A stretch of DNA of 42,048 bases from Methanothrix sp. (GTDB taxonomy: Archaea; Halobacteriota; Methanosarcinia; Methanotrichales; Methanotrichaceae): assembly GCF_024518575.1 (NCBI RefSeq), contig NZ_JANIHG010000011.1:1-42048 (forward strand), given 5' to 3'. The notes below the pieces were generated by a model. That model made no database searches. It saw only the letters and a list, made by a program, of their open reading frames with translations, and had not been told where the DNA came from. Below, piece after piece: positions 1 to 42,048 of the stretch. Position 1 is the first letter of the stretch; each line of letters opens with the position of its first letter. A program made the translations under genes and the position numbers.

Positions 1-309
1 TACATAAAGTGTCAAAAAGAACGTGCCCCGCAAAATTTTCTGTCAGCAGAGCAAATTTATCCATCTAATATGCTAAATATCTCTCCAAAAGCCATTTCAG
101 TATTATGATTAAGAGAGGGGTAAAAGCTATAGAATGCTTCGGCGAGACTATCTCGAGACGCAATCCAAATTTTCCGGACCAATCTAAATCAATCCGGGGA
201 GCGATCTCTGACGCACCGTATTTGTTCGAGAGTACGATGGATGATGCGTCCCAAATATCCGTGGGCCATCCGGTGAACTTGAGTCTGTGCCTCCACAGCA
301 GCTCACCGT

Positions 310-423
310 GCTGTGTTGAATAATGTTTGAGAATCCGATAGTAGAGGCTGGATTCATACGAATTGCAATTCTAGTAAAAATCGATAGCTTCCGACCTTAG
401 AGCTCTTAATTATTCAACACAGC
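310..423 (+). repeat. MITE-like element, copy 1
   Basis: This 114-bp element has perfect 15-bp terminal inverted repeats (GCTGTGTTGAATAAT and its complement); here the match runs to 18 bp (307-426). A second copy lies at 28107-28219 in the same orientation and differs by about four substitutions and a one-base gap, counted by eye. It has no coding capacity, so it would need a transposase supplied in trans. I see no clear target duplication around this copy. Confidence 0.85.
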
Positions 424-512
424 ACGCTGAGATGAAGGTGAGCGTCTACAGGTCAAGCGTCTATGGATGCATTATGTGGCTCCGTCTACCAAATAGCTGC
501 CATCTCAGCAAG

Positions 513-587
513 GGCCGAATTCGATCAGCCTGTTGTAGCGATGCATAACGCATTGCGCAGGCTACGGTAATCAGACCGGATTCGGCT
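513..587 (-). terminator. Nested stem next to the 3' end of the DUF123 gene
   Basis: Three nested stems can form: 513-520 with 580-587, 527-532 with 558-563, and 538-544 with 550-556 (one G-U pair). The element ends seven bases before the stop codon of the minus-strand DUF123 gene, so it would sit in that transcript's 3' end. It could be a terminator or a 3' stabiliser. No clear T-run follows it, so the terminator label is tentative. Confidence 0.35.
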
Positions 588-593
588 GACAAT

Positions 594-1013
594 TCAGAGA
601 TCTTGAAGCAGATCTCTGTGAGCTTTCCTGCACGCAGAGAGCATCTCTGTGTAACTTGGGCTGTAATGCAGGTGGCTTGTGCATTTGCAATCGGTGCATC
701 CGAAACGCGGCACAGGGATGCAATTCATGCTGATTCTCCTGGCGGCCTCACATTCGAGATCCATATCTGTTGATGTGGTGATCACATCCTTCAAAATGAC
801 ATATGGAAGAAGATAATCGATATGCCAGCGGCGTGTGGCGTTCTCGCCGTTCATCACCGCAATATGGCGAGTTATCCGCCTGAAGCCGCCCGGGCCGCGG
901 GCAGAGCCGGTGTACGCGTAGTATCCCTCAGGGAACAGGATCTCGCCGAGGGATCCCACCTTTATTCTGATCTCATCCTCCAGGCCCAGTATCAGGGTAT
1001 AGATGCCTCGCAT
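594..1013 (-). CDS. DUF123 / Uri-family GIY-YIG-like protein
   Basis: About 139 aa. It has the DUF123 pattern: an N-terminal GIYTLIL strand, then PEGYYAYTGSARG (about residues 29-41), RRITRH, the WHIDYLL segment, and a cysteine-rich tail with FGCTDCKC and SHLHY. The family is related to GIY-YIG endonucleases (COG1833) and its cellular role is not well established. The chosen ATG has GGAG seven bases upstream. GTG at 1031 and ATG at 1028 are also possible and would overlap the TGA of the upstream mmp10 gene, so the two genes are probably co-transcribed and translationally linked. The family call is firm; the substrate is unknown. Confidence 0.8.
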   Translation of the reverse strand: MRGIYTLILGLEDEIRIKVGSLGEILFPEGYYAYTGSARGPGGFRRITRHIAVMNGENATRRWHIDYLLPYVILKDVITTSTDMDLECEAARRISMNCIPVPRFGCTDCKCTSHLHYSPSYTEMLSACRKAHRDLLQDL

Positions 1014-1027
1014 CACTCTTCTCCACA

Positions 1028-2245
1028 TCACACGCCGAGCGCATTGATCTCATCGATCAGCTCAGCAAAGGCCTCTAGCTCGAGCTCTATGACCTCCTCC
1101 TCTGTCATCGAGATGCTCATCTCGCCATCGACCGTGAGCCTGTCCGGACCTCTCACTATCAGCCTGTCGATACCATCCCTCGAGAGCTCCTTTTTCACCT
1201 CTCTCTCGTGCGCAAGCATCCTCCCCGGAATGACAACAGTCCTTCTTACCCTGGAGAGATCCACGTCTCTGAGATCATCGATCGTCATGAGGCATGCGAC
1301 GTCCTTCTTTGTGGAGACGACGTTCACATCTCCGCCCAGCGCGGAGAATATCCTCTCCAGCAGCGGAGCAGCTATCGATCCCGTGATGATCGTTGCAGAT
1401 CTCCTCAGCTCCGGTAGAGCTCTGAGCCTCTCGGTATTGTGAGCCAGAGCGAAGGGAGCCTTCGTCTCCGGATCCCAGAGTGGAGTTCCGGTTATCCTGA
1501 TCCTGTACCTCTGATTCATCTCAGTGACAATATTCCTGAACTCCTCGACGGTGTGGACCTCCTGCCCGGGGATTATGGGCGCGTTTCCCAGGATCAGTCC
1601 CTGCTCAGGATGGTTTGCAAACCTCATCAGGATCAGACCCTTTGCTCCCATATCCTCGAGATCCTGACATGTCTTCTCGAGGACCTCACCGTCGTTCACG
1701 CCCTTCAGCAGAACCGCAGCCGCATACACATCACATCTCTCGCAGAATATCCGTAGGTTTGAGAGCGCTGCCTCAGGATGCTTATCATGCATGTAGTTTC
1801 GTCTCAGCTCAGGATCTGTGGAGAAGACTGTGAATGAGACCTCTCTGACGCCTGCATTTACAAGCTCATCTGCCTCATCGCCCAGTTTGAATCCCTTGCC
1901 GCTGGTGTAGCCCAGATGTATCGGGACGTCCTTCTGGCCGAGAACTCTCACGAGCTTCAGAAGATCCGGGTAGCAGCTCAGGTCTCCACCACCGCTTATG
2001 GTCACCTTGTCCGGCTTGGCTCCATAAGATGCCTGGGCGACATCAAATACCACTGCCTCCAGAGGCTTGAATCCCGGATAGCCCTCGATTATGGCTCTTG
2101 TACAGTAATCACAGCCCTTCCTGAATGGAAGACAGTGCTTGCAGCCGAAGGGCGGAACTGGCTTCACGCCCCTGAAGTAGCAGTAGGCGCAGAAACCACC
2201 GCAATCAATGCCGGGCCTGCCGCCAACATCTGCGAGTATCTCCAT
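1028..2245 (-). CDS. mmp10: Mmp10-type McrA arginine C-methyltransferase (radical SAM)
   Basis: About 405 aa, starting MEILADVGG. The N-terminus carries the Mmp10 signature GIDCGGFCAYCYF, giving a Cx3Cx2C radical SAM motif (C15, C19, C22 from the chosen start), then two more pairs, C35xxC38 and C45xxC48, that could bind additional metal. The family uses cobalamin and SAM to methylate a conserved arginine of methyl-coenzyme M reductase subunit McrA. TISGGGD and the C-terminal half agree with a full-length enzyme. A longer reading to 2347 exists, but the extra residues look unconserved and a TATA-like box (2268-2277) sits about 23 bases before this ATG, suggesting a leaderless start. It leads an operon with the DUF123 gene. 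Confidence 0.88.
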   Translation of the reverse strand: MEILADVGGRPGIDCGGFCAYCYFRGVKPVPPFGCKHCLPFRKGCDYCTRAIIEGYPGFKPLEAVVFDVAQASYGAKPDKVTISGGGDLSCYPDLLKLVRVLGQKDVPIHLGYTSGKGFKLGDEADELVNAGVREVSFTVFSTDPELRRNYMHDKHPEAALSNLRIFCERCDVYAAAVLLKGVNDGEVLEKTCQDLEDMGAKGLILMRFANHPEQGLILGNAPIIPGQEVHTVEEFRNIVTEMNQRYRIRITGTPLWDPETKAPFALAHNTERLRALPELRRSATIITGSIAAPLLERIFSALGGDVNVVSTKKDVACLMTIDDLRDVDLSRVRRTVVIPGRMLAHEREVKKELSRDGIDRLIVRGPDRLTVDGEMSISMTEEEVIELELEAFAELIDEINALGV

Positions 2246-2267
2246 GAGAACGAGTCTGTTCAGGAAC

Positions 2268-2277
2268 ATAAAAAGCT
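2268..2277 (-). promoter_or_regulatory. TATA-like box of mmp10
   Basis: Read on the minus strand the site is GCTTTTTATG, about 23-32 bases upstream of the chosen mmp10 ATG at 2245, the spacing expected for a leaderless archaeal transcript. It argues against the longer reading frame that begins further upstream. Confidence 0.45.
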
Positions 2278-2517
2278 TTGGCGATCGACGCTGCTTGAAG
2301 ATCCGGTCCTGCAAACATGTTTCTCCGGATGCAAGGTCTTGCCTCAAATGAATGAGGTGTCCGGAAGGCCATTCACTGGCACAGCACCTCTGATCTCACG
2401 TGGCCGCATGACGCTGGTCTCGGCGATACGATGGTACGGCAGATACGCCCCAGATGTGATTCATTTGTTTTAAAAGGCGACACAACGATCATTTATTGTT
2501 ACAATTGTTAAGGTTAA

Positions 2518-2528
2518 TCTTAAATAAT
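2518..2528 (+). promoter_or_regulatory. TATA-like box of the FmdE-domain gene
   Basis: CTTAAATAATAG lies about 35 bases before the ATG at 2560. That would place initiation near 2548 and leave a short leader with GGTG (2551-2554) as ribosome site. A second AT-rich candidate (CTTTAAATC, 2542-2550) is too close to the ATG. Confidence 0.4.
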
Positions 2529-2559
2529 AGTATGATGAATCCTTTAAATCGGTGTAAGT

Positions 2560-3651
2560 ATGATTAGATATGTTTTAAGTGGCATTTGCATCACCCTTGT
2601 CCTGATATCGTGTGCGCTTGCAGACGATGCCGCGATTCAGGGGATTGGTGTCAAAGCCGCGGAGAAGGCGATGAGCGAGTTATCCTTTGAGAAAGGCGAT
2701 GGGAACATACTTGTTCTGACCAATGCTGGTTATGCGATCGTCTCAGGCATGACCACGCAGAAAGCATTGAAGGGCATCAATGAGATGACAGGCTGCTCTC
2801 GCGGTGACGGAAACCTCTTTCAGGTTCTGAGGCCGCACTGGAAGCCTCTCTGGTTCTACTTCTTCAACAAAAACAGCAAAGAGGCGCTATATCTGCAGGT
2901 GAAGCCCGAGGCTTTCTCCATGAGCGCGGAGGAGCTTAAAGCTGCACCTGATGATGCAGTCTTCTCGAAAATCTCAAAGGCAAAGGTGGACCTTGATTAC
3001 ATGCTGAACAACAGCGATGAGGGCAACAGGACGTTCAACGAGAAGATATTCGACGGAAACGAGTTCTCGCTTGTGGGCATCTCAAACGTTTGGGCCCGGA
3101 ACGCCAGCTTTGACTTCATTCAGGCTGCTTCATTCCACGATCACCTCTGTCCCGGGGTCACCAGCGGATACATGATCGCGAAGTACGTGGAGAGGGAGCT
3201 GCCGATAAACAGCAGCGCTGAGAGCTACAAGGTTATAGCAGTGCCTCCATGGTGCAAGGATGATGCGCTCCAGCTGCTCTGGGATGCGACGGTAGGGAAG
3301 AGTGGCATCTTCGTCATGGCTCTGACGGACACAGAGAAGAACGCGCTCAAGGCCAAGTACAATCAGAGCGATGTGGCGGGGATATTCATAAGATGGAACG
3401 ATACCGCGAAGCAGGGAGATGCTCTGGTTCTCAGCTTCAACTGGACCAGGATGTATGAGCTCACAGAGACGAAGGACTGGAAGGGTCCCTCCTGGGCCCC
3501 AAAGCTCGTGATGGATGTCCGCATGATGGACTACTGGGATGAGCCCGAAGTTGCTGTGAGCGTTATAAAGAGATTCCAGGTCGACCAGAACAGGCTGGCT
3601 CAGCTCCAGAACGCTGGCATGCATCCGCTCAAGGTTGCGGGAGTGATGTGA
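2560..3651 (+). CDS. Secreted FmdE-domain protein
   Basis: 363 aa with an N-terminal signal peptide (hydrophobic residues about 5-20, ending SCALADD). The FmdE family core is visible in two parts: FHDHLCPGVTSGY around residues 192-204 (H193, H195 and C197 as likely metal ligands) and PPWCKDDALQLL around 229-240 (C232), matching the family's second cysteine/DA(I/L)Q motif. FmdE proteins are named from the molybdenum formylmethanofuran dehydrogenase operon and many bind zinc or iron. The export signal puts this one outside the membrane, so it is not a cytoplasmic Fmd subunit. Residues about 45-130 form an extra N-terminal region. Its own TATA box and a 3' hairpin suggest a single-gene unit. Function is unknown; a role in metal or pterin handling is only inference. 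Confidence 0.75.
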   Translation: MIRYVLSGICITLVLISCALADDAAIQGIGVKAAEKAMSELSFEKGDGNILVLTNAGYAIVSGMTTQKALKGINEMTGCSRGDGNLFQVLRPHWKPLWFYFFNKNSKEALYLQVKPEAFSMSAEELKAAPDDAVFSKISKAKVDLDYMLNNSDEGNRTFNEKIFDGNEFSLVGISNVWARNASFDFIQAASFHDHLCPGVTSGYMIAKYVERELPINSSAESYKVIAVPPWCKDDALQLLWDATVGKSGIFVMALTDTEKNALKAKYNQSDVAGIFIRWNDTAKQGDALVLSFNWTRMYELTETKDWKGPSWAPKLVMDVRMMDYWDEPEVAVSVIKRFQVDQNRLAQLQNAGMHPLKVAGVM

Positions 3652-3696
3652 GGGGCTAGACCTCACATCTCCATTTAACAACTTTGATGTGGAGGT
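3645..3696 (+). promoter_or_regulatory. Two mutually exclusive hairpins after the FmdE-domain gene
   Basis: GATGTGAGG (3645-3653, covering the stop codon) pairs perfectly with CCTCACATC (3661-3669). The same middle segment, with one more base, can instead pair with 3686-3696 (10 bp, one bulged G). That second partner contains GGAGGT directly before ATGATG at 3697-3702. The arrangement resembles a terminator/anti-terminator or ribosome-site switch; no T-run follows. Confidence 0.45.
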
Positions 3697-3834
3697 ATGA
3701 TGATTACACATGTTTCATGCGCCAAAATGCGAATTATCTCTGATATAATTGCTATCGATTATCATCATATCATGCTGATCTGCACAGGATTACAACAAAA
3801 TCGGAGCACTGCTCTCACTAAATCAAATAGCTGA
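3697..3834 (+). CDS. Possible small ORF behind GGAGGT
   Basis: Up to 45 codons, starting ATGATG directly after GGAGGT (3691-3696) and ending at TGA 3832-3834. The peptide would be MMITHVSCAK... with no recognisable domain. Codon use is AT-rich, unlike neighbouring genes, which favours chance or a leader-type peptide over a conserved protein. The ribosome site is part of the downstream hairpin (3660-3696), so if the ORF is translated it could be controlled by that structure. The ATG is closer to GGAGGT than in other genes of the window. Low confidence. Confidence 0.2.
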   Translation: MMITHVSCAKMRIISDIIAIDYHHIMLICTGLQQNRSTALTKSNS

Positions 3835-3897
3835 GCCATACAGTCTATGACCATGCCGTCAAACAGAGGGGAGCCAGAAGGTTTAGGGGGAAAGATT

Positions 3898-3906
3898 TCA
3901 TATATG
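3898..3906 (+). promoter_or_regulatory. TATA box of the family-5 binding-protein gene
   Basis: TCATATATG lies about 50 bases before the ATG at 3952, predicting initiation near 3928 and a short leader that contains AAAGGAGA (3936-3943), a good ribosome site. This supports the start at 3952 over an ATG at 3847 lying upstream of the promoter. Confidence 0.5.
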
Positions 3907-3951
3907 CGGAGAAAATTTCATACCAATTGTGAAAAAAAGGAGATGCATAAT

Positions 3952-5487
3952 ATGAGCGAATTCATCAGAATCCTCTGCACTGCCGTGCTGATATCTCTTC
4001 TTCTGCCTGCAGTTGCGGATGATGTTCCTGTATATACGATAGCTGACACGACCGGGGACTGGGGGTATCCATCGCCGTATCTCCATTACTCCAGAGGACC
4101 CGGCTATGTGCGGATGAGCTTCATCTTCGATACCCTGGTCTGGAAGGACCAGAACGGCTTCGTGCCTGCGCTCGCAGATAGCTGGGAGTATCTGAGTGAC
4201 GAGAACGCGTATATCTTCAATCTGAATTCGAGTGCGAAATGGCATGATGGCGAGGCGTTCACAGCAGATGATGTTGTCTTCACAATGAACTACATAAAGG
4301 AGCACCCGTACCAGTGGGTCGACAGCAGCACTGTGGATAGAGCCGAGAAGATCGATGACCATACAGTGAAGATCTACCTTGCGAAGCCCTACGCCCCGTT
4401 CCTTGACCAGGTGGCAGGCACGCTGCCGATACTTCCGGAGCACATCTACAGCGGCGTGACGAAGCCGGAGGATTTCCAGGATGCTATGGCGCTAACAGGC
4501 ACAGGACCGTTCAAGCTTGTTGATTACAACAAGGCACAGGGCACCTATCTATACGAGGCGAACGAGGATTACTACCAGGGCGCTCCTAGGGTGAAGCAGC
4601 TGAAGTTCGTGAAGCTGAGCGCGGAGATGTCCGGTCCGGCTCTGAAGCGCGGTGAGGTGGACGCTGCGAGCGTCCCGCCAGAGGTTGCGGACGAACTTAA
4701 GAATAGTGGCTTCGTCGTCCTCGAGGGCGCCCACGACTGGCTCGCCAAGCTCATGATAAACCACAAGAAGGAGCCGTTCTCAGATGTGAGATTCAGACAG
4801 GCCCTCGCATACGCCATAGACAGGGAAAAGCTCGTAAAGATATCCCAGCGCGGGTATGGTGTTCCTGCAAGCCCAGGCCTCTTCGCTCCTGACAGCGAGT
4901 GGTACAATCCGGATGTGGAGCAGTACACCCATAATCCGGAGAAGGCGGGAGAGCTTCTGAAGGAGATGGGCTATGAGAAGAAGGGAGTCTTCTTCGAGAA
5001 GGACGGAAAAACACTGGAGGTAGAGCTTCTTGTGACATCTAGCAACGAGCGCGCTGGTGAGCTCATAAAGAACGACCTCGAGGAGGCGGGCATAAAGGTC
5101 AACATGCGCAGCGTCGACTCGAAGACTCTCGATAATGCGGTAAACGAGTGGAACTTCGATCTCGCGCTCAGTGGGCACGGCGGGATGGGCGGAGATCCGG
5201 CGATACTGAACAAGGTGATCACAGGGGCTGGCTTCAACAGCGCCAGATACGATAATCCGGAGCTGAGCGATCTTCTCAAGAGAGAGATCTCAGAGATGGA
5301 TCCAGAGAAGAGAAAAGAGCTGGTGAACGAGATACAGGAGGTCTACGCGAGAGAACTTCCAGCGCTTCCGCTGTACTATCCGACAACATACTGGGCGCAC
5401 GACGGGAAGGTCGATCTCTTCTACACCAAGAACGGTGTTGGGAGCGGAGTGCCGATCCCGCTGAACAAGATGGCCTTCCTGGCCTGA
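3952..5487 (+). CDS. Extracytoplasmic solute-binding protein, family 5
   Basis: 511 aa from the ATG behind AAAGGAGA. An N-terminal signal peptide (about residues 3-22, ending LLLPAVADD) precedes a full-length SBP_bac_5 fold: FDTLVWKD, LADSWEYL with HDGEAFTADDVVFT, a TGTGPFKLVDY segment, the family core RFRQALAYAIDREKLV, and a C-terminal ALPLYYPTTYW. The family binds peptides, nickel chelates or related ligands for ABC importers. No permease or ATPase gene accompanies it here. The next gene, 19 bases downstream, is a CooC-type nickel ATPase, which makes nickel or a nickel chelate an attractive ligand, but that is inference; oligopeptide binding is equally possible from sequence alone. Confidence 0.85.
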   Translation: MSEFIRILCTAVLISLLLPAVADDVPVYTIADTTGDWGYPSPYLHYSRGPGYVRMSFIFDTLVWKDQNGFVPALADSWEYLSDENAYIFNLNSSAKWHDGEAFTADDVVFTMNYIKEHPYQWVDSSTVDRAEKIDDHTVKIYLAKPYAPFLDQVAGTLPILPEHIYSGVTKPEDFQDAMALTGTGPFKLVDYNKAQGTYLYEANEDYYQGAPRVKQLKFVKLSAEMSGPALKRGEVDAASVPPEVADELKNSGFVVLEGAHDWLAKLMINHKKEPFSDVRFRQALAYAIDREKLVKISQRGYGVPASPGLFAPDSEWYNPDVEQYTHNPEKAGELLKEMGYEKKGVFFEKDGKTLEVELLVTSSNERAGELIKNDLEEAGIKVNMRSVDSKTLDNAVNEWNFDLALSGHGGMGGDPAILNKVITGAGFNSARYDNPELSDLLKREISEMDPEKRKELVNEIQEVYARELPALPLYYPTTYWAHDGKVDLFYTKNGVGSGVPIPLNKMAFLA

Positions 5488-5506
5488 TCTTTTTTGGAGG
5501 TGTATG

Positions 5507-6256
5507 ATGAAGATACTGATATGCGGCAAGGGTGGGAGCGGGAAGAGCACGGTTGCGGCTCTTCTCGCCAGGGAGATTGCCAGAAGGGGCACCAACGTTC
5601 TTGTGGTCGATGCTGACGAGTCCAACTTCGGCATTTACAAGATGCTAGGCTTCGATCAACCGAGAGACTTCATGGAATCTCTCGGAGGCAAGAGGGCGCT
5701 CAGCGAGAGGCTGATGCGTTTCATCAGGTCTGAGAGGAGAGAGGCTTTGAGCATAATTCCAGAGGAGTTTCAGATAAAGGATATACCCCCGGAGGTCGTG
5801 GTCGGGGATGAGATGATTAAGCTCGTCGCCATAGGCAAGATCCACGACTTTGGGGAGGGGTGCGCGTGCCCGATGGGCGCTCTTGCACGGGAGTTTCTGG
5901 AGAAGCTCAGGACCAATGGAGAGCATGTGATCGTCGATACAGACGCTGGAATAGAGCATTTCGGCAGAGGTGTGGAGGCCGGCTGCGACAAGATCGTGGC
6001 GGTCATAGATCCATGCTACGAGTCTGTACAGCTCTCTGAGAAGATAGCTGAGATGGGGAAAAAGATTGGAAAAGATGTGTTTTTCATCGTGAACAGGATC
6101 GATGAGGACTCTGTGGATATCCTGGATATGATCGACAGGGAGAGAGTCATCGGCGTGATACCAAAACAGAAGGATCTCTTCAGGGCGAGCCTGACCGGCG
6201 GAGCCCTGCCAGAGGTCGGGGTCATGGGAGAGATTGCCGAGAGGCTGATAAAATAA
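5507..6256 (+). CDS. cooC: CooC-type nickel-insertion ATPase for CODH
   Basis: 249 aa, MinD/ParA-type P-loop ATPase. The deviant Walker A GKGGSGKST (residues 7-15), VVDADESNFG (switch I region), the CAC pair (C119 and C121, the CooC metal-binding CxC), VDTDAGIEHFGRG and a late FIVNRID segment are all present. CooC proteins dimerise on ATP and deliver Ni to the C-cluster of carbon monoxide dehydrogenase; in an acetate-using methanogen the target would be CODH/ACS (not in this window). GGAGG (5496-5500) lies six bases before the second ATG, so I start there rather than at 5504. It follows the solute-binding protein by 19 bases, probably in one transcript. Confidence 0.88.
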   Translation: MKILICGKGGSGKSTVAALLAREIARRGTNVLVVDADESNFGIYKMLGFDQPRDFMESLGGKRALSERLMRFIRSERREALSIIPEEFQIKDIPPEVVVGDEMIKLVAIGKIHDFGEGCACPMGALAREFLEKLRTNGEHVIVDTDAGIEHFGRGVEAGCDKIVAVIDPCYESVQLSEKIAEMGKKIGKDVFFIVNRIDEDSVDILDMIDRERVIGVIPKQKDLFRASLTGGALPEVGVMGEIAERLIK

Positions 6257-6334
6257 ACGCTACTGGTATCGTATTTCCTCAGTCACAATCTCCAGTCTTC
6301 AGGTCGCGAGCAGTTGAGATTATGGGATGAAAGA

Positions 6335-6784
6335 ATGAGCGAGATGGTACTTAGACCCATTGGTGTGATTCGCACCCCCTTCACCAGCAGAGCCGAGGCG
6401 CCGCACCAGGGCAGGGTCTCCAGAGAGATCTGCGAGATTGAGGTCTTCCCCGAGTTTGAGGATGGGCTGATGGATATTGAGAAATGCACACATCTGATAG
6501 TGCTTTACTGGCTGGACAGGGCAGACAGAACGAAGCTCAGAGCTGTACCGCCTCATGACGGTCGTGTCCACGGGGTCTTCGCGACGCGATCCCCGGACCG
6601 GCCGAACCCGGTGGCGTTCAGCGTCGCAGAGCTGTTATCCGTGGATGGGAGGAGGCTGCAGGTGAGAGGCCTGGACGCACTCAATGGAACGCCACTGATC
6701 GATATAAAGCCGTACTCGCCAGGGATAGATTGCGTTCAGGATGCTAAGATCGGCTGGTGGGAGGAGAAGCAGAGCGGGAAATGA
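6335..6784 (+). CDS. trmO: TrmO-like tRNA t6A N6-methyltransferase (TsaA/UPF0066)
   Basis: 149 aa from ATG 6335 (an in-frame ATG at 6344 and a TTG at 6314 are alternatives). The UPF0066/TsaA fold is clear: LRPIGVIRTPF at residues 6-16, APHQGR, LIVLYWLDRA, and the diagnostic ATRSPDRPNPVA at about 83-94 that forms the SAM pocket, followed by LDALNGTPLIDIKPY. Bacterial TrmO methylates N6 of t6A37 in tRNA. The archaeal members are similar in sequence, but their substrate is less certain. It stands alone, with about 80 bases after cooC and a convergent neighbour. Confidence 0.82.
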   Translation: MSEMVLRPIGVIRTPFTSRAEAPHQGRVSREICEIEVFPEFEDGLMDIEKCTHLIVLYWLDRADRTKLRAVPPHDGRVHGVFATRSPDRPNPVAFSVAELLSVDGRRLQVRGLDALNGTPLIDIKPYSPGIDCVQDAKIGWWEEKQSGK

Positions 6785-6804
6785 GCGTTTTGCCTTGTGT
6801 AGAC

Positions 6805-7971
6805 TCAGAAGCGCAGCATGTTCAGAAGAAAGCGCGGAATAATGGCTGGCATGGCTCTTGTCAGCTGAAAGGCTGCATTTGCGCTCTTTTTCCAGAGGCC
6901 TCCAGGTACCAGCAGATTACGGCCAGACAGGGAGAGAAAGAGCCTGTCGATCTCCTCATCGCTCATCGATCTGAGCGTCTCAAGCGATGCTCTCCCGAGA
7001 ATGTACTCCGGACCTAACTCCAGCCACCACCTTCTGCTGTACTCTGAGAGGCGTTTCCTGGACGCATCCCCGGCGAGCCCAGCTCTGCCCGCAACCTCGC
7101 CGCATATCGCGCCTGCGCGCATTGAGTACGCGAGCCCACTCTGGGCTGCAGCCCCGCCTGTGACCATAATGCCCTCATCAACAATCCTCCCAGGGAGCGC
7201 TGCGATCGGGTCTCCCCCCCGCCTGGTCTCCAGGATCTTCATTCGCTCCATGCCGTGATATGAGTCAACTCTTCGTTTGATGAACCTCTTCAGGAAGGCA
7301 TCCAGAAACCCCTGGACATCTCTCCCATGGCGTCTCACAAAGACGCCCAGCGTTGCTGTGTCATCGCCAGCGGGTGAGAATGTTGCCTTCCACCCAGGGG
7401 CTATGCTCCCCACACAGTACTCGAAGCGATCCTCCTCCCCGATGCCCGGATGGCGCACATCGACCTCTACAGCCCAGGCAACATCCTCTGGATGACGCAT
7501 GGGTTTGAATCCCAGTGATGATGCAAGCCGTGAATCCACACCACCAGCGTCTATGACTATCCTGGCACCGATCACATCTCCTCTGGATAGAGAAAGCTCC
7601 ATGCCATCCGAGGATCTCGATAAAGACCTGACCTCTGATTCGATGATCTCGGCTCCGCAATCGGCTGCGAAATTCAGATGATGAGCGTAAAACCTCTTCC
7701 TGTCCAGGAAGTGGCCCCTCGCATCGATCTCGAGGATGTGGCCTGCGGGGGATACGAGCCGCATGCCTCTGACCTGATGAAGGGAGAACTGATCCACATT
7801 CAAACATGCAGCAGATGCCATCCCATCGAATACCGTATTGGCATTTGGCAGTGAGGCGAGCTCCCTCTCAATAAGCACGGTCCTGGCGCCGGTGCGAGCA
7901 GAGCTCGCAGCAGCTGAGAGGCCTGCGGGCGAGGCGCCAACAACAGCAACGTCGAACTTCATAACTCTCAT
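6805..7971 (-). CDS. Geranylgeranyl reductase-family flavoprotein
   Basis: About 388 aa from ATG 7971 (GGGGGAT just upstream; ATG 7962 is the alternative). The N-terminal Rossmann motif reads VVGASPAGLSAA, with Ser in place of the middle Gly of GxGxxG, followed by VLIERE. Later come RKRFYAHHL, VIDAGGVDS, and the family segment MVTGGAAAQSGLAYSMRAG where GGR enzymes close the FAD site. Family members reduce double bonds of geranylgeranyl chains in archaeal lipids or quinones using a ferredoxin-like donor. It is more divergent than a canonical digeranylgeranylglycerophospholipid reductase, so I leave the substrate open. It converges on trmO with a 20-base gap. Confidence 0.78.
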   Translation of the reverse strand: MRVMKFDVAVVGASPAGLSAAASSARTGARTVLIERELASLPNANTVFDGMASAACLNVDQFSLHQVRGMRLVSPAGHILEIDARGHFLDRKRFYAHHLNFAADCGAEIIESEVRSLSRSSDGMELSLSRGDVIGARIVIDAGGVDSRLASSLGFKPMRHPEDVAWAVEVDVRHPGIGEEDRFEYCVGSIAPGWKATFSPAGDDTATLGVFVRRHGRDVQGFLDAFLKRFIKRRVDSYHGMERMKILETRRGGDPIAALPGRIVDEGIMVTGGAAAQSGLAYSMRAGAICGEVAGRAGLAGDASRKRLSEYSRRWWLELGPEYILGRASLETLRSMSDEEIDRLFLSLSGRNLLVPGGLWKKSANAAFQLTRAMPAIIPRFLLNMLRF

Positions 7972-8248
7972 GGATCCCCCAGGAGCATCTCTTCGAGGCA
8001 GATCGTCCCTGAGCATCATCTGATCAGCATGATAGAACAAACATCATGCAGATCGCAGCAGTCAGAAGAGATCCGCGTTACGATATCTCTGGCCACCATG
8101 CTTCATACATTCATCGGTTGTTCTGCGGTGCTCTCAGCTCTCGATCATACGATTGTGGAGCCCTTCCAAAAACCGTTATGCTTGGGCGATCGTATCGGTG
8201 ATCCAAAACCCCATCATGATAAAACCCGTACAGGAGCAGTCCCCCTTA

Positions 8249-8321
8249 TGGGGCCATCGCGATTTGAACGCGAGTCACAGGACCCCCAGTCCTGTAGGAT
8301 ACCAGGCTACCCTATGGCCCC
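8249..8321 (-). tRNA. tRNA-Pro (GGG)
   Basis: On the minus strand the acceptor GGGGCCA pairs with TGGCCCC. The anticodon stem CAGGA/TCCTG closes the loop CTGGGGG with anticodon GGG, and the T arm is TCGCG-TTCAAAT-CGCGA. The discriminator is A and CCA is not encoded. The D arm is standard. No intron. Confidence 0.93.
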
Positions 8322-8354
8322 AAGACTCAGGCTGGCTTGAGTTTGCCCAGCTGC

Positions 8355-8362
8355 AATATAAG
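8355..8362 (-). promoter_or_regulatory. Possible TATA box of tRNA-Pro
   Basis: The minus strand reads CCTTATATTG about 35 bases before the tRNA 5' end, a reasonable distance for an archaeal tRNA promoter with a short 5' leader removed by RNase P. Confidence 0.35.
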
Positions 8363-8551
8363 GGTTTCCCAAGATCATGCGGCCGGCTTGAAGAACAGTT
8401 ATGGGGCTTTCAGCCCATCCGTGAAGGGGGCTCACCGCGCTCCGATTGGCTTAGACTTCGTCGGGATCTCGAAGAAAGGTCGATGGATCCTCCCTGTCAC
8501 TAATGCAAGTTAAATCTAAATAGAGATACCATCATATTTTAATATTGAAGA

Positions 8552-9538
8552 TTGGACTGGGGTGGGAGCATATTCGTATTAAAAATAGGTAATTTAATTC
8601 GAGCGCTGATGCCGGCATTGCTGCTGATTTTCATGGCAGCTACGTCCGGCGCAATCACGGGATTGCAGAAGGATCAGCCCGCCTTAACGCCAGTACAGGC
8701 CCTTCATACCGGCACGGCAACAGGTACTGCGGCGACAGTTACGGAGCCTGTAATGGATAACAGAACTGTGTACTACGCAGACGCGAGGGAGTCGCCGGGC
8801 TCCGTCTACTACGCGGAGCTCGGGGGCGCAGGAGGGATGCCTCACTACACAAGGAGGAGCGGAAACATATACAGCTTCGCGTTCCATCCAGGGGTACCTG
8901 AGAAGCTTTACTTCGTCAATGCTAACGAGAACAGGATATACCTGACTGCCCTGACCGGCACTGGCTATTCAGCAGAGCAGACGGTGTACACGCACAGCAC
9001 CTACGTAAGGGACATAGCTTTCGCACTCGATGACGCAGGTGATCTGCATCTCTACTTCAGCGAGGCCACAGGTGCGGGAGCCAACGGAATGATTTACAGG
9101 CTTGAAGGCGATGGAACCGCGACCCCCTTCTACGAGGTCAGGCTCTCAGATGTGGGCGGTTCCTGGGCAGGCGACTTCGCGTTCGATACTGAGGGAAACC
9201 TGTACCTGAGTTCTGGAAACCGCATCCCCGCAAGCATATATCGGGTGAGATCAGGAAGCGGTGCTGTTGAGACCGTCTATACCGATAATGCGGAGCCGAT
9301 AAAAGGGCTGATCGTGCAGGATGGGCAGATCTACTACGCAAATTGGAGAAAAACAATCTATTTGCTCACAAACGGGACGAAAAACGACTTCTACACCGAC
9401 CCGAACAGGACCTGGCTCTCGGACGTGGGATTCAGGCGCGCTCTGAGTGCTGATGAGGTGCCAAGAGCTGGGACATATAGCAGAGTGCGGCCAGGGGATT
9501 TAACGACAAGAAGGACCATGAGTGCTGCCCCAAGCTAG
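8552..9538 (+). CDS. Secreted beta-propeller-like protein
   Basis: About 328 aa. A signal segment (IRALMPALLLIFMAATSGA) is followed by a Thr/Ala-rich stretch (about 38-65) and repeated units with the rhythm YYA-, LYFVN-, LYFSEATG-, NLYLSSG-, IYYANW-, typical of NHL/SMP-30-like propeller blades. The blades bind ligands or other proteins in many cell-surface proteins of methanogens; no specific role can be given. The start is uncertain: TTG at 8552 keeps the charged n-region (K, R) of the signal peptide, while ATG 8609 leaves a short, uncharged one. An AT-rich promoter-like stretch (CATATTTTAATATT, 8533-8546) lies just upstream, so the transcript would have almost no leader. The C-terminal about 25 residues are basic and low in structure. 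Confidence 0.62.
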   Translation: MDWGGSIFVLKIGNLIRALMPALLLIFMAATSGAITGLQKDQPALTPVQALHTGTATGTAATVTEPVMDNRTVYYADARESPGSVYYAELGGAGGMPHYTRRSGNIYSFAFHPGVPEKLYFVNANENRIYLTALTGTGYSAEQTVYTHSTYVRDIAFALDDAGDLHLYFSEATGAGANGMIYRLEGDGTATPFYEVRLSDVGGSWAGDFAFDTEGNLYLSSGNRIPASIYRVRSGSGAVETVYTDNAEPIKGLIVQDGQIYYANWRKTIYLLTNGTKNDFYTDPNRTWLSDVGFRRALSADEVPRAGTYSRVRPGDLTTRRTMSAAPS

Positions 9539-9902
9539 CTGTATCCTGAGCTTTCCCTATATTTTCTTCTTCTGCTGTTTCTGCTCGTGGACTTATTCGC
9601 TGAAAATACATCGGATCTTCTGAGGCGGCATACGAATAAAAATTCCAAAGTATATGGCCGCTTTAGCGATGCATGTTGAGCCGCCAAAAGGCACCATTCA
9701 TTGGAGCACCTTATGCGCTAATTTTAAATAGAGTTACCTACATTATCAATTAAAACAGACCTGATATATCTATCAGGCTTGCGGAAGTGGTAAAGGAGGG
9801 TCTTGAAGAGAGTAGTGATTAGCATTTTATAATATTCAATAACTGTATGACAAATCAGTACAACTTGTATAGCATGTAGAGCATCTTGAAGAGGTGTTAT
9901 TC
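9539..9902 (+). promoter_or_regulatory. Long leader/promoter region of the OFA carrier gene
   Basis: No gene is visible in about 360 bases. A TATA-like box AATTTTAAATAG (9719-9730) would start a leader of about 150 nt that includes the hairpin at 9760-9777. A 10-bp direct repeat TCTTGAAGAG occurs at 9801-9810 and 9884-9893, the second copy running into the ribosome site GAGGTG (9891-9896). A nine-codon reading frame TTG..TAA (9803-9832) follows GGAGG (9795-9799). A second AT-rich box (TTTTATAATATTC, about 9826-9837) could serve as the proximal promoter. Confidence 0.4.
9760..9777 (+). promoter_or_regulatory. CCTGATA hairpin/operator in the OFA leader
   Basis: CCTGATA and TATCAGG form a perfect 7-bp inverted repeat around a 4-base loop. 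It lies about 30 bases after a TATA-like box and about 125 bases before the carrier start. It could be a dimeric-repressor operator or an RNA hairpin. Confidence 0.45.
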
Positions 9903-11186
9903 ATGGCTGATGATGTGAAAATTATGGGCATGAAGGCCGAGTCCGGGCGCTGGATCCTCGTGATAGCTGGCCTTCTGATAGAGCTGTGTCTTGGTGCCAT
10001 TTATGCCTACAGTATCATCAACCCGCCGCTGAAGAAGCTGTTCACAGAGACCTACGGGCTGACCGTCAGCGCGACAGCTATGCAGATTCCGTACATCGTT
10101 TTCCTGCTGATCTTCGCCCTGACTATGCCGTTGGTCGGGAAGTACATAGAGAAGCTAGGTCCGAGGAAGGTCGGAATCGGAGGCGGCGTTCTTGTGGGGC
10201 TTGGATGGATCCTGGCGTCCTTCTCCACATCTCCAACGACGCTTGCGATATTCTACGGCGTTATCGGCGGTCTCGGTGTGGGAATAGCATACAACTGCCC
10301 GATCACGACATCTGCGAGATGGTTCCCGGATAAGAGAGGTCTCGCCGTAGGCCTGACAGTTCTTGGTTTCGGCTTCTCTGCAGCCGTCACCGGCCCGATA
10401 GCGGATTATCTAACCGCAAACTTCGGCGTGCTGAACATGTTCCGCTTCCTCGGGATAGCCTTCCTGATAATAACAGTGGCTCTTTCGACAGTGCTGGTAT
10501 TCCCACCAGCCGGCTGGACTCCAGCGGGCTGGAAGCCGCCTGAGCCGAAGGCCGGAGCAGCTCCGAAAGCAGAATTCATGAGGGGCGAGATGACCAAGAC
10601 CACGACGTTCTACGGACTCTGGATATGCTACACGATAGGCACACTTGCAGGGCTGATGGCCATAGGAGTCTCCAAGCCAGTTGGCCTTGAGGTTGCAGCC
10701 AACGCTGGCATGGACCAGGCGAGGGCCTCTGCACTCATGACCAGCCTTATAATTCCGTTCGCATTCTTTAATGGCGGTGGAAGGCCGCTATTCGGGTGGC
10801 TCACGGATAAGCTCACCCCACCAAGGGCTGCGATGCTGTCGTTCATACTGATACTGCTGGCGTCGCTGCTGATATACATGAGCCCGGCGTCCGTCTCTGC
10901 TTACACAGTAAGCTTCGCCATCCTGTGGATGTGTCTGGGTGGTTGGCTGGCGATCGCCCCGACAGCAACTGCGAGCTTCTTCGGCACAAAGGACTACGCT
11001 CGCAACTACGGGCTGGTCTTCACAGCGTACGGCGCAGGCGCGGTCATCGGCAACATCATGGCAGGCCAGGCCAAGGACATCTTCGGCGCGTACATCCAGG
11101 TCTTCCCGTATGTGGCTGTGCTGGCCGTCATCGGCTTCATTGTGGCCATGACAATGCTCAAGCCGCCAAAGCCGAAGACAGCATGA
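9903..11186 (+). CDS. OFA-family MFS transporter (oxalate/formate antiporter family)
   Basis: 427 aa with about 12 membrane helices. The N-terminal segment LCLGAIYAYSIINPPL is the OFA family hallmark, followed by GKYIEKLGPRKVG (MFS motif A region), GVGIAYNCPITTSARWFPDKRG, and in the second half RPLFGWLTDKLTPPRAA and FGTKDYARNYGLVFTAYGAGA. OFA carriers move small monocarboxylates or dicarboxylates such as oxalate and formate. In an acetate-using methanogen acetate uptake is a plausible role, but this is inference. The start is the ATG six bases after GAGGTG (9891-9896). It is a single gene with a long leader and a strong 3' hairpin. Confidence 0.85.
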   Translation: MADDVKIMGMKAESGRWILVIAGLLIELCLGAIYAYSIINPPLKKLFTETYGLTVSATAMQIPYIVFLLIFALTMPLVGKYIEKLGPRKVGIGGGVLVGLGWILASFSTSPTTLAIFYGVIGGLGVGIAYNCPITTSARWFPDKRGLAVGLTVLGFGFSAAVTGPIADYLTANFGVLNMFRFLGIAFLIITVALSTVLVFPPAGWTPAGWKPPEPKAGAAPKAEFMRGEMTKTTTFYGLWICYTIGTLAGLMAIGVSKPVGLEVAANAGMDQARASALMTSLIIPFAFFNGGGRPLFGWLTDKLTPPRAAMLSFILILLASLLIYMSPASVSAYTVSFAILWMCLGGWLAIAPTATASFFGTKDYARNYGLVFTAYGAGAVIGNIMAGQAKDIFGAYIQVFPYVAVLAVIGFIVAMTMLKPPKPKTA

Positions 11187-11192
11187 TTTAAA

Positions 11193-11243
11193 AACGTGCG
11201 CCCGGAAGATGCTCTGATAGCACCCCCGGGCGCGTTATTTTTA
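11193..11243 (+). terminator. Stem-loop terminator of the OFA carrier gene
   Basis: AACGTGCGCCCGG (11193-11205) pairs with CCCGGGCGCGTT (11225-11236), about 11 bp with one mismatch or bulge, and is followed by ATTTTTAT. It lies seven bases after the stop codon. The convergent gene on the other strand ends 25-30 bases further on, so it may serve both. Confidence 0.6.
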
Positions 11244-11267
11244 TGATCACCTTTTCAGACGTTTGCT

Positions 11268-12251
11268 TCAGATGTAGAGTGCATATCCAGGCTCGACCCA
11301 TAGCGTGGTGGTCACGCCCCTCGGATAATACTTGGGCTTCCCGTAGAAGAACTGACCGTCCCAGACCTTTATGAAGTGCTCCATGTTGCCCACGACCTTG
11401 AGGGTGAACGAGCCGTCAAGGGGATCTCCTCCCCTCCCGTCTGTTCCAACATATACATCATCCAGGTATACATCATAGCCTCTCATGCCCGTGGATTTAA
11501 TGATCACAACAGTATCGCCAGCCTGTGATGGCGCTACCGGCACAGACGGCGGGGTGGAGATCTGGACCGCGCTAACAGCGGTGACCTGAGGGGCTGTTTG
11601 CTGCGGTGCAGTTTGAACTGCCGGAACGACATCTATGACGACGATATTGCTCGGGATGCTGTTCGCTATGAAGAACACTATGTTTCTACCAACAGAATCT
11701 GCCCTGAAGTTCATCTCGTTGAGACCGGGGAAGATCGGGTACTGTCTGCGGTTGATCGTGTTGTTCGGGTATATCTCGTAGATGTCGGCCACACCATCAC
11801 CTGTGGAATCTGCGATTAGCCTGAGGAGTGTGTTCACTGGGCATACAACGTACTGCGTCCATTTGTCAGGTCCGGCGATCCAGAGCTGGTTTGTTCCCAG
11901 AAGGGAGGCGCGCGATACAAACTCCCTGTAGGGTATCGGCTCAGCTCCGAACAGATAGACGAGCTGCGGCTCATGTCCTCTGATCTCAATCCTCCGTGGC
12001 TGGCTCAGGCCGGATGTCATGGATACAGAGGAAGATACAGAAGAGCTGCTGAAGTAGAACTGGCTGAAGAAGGACCTGCTGGCGTTGTCGAAGTTATCCA
12101 TCATCGAGAATGTCATGTTCGAGCTGAATCCGGGGACTGTCACATCCAGATAGCTGTAATTCGCATCACCAAATAGATCCTCCGGCGTTATCGAGGCTGC
12201 TGTGCCTGCGATCGCGCCCGCAATCAGCAACAACATCATGAGAGTTCTCAA
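11268..12251 (-). CDS. Secreted protein with a C-terminal PEGA-like domain
   Basis: About 327 aa. A signal peptide (MLLLIAGAIAGTAAS) leads into a Ser/Asn-rich region (about 45-85), a middle domain of unknown type (DSTGDGVADIYEIYPNN resembles a Ca-binding dockerin/EF-type loop), a Pro/Gln/Val-rich linker (about 212-245), and a C-terminal domain of about 80 residues (YDVYLDDVYVGTDG, FTLKVVGN, HFIKVW) resembling PEGA surface domains. Likely exported and surface-attached; no function assigned. The TTG start at 12251 is chosen because GAGGTG (minus strand, 12263-12258) lies six bases before it. A GTG inside that site (12260) is the alternative. Single gene with its own TATA box. Confidence 0.65.
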   Translation of the reverse strand: MRTLMMLLLIAGAIAGTAASITPEDLFGDANYSYLDVTVPGFSSNMTFSMMDNFDNASRSFFSQFYFSSSSVSSSVSMTSGLSQPRRIEIRGHEPQLVYLFGAEPIPYREFVSRASLLGTNQLWIAGPDKWTQYVVCPVNTLLRLIADSTGDGVADIYEIYPNNTINRRQYPIFPGLNEMNFRADSVGRNIVFFIANSIPSNIVVIDVVPAVQTAPQQTAPQVTAVSAVQISTPPSVPVAPSQAGDTVVIIKSTGMRGYDVYLDDVYVGTDGRGGDPLDGSFTLKVVGNMEHFIKVWDGQFFYGKPKYYPRGVTTTLWVEPGYALYI

Positions 12252-12283
12252 ATCAAACACCTCAGGAGACCATTGATTAACGC

Positions 12284-12293
12284 ATTATATATC
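12284..12293 (-). promoter_or_regulatory. TATA box of the PEGA-like protein gene
   Basis: The minus strand reads GATATATAAT about 35-40 bases before the TTG at 12251, predicting initiation near 12262 and a very short leader containing GAGGTG. Confidence 0.6.
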
Positions 12294-12297
12294 ACTG

Positions 12298-12335
12298 AGC
12301 ATCCTGTGGGACTCACATGAGCCCAACAGGATGCT
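12298..12335. promoter_or_regulatory. 38-base palindrome upstream of a TATA box
   Basis: AGCATCCTGT (12298-12307) and ACAGGATGCT (12326-12335) are perfect 10-bp arms. Inside, GGG pairs with CCC and CTC with GAG, with a bulged A on the right side and ACAT at the tip. It begins four bases upstream (minus strand) of the TATA box of the PEGA-like gene, where transcription factor B and regulators bind. Either an operator or an RNA hairpin of the opposite transcript. Confidence 0.5.
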
Positions 12336-12622
12336 GATATTTCCACATGTAGATACACGCCTCAAATATCCCTTGGCGCATCTCCACAGGAGGTGTTGAG
12401 ACAGATCTCTCGTGCGCAGTATGCCCCAATCCCATCACCTATATGCTGAGATCAGCTGATGAGCCATTGAGGATTATGAGCGGCAATTGCTTCTTAGAGG
12501 CCATGGAGTATCGAGGGATGTTTGCATAACAGGGTTCTTCATCACAAGGTTCTTCTTCGGGATCTGTAATACTCTGACTCAAACATCAAGCCCCGGGGCT
12601 GTGCGTCTCATGAGGGATCAGG

Positions 12623-13420
12623 TTGAGTGAATACATACCTTTGCAGGCAGAGATCGTGGATATCGATCGCGTAACACATGATTCGTATCTCATATCTCTC
12701 CAGATACTGGACAGGGATGTGAGCTTCACATACAGACCGGGACAGTTTGTCATGGTCTCGCTTTTTGGAATGGGCGAGTGCCCCATATCGATAGCATCGA
12801 GCCCGACGAGAAATGTCCTGCAGCTATGCATCCGGAGGGCAGGGCGAATAACAAACGGGATAATGGACTCCATGATAGGTGATGTTCTAGGCATCCGCGG
12901 GCCGCTGGGAAACGGGTTTCCGGTCGATAAAATGCATAAAAGGATTATCATAGCAGGGGGCGGTTCCGGCTTCGCGACCCTGAGGTCTCTGATAAACTAT
13001 ATCGTGGATAGAAGGGATGAGTTCGATGAGGTCTTTGTGGCATACGGAGCCAGAACCCGTCAGGATCTTTACTTCATGCAGGAGTACAAGTCCTGGAAGA
13101 TGGATGGCATCGAGATCGAGCTGACTGTGGACGTCGGCGATGAATCCTGGAGGGGTAACGTCGGGATGGTCCCTGAGCTGCTTGATAGAATGGAGATATC
13201 GCCACCTGCATCCGCTGCGATCTGCGGCCCGATGCCCATGATCCACGCAGTCACGAAAAAGCTCTTGGAGAATGGCTTCAGTGAATCAGACATATTTGTA
13301 TCGATGGAGAGGCACATGAAATGCGGGATCGGGAAGTGCGAGCACTGCACCATCGGGCCCTACCGTGTATGCAAAGAGGGGCCGGTCTTCCCGTACAATA
13401 TGATCAGAGACCTGCTCTGA
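12623..13420 (+). CDS. FAD/NAD(P)-binding [2Fe-2S] electron-transfer subunit (HydG/AsrB/PyrK type)
   Basis: 265 aa from a TTG start with GAGGGA seven bases upstream. The order is ferredoxin reductase-like: FAD-binding YRPGQFVMVS (37-46) with CPISIAS (53-59), the nucleotide-binding segment IIIAGGGSGFATLRSL (108-123), CGPMPM (201-206), and a C-terminal [2Fe-2S] motif with C234, C239, C242 and C250. This is the layout of sulfhydrogenase gamma, anaerobic sulfite reductase B and PyrK subunits, which pass electrons between NAD(P)H and a partner enzyme. No hydrogenase, sulfite reductase or PyrD gene lies nearby, so its partner is unknown. It converges with trkH, the stops being two bases apart. Confidence 0.78.
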   Translation: MSEYIPLQAEIVDIDRVTHDSYLISLQILDRDVSFTYRPGQFVMVSLFGMGECPISIASSPTRNVLQLCIRRAGRITNGIMDSMIGDVLGIRGPLGNGFPVDKMHKRIIIAGGGSGFATLRSLINYIVDRRDEFDEVFVAYGARTRQDLYFMQEYKSWKMDGIEIELTVDVGDESWRGNVGMVPELLDRMEISPPASAAICGPMPMIHAVTKKLLENGFSESDIFVSMERHMKCGIGKCEHCTIGPYRVCKEGPVFPYNMIRDLL

Positions 13421-13422
13421 TC

Positions 13423-14997
13423 TCACTTTTTCCAGAAATCCGGGAGAAGGAGCACAAGAACCGTCATGATCTCGAGCCTGCCCATCCACATGCAGAGAAT
13501 AAGTATCAACTTGCCCACCGGATGTATGGCGGAATAATTCATGTATGGGCCCACCGGGCCGAAACCAGGCCCGACGTTTCCAAGACATGAGGCAACCGCG
13601 GATACGATGGCCTCCAGATTCATCGCCTGATCGGAGTACGAGACCGCGGCGAGCATTACAGATGCCAGGGCGAAGGTCAGCATGTAAATCCCGAAGAAGC
13701 TTAGCGTGGAGCGAACGATCTCCTCCCTGATAGCGGTATCATGAAGCTTTACCTGTATCACTGCCTTCGGATGTATTGCAAACATGAGCTCTCTCTGAAC
13801 GTATTTCAGCATCAGCAGGAGCCTGACGACCTTTATGGCACCACCGGTCGATCCGGCACATGCGCCCACGAACATCAGCAGCAGCAGCACGATCTTCGCT
13901 GCTGGAGACCACGTGTCGAAGTTTGTTGTCGAGAAGCCGGTCGTGGTCATGATGGAGACGACCTGAAAGAGCGCGTATCTTATGCGATCTTGAACAGGGA
14001 TCAACATGCCGGCAGTGGCGGCGATGAAAAGTGTGGAGATTATCACGATAAAAGAGTAGAGCCTGAACTCCGGATCCCTGATCAGGCTCATCCTGTCCTG
14101 GTATATTGTCTTGTAATGGAGCGCGAAGTTTGCTCCTGCCAGGAACATGAACAAAACTACTATGTATTCGATCAAAGCGCTCCCGTAAGCCTCTATGCTT
14201 ATCGACTGGGGAGAGAATCCGCCTGTGGCCATCGTGGTGAATGTGGTGCATATGGCGTCGTAAAGCGGCATTCCGGCCACTTTGAGAAGAACGACCTCGA
14301 TGATTGAGAGTGAGAGGTAGATCCCCCAGAGCAGCTCTGCGGTCTGTCTTATCCTGGGCGTCAACGACTCCTTATCAGGCCCGGGGACCTCTGCTCTGTA
14401 AAGCTGCCTGCCTGCAACCCCAAGCCTAGGGAGTATTGCAACGAACAGGAGGATTATGCCCATTCCGCCCAGCCACTGGGAGAATGACCTCCAGAAGAGG
14501 AGGCCGTAGTAAGTGGGCTGTTCGGGTAGCATAGCAGATACAGTTGTATTCGTTGTTGTCCAGAGGAGGTACTCGACAGATCCAGCAACTACGAACGCAA
14601 TGCTCCGGTTCGCCAGCTCGCCATCTATGATCCAGTATCCATCGCTGTTGCTCTCAGTGAGCACCGATGCGCCGGTTGTGGTGAATCCGGACATCGATTC
14701 GAAGAGCGAGTCTGTGGGCCCCATCCCCAGCAGTATGTAGGGCATCGCGCCTATCATCGCAGCTATCAGCCAGCCGAAGGCCACAAGCGCGAACCCATTC
14801 TTTATGCTGAGATCCCCCATCTCGCCGTGCCTTCTGAGAAGAGAGCTGAGTCCCAGCGCGATTATCGATGTGAACGCGAAGGCCACGACGCCCTCGGGCT
14901 CTCTGTAGTATGCCGCGACCATGCCAGGAAAGAGCATCAGTATGCCGATTATCCTGAGCAGATCACCGAATGAGTACAGGAGGATTTTTACGTTCAT
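13423..14997 (-). CDS. trkH: TrkH/KtrB-family potassium channel subunit
   Basis: 524 aa, multi-spanning. The four selectivity-filter repeats are visible: SGFTTTGAS (about 103-111), [18 protein letters not shown] and [12 protein letters not shown], each followed by a hydrophobic segment. TrkH forms the K+-conducting membrane subunit and normally works with the cytoplasmic NAD-binding TrkA, for which I see no gene in the window. The C-terminal [17 protein letters not shown] is typical of the family. A TATA-like box and an overlapping perfect palindrome lie about 75-95 bases upstream, suggesting regulated expression. Confidence 0.88.
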
Positions 14998-15070
14998 GCA
15001 GATGCCACTTGGGTCCAGAGCTTACCGGAGCCCTTTCTGAGGCTCCACATCCTATCAGGTCCTGCGACAT

Positions 15071-15093
15071 ATCATGTTCATGATCATAAAGCT
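15071..15093 (-). promoter_or_regulatory. trkH promoter with an overlapping palindrome
   Basis: The minus strand reads AAGCTTTATGATC (about 15093-15081), a TATA-like box. The perfect palindrome ATCATG-TT-CATGAT (15071-15084) overlaps its downstream edge, lying between the box and the predicted start near 15060. That is a classic place for a repressor. A weaker GGAGCC/GGCTCC hairpin (15027-15046) is in the leader. Confidence 0.45.
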
Positions 15094-15248
15094 TAGCATC
15101 GCCGGTACCAGGGTGGAAGGGGATCGTGGCTCAAGCACAGCTCCTCAGCTGGAACCTGCGGCCGCCATCCAGCGTGGATGTCGGCGGTATCCTGAAGCAG
15201 AGATCCGGCCAAAAAGGTTAAATGATTGAAGGACTACCATTGCTCCGC

Positions 15249-15323
15249 GCTCCGGTAGTGTAGCTCGGCCAATCATGAAGGACTCTCACTCCTTCGACTA
15301 GGGTTCAAATCCCTACCGGAGCA
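15249..15323 (+). tRNA. tRNA-Glu (CTC)
   Basis: Acceptor GCTCCGG pairs with CCGGAGC. The anticodon stem AAGGA/TCCTT closes the loop CTCTCAC with anticodon CTC, and the T arm is TAGGG-TTCAAAT-CCCTA. The discriminator is A and, unlike tRNA-Pro in this window, CCA is encoded next (15324-15326). Confidence 0.93.
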
Positions 15324-15326
15324 CCA

Positions 15327-15778
15327 TTCTTCCGGCAAAACTGCAGTCATGCAGGTTGATTTCGGACTGCAATTATCGCTTTTGTGCTCAGAATTGCATT
15401 CTGCGGATCCAGCGATATTGATTGTGTGCTGAGTTGAAGTCCGTTTCTGTGTTCCAGGTAGCGTCTCGAATATCTGAACACGCATTCGGGGTGATGGCTG
15501 CTTAAATTCCATGAATTCGATGGATGCTGTGCAACTCGAAGAGTCAAGCACATGCAAGCAGTGCTCCTGAAGCAACCTGGAGTCCAGGCCAATAATATTA
15601 ATAAAGATCTATATTTGAGATCGAGCAGAATTTATAAATATTATCGTCAACTCCATCATTTGGCTCAGGGCCAGCATCTTCGTGCATGTGCGGATCTCAG
15701 CTTTGATGCCTGCTTTTAGAGTCTGTCCTTTCAACCACAGCACGTAGAGCACAGAGCCCTGGATGGAGGTTGATGTGC
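15327..15778 (+). other. Intergenic region and leader of the DRE-TIM synthase gene
   Basis: No gene is visible in about 450 bases; short minus-strand frames here run through the tRNA and have no protein pattern. A strong TATA box (15631-15640) would give a leader of about 115 nt before the ATG at 15779. I see no recognisable riboswitch in the leader, although its length would allow regulation. Confidence 0.5.
15631..15640 (+). promoter_or_regulatory. TATA box of the DRE-TIM synthase gene
   Basis: TTTATAAATA, the most consensus-like box in this gap, predicts initiation near 15660. Confidence 0.55.
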
Positions 15779-17059
15779 ATGCGGTTCATGTCCTATGAGG
15801 ATCTCCCGAAGATAAGATTGCCGAATGGAAATGATGTATTCATAAGCGACTCCACTCTTCGCGACGGGGCCCAGATGCCAGGGATCGTCATAACTCTGAG
15901 GGACAGGTTGAGGATATACGAGTACCTTCACAGGATAGGCATAGAGAAGCTGGAGGTATTCCTCTTCAGCACTACCGATAAGATGGCCGCAAGGGAGATG
16001 CTGGACAGGGGATACAATCCAGAGGTCACCGGCTGGAGCAGGGCGAACAAGAATGACATAGATCTTGTGTTGGAGATGGACGGGATCAGAGAGACAGGCA
16101 TACTGATGTCGGTCTCGGATCCTCACATACTGATAAAGATGGGGCTTACAGGGCGCGAGGCGGCGCGGGAGATGTACCTGAGCGCGCTTCAGTATGCAGT
16201 CGACCACGGTCTCAGAACCAGAGCGCATCTTGAGGACATCACACGCTCGGATCTGGAGGGCTTTGTCTACCCTCTTGTGAGGGATATAATCGACATAGAC
16301 AGGGATTGCACCATCCGCATCTGCGATACCCTCGGATACGGACTGCCATTCGATGGCCTGAACGATCCGTACTCGGTACCCAGCATGATCCGGAGGCTTC
16401 GCGAGCTGGGAGTCAGGAACATAGAGACGCACATACACGACGATTTCGGATTTGGCACAGCGAACTCCATCGTCGGATACTGGTACGGAGCAAACTGGTC
16501 GAACCTCACATTTCTGGGAATAGGGGAGAGGGCTGGAAACGCGGAGCTTGAGAAGGTTCTGCTGTTTCTGAAGACCAGGGTCGAGGGGTTCGAGAAGTAT
16601 GATCTCTCATGTTTAACGGAGTTCGCGCAGTTCATGGAGGAGCGGGTGGGCATAAGGGTGCCGAGGAATAAAGCCGTTGTCGGCAAAAACATATTCTCGC
16701 ACGAGAGCGGCATACACACAGCTGGCGTGATCAAGAACCCATTCACCTACGAGCCGTACCCGCCGGAGATCGTGGGGGCCACCAGGAGCCTCATGATAGG
16801 TCCGACATCCGGCAGAGAGGTCCTGAAGCTCAAGGTAGAGGAGGCGCTGAGAGAGCTCATGGACGTGGATGTCAGCATAAACAAGGACGACTGGCGGCTC
16901 AATCTCATGCACTCTGAGATAAAGAGGCTGTATGATGAGGAGAAGAGAAGGTCATGCATATCTGACGAGGAGCTGAAGGCGTACGTTGAGAAGTACTTCC
17001 TCTTCGAGTCGATATTCGAGAACGAGAGCCATACAAGTGGAGATCCCATGCCGGACTGA
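15779..17059 (+). CDS. DRE-TIM acyltransferase (citramalate/homocitrate/Re-citrate synthase family)
   Basis: 426 aa from the ATG eight bases after GGAGGT (15765-15770). The N-terminal DSTLRDGAQ (about residues 24-32) is the family's D-RE metal/base motif, and HIHDDFGFGTAN (H218, H220) gives the HxH metal ligands, followed by FLGIGERAGNAELEKV and NIFSHESGIHTAGV. These enzymes condense acetyl-CoA with a 2-oxoacid. The protein ends about 100 residues after the barrel and lacks the LeuA regulatory domain, so feedback-inhibited isopropylmalate synthase is unlikely. Homocitrate synthase, citramalate synthase or a Re-type citrate synthase feeding glutamate synthesis all fit; I cannot choose from sequence. 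It is a single gene with a long leader. Confidence 0.75.
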   Translation: MRFMSYEDLPKIRLPNGNDVFISDSTLRDGAQMPGIVITLRDRLRIYEYLHRIGIEKLEVFLFSTTDKMAAREMLDRGYNPEVTGWSRANKNDIDLVLEMDGIRETGILMSVSDPHILIKMGLTGREAAREMYLSALQYAVDHGLRTRAHLEDITRSDLEGFVYPLVRDIIDIDRDCTIRICDTLGYGLPFDGLNDPYSVPSMIRRLRELGVRNIETHIHDDFGFGTANSIVGYWYGANWSNLTFLGIGERAGNAELEKVLLFLKTRVEGFEKYDLSCLTEFAQFMEERVGIRVPRNKAVVGKNIFSHESGIHTAGVIKNPFTYEPYPPEIVGATRSLMIGPTSGREVLKLKVEEALRELMDVDVSINKDDWRLNLMHSEIKRLYDEEKRRSCISDEELKAYVEKYFLFESIFENESHTSGDPMPD

Positions 17060-17106
17060 GCGAATGGCCAGGAGCGTTCAGCGTCTTGTAGGGAGTGGAG
17101 ATCGAA

Positions 17107-17116
17107 AAACTATATC
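17107..17116 (+). promoter_or_regulatory. TATA-like box upstream of the structured region and RNase P RNA
   Basis: AACTATATCT lies about 27 bases before 17136 and is the only good box between the synthase gene and rnpB. If used, the transcript would begin about 120 nt before the mature RNase P RNA. Confidence 0.4.
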
Positions 17117-17135
17117 TAGATTGGAATGGAGTGTG

Positions 17136-17250
17136 TGTATTCTGGATCTCATGCCCGAAGGGGCATGGAGATCCGCTGTCCTGGAATGAGTGGCAGCCTG
17201 CACAGATGCTGGGTTTATCCATGAAGCAGGAGGGCACTCATTCTAGGATG
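17136..17250 (+). ncRNA. Candidate structured RNA or rnpB 5' leader
   Basis: Two strong stems lie in 115 bases. Hairpin 1 (17144-17174) pairs GGATCTC-ATGCCC with GGGCAT-g-GAGATCC, 13 bp with one bulged G and a GAAG loop. Hairpin 2 pairs 17180-17192 with 17235-17247 (13 bp, one G-U), then CCTGC (17197-17201) with GCAGG (17226-17230). Above that ACA-GA faces TGA, a pattern that resembles a kink-turn but is not canonical. I recognise no known family; it lacks a proper ACA box for an H/ACA guide. Whether it is a separate RNA or part of a precursor of RNase P RNA is open. Confidence 0.4.
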
Positions 17251-17256
17251 AAAAAT

Positions 17257-17569
17257 GGGCGCGAGAGAGGAAGGGCGGCTGCCGCTGGCCGGCATCGGCC
17301 GGTGTGGAAAGTCCCCCCACCTCTGGACACACAGGCATCGCGATGATGCGGGGCGAGAGCTCCGGCTCTGGCACAGAAACGGGACTGCGCCGTGATAATG
17401 CGATGATGCCGAAAGGCGGAGGTCTCACGGAATGCAGATGAAACGGCGAAACCCTGTGGGTGCAAGCCAAAATAGGGCAGCTCTGGGGGTGTCCAGCCCC
17501 TTGCCCGGGTATGGCGCTAAGCTGAATGCCGCCGGAACAGAAGGGGGCTTACTCTCCTGACTCGCGCCC
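17257..17569 (+). ncRNA. rnpB: RNase P RNA (archaeal)
   Basis: Catalytic RNA that removes tRNA 5' leaders. The ends form a perfect 9-bp P1 (GGGCGCGAG at 17257-17265 with CTCGCGCCC at 17561-17569). The conserved cores are present in order: GGAAAGTCC (CR I), CAGAAACGGG, GAAACGGCGAAACCC, GGGTGCAAGCC, and the 3' core GGAACAGAAGGGGGCTTAC that forms the P4 pseudoknot with CR I. Length about 313 nt. Its last 21 bases overlap the 3' end of the DUF99 gene on the other strand, so the P1 strand also encodes that protein's final residues. Confidence 0.93.
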
Positions 17570-18151
17570 GATCCTCATTGCAGCTCTTGCGATGAGCCTT
17601 GCAACCCTTACAGGCTCGGGTATTCTCCCCTCAAGTGTGAACCTGTTCAGCACAGCCCTGGCCTCTTTCAGAGAGATGCCATGTGCTCTGACAAACAGAT
17701 CATATCCTGTTTTCAGCCTGAGAGCGCTCCGCTCGCCCAGCGCCCTGTATCTCCTGAGACGCTCAGCATCACCGGGGAAGTACTCCTCTATGTATTTCTC
17801 AAGTCCATCCGACTCCTCGTAGGTGACGCTGATCACCGGCAGCCCGGTCTCTCTGTGTACCATCTCCGGATCTATTATGTTGAACCAGCTGATCACATTT
17901 CCGCTCAGCATTAAAATATTGATGTCGTCTCTATTGAGCTTTCTGTATATCGACAGCACCCCACCGGTCGCGTCCATCCCTCCCACTGTGATCTCCGCGA
18001 GCGCGACGCCGTCGATGCGCAGATCCCCGCGCATCACAATGCCTGCCAGCGTGGAGACAGGGTCAGAGCGCACGAAGCTCTCTGCGATCCCCAGCGCCCT
18101 TATCCCGGGCTTGTTGACGCGTATGGCCTTCTCGACATGAAAGCATGACAT
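17549..18151 (-). CDS. DUF99 (UPF0215) family protein
   Basis: 200 aa from ATG 18151. The DUF99 pattern is clear: VNKPGIRALGIAESF near the N-terminus, STLAGIVMRGDLRIDG, then TVGGMDATG and a GLPVISVTYEE segment. The family is structurally related to endonuclease V, but its activity is not well established. The ribosome site GGAGGT is itself one arm of a perfect 6-bp stem (18152-18166) ending one base before the ATG, so translation may be limited by structure. A longer reading to 18268 exists but its extra residues look unconserved. The stop codon lies within the RNase P RNA gene of the other strand. Confidence 0.8.
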   Translation of the reverse strand: MSCFHVEKAIRVNKPGIRALGIAESFVRSDPVSTLAGIVMRGDLRIDGVALAEITVGGMDATGGVLSIYRKLNRDDINILMLSGNVISWFNIIDPEMVHRETGLPVISVTYEESDGLEKYIEEYFPGDAERLRRYRALGERSALRLKTGYDLFVRAHGISLKEARAVLNRFTLEGRIPEPVRVARLIARAAMRIGRESGE

Positions 18152-18166
18152 GGAGGTTTGACCTCC
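18152..18166 (-). promoter_or_regulatory. Ribosome-site-sequestering stem of the DUF99 gene
   Basis: On the minus strand GGAGGT-CAA-ACCTCC lies immediately before the ATG. The GGAGGT is the ribosome site (nine bases from the ATG), and its perfect complement could hide it in a hairpin. Confidence 0.45.
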
Positions 18167-18371
18167 TTTGGCGGATCGTTTTCTGGACGAAGCTGAGAGC
18201 AGATCAAAGCTTTCAGCCTTTTTGCACGTCTCTCTGTCGCATGCGGGGTTTTCGTGTGGCTTTCTCACGACCTTGAATGGCGTGCTCCATGCACATCGAC
18301 TGCACGTCGAATTTCATGCATCGACTTCATCGAGGGCATCCGATGGCATCTTAATTTCGGTTCATGCGATA

Positions 18372-18415
18372 TGCTTCTACTAGCGTAGAAGCAGTGGCTA
18401 CTATAAGTAGCCACT
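18372..18415. promoter_or_regulatory. Two perfect back-to-back hairpins
   Basis: TGCTTCTAC-TAGC-GTAGAAGCA (18372-18393) is followed without a gap by GTGGCTACT-ATA-AGTAGCCAC (18394-18414; the stem can be extended to A18393-T18415). Arms of 9 bp are perfect in both. They lie in the 387-base gap between the divergent DUF99 and XRE-cupin genes, about 95 bases upstream of the latter's TATA box. No gene is visible elsewhere in the gap. Candidate operators or RNA elements. Confidence 0.5.
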
Positions 18416-18507
18416 TGTACCTGGCATCGACCAGCTCAAAGATTATGGGCTTAAATATTGGAGTTTGCGCCCCGAAATTCTCTATCATGCGCTCTCAGGC
18501 GACAGGT

Positions 18508-18516
18508 TCTATATAC
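18508..18516 (+). promoter_or_regulatory. TATA box of the acyl-CoA ligase/OFOR operon
   Basis: TTCTATATAC lies about 25-30 bases before the ATG at 18539, fitting a leaderless transcript for the whole operon. Confidence 0.55.
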
Positions 18517-18538
18517 ATGCAGATATTGCTTGAGCACC

Positions 18539-19087
18539 ATGAACGAGAAGCTTGAGGAGATCGGATCGCGGATACGTGAGCTTCGAGAGCTCTCAAAGAT
18601 ATCACCTGAGGAGATGGCCGGCCACCTCAAAGTGCCTCTTGAGACATACTGCGGGTACGAGTCAGGCCATCTGGACATACCGGCAAGCCTGCTTTTCAAG
18701 ATCGCGCAGCGTCTCGATGTCGACATGAGCCTTCTGCTCACAGGCCAGGAGCCAAAGATGAGCATCTTCACCGTGACCAGAAAGGGGGAGGGTGTTGAGG
18801 TCGAGAGGAGGAAGCAGTACAGGTATCAAAGCCTTGCTGGGAGGTTCGCCCACAAGAAGGCAGAGCCGTTTATAGTCACCGTCGAGCCGAGATCTGAAAA
18901 GCCAGCGGTATACAGCCATCCCGGCCAGGAGTTCGATTACATCCTGGAAGGGACCATAAAGATATACATCCACAACAACGAGATCGTCCTCAACGAGGGC
19001 GATTCGATATTCTTCGATTCGTCATACGATCATGCCATGGAGGCTCTCAACAACAGACCTGCCAGGATGCTTGTCATTGTCATGTGA
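18539..19087 (+). CDS. XRE-family regulator with C-terminal cupin domain
   Basis: 182 aa. Residues about 6-60 form a Cro/C1-type helix-turn-helix ([20 protein letters not shown], then [12 protein letters not shown]), and about 110-180 a cupin barrel ([12 protein letters not shown], then [18 protein letters not shown]) likely to bind a small ligand. This pairing is common for regulators placed beside acyl-CoA ligase genes, sensing an acid or acyl-CoA. It is the first gene of an operon with the ligase-ferredoxin and the 2-oxoacid oxidoreductase, so it probably regulates them and itself; the twin hairpins upstream are candidate sites. ATG 18539 is chosen because a TATA box is at the right distance for a leaderless start. 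Confidence 0.85.
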
Positions 19088-19101
19088 GGGAGGGGCTTTA
19101 T

Positions 19102-20985
19102 TTGGCATCGCTTCTGCATAAGTTTGTATCAAGGGTCGAGTTCGACTCGTATGAGGATTTCAGGGACAACTTCAGAATAATAGTTCCAGAGAACTTCAAC
19201 TTCGCCTATGATGTCGTCGATGTTTACGCTCAGGAACAGCCTGATAAGATCGCTCTGGTCTGGTGCAACGATCACGGAGAGGAGAGGATATTCACATTCG
19301 GGGACATGAAGCACTGGAGCGACAGGGCGGCCAATCTCTTCAGGAGCTACGGGATCAGAAAAGGCGACACCGTGATGCTCACGCTGAAGAGCCGCTACGA
19401 CTTCTGGATCTGCATGGTAGGGCTCAACAAGATAGGGGCTGTGGCCATCCCGTCGACCCACATGCTCAAGGCGAAGGACATCATCTACAGAATAAAAAAG
19501 GCGAACCTGAAGATGGTTGTGTGTATCATCGAAGATGGTGTGCCTGATGAGGTTGATCTCGCTCACAAAGAGCTTGGCGAAATCCCTCTGATAAAAGCAT
19601 TTGTGGGCAAAGAGGATCAGGAGAGGGAGGGATGGATAAACTTCAGGCGCGCGCTTGCTGGCGCATCTCCTGATTTCACGAGACCTGTTGGGGAAGAGGC
19701 CACCAGGAACGAGGATGTCCTCATAGCCTACTTCACCTCCGGGACCACTGGATACCCAAAGATGGTGAAGCACGATCAGACATATCCGCTGGGACACATA
19801 CTCACAGCGAAGTACTGGCAGAACGTCATGGATGATGGACTGCACTACACGGTCGCAGATACGGGCTGGGCTAAGTGCGCCTGGGGCAAGATATACGGCC
19901 AGTGGATAGCCGGCTCAGCGGTTTTCGTCTACGACTACGACAGGTTTGACGCGGGAAGGATGATGGAGAAGCTCGCGAAATATAAAGTAACAACATTCTG
20001 CGCCCCTCCGACGATCTACAGGTTCATGATCAAGGGGGACATGTCCAAGTACGATTTCTCCACATTAAAATACGCGGTCACCGCAGGCGAACCACTTAAC
20101 CCATCGGTGTATGAGAAGTTTCTGGAGGTCACAGGCCTCAGGCTGATGGAGGGCTACGGACAGACCGAGACTGTTGTGACGATAGCGAACTTCCCGTGGA
20201 TGGAGCCGAAGCCTGGGTCGATGGGAAAGCCGGCTCCGGGCTTCGATGTAGTTCTCTTGAAGGACAGCAGGCCGTGCGAGGTTGGCGAGGAGGGCGAGAT
20301 AGTAATCCGCACAGACAAAGGAAAGCCGGTCGGGCTCTTCATCGACTATCACCTCGACCCAGACAGGGTGAGAAACACCTGGCATGACGGATATTATCAC
20401 ACAGGAGATACCGCGTGGGTTGATGAGGACGGGTACATCTGGTTTGTTGGAAGAACAGACGACATGATAAAGACATCAGGATACAGGGTCGGGCCGTTTG
20501 AGGTCGAGAGCGCTCTGATGACGCATCCAGCGGTCCTGGAGTGTGCGATCACAGGGGTCCCAGATCCGATCAGAGGGCAGGTGATCAAGGCGACTGTGGT
20601 TCTAACGAAGGGCTACACCCCCTCAGAGGAGCTGAAGAGAGAGCTGCAGGAGCATGTCAAGAGGATCACAGCCCCCTACAAGTACCCGAGGATCGTGGAG
20701 TTTGTGGAGGAGCTCCCGAAGACGATAAGCGGTAAGATAAGAAGAGTGGAGATCAGGGAGAAGGACAAGCCGTATCCGATTATAAACATAACGGAATGCA
20801 AGGGCTGTGAGCGGTGCGTTCTCGCATGCCCTGTGAACGTGCTCAGGATGAGCGAGGATCTGAACAGCAGGGGCTACAGGTACTCGACGTACTTGGGCGA
20901 CGGATGCATCGGATGCGGCGCGTGCTACTACACATGCCCTGAGCCGAACGCGCTTGCTGTTCACATACCATCGAAGGGCGAGTGA
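19102..20985 (+). CDS. AMP-forming acyl-CoA ligase fused to a 2[4Fe-4S] ferredoxin domain
   Basis: About 627 aa. Residues 1-555 are a complete ANL ligase: P-loop [14 protein letters not shown] (210-223), YGQTET (352-357), [10 protein letters not shown] (435-444), the hinge region [15 protein letters not shown], and the catalytic Lys of KTISGKIRR (about K545). It makes an acyl-adenylate and then acyl-CoA from a carboxylic acid, ATP and CoA. The tail (about 562-620) is a ferredoxin with two CxxCxxCxxxCP motifs (C566-C576 and C602-C612). The following genes encode OFOR alpha and beta-gamma without a delta ferredoxin, so this domain very likely fills that place. TTG 19102 follows AGGGAGGGG by six bases; GTG 19084 overlapping the previous stop is the alternative. 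The acid is not predictable; branched-chain or aryl acids are candidates. Confidence 0.88.
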
Positions 20986-20989
20986 GACG

Positions 20990-22033
20990 ATGCCATCGAA
21001 GATGGTAGCTGGGAATACCGCTGTTGTTATCGGGGCGATGTACGCTGGCTGCGACTGCTTCTTCGGCTACCCAATAACCCCTGCAAGTGAGATTCTCCAG
21101 GAAGCGTCCCGGTACTTCCCGATGGTGGGGAGGAAGTTCGTCCAGGCCGAGTCTGAGGAGGCGGCGATAAACATGGTTTACGGGGCGGCTGCTGCCGGCC
21201 ACAGGGTGCTGGCCGCCTCCTCCGGCCCAGGCATGAGCCTCAAGCAGGAGGGGGTGAGCTACCTGGCAGGAGCCGAGCTCCCGTGCGTCATAGTTGATAT
21301 CAACAGAGCAGGCCCAGGCCTGGGCAACATAGGGCCTGAGCAGTCGGATTACAACCAGGCTACAAAAGGCGGAGGACATGGCTGCTACAGGAACATCGTG
21401 CTAGCGCCGAACTCGGTGCAGGAGATGTGCGATCACACCATCAAAGCCTTCGATCTGGCGTTCAAATACAGGAATCCGGCGGTAGTGCTTGCAGATGGTG
21501 TTCTGGGTCACATGGTCGAGCCGCTGAGGTTCCCCGAGAGCGCGACTGTTCCGGTGATAGACACATCATGGGCTGTCTGCGGCACACGGGAGACAAGAGG
21601 GAATGTGATAACATCGATCTTTCTCAACTTCGATGAGCTTGAGAGGCACAACATCAGGCTCCAGGAAAAATACAGGCGCATAAGGGAGAACGAGGTCTCC
21701 TATGAGACCTACAGGGTGGACGATGCGGATGTGGTTCTTGTATCGTATGGCATAAGCAGCAGGATCGCCAGGTCTGCGGTCGATGCTGCCAGGCGGGAGG
21801 GCATCAAGGCTGGATTATTCCGACCAATCTCCCTCTTCCCGTTCCCGGATAAGGCATTAAAAAAGATCGCTGAGAGGGGCTGCAGGCTCATATCTGTGGA
21901 GATGAGCGACGGCCAGATGAGAGAGGACATAATTCTCGCCACAGGCGCTGATGTCGAGCTTGTCTCGAGGTACGGAGGCAATCTCATCACGCGCGAGGAG
22001 ATCGTGAGAAAGATCAGGGAGGTGAGTCGATGA
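20990..22033 (+). CDS. 2-oxoacid:ferredoxin oxidoreductase, alpha subunit (KorA/VorB type)
   Basis: 347 aa starting MPSKMVAGN, four bases after the ligase stop. [31 protein letters not shown] and [12 protein letters not shown] are hallmarks of the OFOR alpha subunit (pyrimidine-binding domain of the TPP enzyme), and the second half ([30 protein letters not shown]) is the domain II fold. With the beta-gamma protein it forms a CoA-dependent enzyme that interconverts a 2-oxoacid plus CoA with acyl-CoA plus CO2 and reduced ferredoxin. Similarity is to the KOR/VOR group; the substrate is undetermined. Its stop overlaps the next start (ATGA), so synthesis of the subunits is coupled. Confidence 0.88.
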
Positions 22034-23442
22034 GAAAAGATCTCGGCGGGCATCCTGGCCTTTACAGTGAGTATCCAAGAAAGGGAGGGAGCGCACCGGG
22101 AGCGACGCACTACTGTCCGGGCTGCGGCCATGGTATCCTGCACAAGCTCATAGGCGAGGCGATGGCAGATCTCGGCATACAGGACAGATGTGTCCTCCTG
22201 AGCCCTGTGGGATGTGCTGTCTTCGCCTACTACTACCTTGACTGCGGCCATGTCCAGGCGGCCCATGGCAGAGCTCCTGCAATAGGCACAGGAATATCGA
22301 GGGCCGAGGACGATGCGATAGTTATCTCATACCAGGGGGATGGGGATCTCGCGTCCATAGGGCTCAACGAGACGATACAGGCCGCGAACCGCGGGGAGAA
22401 GATGGCAGTCTTCTTCGTCAACAACACGGTCTACGGGATGACGGGCGGCCAGATGGCCCCTACCACATTGGTTGGAGAGGTCACATCCACAACGCCAACC
22501 GGAAGAGACCCGAGGGAGGCCGGTTACCCATTGCATATCTGCGAGATTCTGGACACGCTCAAGGCGCCTGTTTACATAGAGCGCGTCTCTCTCTCTGATA
22601 TCGAGCATATCAGGAAGGCAAGAAGGGCGGTGAGAAAGGCGCTGGAGATACAGAGGGATAAGAAGGGATATGCTTTTGTGGAGCTCCTCTCGCCCTGCCC
22701 GACGATACTCAGGATGGACGCTAAGGGGGTTGAGCGCTTCATAAACGAGGAGATGGAGAGGGAGTTCCCGCTGAAGCGCTTCAGGGACAGATCTGCAGAG
22801 GCTGAGCCGATTGTGAGGAGCAGGAGCGATTTCTCCAAGGAATCACTGGATCGCATATTCGGGGTGGCTGGAGAGGAGTCGATAGAGCCGATGCATGATC
22901 CAGCGTTTGGCATGAGAAGCGTCAGGATCTCCGGTTTCGGAGGGCAGGGTGTTCTCAGCATGGGGCTCGCGCTCGCCCAGGCAGCATATCTCTCGCGCAG
23001 GTTCGTCTCGTGGTATCCGGACTATGGGCCGGAGCAGAGGGGCGGCACATCGAACTGCACTGTGGTCATATCAGGAGAGCCGATAGCATCGCCTGTTGTG
23101 GACGAGATCGATATTCTGGTGGCGTTCAACCGCCCGTCGCTGGAGAAGTTCTCGTCCAGCGTCAAAGAGCTCATACTCTACGATATGCTTGCAGGTGAGT
23201 TTCAGGGAAGCGTGAGATCTGTACCGGTGCCTGCGACGGAGATAGCCACGCAGAAGGGAGCTCAGCAGGCTGCGAACACCGCGATGCTCGGCGCTCTCAT
23301 GGCCTCCGGCCGTCTGGGGCTGCCTGAGGAATCATTTGTGGGCGCGATAAAGGACGCGTTCTCGAAGAAGCCAAAGCTGTTGCCGCTGAACCTGGAGATA
23401 TTCAGGGCAGGGGCAGAATGGGTAAGGAAGATGGTCCGATGA
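22030..23442 (+). CDS. 2-oxoacid:ferredoxin oxidoreductase, fused beta-gamma subunit
   Basis: 470 aa joining two subunits that are usually separate. Residues 1-about 285 are the TPP-binding beta part: HYCPGCGHG (28-35), GDGDLAS (103-109) and [18 protein letters not shown] (129-146) bind Mg-TPP. Residues about 298-470 are the gamma part: [25 protein letters not shown] and [14 protein letters not shown]. Together with alpha and the ligase-borne ferredoxin this completes the four OFOR modules. The linker (about 250-295) is charged. The start overlaps the alpha stop and the stop overlaps cofE (ATGA). I saw no frameshift at the junction; it reads as one continuous frame. Confidence 0.88.
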
Positions 23443-24182
23443 TCGAATCTGTATGCCTGCATCTCGTCAGGGGTCTTCCTGTCATCGAGGAGGGCGACAG
23501 CCTCGCAGATCTGATCCAGTCGAGGTTCGAGCTTCTAGATGGCGATCTGGTCTGCATCGCAAGCACCGTGGTATCAAAATCCGAGGGCAGGGTCAGGGAG
23601 CTGAGCTCTTACACTCCGGGAGAGAGGGCGTTAAAGATTGCAAAAGATCTCGGAAAGGATCCCAGGTTCGTTCAGGCGGTTCTGGAGGAGTCCGCTGAGA
23701 TACTCCTTGACCGCCCGTTTCTCCTGGTCGTCACGAGGTTCGGCCACGTCTGCGTAAACGCTGGCATAGACCAGTCGAACGTGCCCGCAGGGAGGATACT
23801 GCTCCTGCCCGAGAACCCATCGCTGAGCGCCGATCGGATACGGAGCGAGCTGAGCAGGGATTGTCCGGTCATAATAACAGATACGTGTGGGAGGCCATTC
23901 AGGTTTGGCGTCGCGGGCGTGGCGATCGGCTGGTCCGGCCTCTCCCCCATCAGGGACTGGAGAGGTGCCTCTGATATCCACGGCAGGAAGCTCGAGATAA
24001 CCCTCGAGGCTGTGGCAGATGAGATCGCGGGAATGGCGAACCTGCTGATGGGCGAGGCCGGGGACTCAACGCCTGTGGTTGTTGTTCGAGGGCTGCCGCG
24101 CTTCGATGGCGACGGCAGCGTCTTCATGCCTGAGAAGCAGGATGTGATAAGAGCCATACTGTCAAAATGCAATGAAGCATAA
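23439..24182 (+). CDS. cofE: Coenzyme F420-0:L-glutamate ligase
   Basis: 247 aa starting [14 protein letters not shown]. The family pattern is present: [40 protein letters not shown], and [22 protein letters not shown] with the metal/GTP-binding residues. CofE adds glutamates to F420-0 with GTP to give F420-2, the hydride carrier of methanogenesis. Its ATG overlaps the TGA of the beta-gamma OFOR gene, an unusual place for it: it would be transcribed with the acyl-CoA ligase/OFOR genes. No other cof gene is in the window. Confidence 0.9.
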
Positions 24183-24581
24183 CTGCTGACAAGAAACCTC
24201 ATGCGCTTCTGTCTTTTGGGGCAGAGGAGAGCATCGGTGTGATGGCATCTCTGGGCCAGAGGTATTCAATGCCGCGTCCCATGTTGTTCTGCAGGCAGCT
24301 TCGATTCGCGCTCTTGAATCGAAAGCTCCGGCCGGAAAGTGCCCCCAGCGCCTCCGGATCGCACGTGCTGGATCGTGATGCGCACCCCGGAGTTCCGAGA
24401 GCTGAGACAAACTCAGCGAAGGCAGGCCGCCTCCTCTGAGCACAAATGATTTAGGCATGCCTGCTCAGAGATCGGATGCTAGGGAACAATCGTCTCTGTG
24501 AGGCTGGCATGTGATCCTATAGCGAACGGTCGAATCCGCAGCAATAGCCACAGCGTCTGCACTGCTTTAGATGGTGAGATG
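24183..24581. other. Intergenic region
   Basis: About 400 bases with no supported gene. TTCGATTC (24300-24307) and GAATCGAA (24316-24323) form a short inverted repeat. Short frames on both strands lack ribosome sites or recognisable patterns. No clear TATA box for the ABC gene was found. Confidence 0.5.
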
Positions 24582-25511
24582 ATGAATTATGCGGTCCGTG
24601 CATCGGGGATATGCAAGGGCTTCAACACGCTCTTCCGTGGGAAAAAAGAGGTTCTAAAAGATATAAATCTCCTGATCGATGGAGAGGAGATATTCGGCAT
24701 ACTCGGCCCGAACGGCTCCGGGAAGACCACCCTTCTCTCGATATTCTCCACGCTTATCTACCCTGACAGGGGCGAGCTCACGATTCTGGGCATAGACGCG
24801 CGGAGGAAGACACATGAGGTCAGGAAGCTCATAAACATAAGCACTGGCAAGCCGAACTTTCCCTGGAGCCTGACCGTCAGGGAGAACCTGCGCCACTCAG
24901 GCATGCTCTACGGCCTCCATGGGAGAGAGCTCGAGAGAGCTGTTGACTGGTCGATGGAGAGCTTCGATCTCCACCAGTATCAGGACACCCGCTTCGAGAA
25001 CCTCTCGACGGGTGTGAAGCAGAGGTTATCGCTTGCGAAGGCGATGCTGAACGGTCCGAAGCTTTTATTTTTGGATGAGCCGACGACCGGCCTGGATCCG
25101 CAGATGGCCCAGAGAACGAGAGCACTTGTGAAGCGTATTCACAGAGATATGGGCGTCTCTGTTGTCATGACCACCCACTACATGCCGGAGGCCGAGGAGC
25201 TCTGCGGGATGATCGCGTTCCTGAAGGAGGGGCGCATCGTCGCCCAGGACACGCCTGCGAGGCTTAAGAGGTGTCTTAAGATTGGGGAGAGGATGCGGAT
25301 AAGGTACAGGGGAGATATAGATGCGAACGCCCTGAGAGCGATACCGGGATTGATATCGGCAGATCTTTCAGCGGGCAGAGCGGATCTGGTCATCGATAAA
25401 AACGAGGTGACCTTCAGCAGGGTCATGCGCACATTACAAAGCGCTGAGATACTCGAGCTGGAGCTTGAAGAGCCGGATCTGGAGGATGTGTTCATTGAGC
25501 TTGCAGGGTGA
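24582..25511 (+). CDS. ABC-2-type exporter, ATP-binding subunit
   Basis: About 309 aa. Walker A GPNGSGKTT (42-50), signature LSTGVKQRL (141-149, a variant of LSGGQ common in drug/daunorubicin-type ATPases), Walker B LLFLDEP (161-167), then THYMPEAEELC with the switch His. The C-terminal about 80 residues are the extension typical of ABC-2 ATPases. It energises export by the membrane protein encoded next, whose start overlaps this gene. GGTGA precedes the double ATG (24579/24582). The cargo is unknown. Confidence 0.85.
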   Translation: MNYAVRASGICKGFNTLFRGKKEVLKDINLLIDGEEIFGILGPNGSGKTTLLSIFSTLIYPDRGELTILGIDARRKTHEVRKLINISTGKPNFPWSLTVRENLRHSGMLYGLHGRELERAVDWSMESFDLHQYQDTRFENLSTGVKQRLSLAKAMLNGPKLLFLDEPTTGLDPQMAQRTRALVKRIHRDMGVSVVMTTHYMPEAEELCGMIAFLKEGRIVAQDTPARLKRCLKIGERMRIRYRGDIDANALRAIPGLISADLSAGRADLVIDKNEVTFSRVMRTLQSAEILELELEEPDLEDVFIELAG

Positions 25512-26280
25512 GATCAACAAGTGCCTCTCTGCGGCATACAAGAACTGGATAATCTCCAAGAGGAACGTGTTCACGGTCTTCGAGCTGGTCTTCTGGCCGT
25601 TGATCAGCCTTCTCTCCATTGGTCTGATGACCAGGTTCCTGAATATTGGAGGGGAGACGGTCGCATTTCTCCTCGTGGGGGCGATCGGGCTGACGATCCT
25701 TCAGATATGCCAGATAGATGTCGCCTACGTTCTGCTGTTCGATATGTGGTCGAAGAGCATAAAGAACACGTTCGTCTCTCCTGTGCGCGGCTACCACCTC
25801 GTGCTCGGCGCCCTCCTCTTCGGGATGGTGCGCGGAACGTTTGCATTCACGATACTTGTTGTTATAAGCAGAATCCTCTTCGGCTTCGATTTCCTCGCAG
25901 GAGGGGTCCACACAGTTTTGATATTTTTGGCGGGGGTCTTCGCCGTCTCAGCCCTCATAGGAATGATCGTCTGCATCTCGATACTTCTCTTTGGGCAGAA
26001 GGCAGACGTCGCGGCTTGGAGCCTGAGCGGGGTGATAATGCTCATAAGCGGGATCTACTATCCGATCAGCATCCTTCCGGATCCGCTCCAGCTCATGGCA
26101 CGGGCTGTGCCGCTGACGTACTTTCTTGAGTACTACAGATCAGCATACGGATTTGGAGATCACAATATCATGACAGGAGCGGTGATGGTGGCTGCTTACA
26201 TGATCGTGGGCCTGATCGCACTGGAGATAACGATCGAGAGGGCTAGGAGCACAGGCATACTCCTGCGCCTCTCGGAGTGA
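25486..26280 (+). CDS. ABC-2-type exporter, membrane subunit
   Basis: About 264 aa with six predicted membrane helices. Features of the ABC-2 permease family include the N-terminal KNWIISKRNVF, a middle FVSPVRGYHLVLGALL segment, and the late SGIYYPISILPDPLQLMARAVPLTYFLEYYR that matches the family's conserved P-x-x-L region. It pairs with the ATPase whose gene it overlaps by 26 bases. ATG 25486 is very close to GGAGG (25481-25485), so TTG 25495 is an alternative start. A long hairpin lies 13 bases after the stop. Confidence 0.82.
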   Translation: MCSLSLQGEINKCLSAAYKNWIISKRNVFTVFELVFWPLISLLSIGLMTRFLNIGGETVAFLLVGAIGLTILQICQIDVAYVLLFDMWSKSIKNTFVSPVRGYHLVLGALLFGMVRGTFAFTILVVISRILFGFDFLAGGVHTVLIFLAGVFAVSALIGMIVCISILLFGQKADVAAWSLSGVIMLISGIYYPISILPDPLQLMARAVPLTYFLEYYRSAYGFGDHNIMTGAVMVAAYMIVGLIALEITIERARSTGILLRLSE

Positions 26281-26292
26281 GCTGATTGGGAT

Positions 26293-26328
26293 CAGTGACA
26301 TCATCCCCTTGAGGGGAGAATGTCACTG
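26293..26328 (+). terminator. Long stem-loop after the ABC-2 operon
   Basis: CAGTGACAT (26293-26301) pairs with ATGTCACTG (26320-26328), then a symmetrical 3x3 internal loop and CCCCT/AGGGG at the tip. It follows the ABC-2 operon and precedes the promoter of the M20 gene. No strong T-run follows, so it may be a processing or regulatory element instead. Confidence 0.45.
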
Positions 26329-26379
26329 TTGAATATCCAGGGGCGCCAGCCCATATCGGATAGACCACCTCGGGTTAAA

Positions 26380-26387
26380 ACTTTAAA
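26380..26387 (+). promoter_or_regulatory. TATA box of the M20 deacylase gene
   Basis: ACTTTAAA, about 25 bases before ATG 26410, predicts a leaderless or nearly leaderless message and supports that start over the upstream ATG at 26320. Confidence 0.5.
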
Positions 26388-26409
26388 CTGCGTTCGCATA
26401 GGGAGACAC

Positions 26410-27630
26410 ATGAGCGCAGCTGACGAGATGTTCGACTCTGGATACATGCTGGATCTCCTCAGAGATCTCATAGCCTTCAGGACGGTTGCACCACCTGGAA
26501 GCTTCTACCATGAGATAGTGGATTACCTTCTTCCAGTGCTCGGCGAGATGGGGTTTGCGACGAAAAAGCTTGTTATGCCTTCAGACGTCTTCGAGTCGAG
26601 GTGCTCTGATCCGCGGCTCTCAGGAGACAGGGTCAATCTGATCGCGGATATGGATCTCGGCAGGCCCGAGTGGCTTGTGATATACACGCACCTCGATGTA
26701 GTGCCTCCAGGTGAGGGATGGTCCACAGATCCTTTCTCGCTCACGATCAGAAACGGCAGAGCATACGGAAGGGGCGTCTCAGACTCGAAGGGGGCTGTAG
26801 CAGCCCTGATCGCTGCCCTCAGAGGCATTCTGGTCGAGAGAAAGCCGAAGTACAACCTTCGCCTGCTTCTGACGACAGATGAGGAGGTCGGGGGCTACTC
26901 CGGGCTCTGCTATCTTGCGGATTCCGGATTGGTCAAAGGAGACAAGATGCTCTGCATGGACGGATTCTCCGATGATGTGGTTATCGGCTCGAACGGCATA
27001 ATCACATGGGAGGTCATGGTGACGGGAAGAGCAGTGCACAGCGGATCCAGCTTTCTCGGAGATAACGCGATCGAGAAGTCGCTTCCTGTGATCGATGCGA
27101 TACTCAGGCAGAAGCGCGAGATCGAAAAGAAGAGATCCTCGCTTCCCGCAAGCTCTGTGCTGAGGGATAAGGGTATAGATCGCCTGATGCCGATCCTGAA
27201 CATAAATGTGATACATGGGGGCATAAAGGAGAACATCGTGCCTGACAGGTGCGTCTTCCGCGGTGACAGAAGGGTGATTCCGGAGGAGAGGATGGAGGAT
27301 GCGATGGAAGAGCTCGAGGAGATCGTCCAACGCTTCGGCCCGGATGTCAGCTTGAGGATGTGGCCAGGGTATCCTCCCATGAGGATCGATCCGGAGCACC
27401 CTTGGGTTCTTGAGGTGAAGGAGGCGGTGAGAAGAGCCTCTGGATCAGAGCCTCACCTGTCCGGAGCACAGGGGAGCCTGGACCAGGCGTATGCGACAGA
27501 GGTCACGAAGATCCCCGCAGCAGTATACGGTGTCGGGAGGCAGCTCGAGAGCAATGCGCACGGCATCGATGAGAACGTCAGTCTCGAGGATCTTGTGAGC
27601 TACATGCGGTTCATCGGGGAGCTGCTCTAG
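26410..27630 (+). CDS. M20-family deacylase/peptidase (ArgE/DapE/ACY1 type)
   Basis: 406 aa from ATG 26410. The di-zinc site of the family is complete: YTHLDVVPPG (H94, D96), GRGVSDSKGAVAAL (D125), TTDEEVGG (E158 general base, E159) and the late MDGFSDD and GSLDQAYA segments. The dimerisation insert (about 190-310) is present. M20 enzymes remove acyl groups from amino acids or split dipeptides and succinyl-diaminopimelate; the exact substrate cannot be read here. It precedes mobB by 36 bases. Confidence 0.83.
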   Translation: MSAADEMFDSGYMLDLLRDLIAFRTVAPPGSFYHEIVDYLLPVLGEMGFATKKLVMPSDVFESRCSDPRLSGDRVNLIADMDLGRPEWLVIYTHLDVVPPGEGWSTDPFSLTIRNGRAYGRGVSDSKGAVAALIAALRGILVERKPKYNLRLLLTTDEEVGGYSGLCYLADSGLVKGDKMLCMDGFSDDVVIGSNGIITWEVMVTGRAVHSGSSFLGDNAIEKSLPVIDAILRQKREIEKKRSSLPASSVLRDKGIDRLMPILNINVIHGGIKENIVPDRCVFRGDRRVIPEERMEDAMEELEEIVQRFGPDVSLRMWPGYPPMRIDPEHPWVLEVKEAVRRASGSEPHLSGAQGSLDQAYATEVTKIPAAVYGVGRQLESNAHGIDENVSLEDLVSYMRFIGELL

Positions 27631-27666
27631 ATCAGAGAGCGAAATTTGCGTGCTGCAGGTGATGGC

Positions 27667-28071
27667 TTGAAGGTAGTGGCTGTTGTGGGTCACCACAAGT
27701 CTGGGAAGACCACACTGATCGAGGCTCTGGTAAAAGCACTCAAGAGGCATGGCCGCGTGGGGACGGTGAAGCACATGCCAGGGCATCATGTCGACCATGG
27801 CGACACGCACAGGCATCTAATGGCAGGTGCAGATGTCGTCATCGGCATCGGTCTGGGCCAGATCGTGGTGACCCCTGAGGGGAGCCTCGAGTCTGCCCTC
27901 CAGGAGATGCAAAATCGAGGTATTGATTTTGTCATCCTCGAGGGGTTCAAGAGCAGCCAGTATCCGAAGATAGCCATCGGCGGTATAGATGTGCCAAACA
28001 AGATGTGTGATGTGGAGGCTGTAAACGATTCCACTGTTGATCATCTGGTGAGCATGATCCTCTCGCTCTGA
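27667..28071 (+). CDS. mobB: MobB-type molybdopterin-guanine dinucleotide adapter
   Basis: 134 aa. P-loop GHHKSGKTT (residues 8-16), TVKHMPGHH, the DTHRHLMAGAD motif and LEGFKSSQYPKI are diagnostic of MobB. MobB is a GTP-binding partner in attachment of the guanine nucleotide to molybdopterin, the cofactor of formylmethanofuran dehydrogenase and other Mo/W enzymes. The TTG start is chosen because AGGTGATG lies three to five bases before it, matching the frequent TTG usage in this window. It lies 36 bases after the M20 gene, probably in one transcript. Confidence 0.85.
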   Translation: MKVVAVVGHHKSGKTTLIEALVKALKRHGRVGTVKHMPGHHVDHGDTHRHLMAGADVVIGIGLGQIVVTPEGSLESALQEMQNRGIDFVILEGFKSSQYPKIAIGGIDVPNKMCDVEAVNDSTVDHLVSMILSL

Positions 28072-28106
28072 TCAGAGCCGGCTCGATATCCTCAGCGCTT
28101 CCTGAT

Positions 28107-28219
28107 GCTGTGTTGAATAATGTTTGAGAATCCGATAGCAGAGGCTGGATTCATACGAATTGCAATTTAGTAAAAATCAATAGCTCTCGACCTTAGAGCT
28201 CTTAATTATTCAACACAGC
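28107..28219 (+). repeat. MITE-like element, copy 2
   Basis: 113 bp with the same 15-bp terminal inverted repeats as copy 1 (310-423). A 9-bp direct repeat GCTTCCTGA flanks it at 28097-28105 and 28220-28228 (one extra T on the left), which looks like a target-site duplication and shows that the unit moved by transposition. An inner stem AGCTCT/AGAGCT is perfect here but not in copy 1. Confidence 0.88.
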
Positions 28220-28353
28220 GCTTCCTGAAGATTCTTTTTACGCAATCGCTGATTTGCATTTATGGGGCGCTCTGCCGACCCACGCGGCATTTTTGTATAA
28301 ATATACCGGTGTTTTCTCCTACATGGGAAATGTTTCTCTAATTTATGGAAAAC

Positions 28354-28361
28354 ACTTTATA
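28354..28361 (+). promoter_or_regulatory. TATA box of the SsuA-like gene
   Basis: CTTTATAG about 33-40 bases before the TTG at 28394 predicts initiation near 28384. Just upstream, GAAATGTTTC (28328-28337) is a short inverted repeat that could bind a regulator. Confidence 0.5.
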
Positions 28362-28393
28362 GCGAGCTGTCCCCTGAGAAAGCGGTGAGGATA

Positions 28394-29374
28394 TTGAGGC
28401 ACATGCTTGTCTTCCTGATCGTCGGACTGGTGGTTGTGGCCTCACTGGGCTGCATAACAAAAACGCCATCCGAGAACATAACACTCAGAATCGGCTACCA
28501 GCCGAGCACCCATCAGATAGCGGAGATGGTCGCGATGGAGAAGGGCTGGTGGCTCGAGGATCTCAGGCCTTTTGGAGTTACAGCAGTCGAGGAGTACGAG
28601 TTCCCATCCGGGCCTCCTGAGATGCAGGCGATGCTGGCCGGCAGCCTGGATGTCGCCTATGTTGGGACTGCGCCGCCGATATCTGCGATCGCGGGGGGTC
28701 TCGATGCTAAGATCGTTGCCGGAGTCAACACCAACGGCTCTGCTCTTGCGCTTGCTCCTGATAAGGAATACAAAGGCCCCGCGTCGCTGAGAGGCATGAG
28801 CATAGCGACGTTCCCGCCCGGCTCGATCCAGGATACTGTTCTCAAAAAGTGGCTGAAGGAGAACGGTGTCGATCCGTCAGAGGTGAAGATACTTCCAATG
28901 GGGCCGGGCGACGCTGTGACTGCGATGTTCGCAGGCCAGGTCGACGGCTCATTCCTGCCTGAGCCATCGCCATCGGTGATAGAGATGGCCAACAGGGGAC
29001 GGGCCGTTGTCTACTCTGGGGAGATGTGGCCGAACCACGCCTGCTGCAGCCTGGTCGTTAGCGGTAAGCTCATCAGGGAGCACCCTGAGCTTGTTGAGCA
29101 GATCGTGAAGACGCACATCAAGGCCACAGAGTATGTGTATGCTCATCCCGATGAGGCAGCAAGGATCTATGCCAACCGGACGAAGCAGGATCTCAGCGTT
29201 GTGGAGTATTCGATGAAGAACTGGGATGGGAGATGGATAAGCGATCCCCATGTGCAGATCCCATCCACCATGGAGTACGCCAGGGTCAACTACGAGCTGA
29301 AGTATATAAGCAGAATGCCATCCGAGGAGGAGCTCTTCGATGTGAGCTTCTACGATAAGGCGAGGGGTGAGTGA
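28394..29374 (+). CDS. SsuA/NMT1-type substrate-binding lipoprotein
   Basis: About 326 aa. A lipoprotein signal (VVVASLGC, lipid-modified C20 if TTG 28394 is the start) precedes a type II binding-protein fold: LRIGYQPSTHQIAEMVAMEKGW, GSLDVAYVGTAPPISAIAGG and GMSIATFPPGSIQDTVLKKW match nitrate/sulfonate/taurine (SsuA, TauA, NrtA) families. It probably captures a small anion outside the membrane. The start is placed after GGTGAGG; GTG 28385 and ATG 28403 are alternatives. It overlaps the permease gene by eight bases. No SsuB-type ATPase gene follows. Confidence 0.85.
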   Translation: MRHMLVFLIVGLVVVASLGCITKTPSENITLRIGYQPSTHQIAEMVAMEKGWWLEDLRPFGVTAVEEYEFPSGPPEMQAMLAGSLDVAYVGTAPPISAIAGGLDAKIVAGVNTNGSALALAPDKEYKGPASLRGMSIATFPPGSIQDTVLKKWLKENGVDPSEVKILPMGPGDAVTAMFAGQVDGSFLPEPSPSVIEMANRGRAVVYSGEMWPNHACCSLVVSGKLIREHPELVEQIVKTHIKATEYVYAHPDEAARIYANRTKQDLSVVEYSMKNWDGRWISDPHVQIPSTMEYARVNYELKYISRMPSEEELFDVSFYDKARGE

Positions 29375-30155
29375 GATAAGCAGAGAATCCGGTAAACTCA
29401 GAAGGGAGTGGGCTCAGCCCCTCCCACTCATCGGAATGCTGGCTGTATGGCAGATCTCTGCCATGCTCGTGAACGACTCGCTTGTGCTTCCGAGCTTTAT
29501 CGATGTGGTGGGCGCCTTCGGCTCTAGCTGGGGGGACATATTCTTCCTGGACCTGCCAGTGAGCCTCCTGCACTTCTTCCTCGGGGTATTCGCCGGCATG
29601 ATCATAGCAATGCCTATTGGGATGAGCATGGGCTGGTCCAGGTCTGTGGACAGGATCGTTGATCCCATAGTAGAGGCGGTCAGGCCGATACCACCCCTGG
29701 CCTGGATACCATTTGCGATCGTCTGGTTCGGGCTCACACATGAGTCGGCAGGATTCATAGTCTTCATAGGCGCCGTCTTCCCGATACTGATAAACACATA
29801 TGTTGGGTTCAGAAACCTGCCCAGGGTTTATGTGGAATCGGCGATGGTCCTGGGAGCGACAAGGGACAGGGATCTGATACGGTATGTGGCGCTTCCATAT
29901 GCTCTTCCATCCATAGCTGCAGGAATAAGAATCGCGATGGGAATAGCCTGGATGTGCCTTGTTGCAGCTGAGATGTTCGGCGTCAGCACGAGCGGTCTCG
30001 GATACAGGATATGGTCTTACTATTATCTTCACAAGATGGATCACGTCCTGCTATACATGATCGTTTTGGGCCTGCTCGGACTATTCATCGACAAGGCGTT
30101 CAGGGCCATAATCGAGGACAGGCTTCTCAGATGGCGGGTCGGGCTCACACAGTGA
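29367..30155 (+). CDS. SsuC/TauC-type ABC permease
   Basis: 262 aa from GTG 29367, which overlaps the binding-protein gene. About six membrane helices and the family EAA loop (ESAMVLGATRDRDLIRYVALPYALPSIAAGIRI) plus the conserved PPLAWIPFAIVWFG identify the BPD permease of nitrate/sulfonate-type importers. With the preceding lipoprotein it forms the translocation part of an importer. The ATPase must be encoded elsewhere, because adenine deaminase follows. Confidence 0.88.
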   Translation: MSEISRESGKLRREWAQPLPLIGMLAVWQISAMLVNDSLVLPSFIDVVGAFGSSWGDIFFLDLPVSLLHFFLGVFAGMIIAMPIGMSMGWSRSVDRIVDPIVEAVRPIPPLAWIPFAIVWFGLTHESAGFIVFIGAVFPILINTYVGFRNLPRVYVESAMVLGATRDRDLIRYVALPYALPSIAAGIRIAMGIAWMCLVAAEMFGVSTSGLGYRIWSYYYLHKMDHVLLYMIVLGLLGLFIDKAFRAIIEDRLLRWRVGLTQ

Positions 30156-30264
30156 GCACGCCCGGCAATTTTTAAGGTTTGTGTCCGGAGGTTGTCGTAT
30201 ACCATTGTCATGACTGGCTTTTCGCAGACATCGGTCCTTTTTCAATAAACTGGGATATGTCAAA

Positions 30265-30317
30265 CTCATAAGGTTATGAGGGTATGATCCGCAGCTTCTG
30301 CAGAGCAGAGCTATATT
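30265..30317 (+). promoter_or_regulatory. Promoter of the adenine deaminase gene with upstream palindrome
   Basis: A TATA-like box GCTATATTG (30309-30317) lies about 32 bases before TTG 30349, giving initiation near 30338. A perfect 7-bp palindrome CTCATAA-GG-TTATGAG (30265-30280) lies 30 bases upstream of the box, where an activator or repressor dimer could bind. Confidence 0.45.
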
Positions 30318-30348
30318 GCTGGCTGCATGATGTTATGTAGGTGGTTCT

Positions 30349-32052
30349 TTGAGGATCGGGGATCTGATAGCTGCAGCGAGGGGCGAGCTTGAGGCGGATC
30401 TCCTTCTGGAGGGCGGGGAGCTGGTAAATGTCTTCTCGGGGGAGATACACAGGGCTGACGTCTCAATTTACGGCGGATACGTGGCTGGTTTCGACTGCTC
30501 GAGCGCCAGAATGGCGATCTCGGTCGAGGACCATCTGATAGCGCCAGGATTCATAGATGCTCATGTGCACATCGAGAGCTCCATGGTGATGCCATCAGAG
30601 TATGCGCGGGCCGTCGTCCCGCGCGGGACGCTCGCTGTGATAGCGGATCCGCATGAGATCGCGAACGTCCTGGGCGTGGATGGGATATCTTATCTGCTCA
30701 GAAGCGCCGAGAACATACCGATGAGGTTTCTCGTGACAGCGCCATCGTGTGTCCCTGCAACTCCATTAGAGACATCAGGCGCTGCTCTTGGCGTGAGCGA
30801 GATCGCCAGCCTCCTCGAAGATCCCCGTGTCGTGGGTCTGGGGGAGATGATGAACTATCCCGGAGTGATACACGGGGATGGGTCTGTGCTCGCGAAGCTG
30901 GAGATCGCAGCCACGAAGAACAAAACGATCTGCGGCCATGCGCCAGGGCTGAGAGGGAGAGATCTCCACGCGTATGCTGCCGCGCTGATAGAGGATGACC
31001 ACGAGTGCACCAGAGCAGAGGAGGCGATGGAGCAGCTCCGCTCAGGCGTACGCATAATGATCAGGGAGGGCAGCGCGGCGAGAAATCTCGATGATCTTGT
31101 GGGGATCATCAGGGATCACAACACGCCGAACATCATGCTCTGCACAGACGATCTGGCTCCGAGAGATATCATGCAGAGGCACATCGATCACATGATAAGA
31201 AGAATCATAGGTGCCGGCATAGATCCGGTCGCTGCGATACAGATGGCCACGATCAACCCCGCACGCCACTTCGGCCTTCGCAGGACAGGAGCTGTGGCTC
31301 CAGGATACAGGGCTGACATCGTTGTTATGAATCATGATTTTCAAGTACGCCGTGTTATCTTCGAGGGCAGAGAGGTGGCCAGGGACGGAAGGCTCACAGA
31401 GAGAATTGAATCGAGGAGTGTGCAGCTCAGCAGCAGCATGAATGTGCGGATGCCCATCACACGCGAGTCATTCAAAATCCCAGCATCGGGCAGAATTGCC
31501 AGGGTCATCGGCATTGTGCCGAACCAGATTCTGACAGAGATGATCGCTGCGCGCCCCGCTGTGAGGGAGGGAGAGGTCGTCTCAGATACCAGGAACGACA
31601 TTCTCAAGATCGCTGTGATTGAGCGGCACAGGTCCACAGGCAATGTGGGGCTTGGCCTTGTGAGCGGGTTCGGATTGAAGAGAGGTGCGATCGCGAGCTC
31701 TGTCTCACACGACTCCCACAACATCACTGTCGTTGGAGTTGAAGATAAAAGCATGCTCAGAGCTGTTGAATCCCTGATATCCATGGGGGGTGGCTGGGTT
31801 GCTGTCAATGGGAAGATGATAGCTTCTCTGCCTTTACCGATCGCGGGCCTGCTCTCTGAGCGATGCATGGAGGATGTGGTTGAGGGCGCGGAGGATGTGA
31901 TATCTGCGTCTCACTCTCTTGGATCTGAGCTCGAGGATCCATTCATGACTCTCTCATTCCTCGCCCTGCCGGTCATACCCGAGCTCAGGATCACAGACAG
32001 AGGCCTTGTTGATGTGAGGGAGTTCAGGCACGTTCCTCTATTTCTGGAGTGA
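30349..32052 (+). CDS. ade: Adenine deaminase
   Basis: 567 aa from TTG 30349 (AGGTGG four to five bases upstream). GFIDAHVHIESSMVMPSEYA carries the first metal ligands (H72, H74). ADPHEIANVLG and GEMMNYPGVI follow, with CTDDLAP later in the barrel and a C-terminal domain with GFGLKRGAIASSVSHDSHN. This is the AdeC pattern, a Mn/Fe amidohydrolase that converts adenine to hypoxanthine and ammonia for purine salvage. Full length. The next gene starts nine bases later and may be co-transcribed. Confidence 0.9.
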   Translation: MRIGDLIAAARGELEADLLLEGGELVNVFSGEIHRADVSIYGGYVAGFDCSSARMAISVEDHLIAPGFIDAHVHIESSMVMPSEYARAVVPRGTLAVIADPHEIANVLGVDGISYLLRSAENIPMRFLVTAPSCVPATPLETSGAALGVSEIASLLEDPRVVGLGEMMNYPGVIHGDGSVLAKLEIAATKNKTICGHAPGLRGRDLHAYAAALIEDDHECTRAEEAMEQLRSGVRIMIREGSAARNLDDLVGIIRDHNTPNIMLCTDDLAPRDIMQRHIDHMIRRIIGAGIDPVAAIQMATINPARHFGLRRTGAVAPGYRADIVVMNHDFQVRRVIFEGREVARDGRLTERIESRSVQLSSSMNVRMPITRESFKIPASGRIARVIGIVPNQILTEMIAARPAVREGEVVSDTRNDILKIAVIERHRSTGNVGLGLVSGFGLKRGAIASSVSHDSHNITVVGVEDKSMLRAVESLISMGGGWVAVNGKMIASLPLPIAGLLSERCMEDVVEGAEDVISASHSLGSELEDPFMTLSFLALPVIPELRITDRGLVDVREFRHVPLFLE

Positions 32053-32061
32053 CTGGATGCG

Positions 32062-33177
32062 ATGTCCGGGCCGGATATATGGTTCAGGTGGAGCAGGAAG
32101 AACAGGTACACGATAGCAGCTCTGCTCCCGCTCGTGAACGGCGCCAGGCTTGCGGATGGTCCAAGGCCTGGAATAATGCTCTACAGCATTGCGACTCCGC
32201 AGGCGGAAGAGGTCTACAGAGAGGTCGATGCAGCCCGCAGTTCAGGCATGAGATCCGTATTCATCGCTGGCGGGCCTCACCCATCTGCAAGGCCTGAAGA
32301 GGTCCTCAGGCACTTTGATTACGTGGTGATCGGAGAGGGGGAGGAGACGCTGCCAGAGCTCATCGATGCTCTCCGATCGGGCCGCGATCCAGGATCTGTA
32401 AAGGGCATAGCATATATGAAAGAGGGAGAGACTGTCGTGACAGAGCGCAGGGGTTTTGTTGATCTAGATCGATACCCCTCTTTCTCACGCCCACTTCTCG
32501 CGCCGATCGAGATAAGCAGGGGATGCCCATGGGGATGTGCATACTGTCAGACTCCCAGGCTCTGCGGGAGCGTCATGCGCCACCGCTCCATCCCATCCAT
32601 TCTCAGCCATGCGCGGATGCATATGGATATGAGGTTCACGTCTCCGAACGCGCTCGCATACGGCTCAGACGGTCTCAGACCGAGACTGGAGAAGGTCGAG
32701 CTGCTTCTCAAAACACTATCAGAGCTCAGGAGGCCGATATACTTCGGCACGTTCCCATCAGAGGTGAGGCCGGATTTCGTCTCAGAGAGAGCGCTCGAGA
32801 TCATAACCATGTACTGCAAGAACCGGACGCTCAGCATAGGAGGGCAGTCCGGAAGCGACCGGATTCTGAGATCGATCAACAGAGGTCATGGTGTGCATGA
32901 TATCGAGATCGCATGTGAGCTCTGCATGGATCATGGGATCGTGCCGAATGTAGACCTGATACTCTGCCTTCCCGGGGAGAGCGAGGAGGACCAGATGCTC
33001 ACGGTCGAGCTTGCGGAGCAGATAGTTGGGATGGGGGGCAGGGTCAGGGCCCACAGGTTCATGCCTCTGCCGGGAACACCGCTGGAATCTCAGGAGCCAT
33101 CGCCGCTCCTGAGGGAGGCAGAGCTCAGGCTTGGCCGGCTGGCGCTGGCCGGAAAACTGAAGGGAAGGCTGCACTAG
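32062..33177 (+). CDS. B12-binding-domain radical SAM protein
   Basis: 371 aa. Residues about 30-140 are a Rossmann-like cobalamin-binding domain (SVFIAGGPHPSARPEEVL, VIGEGEETLPEL), and the radical SAM motif CPWGCAYC (C155, C159, C162) opens the barrel, ending with GTPLES. Such proteins are related to MiaB/BchE-type methylthiolases and class B methylases; archaeal members of this size are conserved but have no settled substrate. It follows adenine deaminase by nine bases. Its stop overlaps the stop of the convergent gene by four bases at CTAG. Confidence 0.82.
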   Translation: MSGPDIWFRWSRKNRYTIAALLPLVNGARLADGPRPGIMLYSIATPQAEEVYREVDAARSSGMRSVFIAGGPHPSARPEEVLRHFDYVVIGEGEETLPELIDALRSGRDPGSVKGIAYMKEGETVVTERRGFVDLDRYPSFSRPLLAPIEISRGCPWGCAYCQTPRLCGSVMRHRSIPSILSHARMHMDMRFTSPNALAYGSDGLRPRLEKVELLLKTLSELRRPIYFGTFPSEVRPDFVSERALEIITMYCKNRTLSIGGQSGSDRILRSINRGHGVHDIEIACELCMDHGIVPNVDLILCLPGESEEDQMLTVELAEQIVGMGGRVRAHRFMPLPGTPLESQEPSPLLREAELRLGRLALAGKLKGRLH

Positions 33178-33509
33178 AGGTAGAACTGCCTGAACGGGAG
33201 CATGTAGCTGTCCTGGAGCTCGTATCTGATCAGTATCTCCTTTGGACGCACCTCTATCTCCCTGACGGCCTGCGAGAACATGTACCAGACGTATCCTCTC
33301 TGCGGTATCTTGTACTTGTCGGGAAGCGTTGAGGCAAAACCTGACGCGTTCAGTATGTATGTGCGCAGGAGCTCGCTGCCCGACGCGAACAGGAACGGCA
33401 GGCTCAGCTTATCAAGCGCCTCAGCGCTCTTTCCCTCAAGCCTGAGCCGCTCCAGAAGAAAGTCACGGATCTCCTCCTCGTTTATGACAAGCTCTCGCAT
33501 CTCGCTCAT
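33174..33509 (-). CDS. Conserved-looking protein of unknown function, 111 aa
   Basis: 111 aa with a good start: GGGTGAT before ATG 33509 and a TATA box about 30-40 bases upstream. The protein is rich in charged helices at the N-terminus (MSEMRELVINEEEIRDFLLERL) and more hydrophobic and aromatic at the C-terminus (RGYVWYMFSQAV, YMLPFRQFYL). It has no signal peptide, cysteine cluster or motif I recognise. Composition and codon use match neighbouring genes, so I believe it is real. Its stop overlaps the radical SAM gene's stop. Confidence 0.6.
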   Translation of the reverse strand: MSEMRELVINEEEIRDFLLERLRLEGKSAEALDKLSLPFLFASGSELLRTYILNASGFASTLPDKYKIPQRGYVWYMFSQAVREIEVRPKEILIRYELQDSYMLPFRQFYL

Positions 33510-33537
33510 GGTATCACCCTTAGAGAGTGAGAGGTGG

Positions 33538-33550
33538 ATTATAAAATTAG
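33538..33550. promoter_or_regulatory. Bidirectional AT-rich TATA region
   Basis: The minus strand reads TAATTTTATAATC, about 30-40 bases before the 111-aa gene. The plus strand has TTATAAAATTA, which could start an RNA near 33570. Confidence 0.4.
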
Positions 33551-33569
33551 CTGCTTTGCATCAGAACGC

Positions 33570-33714
33570 CTCATGTGAGCGGACATGAGATTATGTGCTC
33601 GAGGGCGACTTCCTACCCTGAAGAGCGGTCTTCTCGCTTCGCACCCCCCCAAAGATCATGTGGCATCGTCTAGGTGCAGGCAGACTCCTCAGGGAGCTCG
33701 GTGATTCGAGCACA
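33570..33714 (+). ncRNA. Candidate structured RNA
   Basis: CTCATGT-GAGCGG-ACATGAG (33570-33589) is a perfect 7-bp hairpin. Next, TGTGCTCGA (33594-33602) pairs perfectly with TCGAGCACA (33706-33714), enclosing about 103 bases with further small stems (GAAGA/TCTTC, CTCC/GGAG). A plus-strand TATA-like site 25-30 bases upstream would start transcription at the first hairpin. I recognise no family, and the strand is uncertain. Confidence 0.3.
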
Positions 33715-33759
33715 CGACCGAACGGGGCTTCAAACTCATGTCTCAGCCGGAAGAGCATG

Positions 33760-34722
33760 CTACACTGTGATCTTCCTGTACATCATCGCGTGAATGCTGC
33801 TGATTCCGAAGATCTTTGATATCCTCCGGAGGTCCTCTGGAGATGGTGAGGCGGACCTGGCTGGAGGCACCGGCCTGCACTCCCTCGCAAACACACATCC
33901 ACCACGCATCCTCGCACACGCAAAACCGCCTGCGTTTCCATTCACGAAGATCTCCCCGGATCTCATCTCTGTCGCCGTGAAATCATCCGTGTCACCATGG
34001 ACAACCACAGTCCCGCCAGAGAGGAGAACCCCTGTGTTTCTGCCCGAGCTGCCGTGGATCTCGAGAAAACCCGCGCGCATGAGAATTCCGGCGCTCATTC
34101 CGGCATTCCCGAAGACCTCGATCCTCCCCGGAGATCCGTTTCTCGCCCCTATCGTCTCTCTCGATATACCATCGGATATCCTGAGAACGCGATCAGAGAG
34201 CTCATTTGGACGGAGCGGAGAATACCCCTTCTCCACGAGCTCTGTTATGGAGACAAACCTCCTGTATCCAGAGAGATCGCTCTCCACCTCTATGACATTT
34301 CCCAGCGGCTCCTCGACCCTGCCGCTGACGTAGATCGCGCCTCTGATCATTGAGATCCCCATTCTCGGGCCCACGTCACCATCTACAATTACATTCCCTA
34401 CATCCACAGCGCCACCGCCCCCGCCCAGCCTCATCAGATCCACGCCCATGCTTGAGCAGAGCCTGCTCCCGGCGTCCCCTACGAGCTTCACGGTCTCGCC
34501 GCGCCTGAGCGCATCCACCAGGGACCTGTAGCTCCATCCATCGATCCTGGCATCAGGATCGAAACGCGAGCCCCTGTGCTGCCAGTAGAAATCGAAGGTG
34601 AAATCACAGAGACATTTCTCGCCTGATGTCCGGATGGTGATCATCGAATCGATCTCCTGGGATGAATTCAGATGGCATCCCGGCGTTTTCAACATTCCAT
34701 GATCCATTATGCCGTATCTCAT
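33760..34722 (-). CDS. GXGXG-domain protein (GltB domain III/FwdC-like)
   Basis: 320 aa. From about residue 85 it repeats the right-handed beta-helix rhythm of GXGXG proteins: GNVIVDGDVGPRMG, GNAGMSAGILMRAGFLEIHG, GRNTGVLLSGGTVVVHG and EIFVNGNAGGFACARMRGG. This fold occurs in glutamate synthase domain III and formylmethanofuran dehydrogenase subunit C, where it scaffolds other domains. The N-terminal 80 residues are unlike FwdC. No GltB or Fwd partner is adjacent; instead its start overlaps (ATGA) the stop of a glycosyltransferase gene. Its role there is unknown. Confidence 0.65.
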   Translation of the reverse strand: MRYGIMDHGMLKTPGCHLNSSQEIDSMITIRTSGEKCLCDFTFDFYWQHRGSRFDPDARIDGWSYRSLVDALRRGETVKLVGDAGSRLCSSMGVDLMRLGGGGGAVDVGNVIVDGDVGPRMGISMIRGAIYVSGRVEEPLGNVIEVESDLSGYRRFVSITELVEKGYSPLRPNELSDRVLRISDGISRETIGARNGSPGRIEVFGNAGMSAGILMRAGFLEIHGSSGRNTGVLLSGGTVVVHGDTDDFTATEMRSGEIFVNGNAGGFACARMRGGCVFARECRPVPPARSASPSPEDLRRISKIFGISSIHAMMYRKITV

Positions 34723-35813
34723 GCACGCTCAGCATACACACTCTCGATCTCTCCGCATATAACATCCCAGTCGTACCGCCTGGCGATCTCCCTGCACCTT
34801 GCGCCCGCTGCTTTAGAGAGATCGAGCGCAGCCCGGATCGCATCCGCAAGCGAACCCGGCGAAGGCTCTGCGATCACACCTGTCTCAGGGGTGAGAAGGT
34901 CGCATGCAGCGTTCATCCTGTGGCGGACCGTGACCACAGGAACCCCGCATGCCATCGCCTCCAGCGCGGCCATACCGAACCCCTCCCTTGTTGATGGGAG
35001 CACAAACGCCCTTGAGGACTTTATCAGGGAGATCGCATCCTCGTATCTGAGAAAGCCGCTGAAACTCACCCTCTCATCCAAGCCCAGCGATCTGGCGAGG
35101 GCATGAAGCCGTGGCGCCTCCGGCCCCTCACCGATTATCAGGAGCTTCACGTCTGAATCCAGCAGGGCGATGGCCTCCAGAAGCATGTGCAGATTCTTGT
35201 GAGAGATCAGCCTTCCTGCGAATACAATATCGTGCTCCGAATCCGCGGGCCTGATCGATTGTATGTGCTTGAAGTCTATTCCGTTCGGAACCACAATGCT
35301 CTCAGCCCCCAGTCTCATCAGCTCTCTCCCTGTCATCTCAGAGACCGCTATGTTGTTGCTGGTCAGCATCGCAGCAGCTCTCTCAACGGCCATTCCAAGA
35401 TATCCTGACCTGCCCAGGTAATCAATCCAGTACTCGCCCCAGATCTCGTGCCATGTTATGAAGAACGATGCGCCTCCGGAGCGAGCTCTCGCTGAGAAGC
35501 ATGAGAGGTAGGGAAACTCCTGGCAGTCGATCACATCGTATCCACCTTCAAGATTTCTCAGAAGACCAAGAGAGAAGAGAATGGCCTGTTTCACCGACCT
35601 TTTATTTTTGGTGTATAAAGGATGTGGGGGGCAGACGCCGTGATGCCACACATCGCCGAGCTTTATGTGTTTATCACCCTCCCACCATCTGGCTCCGTAG
35701 CAGTGGACCTCATGCCCCCTCAGGGCGAGCCTCTGCGAGAGCTCGTAAACCCTCCGCTCGGCGCCTCCCTTGATCCAGGGATAAACTGCGTCATAAACAT
35801 ATGCGATTCTCAT
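34719..35813 (-). CDS. Glycosyltransferase family 4
   Basis: 364 aa with the GT-B fold of GT4 enzymes: YVYDAVYPWIKGGAERRVYEL at the N-terminus, VVPNGID and DIVFAGRLISHKNLHMLLEA at the start of the second domain, and the EGFGMAALEAMACGVPVV nucleotide-sugar site. It transfers a sugar from an activated donor to a lipid-linked or other acceptor, probably for surface glycans. It is the second gene of a minus-strand unit: 35 bases after the GT2 gene and overlapping the GXGXG gene. Donor and acceptor cannot be read. Confidence 0.85.
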   Translation of the reverse strand: MRIAYVYDAVYPWIKGGAERRVYELSQRLALRGHEVHCYGARWWEGDKHIKLGDVWHHGVCPPHPLYTKNKRSVKQAILFSLGLLRNLEGGYDVIDCQEFPYLSCFSARARSGGASFFITWHEIWGEYWIDYLGRSGYLGMAVERAAAMLTSNNIAVSEMTGRELMRLGAESIVVPNGIDFKHIQSIRPADSEHDIVFAGRLISHKNLHMLLEAIALLDSDVKLLIIGEGPEAPRLHALARSLGLDERVSFSGFLRYEDAISLIKSSRAFVLPSTREGFGMAALEAMACGVPVVTVRHRMNAACDLLTPETGVIAEPSPGSLADAIRAALDLSKAAGARCREIARRYDWDVICGEIESVYAERA

Positions 35814-35848
35814 CGCGACCTGCCCCGCTCTTCAAAATGCACGCTCTG

Positions 35849-36988
35849 TCACTCCCTGCCATCCGTGAGCAGGAAGAGGCTTATGAGCATGCCTGAGAAT
35901 ATCGTCTGGATCCCGATCATTGAGAGAACCATCGCGATCATCGCGCTCTGAACCTCCGCAAGAGATCCGAAGCCTGCGCTGAGCCAGCTCATAAGCACCT
36001 TACCACCAATGGCAATGCCTGCGATTATGAATACCATTCCCAGAAGAATCTCCTTCTCCAGGGAATGATAGCTCAGCAGCCTCTCCGCCAGCCAGCTGCT
36101 CGCGATTCCGTGCATGGCGCCGAATATGCTGAAGTGAACGCCAGCCAGAAACGTCTGGTAGCCGATGAAGAGCATCATGATCCCCAGGATGAGAGAGTGC
36201 ATCCGGAGCTCGGAGGAGCGGGATACAAGAAGAACTCCGGCAGTGAGCATCATGCCCAGAGCCATGACCAGAGCGCCGGGCGCTATCAGAAACGGGATCG
36301 GCTGGTAGAGCATCATGAATCTCAGGTGGCGCCAGCCGTCTGAGAACGAGCGGAGCTTCGATCCACCCCTTCGCCTCGGGTAGTAATCGATCGGCGCCTC
36401 GGCGATCCTGAGCCCCCGCCGGGATGCCTCGACAAGCATCTCCGAGGCGAACTCCATGCCAGCGGTTCTCAGCTGCATCTTCTCCAGAGCATCCCGCCTT
36501 ATCGCTCGTAGCCCGCAGTGCGCGTCCGATACCCTGATCGAGTAGAGGTGGTTGAGGATCCAGGTGAGAAGCGGATTCCCGATGTATCTGTGAAGCGCCG
36601 GCATCGCCCCTGGGTGTATCCTGCCGCGAAGCCTGCTGCCCATCGCCAGGTCCGCGCCGTCGTCGAGCAGCTCCAAAAGCCTGGGGATATCCTCAGGGGC
36701 GTATGTCAGATCACCATCCATGAGGACTATGTAATCTCCGGATGCCGACTCGAAGCCCTTTAGGTACGCCCTTCCGTAGCCTAGGGCCTCAGATCTCACA
36801 ACCCTTGCCCCCTGGCTCTCCGCTATCCTGGGGGTTTCATCATCAGAGCTGTCTACCACGATTATCTCCCACTCAGAGGCAGCTCTTTCAAGAACAGCGC
36901 GCGACCTCCTTATGCATTCGCCGATCGTGTCCGCCTCGTTCAGGGTGGGTATGATGAGACTGACTGAGCGCACATACGGCAATGGCAT
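35849..36988 (-). CDS. Membrane-anchored GT2 glycosyltransferase (DPM1/DolP-sugar synthase type)
   Basis: 379 aa. The N-terminal GT-A domain has SLIIPTLNEADTIGECI, IIVVDSSDDETP and the catalytic VLMDGDLTYAPEDIP. GSRLRG and RVSDAHCGLRAIRR are typical of dolichol-phosphate glucose/mannose synthases. From about residue 230 come four to five membrane helices. It likely makes a polyprenyl-phosphate sugar for protein or S-layer glycosylation. The TATA-like CTTATAAC (37003-37010) is only about 20 bases before ATG 36988, so TTG 36982 or GTG 36973 may be the true start. Confidence 0.83.
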   Translation of the reverse strand: MPLPYVRSVSLIIPTLNEADTIGECIRRSRAVLERAASEWEIIVVDSSDDETPRIAESQGARVVRSEALGYGRAYLKGFESASGDYIVLMDGDLTYAPEDIPRLLELLDDGADLAMGSRLRGRIHPGAMPALHRYIGNPLLTWILNHLYSIRVSDAHCGLRAIRRDALEKMQLRTAGMEFASEMLVEASRRGLRIAEAPIDYYPRRRGGSKLRSFSDGWRHLRFMMLYQPIPFLIAPGALVMALGMMLTAGVLLVSRSSELRMHSLILGIMMLFIGYQTFLAGVHFSIFGAMHGIASSWLAERLLSYHSLEKEILLGMVFIIAGIAIGGKVLMSWLSAGFGSLAEVQSAMIAMVLSMIGIQTIFSGMLISLFLLTDGRE

Positions 36989-37208
36989 GAGGGAGTTATA
37001 AGATTTTGTGAGTACCGGAGCGCGGCTGGGTCACAGCATGCGAATCATGCCACCAGCATCTGAATCTCATTGCTGTTCTGCTCCCACGGCCGGCCTCGCA
37101 CAGAGGGAACGTGCAGGCTGACGGCATCACAGAACTCTGAGGATCCAGATCACCCATATTCATTTTGGCAGAAAATCGCCTGCTCTGCCTCGCACGCCCT
37201 CAGCACGA

Positions 37209-37229
37209 GAAAAAAAATATTTTTATTTT
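37209..37229 (-). terminator. T-rich terminator of the gfcR-like gene
   Basis: On the minus strand the stop codon is followed by AAAAATAAAAATATTTTTTTTC, an archaeal T-run terminator. The remaining 220 bases up to the GT2 gene hold no gene I can support. Confidence 0.65.
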
Positions 37230-37847
37230 TTAGTTTACCCTGATGACCTTGAGCAGGGAGCAGACCGGCACGCCTGCGATGCTGTCCACGCCCCTCTTGT
37301 CGATCAGCACCGCTATGACATTCGTCTTGGCGCCGTGGTCATCCAGGTATGCGACCGCCTCCTCCAGGGTCCTGCCTGATGTTATCACATCATCCACGAT
37401 GACGCACTCCCTGCCATTGACGTCGGCAAAGTTCGTGCTCAGGTTCCCATGGGGTTTGACGTCCTGCGATGCCATCTGCTTTGTGGGCATGTAGACTGCA
37501 AGCCCAACGCCCATGTGGTTCGCGACCATGCTCGCCAGGGGCACACCGCTAAGCGCCACGCCCACGACCATATCGATGTCAAGCTCCTTTTCGTCCAGGA
37601 GATCGAATATCATCTCTGAGAGCGCCTGGGCTATGTGGCTCAGCCTGTAAGCGCTCCTCCCTATCATCGACCAGTCCACCGAGATGTCCTTCGGCCCGGG
37701 GACTGTGGCGCGCTCGGCATGCGTGAGAAGCCAGGTTACGGTCTCCCTGGAGACGTTCAGCTCCTCGGATATCTGGCCCTCTGAAAGGCCCTCAGACTTG
37801 AGCTCTGTGGCCTTCTTTATTAGATCCTCTATATTCTTCATGATCAT
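37230..37847 (-). CDS. gfcR: GfcR/PyrE-like regulator: HTH plus phosphoribosyltransferase domain
   Basis: 205 aa. Residues about 5-45 form a helix-turn-helix (IKKATELKSEGLSEGQISEELNV). The rest is a type I PRTase with the PRPP loop CVIVDDVITSGRT (148-160). This fused layout is that of GfcR-type proteins (PyrE2-like), which regulate sugar metabolism genes in haloarchaea; in methanogens the target is unknown. It may respond to nucleotides or PRPP through the PRTase fold. ATG 37847 overlaps the stop of nob1 (ATGA); ATG 37841 is the alternative. It is the second gene of a two-gene unit ended by a T-run. Confidence 0.85.
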   Translation of the reverse strand: MIMKNIEDLIKKATELKSEGLSEGQISEELNVSRETVTWLLTHAERATVPGPKDISVDWSMIGRSAYRLSHIAQALSEMIFDLLDEKELDIDMVVGVALSGVPLASMVANHMGVGLAVYMPTKQMASQDVKPHGNLSTNFADVNGRECVIVDDVITSGRTLEEAVAYLDDHGAKTNVIAVLIDKRGVDSIAGVPVCSLLKVIRVN

Positions 37848-38293
37848 CCCTTCTTTCTTCTTTTAGGAGGTGTTCCGCATACAGGGCAGAGATCACCCTC
37901 AAATGCTCTGCCGCAGCCGGGGCATCTCTGTGTGCGCTTTATGAACCGCCTTATTCCACGCTGGACGACCGGCTCAACCTTGAGACCCAGATGGACAGCG
38001 ACGTTCTGGAGCGCATAGTCGTCTGTGGCAAGCGCTGCATCATACTCAATTGCCTTCGCAAGGACCTCCAGATCTGTCTGTGAGAGTCTACAGAGATCAC
38101 CCGTCTCTCTTGCTGCCTCTGTCGCCCTTTTCAGGGTCTCCTTTGTGGGTGGTTCGATCCTCACATCCGAGATCTGCAGCTTGATCTTAGATCGGATGTC
38201 CTTGAGCTCCTGCTCCACCGAGGGAACCGTGATCACCTCTCCCTTCAGCGGCTTTCCAAGTATGAACACAGAGGCGTCTGCAACTATATACAC
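37844..38293 (-). CDS. nob1: Nob1-like rRNA maturation endonuclease
   Basis: 149 aa. An N-terminal PIN domain (VADASVFILG with D6, LSQTDLEVLAKA with D74, ALATDDYALQ with D91/D92) is followed by a zinc ribbon with C124, C127, C136 and C139 and a basic tail. Nob1 cleaves the 3' end of pre-16S rRNA in archaea. The GTG start (SVYIVADAS begins just before) fits a message with almost no leader: a TATA-like TACTATTAG is near 38310. Coupled to gfcR by a 4-base overlap. Confidence 0.88.
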   Translation of the reverse strand: MYIVADASVFILGKPLKGEVITVPSVEQELKDIRSKIKLQISDVRIEPPTKETLKRATEAARETGDLCRLSQTDLEVLAKAIEYDAALATDDYALQNVAVHLGLKVEPVVQRGIRRFIKRTQRCPGCGRAFEGDLCPVCGTPPKRRKKG

Positions 38294-38546
38294 ACTGATG
38301 CCATTGAGCTAATAGTACTTGGACTTTTTCAGTACCGATGCAGAACTTTCAGAACAAATCCAGATCTCATGCATTAAAAGAATGCCGAAGACCTGTGAGG
38401 TGAAGAAAGGTTTCTCTCTACAAGGACTGCGGTAAGGGGCTCTCTGATCTGTGGAGCTGTAGACCGCTGGAACAACCTGTGTGAGATGTTCGCGCTCGCT
38501 GCAACGCCGGAGGATGTTGTTAGGACAGCCCTCAAAGACTCCCACA

Positions 38547-38580
38547 AAGTTAATAGGAGCATTCCGCCCATTTTTAATAT
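38547..38580 (+). promoter_or_regulatory. Promoter region of the Cys-rich/ycaO/tfuA operon
   Basis: Two AT-rich boxes precede ATG 38581: AAGTTAATAGG (about 38546-38556), at the right distance for a leaderless start, and TTTTTAATATATG (38571-38583), which overlaps the start and is too close. The rest of the gap from 38294 holds no gene. Confidence 0.35.
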
Positions 38581-39591
38581 ATGTACAGGGACGAGCTTGC
38601 AGAGCGTGTTGCGAGGAGGATCAACCCCAGGGAGGGCGCTTGCGGCACCTGCCACGCCATAGCTGAGGAGGTGTGTGCCACAGGGGGTTCCATCCTCGCA
38701 TACGAGCGTCCTTCAGGAATACTCGCCAGGATAACAGATGACAGGGGTGAGGTGATCGGGGAGGGTTTCGGCATCGTCTGGTCACCCGCAGTCCTCGCAG
38801 CAGAGCTGGATGCGGGCATAGTCCCCGCTGAGCTTGAGGATCGTCTTAGAAGAGATGGAACGAGCTCCCAGGATATTGTGGAGAGGGTTGCAGCGCTATT
38901 CGGCTACGGCAGGGTTGTGACTCCGGCAGTCCTGGCGCTGAACATGGTGAAGGAGATGGGCGGAAGGACACTGATCAGGCGCGAGGGGCTGGGCGTCGTG
39001 GCAACCTTCTTCGACTCAAAGGGAGATGTGATCGCATCATCCCCTCCCTCTTACTGCCCGACATGCGCGGTCACTATAGCCGCCGCGATCACTCCGGAGA
39101 TCGCAGATCGCATTAAAAAAGCGCTTGATGGAAAGCCGAACACAGGCAAGAAGAAGCTTGATCTCGGTCTAGAGAACAGGTACGAGATAGAGCACGGCCA
39201 CGTCCGTGTCACCCTGGCAAAGGGCGATGAGGTTCTGGCCAACAGAGTTCTGGGGTGCTGCATGGCATACGCCACTGTGAAGGCCGAGATCGTCGCAGGG
39301 CTTGTGCCGCAGGCGAGCGCAGAGCAGTTCAAGCTCTACTGCAACCTCTGCCCGTTCAAGCACTGCTGGATGGACAAGTCGATGGGCGCCACAGGGAACA
39401 TCATTCTACAGAGACTCACAGAGATCGGCGCTGAGATCGAGGTGTCCGCGGAGGGCTACATAGTCGCAAGGCTCGCAGGAGAGGAGATCGAGGGGCGCGG
39501 CACCCTCTGCTCTCTGAGCGCCCTGACCAACATGCTTCTAAAGGGGGACGCGGAGAGGATCCTGAAGCCGTCAGCGGCCAGGAGATGGTGA
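38581..39591 (+). CDS. Cysteine-rich protein of unknown function upstream of ycaO
   Basis: 336 aa that I do not recognise. It has 11 cysteines in clusters: C21xxC24 with C32; SYCPTC (C159, C162); GCC (C226, C227); LYCNLCPFKHC (C254, C257, C262); and C310. Such spacing suggests one or more Fe-S or zinc sites. The soluble, mixed alpha/beta sequence has no signal peptide. Two halves look loosely similar in layout (GVVATFFDSKGDVIASS and HVRVTLAKGDEVLAN). It ends one base before the TTG of ycaO, so it is surely part of that operon, which suggests a role in McrA thioglycine formation (sulfur or electron supply) or in MCR assembly. That is inference. Confidence 0.7.
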   Translation: MYRDELAERVARRINPREGACGTCHAIAEEVCATGGSILAYERPSGILARITDDRGEVIGEGFGIVWSPAVLAAELDAGIVPAELEDRLRRDGTSSQDIVERVAALFGYGRVVTPAVLALNMVKEMGGRTLIRREGLGVVATFFDSKGDVIASSPPSYCPTCAVTIAAAITPEIADRIKKALDGKPNTGKKKLDLGLENRYEIEHGHVRVTLAKGDEVLANRVLGCCMAYATVKAEIVAGLVPQASAEQFKLYCNLCPFKHCWMDKSMGATGNIILQRLTEIGAEIEVSAEGYIVARLAGEEIEGRGTLCSLSALTNMLLKGDAERILKPSAARRW

Positions 39592-39592
39592 G

Positions 39593-40804
39593 TTGCGACT
39601 GAGATCCTGCCTGAAGAGGTACAAGAAGGACACACACCGTGCTCTGCCTCCAGAGGAGACGCTCGAGATCGTGGAGAGGAAGATGCCTGCAGCCGGAATA
39701 ACAAGGGTTGCGGATATCACCAATCTCGACCGGATAGGCATACCTGTATTCACCTCGATAAGACCAACAGCAGAGAAGGGCGCAATATCCGTTTACAATG
39801 GAAAGGGCGCAACCCCGACCGAGGCGAAGGTCTCTGCCATAATGGAGGGCATCGAGAGGTACTCTGCCGAGCTCCGCAATTCTGATCTCAGGATTGCCAG
39901 GTTCTCAGAGCTCAGGGATAACGCGCTGGATCCAGCAGAGCTCATACTGCCGAGAGGCGTTGATCCAGATGCAGAGATCCCCTGGGTGATGGGATACGAT
40001 CTCATAGGTGACGAGGAGATTCTGGTTCCGGCGAATGCTGTATTCCATCCACTGCCATCAAGCTACACGCGTCTCTTCAGGACAAACACCACAGGCCTCG
40101 CATCGGGGAACCAGCTGGAGGAGGCGATCTTCCACGGGCTCGCAGAGGTCGTCGAGAGGGATGCATGGTCGATAGCGGAGCATGCCAGGAGAATGGGGCC
40201 GCTGCTTCGATACAACGGCGACGGCCTGGCAGGGGAGCTTCTCGAGATGTTCCAGCGCGCAGAGGTACAGGTTTACGTGAGGGATATAACAAGCGATGTT
40301 GACGTTCCAACATTTGCCGCGGTCTCAGATGACCTGAAGCTGAAAGATCCCGCGCTCCTGACCGCAGGGATGGGCACTCATACCGACCCTGAGGTGGCGC
40401 TGCTGAGAGCGCTCACAGAGGTCGCGCAGAGCCGGCTCACACAGATACATGGCGCCCGGGAGGATACTGTGAGCGCAGACTTCAGGCGAATGATGGGATA
40501 CGACAGGCTGAAGCGCCTGAACAGACACTGGTTCGAGCACGAGCACGAGGAGGACTTCAGCTCCATAAAGTCTTATGATACCGATGATTTTCTGGATGAT
40601 ATAAGACACATGCTCGATCGGCTTCAGGCAGCCGGATTTGAGAGGGCGATAGTTGTGGATCTCACAGCTCCTGAGATAATGGTGCCAGTGGTCAGGGTGA
40701 TAGTGCCGGGGCTGGAGATATCGGCTGTGGATCCGGAGAGGGTTGGCAAGCGGTGCAGGAATGCCAAGGATCGTCGTGTTTCTGGGCCCAAGCATGCCTC
40801 ATGA
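39593..40804 (+). CDS. ycaO: YcaO-type McrA-glycine thioamidation enzyme
   Basis: 403 aa from TTG 39593 (AGGAGATGG upstream). [13 protein letters not shown] (81-93) and [13 protein letters not shown] hold the ATP/Mg-binding glutamates of YcaO proteins, and the N-terminal [16 protein letters not shown] is typical of the methanogen subgroup (methanogenesis marker 1). With TfuA it converts the glycine in McrA to thioglycine, using ATP to activate the backbone amide. The reading frame continues 44 bases into tfuA, so the last residues are encoded in an overlap. Confidence 0.92.
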
Positions 40805-41435
40805 CGAGGCGCGCTCCGTACTCGATGCGGATTACAGGCCGCCGGCCAGGCGTGGCGACGTTCTCGCAGCTGCAAGAGATGGTGCGGACATAATATGCCT
40901 GATAGATGGAGTCTTCTTCCAGGACTCCTCTGTGGCGCACAAGGAGATCCTCGAGGCGCTGCAGATGGGCGTTAGGGTCATCGGCGCCTCCAGCATGGGA
41001 GCTCTGAGGGCAGCTGAGATGGATGTCTACGGCATGGAGGGCGTCGGCGAGATCTACAGGGCATACAGGAGCGGAGAGATAGTCGCTGATGATGAGGTCG
41101 CCCTGGTATTCGATCCGGTGACGCTTGAGCCGCTCTCCGAGCCTTTGGTCAACATCCGCCACAACCTCAGGCTTGCTGTTAATGAGGGCTTCATAGATGA
41201 ACAGACCGCCGCAGATCTGCTTGAGATTGCGAGGGCAAGGTACTTTCCGTCCAGGAGCTATGAGAATATGATGAAAGATGCCACCGGCAGGATTCCGGGG
41301 GAGAAGCTTATTCAATTCAGGAGATTCCTTGAGAGCAGACGGGCGGATCTCAAGAGGGAGGATGCCATAAGAGCGCTGACAAGGGCTGCAGAGGCGGCCA
41401 GAGAGCTCACCGCCAGCTCTTGTTCCAGCAGTTAG
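40761..41435 (+). CDS. tfuA: TfuA-type partner of McrA-glycine thioamidation
   Basis: 224 aa from ATG 40761 (AGGA just before). The TfuA core is evident: [37 protein letters not shown] and GVRVIGASSMGALRAAEMDVYGMEGVGEIY. TfuA is thought to help YcaO by supplying sulfide. The C-terminal LTASSCSSS lies only about 20 bases before the IS200/IS605 left end, so the tail may have been altered by the insertion; the body of the protein is complete. Confidence 0.9.
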   Translation: MPRIVVFLGPSMPHDEARSVLDADYRPPARRGDVLAAARDGADIICLIDGVFFQDSSVAHKEILEALQMGVRVIGASSMGALRAAEMDVYGMEGVGEIYRAYRSGEIVADDEVALVFDPVTLEPLSEPLVNIRHNLRLAVNEGFIDEQTAADLLEIARARYFPSRSYENMMKDATGRIPGEKLIQFRRFLESRRADLKREDAIRALTRAAEAARELTASSCSSS

Positions 41436-41532
41436 GACGATAGCAGGGCTAATCCCCGCCTTTGAAAAGGCGGGATACAGCCCGTGCCTGCCGATAAATA
41501 TATACGCATGGTGACCATATGTATAGCACAGG

Positions 41533-41943
41533 ATGACTAAGCAAGAGCATTGGATAAGCGCGAGAGGATGCGTCTATAACATATATTACCATTTTGTATG
41601 GTCAACAAAATACCGAAGGAAGGTTCTTGTCGGATCAATAGCCGAGGAGCTTCATTTGTTACACGAATCGATCGCAAAGCAGAAGGGGATTACATTAATC
41701 AATCAGGAGATTATGCCTGATCATGTTCATCTATTCGTGACGGCTCATCCGATATTTGCTCCAGCTAATATTGCTAAGATCTTCAAAGGCATCACAGCGA
41801 AGAAACTCTTTGAAAAGTATCCTGAACTGAGAACCCGGCTTTGGAATGGTCATCTATGGAACCCGTCATACTATGTCGGCACTTGTGGCGATGCCACCAA
41901 AGAGGTCATTGAACGCTATGTAGAAATGCAAAAGGTGAAGTGA
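41533..41943 (+). CDS. tnpA: IS200/IS605 TnpA transposase (HUH, Y1)
   Basis: 136 aa. The HUH motif is DHVHLFV (H64, H66), and the catalytic Tyr is Y129 in VIERYVEMQ near the C-terminus. YYHFVWSTKYRRKVL is the family N-terminus and LWNPSYYVGTCGD the family C-terminal segment. It cuts and joins single-stranded DNA at hairpin-marked ends. Full length and apparently intact, so it may be active. ATG 41533 fits the TATA box at 41494-41505 with a very short leader. Confidence 0.92.
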   Translation: MTKQEHWISARGCVYNIYYHFVWSTKYRRKVLVGSIAEELHLLHESIAKQKGITLINQEIMPDHVHLFVTAHPIFAPANIAKIFKGITAKKLFEKYPELRTRLWNGHLWNPSYYVGTCGDATKEVIERYVEMQKVK

Positions 41944-41944
41944 T

Positions 41945-42048
41945 TTGCTAAAAGTGTTTCGATATAGGATCTATCCTACAAAATCTCAGAGAACTAAGCT
42001 GGCTAAGACCTTGGAGCTTTGTCGATGGACCTATAACGAAATACTTGC
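41945..42048 (+). CDS. tnpB: TnpB (IS605 OrfB), partial
   Basis: The frame from TTG 41945 runs off the window after 34 codons: LLKVFRYRIYPT, then LELCRWTYNEIL. This is the TnpB N-terminus (YRIYPT..Q, and CRWTYNE). TnpB proteins are RNA-guided endonucleases related to Cas12; the catalytic RuvC part and the guide-RNA region at the right end lie outside. It starts two bases after the tnpA stop. Confidence 0.85.
   Translation, partial: MLKVFRYRIYPTKSQRTKLAKTLELCRWTYNEIL

Follow-up and report, generated by a model that had tools for sequence, protein, structure and literature searches.

In this study, the segment directly upstream of the RNase P RNA gene (rnpB) of a Methanothrix species is described as what is probably a structured 5' leader, specific to the genus, with which the primary transcript of RNase P RNA begins and which is most likely removed. 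The position of the promoter, the conserved arrangement of the locus, the covariation of paired strands, the absence of the leader in related genera and its folding independently of the ribozyme were all computed from the genomes, while the exact start of transcription, the cleavage and the nuclease are proposed here from sequence. The term window denotes the whole stretch of 42,048 nucleotides that was analysed, and all positions are counted on it.

Promoter and layout of the rnpB locus

RF00373 matches the rnpB of the window with 208.2 bits (E 7.8e-61), the match spanning positions 17263-17563. Promoters were scored with a BRE/TATA matrix built from 24 tRNA genes of the same genome. The sole good match in the 330 nt 5' of rnpB covers 17102-17117 (10 bits), and within 60 nt of the RF00373 start no promoter was found in the window, the best score being -2.6 bits. 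The same situation is observed at all six loci of the genus, where scores of 7.7-10 bits are reached at 145-163 nt and no site within 60 nt exceeds 0.9 bits. From the BRE/TATA box onward, CGAAAAACTATAT is identical in six out of six species, and the distance from its first base to an invariant GGATCTC is exactly 41 nt, free of indels, in every one of them.

In tRNA genes, the end of the motif found by the same matrix lies mostly 23-35 nt 5' of the mature tRNA end, with a mode of 25-27. Transferred to rnpB, this spacing predicts that transcription starts at G17144, where hairpin 1 begins, or just upstream of it (Table 1). That the only rnpB promoter is located 5' of the leader in all six species supports co-transcription of the leader with rnpB, as judged from the genomes.

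The leader proper comprises the 113 nt between promoter and rnpB (17144-17256); positions 17107-17143 represent the promoter plus the bases 5' of the expected start and lie outside of it. The leader is a single-copy sequence in the genome, and a repeat or mobile element was rejected. On the upstream side, the promoter is preceded by a gene resembling LeuA/citramalate synthase, and on the downstream side rnpB is adjoined, in each of the six species, by a convergent minus-strand gene. In the window, the end of this gene overlaps rnpB, and the 3' strand of P1 therefore doubles as coding sequence.

Table 1. Features of the leader-rnpB locus in the window.
Feature	Position	Strand	Remarks
LeuA/citramalate-synthase-like gene	15770-17059		stop codon at 17059; name read from the sequence alone
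BRE + TATA box, promoter of the leader-rnpB unit	17103-17116	+	CGAAAAACTATATC; 10 bits, BRE/TATA matrix
Predicted transcription start region	17137-17144	+	from tRNA motif spacing and fixed 41-nt spacing; predicted to start just before or at GGATCTC
Hairpin 1	17144-17174	+	17144-17156 with 17161-17174; 13 bp, GAAG loop, bulged G at 17167
Hairpin 2	17178-17249	+	15-bp basal helix, 17178-17192 with 17235-17249, two pairs G-U
Unpaired purine-rich linker GAAAAAT	17250-17256	+	between hairpin 2 and RNase P RNA; putative processing site
rnpB, RNase P RNA	17257-17569	+	313 nt; P1 = GGGCGCGAG/CTCGCGCCC
Convergent gene	17549-18268	minus	239 aa; stop end overlaps the rnpB 3' end by ~20 nt (17549-17569)

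Secondary structure of the leader

An earlier note on this DNA had recognised a structured segment between the only good TATA box and rnpB, a description that is borne out by the promoter matrix, the RF00373 match and the fold energies. Measured against dinucleotide-shuffled sequences, positions 17107-17250 fold with a z-score of -5.4 (none of 200 shuffles is as stable), and for 17144-17256 a z-score of -7.6 was obtained (0 out of 500). The note had further assigned 13 bp to each of two stems, which is correct for hairpin 1; the basal helix of hairpin 2 turned out to be longer, with 15 bp. Across an internal loop, hairpin 2 is capped by a 5-bp upper helix, CCUGC/GCAGG, formed by 17197-17201 and 17226-17230. 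Over the six species, the z-scores of the leader fold amount to -7.6, -4.5, -2.1, -2.4, -1.0 and -4.0; the leader of G004, taken alone, is no more stable than its shuffles (z -1.0).

Joint folds of leader and rnpB equal the sum of their parts within 0.3 kcal/mol and contain no cross pairs between the two. In folds of the leader only, the last 6-9 nt are unpaired in five out of six species. The linker is purine-rich in all six species and is followed by the G of GGGCGC; the relatives carry CAAAAAC, CAGAAAC, CGAAGAC and CGAACGC at this place.

Conservation and covariation within the genus

The genus is represented by the six sequenced species of our collection, three of which are close relatives. 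All of them exhibit the same order of promoter, GGATCTC, a leader of 113-131 nt and an rnpB of 313 nt, and each genome holds one copy of the leader, always directly 5' of rnpB. Compared with the window, the leader shows an identity of only 41-59%, with indels, versus 98-99% for rnpB; the downstream convergent gene reaches 88-90% and the promoter stretch 83-88%.

Only the window species and G002 have the LeuA/citramalate-synthase-like gene directly 5' of the leader; in G001, G003 and G005 it was not found within ~1.3 kb upstream. This difference suggests that a rearrangement took place near the promoter. Since the upstream gene is common to these two species only, promoter, leader and rnpB represent a conserved unit.

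A covariance model constructed from four species retrieves the other two at 48 and 24 bits, the lower score belonging to G002, whose hairpin 2 is kept only in a diverged form. The search of 44 genomes of the family's other genera with this model yielded just two weak matches at chance level (E 0.18 and 0.37). In the model alignment, 96% of the cells are paired, compared to 86% after shuffling and 28-50% if the partner strand is displaced by 1-3 columns. Changes on both sides occur in 11 out of 26 pairs, versus 4.4 in the shuffled and 0-3 in the displaced controls; the corresponding covariation scores are 0.43, 0.24 and 0.04-0.12. The check for covariation in relatives that the earlier note had proposed gave a positive answer for the six species of the genus.

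Within hairpin 2, five of the nine modelled pairs of the basal helix have changed on both sides, with 98% of the cells paired, and the helix is kept in all six species. The six basal pairs of hairpin 1 are kept in 97% of the cells; this hairpin adds little covariation because its 5' strand is nearly invariant, which may be due to the needs of promoter or initiation rather than to RNA structure.

Covariation was counted here on an alignment fitted to the structure. Therefore, an alignment-free strand-swap test was run as well, in which the 5' strand of each species is matched against the 3' strands of all species; it is independent of the alignment, the strands being chosen by eye. For the four most distinct species, the assignment of strands to their own partners is better than all others (1 of 24 assignments), and with all six species only 2 out of 720 assignments reach the pairing of the true partners. 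The paired columns hold 21 G-U cells and no A-C cell, which indicates that it is the plus-strand RNA that is conserved.

Some details differ between the species. In G003 (L026, 1801-1927 on the minus strand), a 10-nt deletion takes the top of hairpin 1 and leaves its six basal pairs intact. The apical part of hairpin 2 carries the sequence GGAGCCYRCUCANAUGYGGA, together with a short compensating helix, in L016, L017, L021 and L026; the window species retains it only in degraded form, and G002 lacks it. This apical sequence may represent an older contact to a protein or RNA.

Promoter placement outside the genus

The comparison set of 30 loci was drawn from the family's other genera, with two loci coming from a second family in the class. 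An AT-rich hexamer containing TA is found 18-62 nt 5' of the RF00373 start in all 30 outside loci versus none of the six genus loci, and the BRE/TATA matrix puts the promoter 22-32 nt 5' of the RF00373 start in nearly all of the 30. Compared with every close relative examined, the genus has its promoter shifted upstream by ~120 bases. None of the 30 outside loci contains the leader. In a wider survey of the phylum, scored with the matrix of this genus, the best motif lies within 60 nt of rnpB in 42 out of 64 loci; most of the remaining loci show a TATA-like stretch at 20-55 nt, as judged by eye, and the survey was counted as supporting evidence only.

The promoter geometry of the relatives suggests that their RNase P RNA is born mature, with transcription predicted to start at the mature 5' end or a few nt upstream of it. 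The rnpB of the genus belongs to RF00373 and has a BRE/TATA promoter, as in other Methanotrichaceae and Halobacteriota, but differs from theirs in the spacing: their TATA box is located ~20-60 nt upstream, without a leader, in the 30 nearest loci, and most loci of the wider survey have it at a comparable place.

Comparison with known RNA classes

The segment had been said to match no known family. This is in line with Rfam 15, which gives no match in the leader at the gathering threshold; the best sub-threshold match of a permissive search is sR53 with 15.1 bits against a threshold of 49 (E 0.21). A kink-turn consists of a C helix, a 3-nt bulge, tandem sheared G.A pairs and an NC helix (PMC4245976). 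With a strict search for C-helix/NNN/GA...GA/NC-helix, no kink-turn was found in the window, and the matches in two relatives occur at chance frequency and at differing places. The K-turn-like bulge of the second stem, and with it the suggested binding of L7Ae, was consequently abandoned, as no such motif is conserved in the relatives either.

Several other classes were rejected. Concerning a box C/D sRNA, an exact C box (RUGAUGA) is found in none of the six species, and near matches as well as CUGA are not conserved. A box H/ACA sRNA would require features that were likewise not observed, as there is neither a conserved ACA 3' of hairpin 2 nor a conserved K-turn. The frames of a small protein gene are broken by stops and non-triplet indels, and the species share no open reading frame. 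As for a minus-strand RNA, the A/T-rich stretch of the minus strand is confined to the window species, and G-U without A-C favours the plus strand. An intrinsic terminator is excluded because hairpin 2 is followed on the plus strand by GAAAAAT, which is not a U-tract. Our literature search returned no paper joining Methanosaeta or Methanothrix with RNase P RNA, and no transcript data.

Alternative explanations

The earlier note left two readings side by side, one in which the segment is part of a 5' precursor and one in which it is a small RNA of its own, produced together with RNase P RNA. A co-transcribed leader is supported by the upstream promoter in six out of six species, the covariation and the fact that the leader is found nowhere else. 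Of the two readings the precursor fits better, because beyond the part near the promoter the primary sequence is hardly conserved, whereas conservation would be expected of a guide or antisense RNA. Excision of the leader and its accumulation as a small RNA acting in trans is quite improbable in our judgement. The leader is indeed discrete and compact, with its own promoter and stable hairpins, and four species share the apical sequence of hairpin 2. This sequence, however, is decayed in the window species and lost in G002, the leader never occurs away from rnpB, and family matches, C/D or H/ACA boxes and a conserved K-turn are all lacking. Unlikely, too, is a leader that is kept, such that the mature RNase P RNA of the genus carries a two-hairpin 5' domain before P1. 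This would demand no assumption about a nuclease; pairing is maintained under sequence drift, as in peripheral helices of RNase P RNA, and the RNase P RNA remains intact in joint folds. On the other hand, the leader varies in length and changes in sequence much more rapidly than the RNase P RNA (98-99% identical), its unpaired purine-rich linker looks like a cleavable joint, and the examined relatives appear to have no such 5' extension.

A role as cis-regulator of rnpB, i.e. as a thermosensor, an attenuator or a feedback site for an RNase P protein, is very unlikely: the position between promoter and gene and the very stable hairpins would suit it, but an intrinsic terminator is precluded by the missing U-tract after hairpin 2, neither a ligand-like core nor a K-turn for L7Ae is conserved, and the predicted leader folds show no switching with rnpB. 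Least credible of all, and close to dismissed, is a chance hairpin in a spacer, with rnpB being transcribed from an unrecognised promoter beside P1. Weak single-genome folds in G002, G003 and G004 would be compatible with it; the conserved promoter with its fixed 41-nt spacing, the covariation, the G-U cells without A-C and the lack of a TATA box within 60 nt at all six genus loci speak against it.

A proposed precursor of RNase P RNA

For the precursor leader, we propose the following course. Transcription would start around 17137-17144 from the BRE/TATA box at 17103-17116, and the transcript would run through the two hairpins and the unpaired purine-rich linker into rnpB. The hairpins are predicted to form an independent domain unpaired with the RNase P RNA, such that the 5' strand of P1 would be left free. 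Fast sequence drift with kept pairing suits a folded spacer, which may hold the leader away from the ribozyme and present the linker before the first G of P1. A cut at the linker just before G17257 would generate the same mature RNase P RNA as in the related genera. One candidate nuclease is RNase P itself, cutting single-stranded RNA in front of a G, a mode proposed for B. subtilis; another would be an endonuclease with subsequent 5' trimming. The leader was presumably gained in the ancestor of the genus by placing ~120 nt between promoter and ribozyme.

The flank of the yeast RNase P RNA precursor is a leader. In yeast, RNase P RNA arises from a precursor by trimming, and the RNase P RNA of Drosophila is intronic (PMC6797745). 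The Drosophila case resembles ours in that a lineage moved from a mature-ended RNase P RNA to a precursor that needs removal of a 5' flank; it differs in being eukaryotic, in its flank, which is an intron, and in the use of the 5' exonuclease Rat1/Xrn2 (PMC6797745). With respect to bacteria, a review reports that their RNase P RNA cuts single-stranded RNA on the 5' side of guanosines, and that the RNase P of B. subtilis may act on its own RNA, the precursor of which has 5' and 3' extensions and for which autolytic processing was suggested (PMC11143913). A site of this kind also exists in front of P1 in Methanothrix. The likeness lies in an RNase P RNA with a 5' extension in which a single-stranded stretch preceding a G could be cut. 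In contrast, B. subtilis is bacterial and no structured, covarying two-hairpin leader is described in the passage concerned (PMC11143913); processing in Methanothrix we infer.

Biological implications

As far as we found, the formation of the 5' end of archaeal RNase P RNA is little studied. A genus in which a leader is inserted between promoter and ribozyme represents a natural before/after comparison, with one cultured representative. This comparison bears on three possibilities for RNase P RNA, namely self-maturation, dependence on a nuclease, or retention of an added domain. That the RNase P RNA of the genus has acquired a novel 5' domain, or releases itself from its structured leader, is a tentative and rather doubtful idea at present. 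If true, it would mean that archaeal RNase P biogenesis has shifted here from an RNA born mature to processing or to an added domain.
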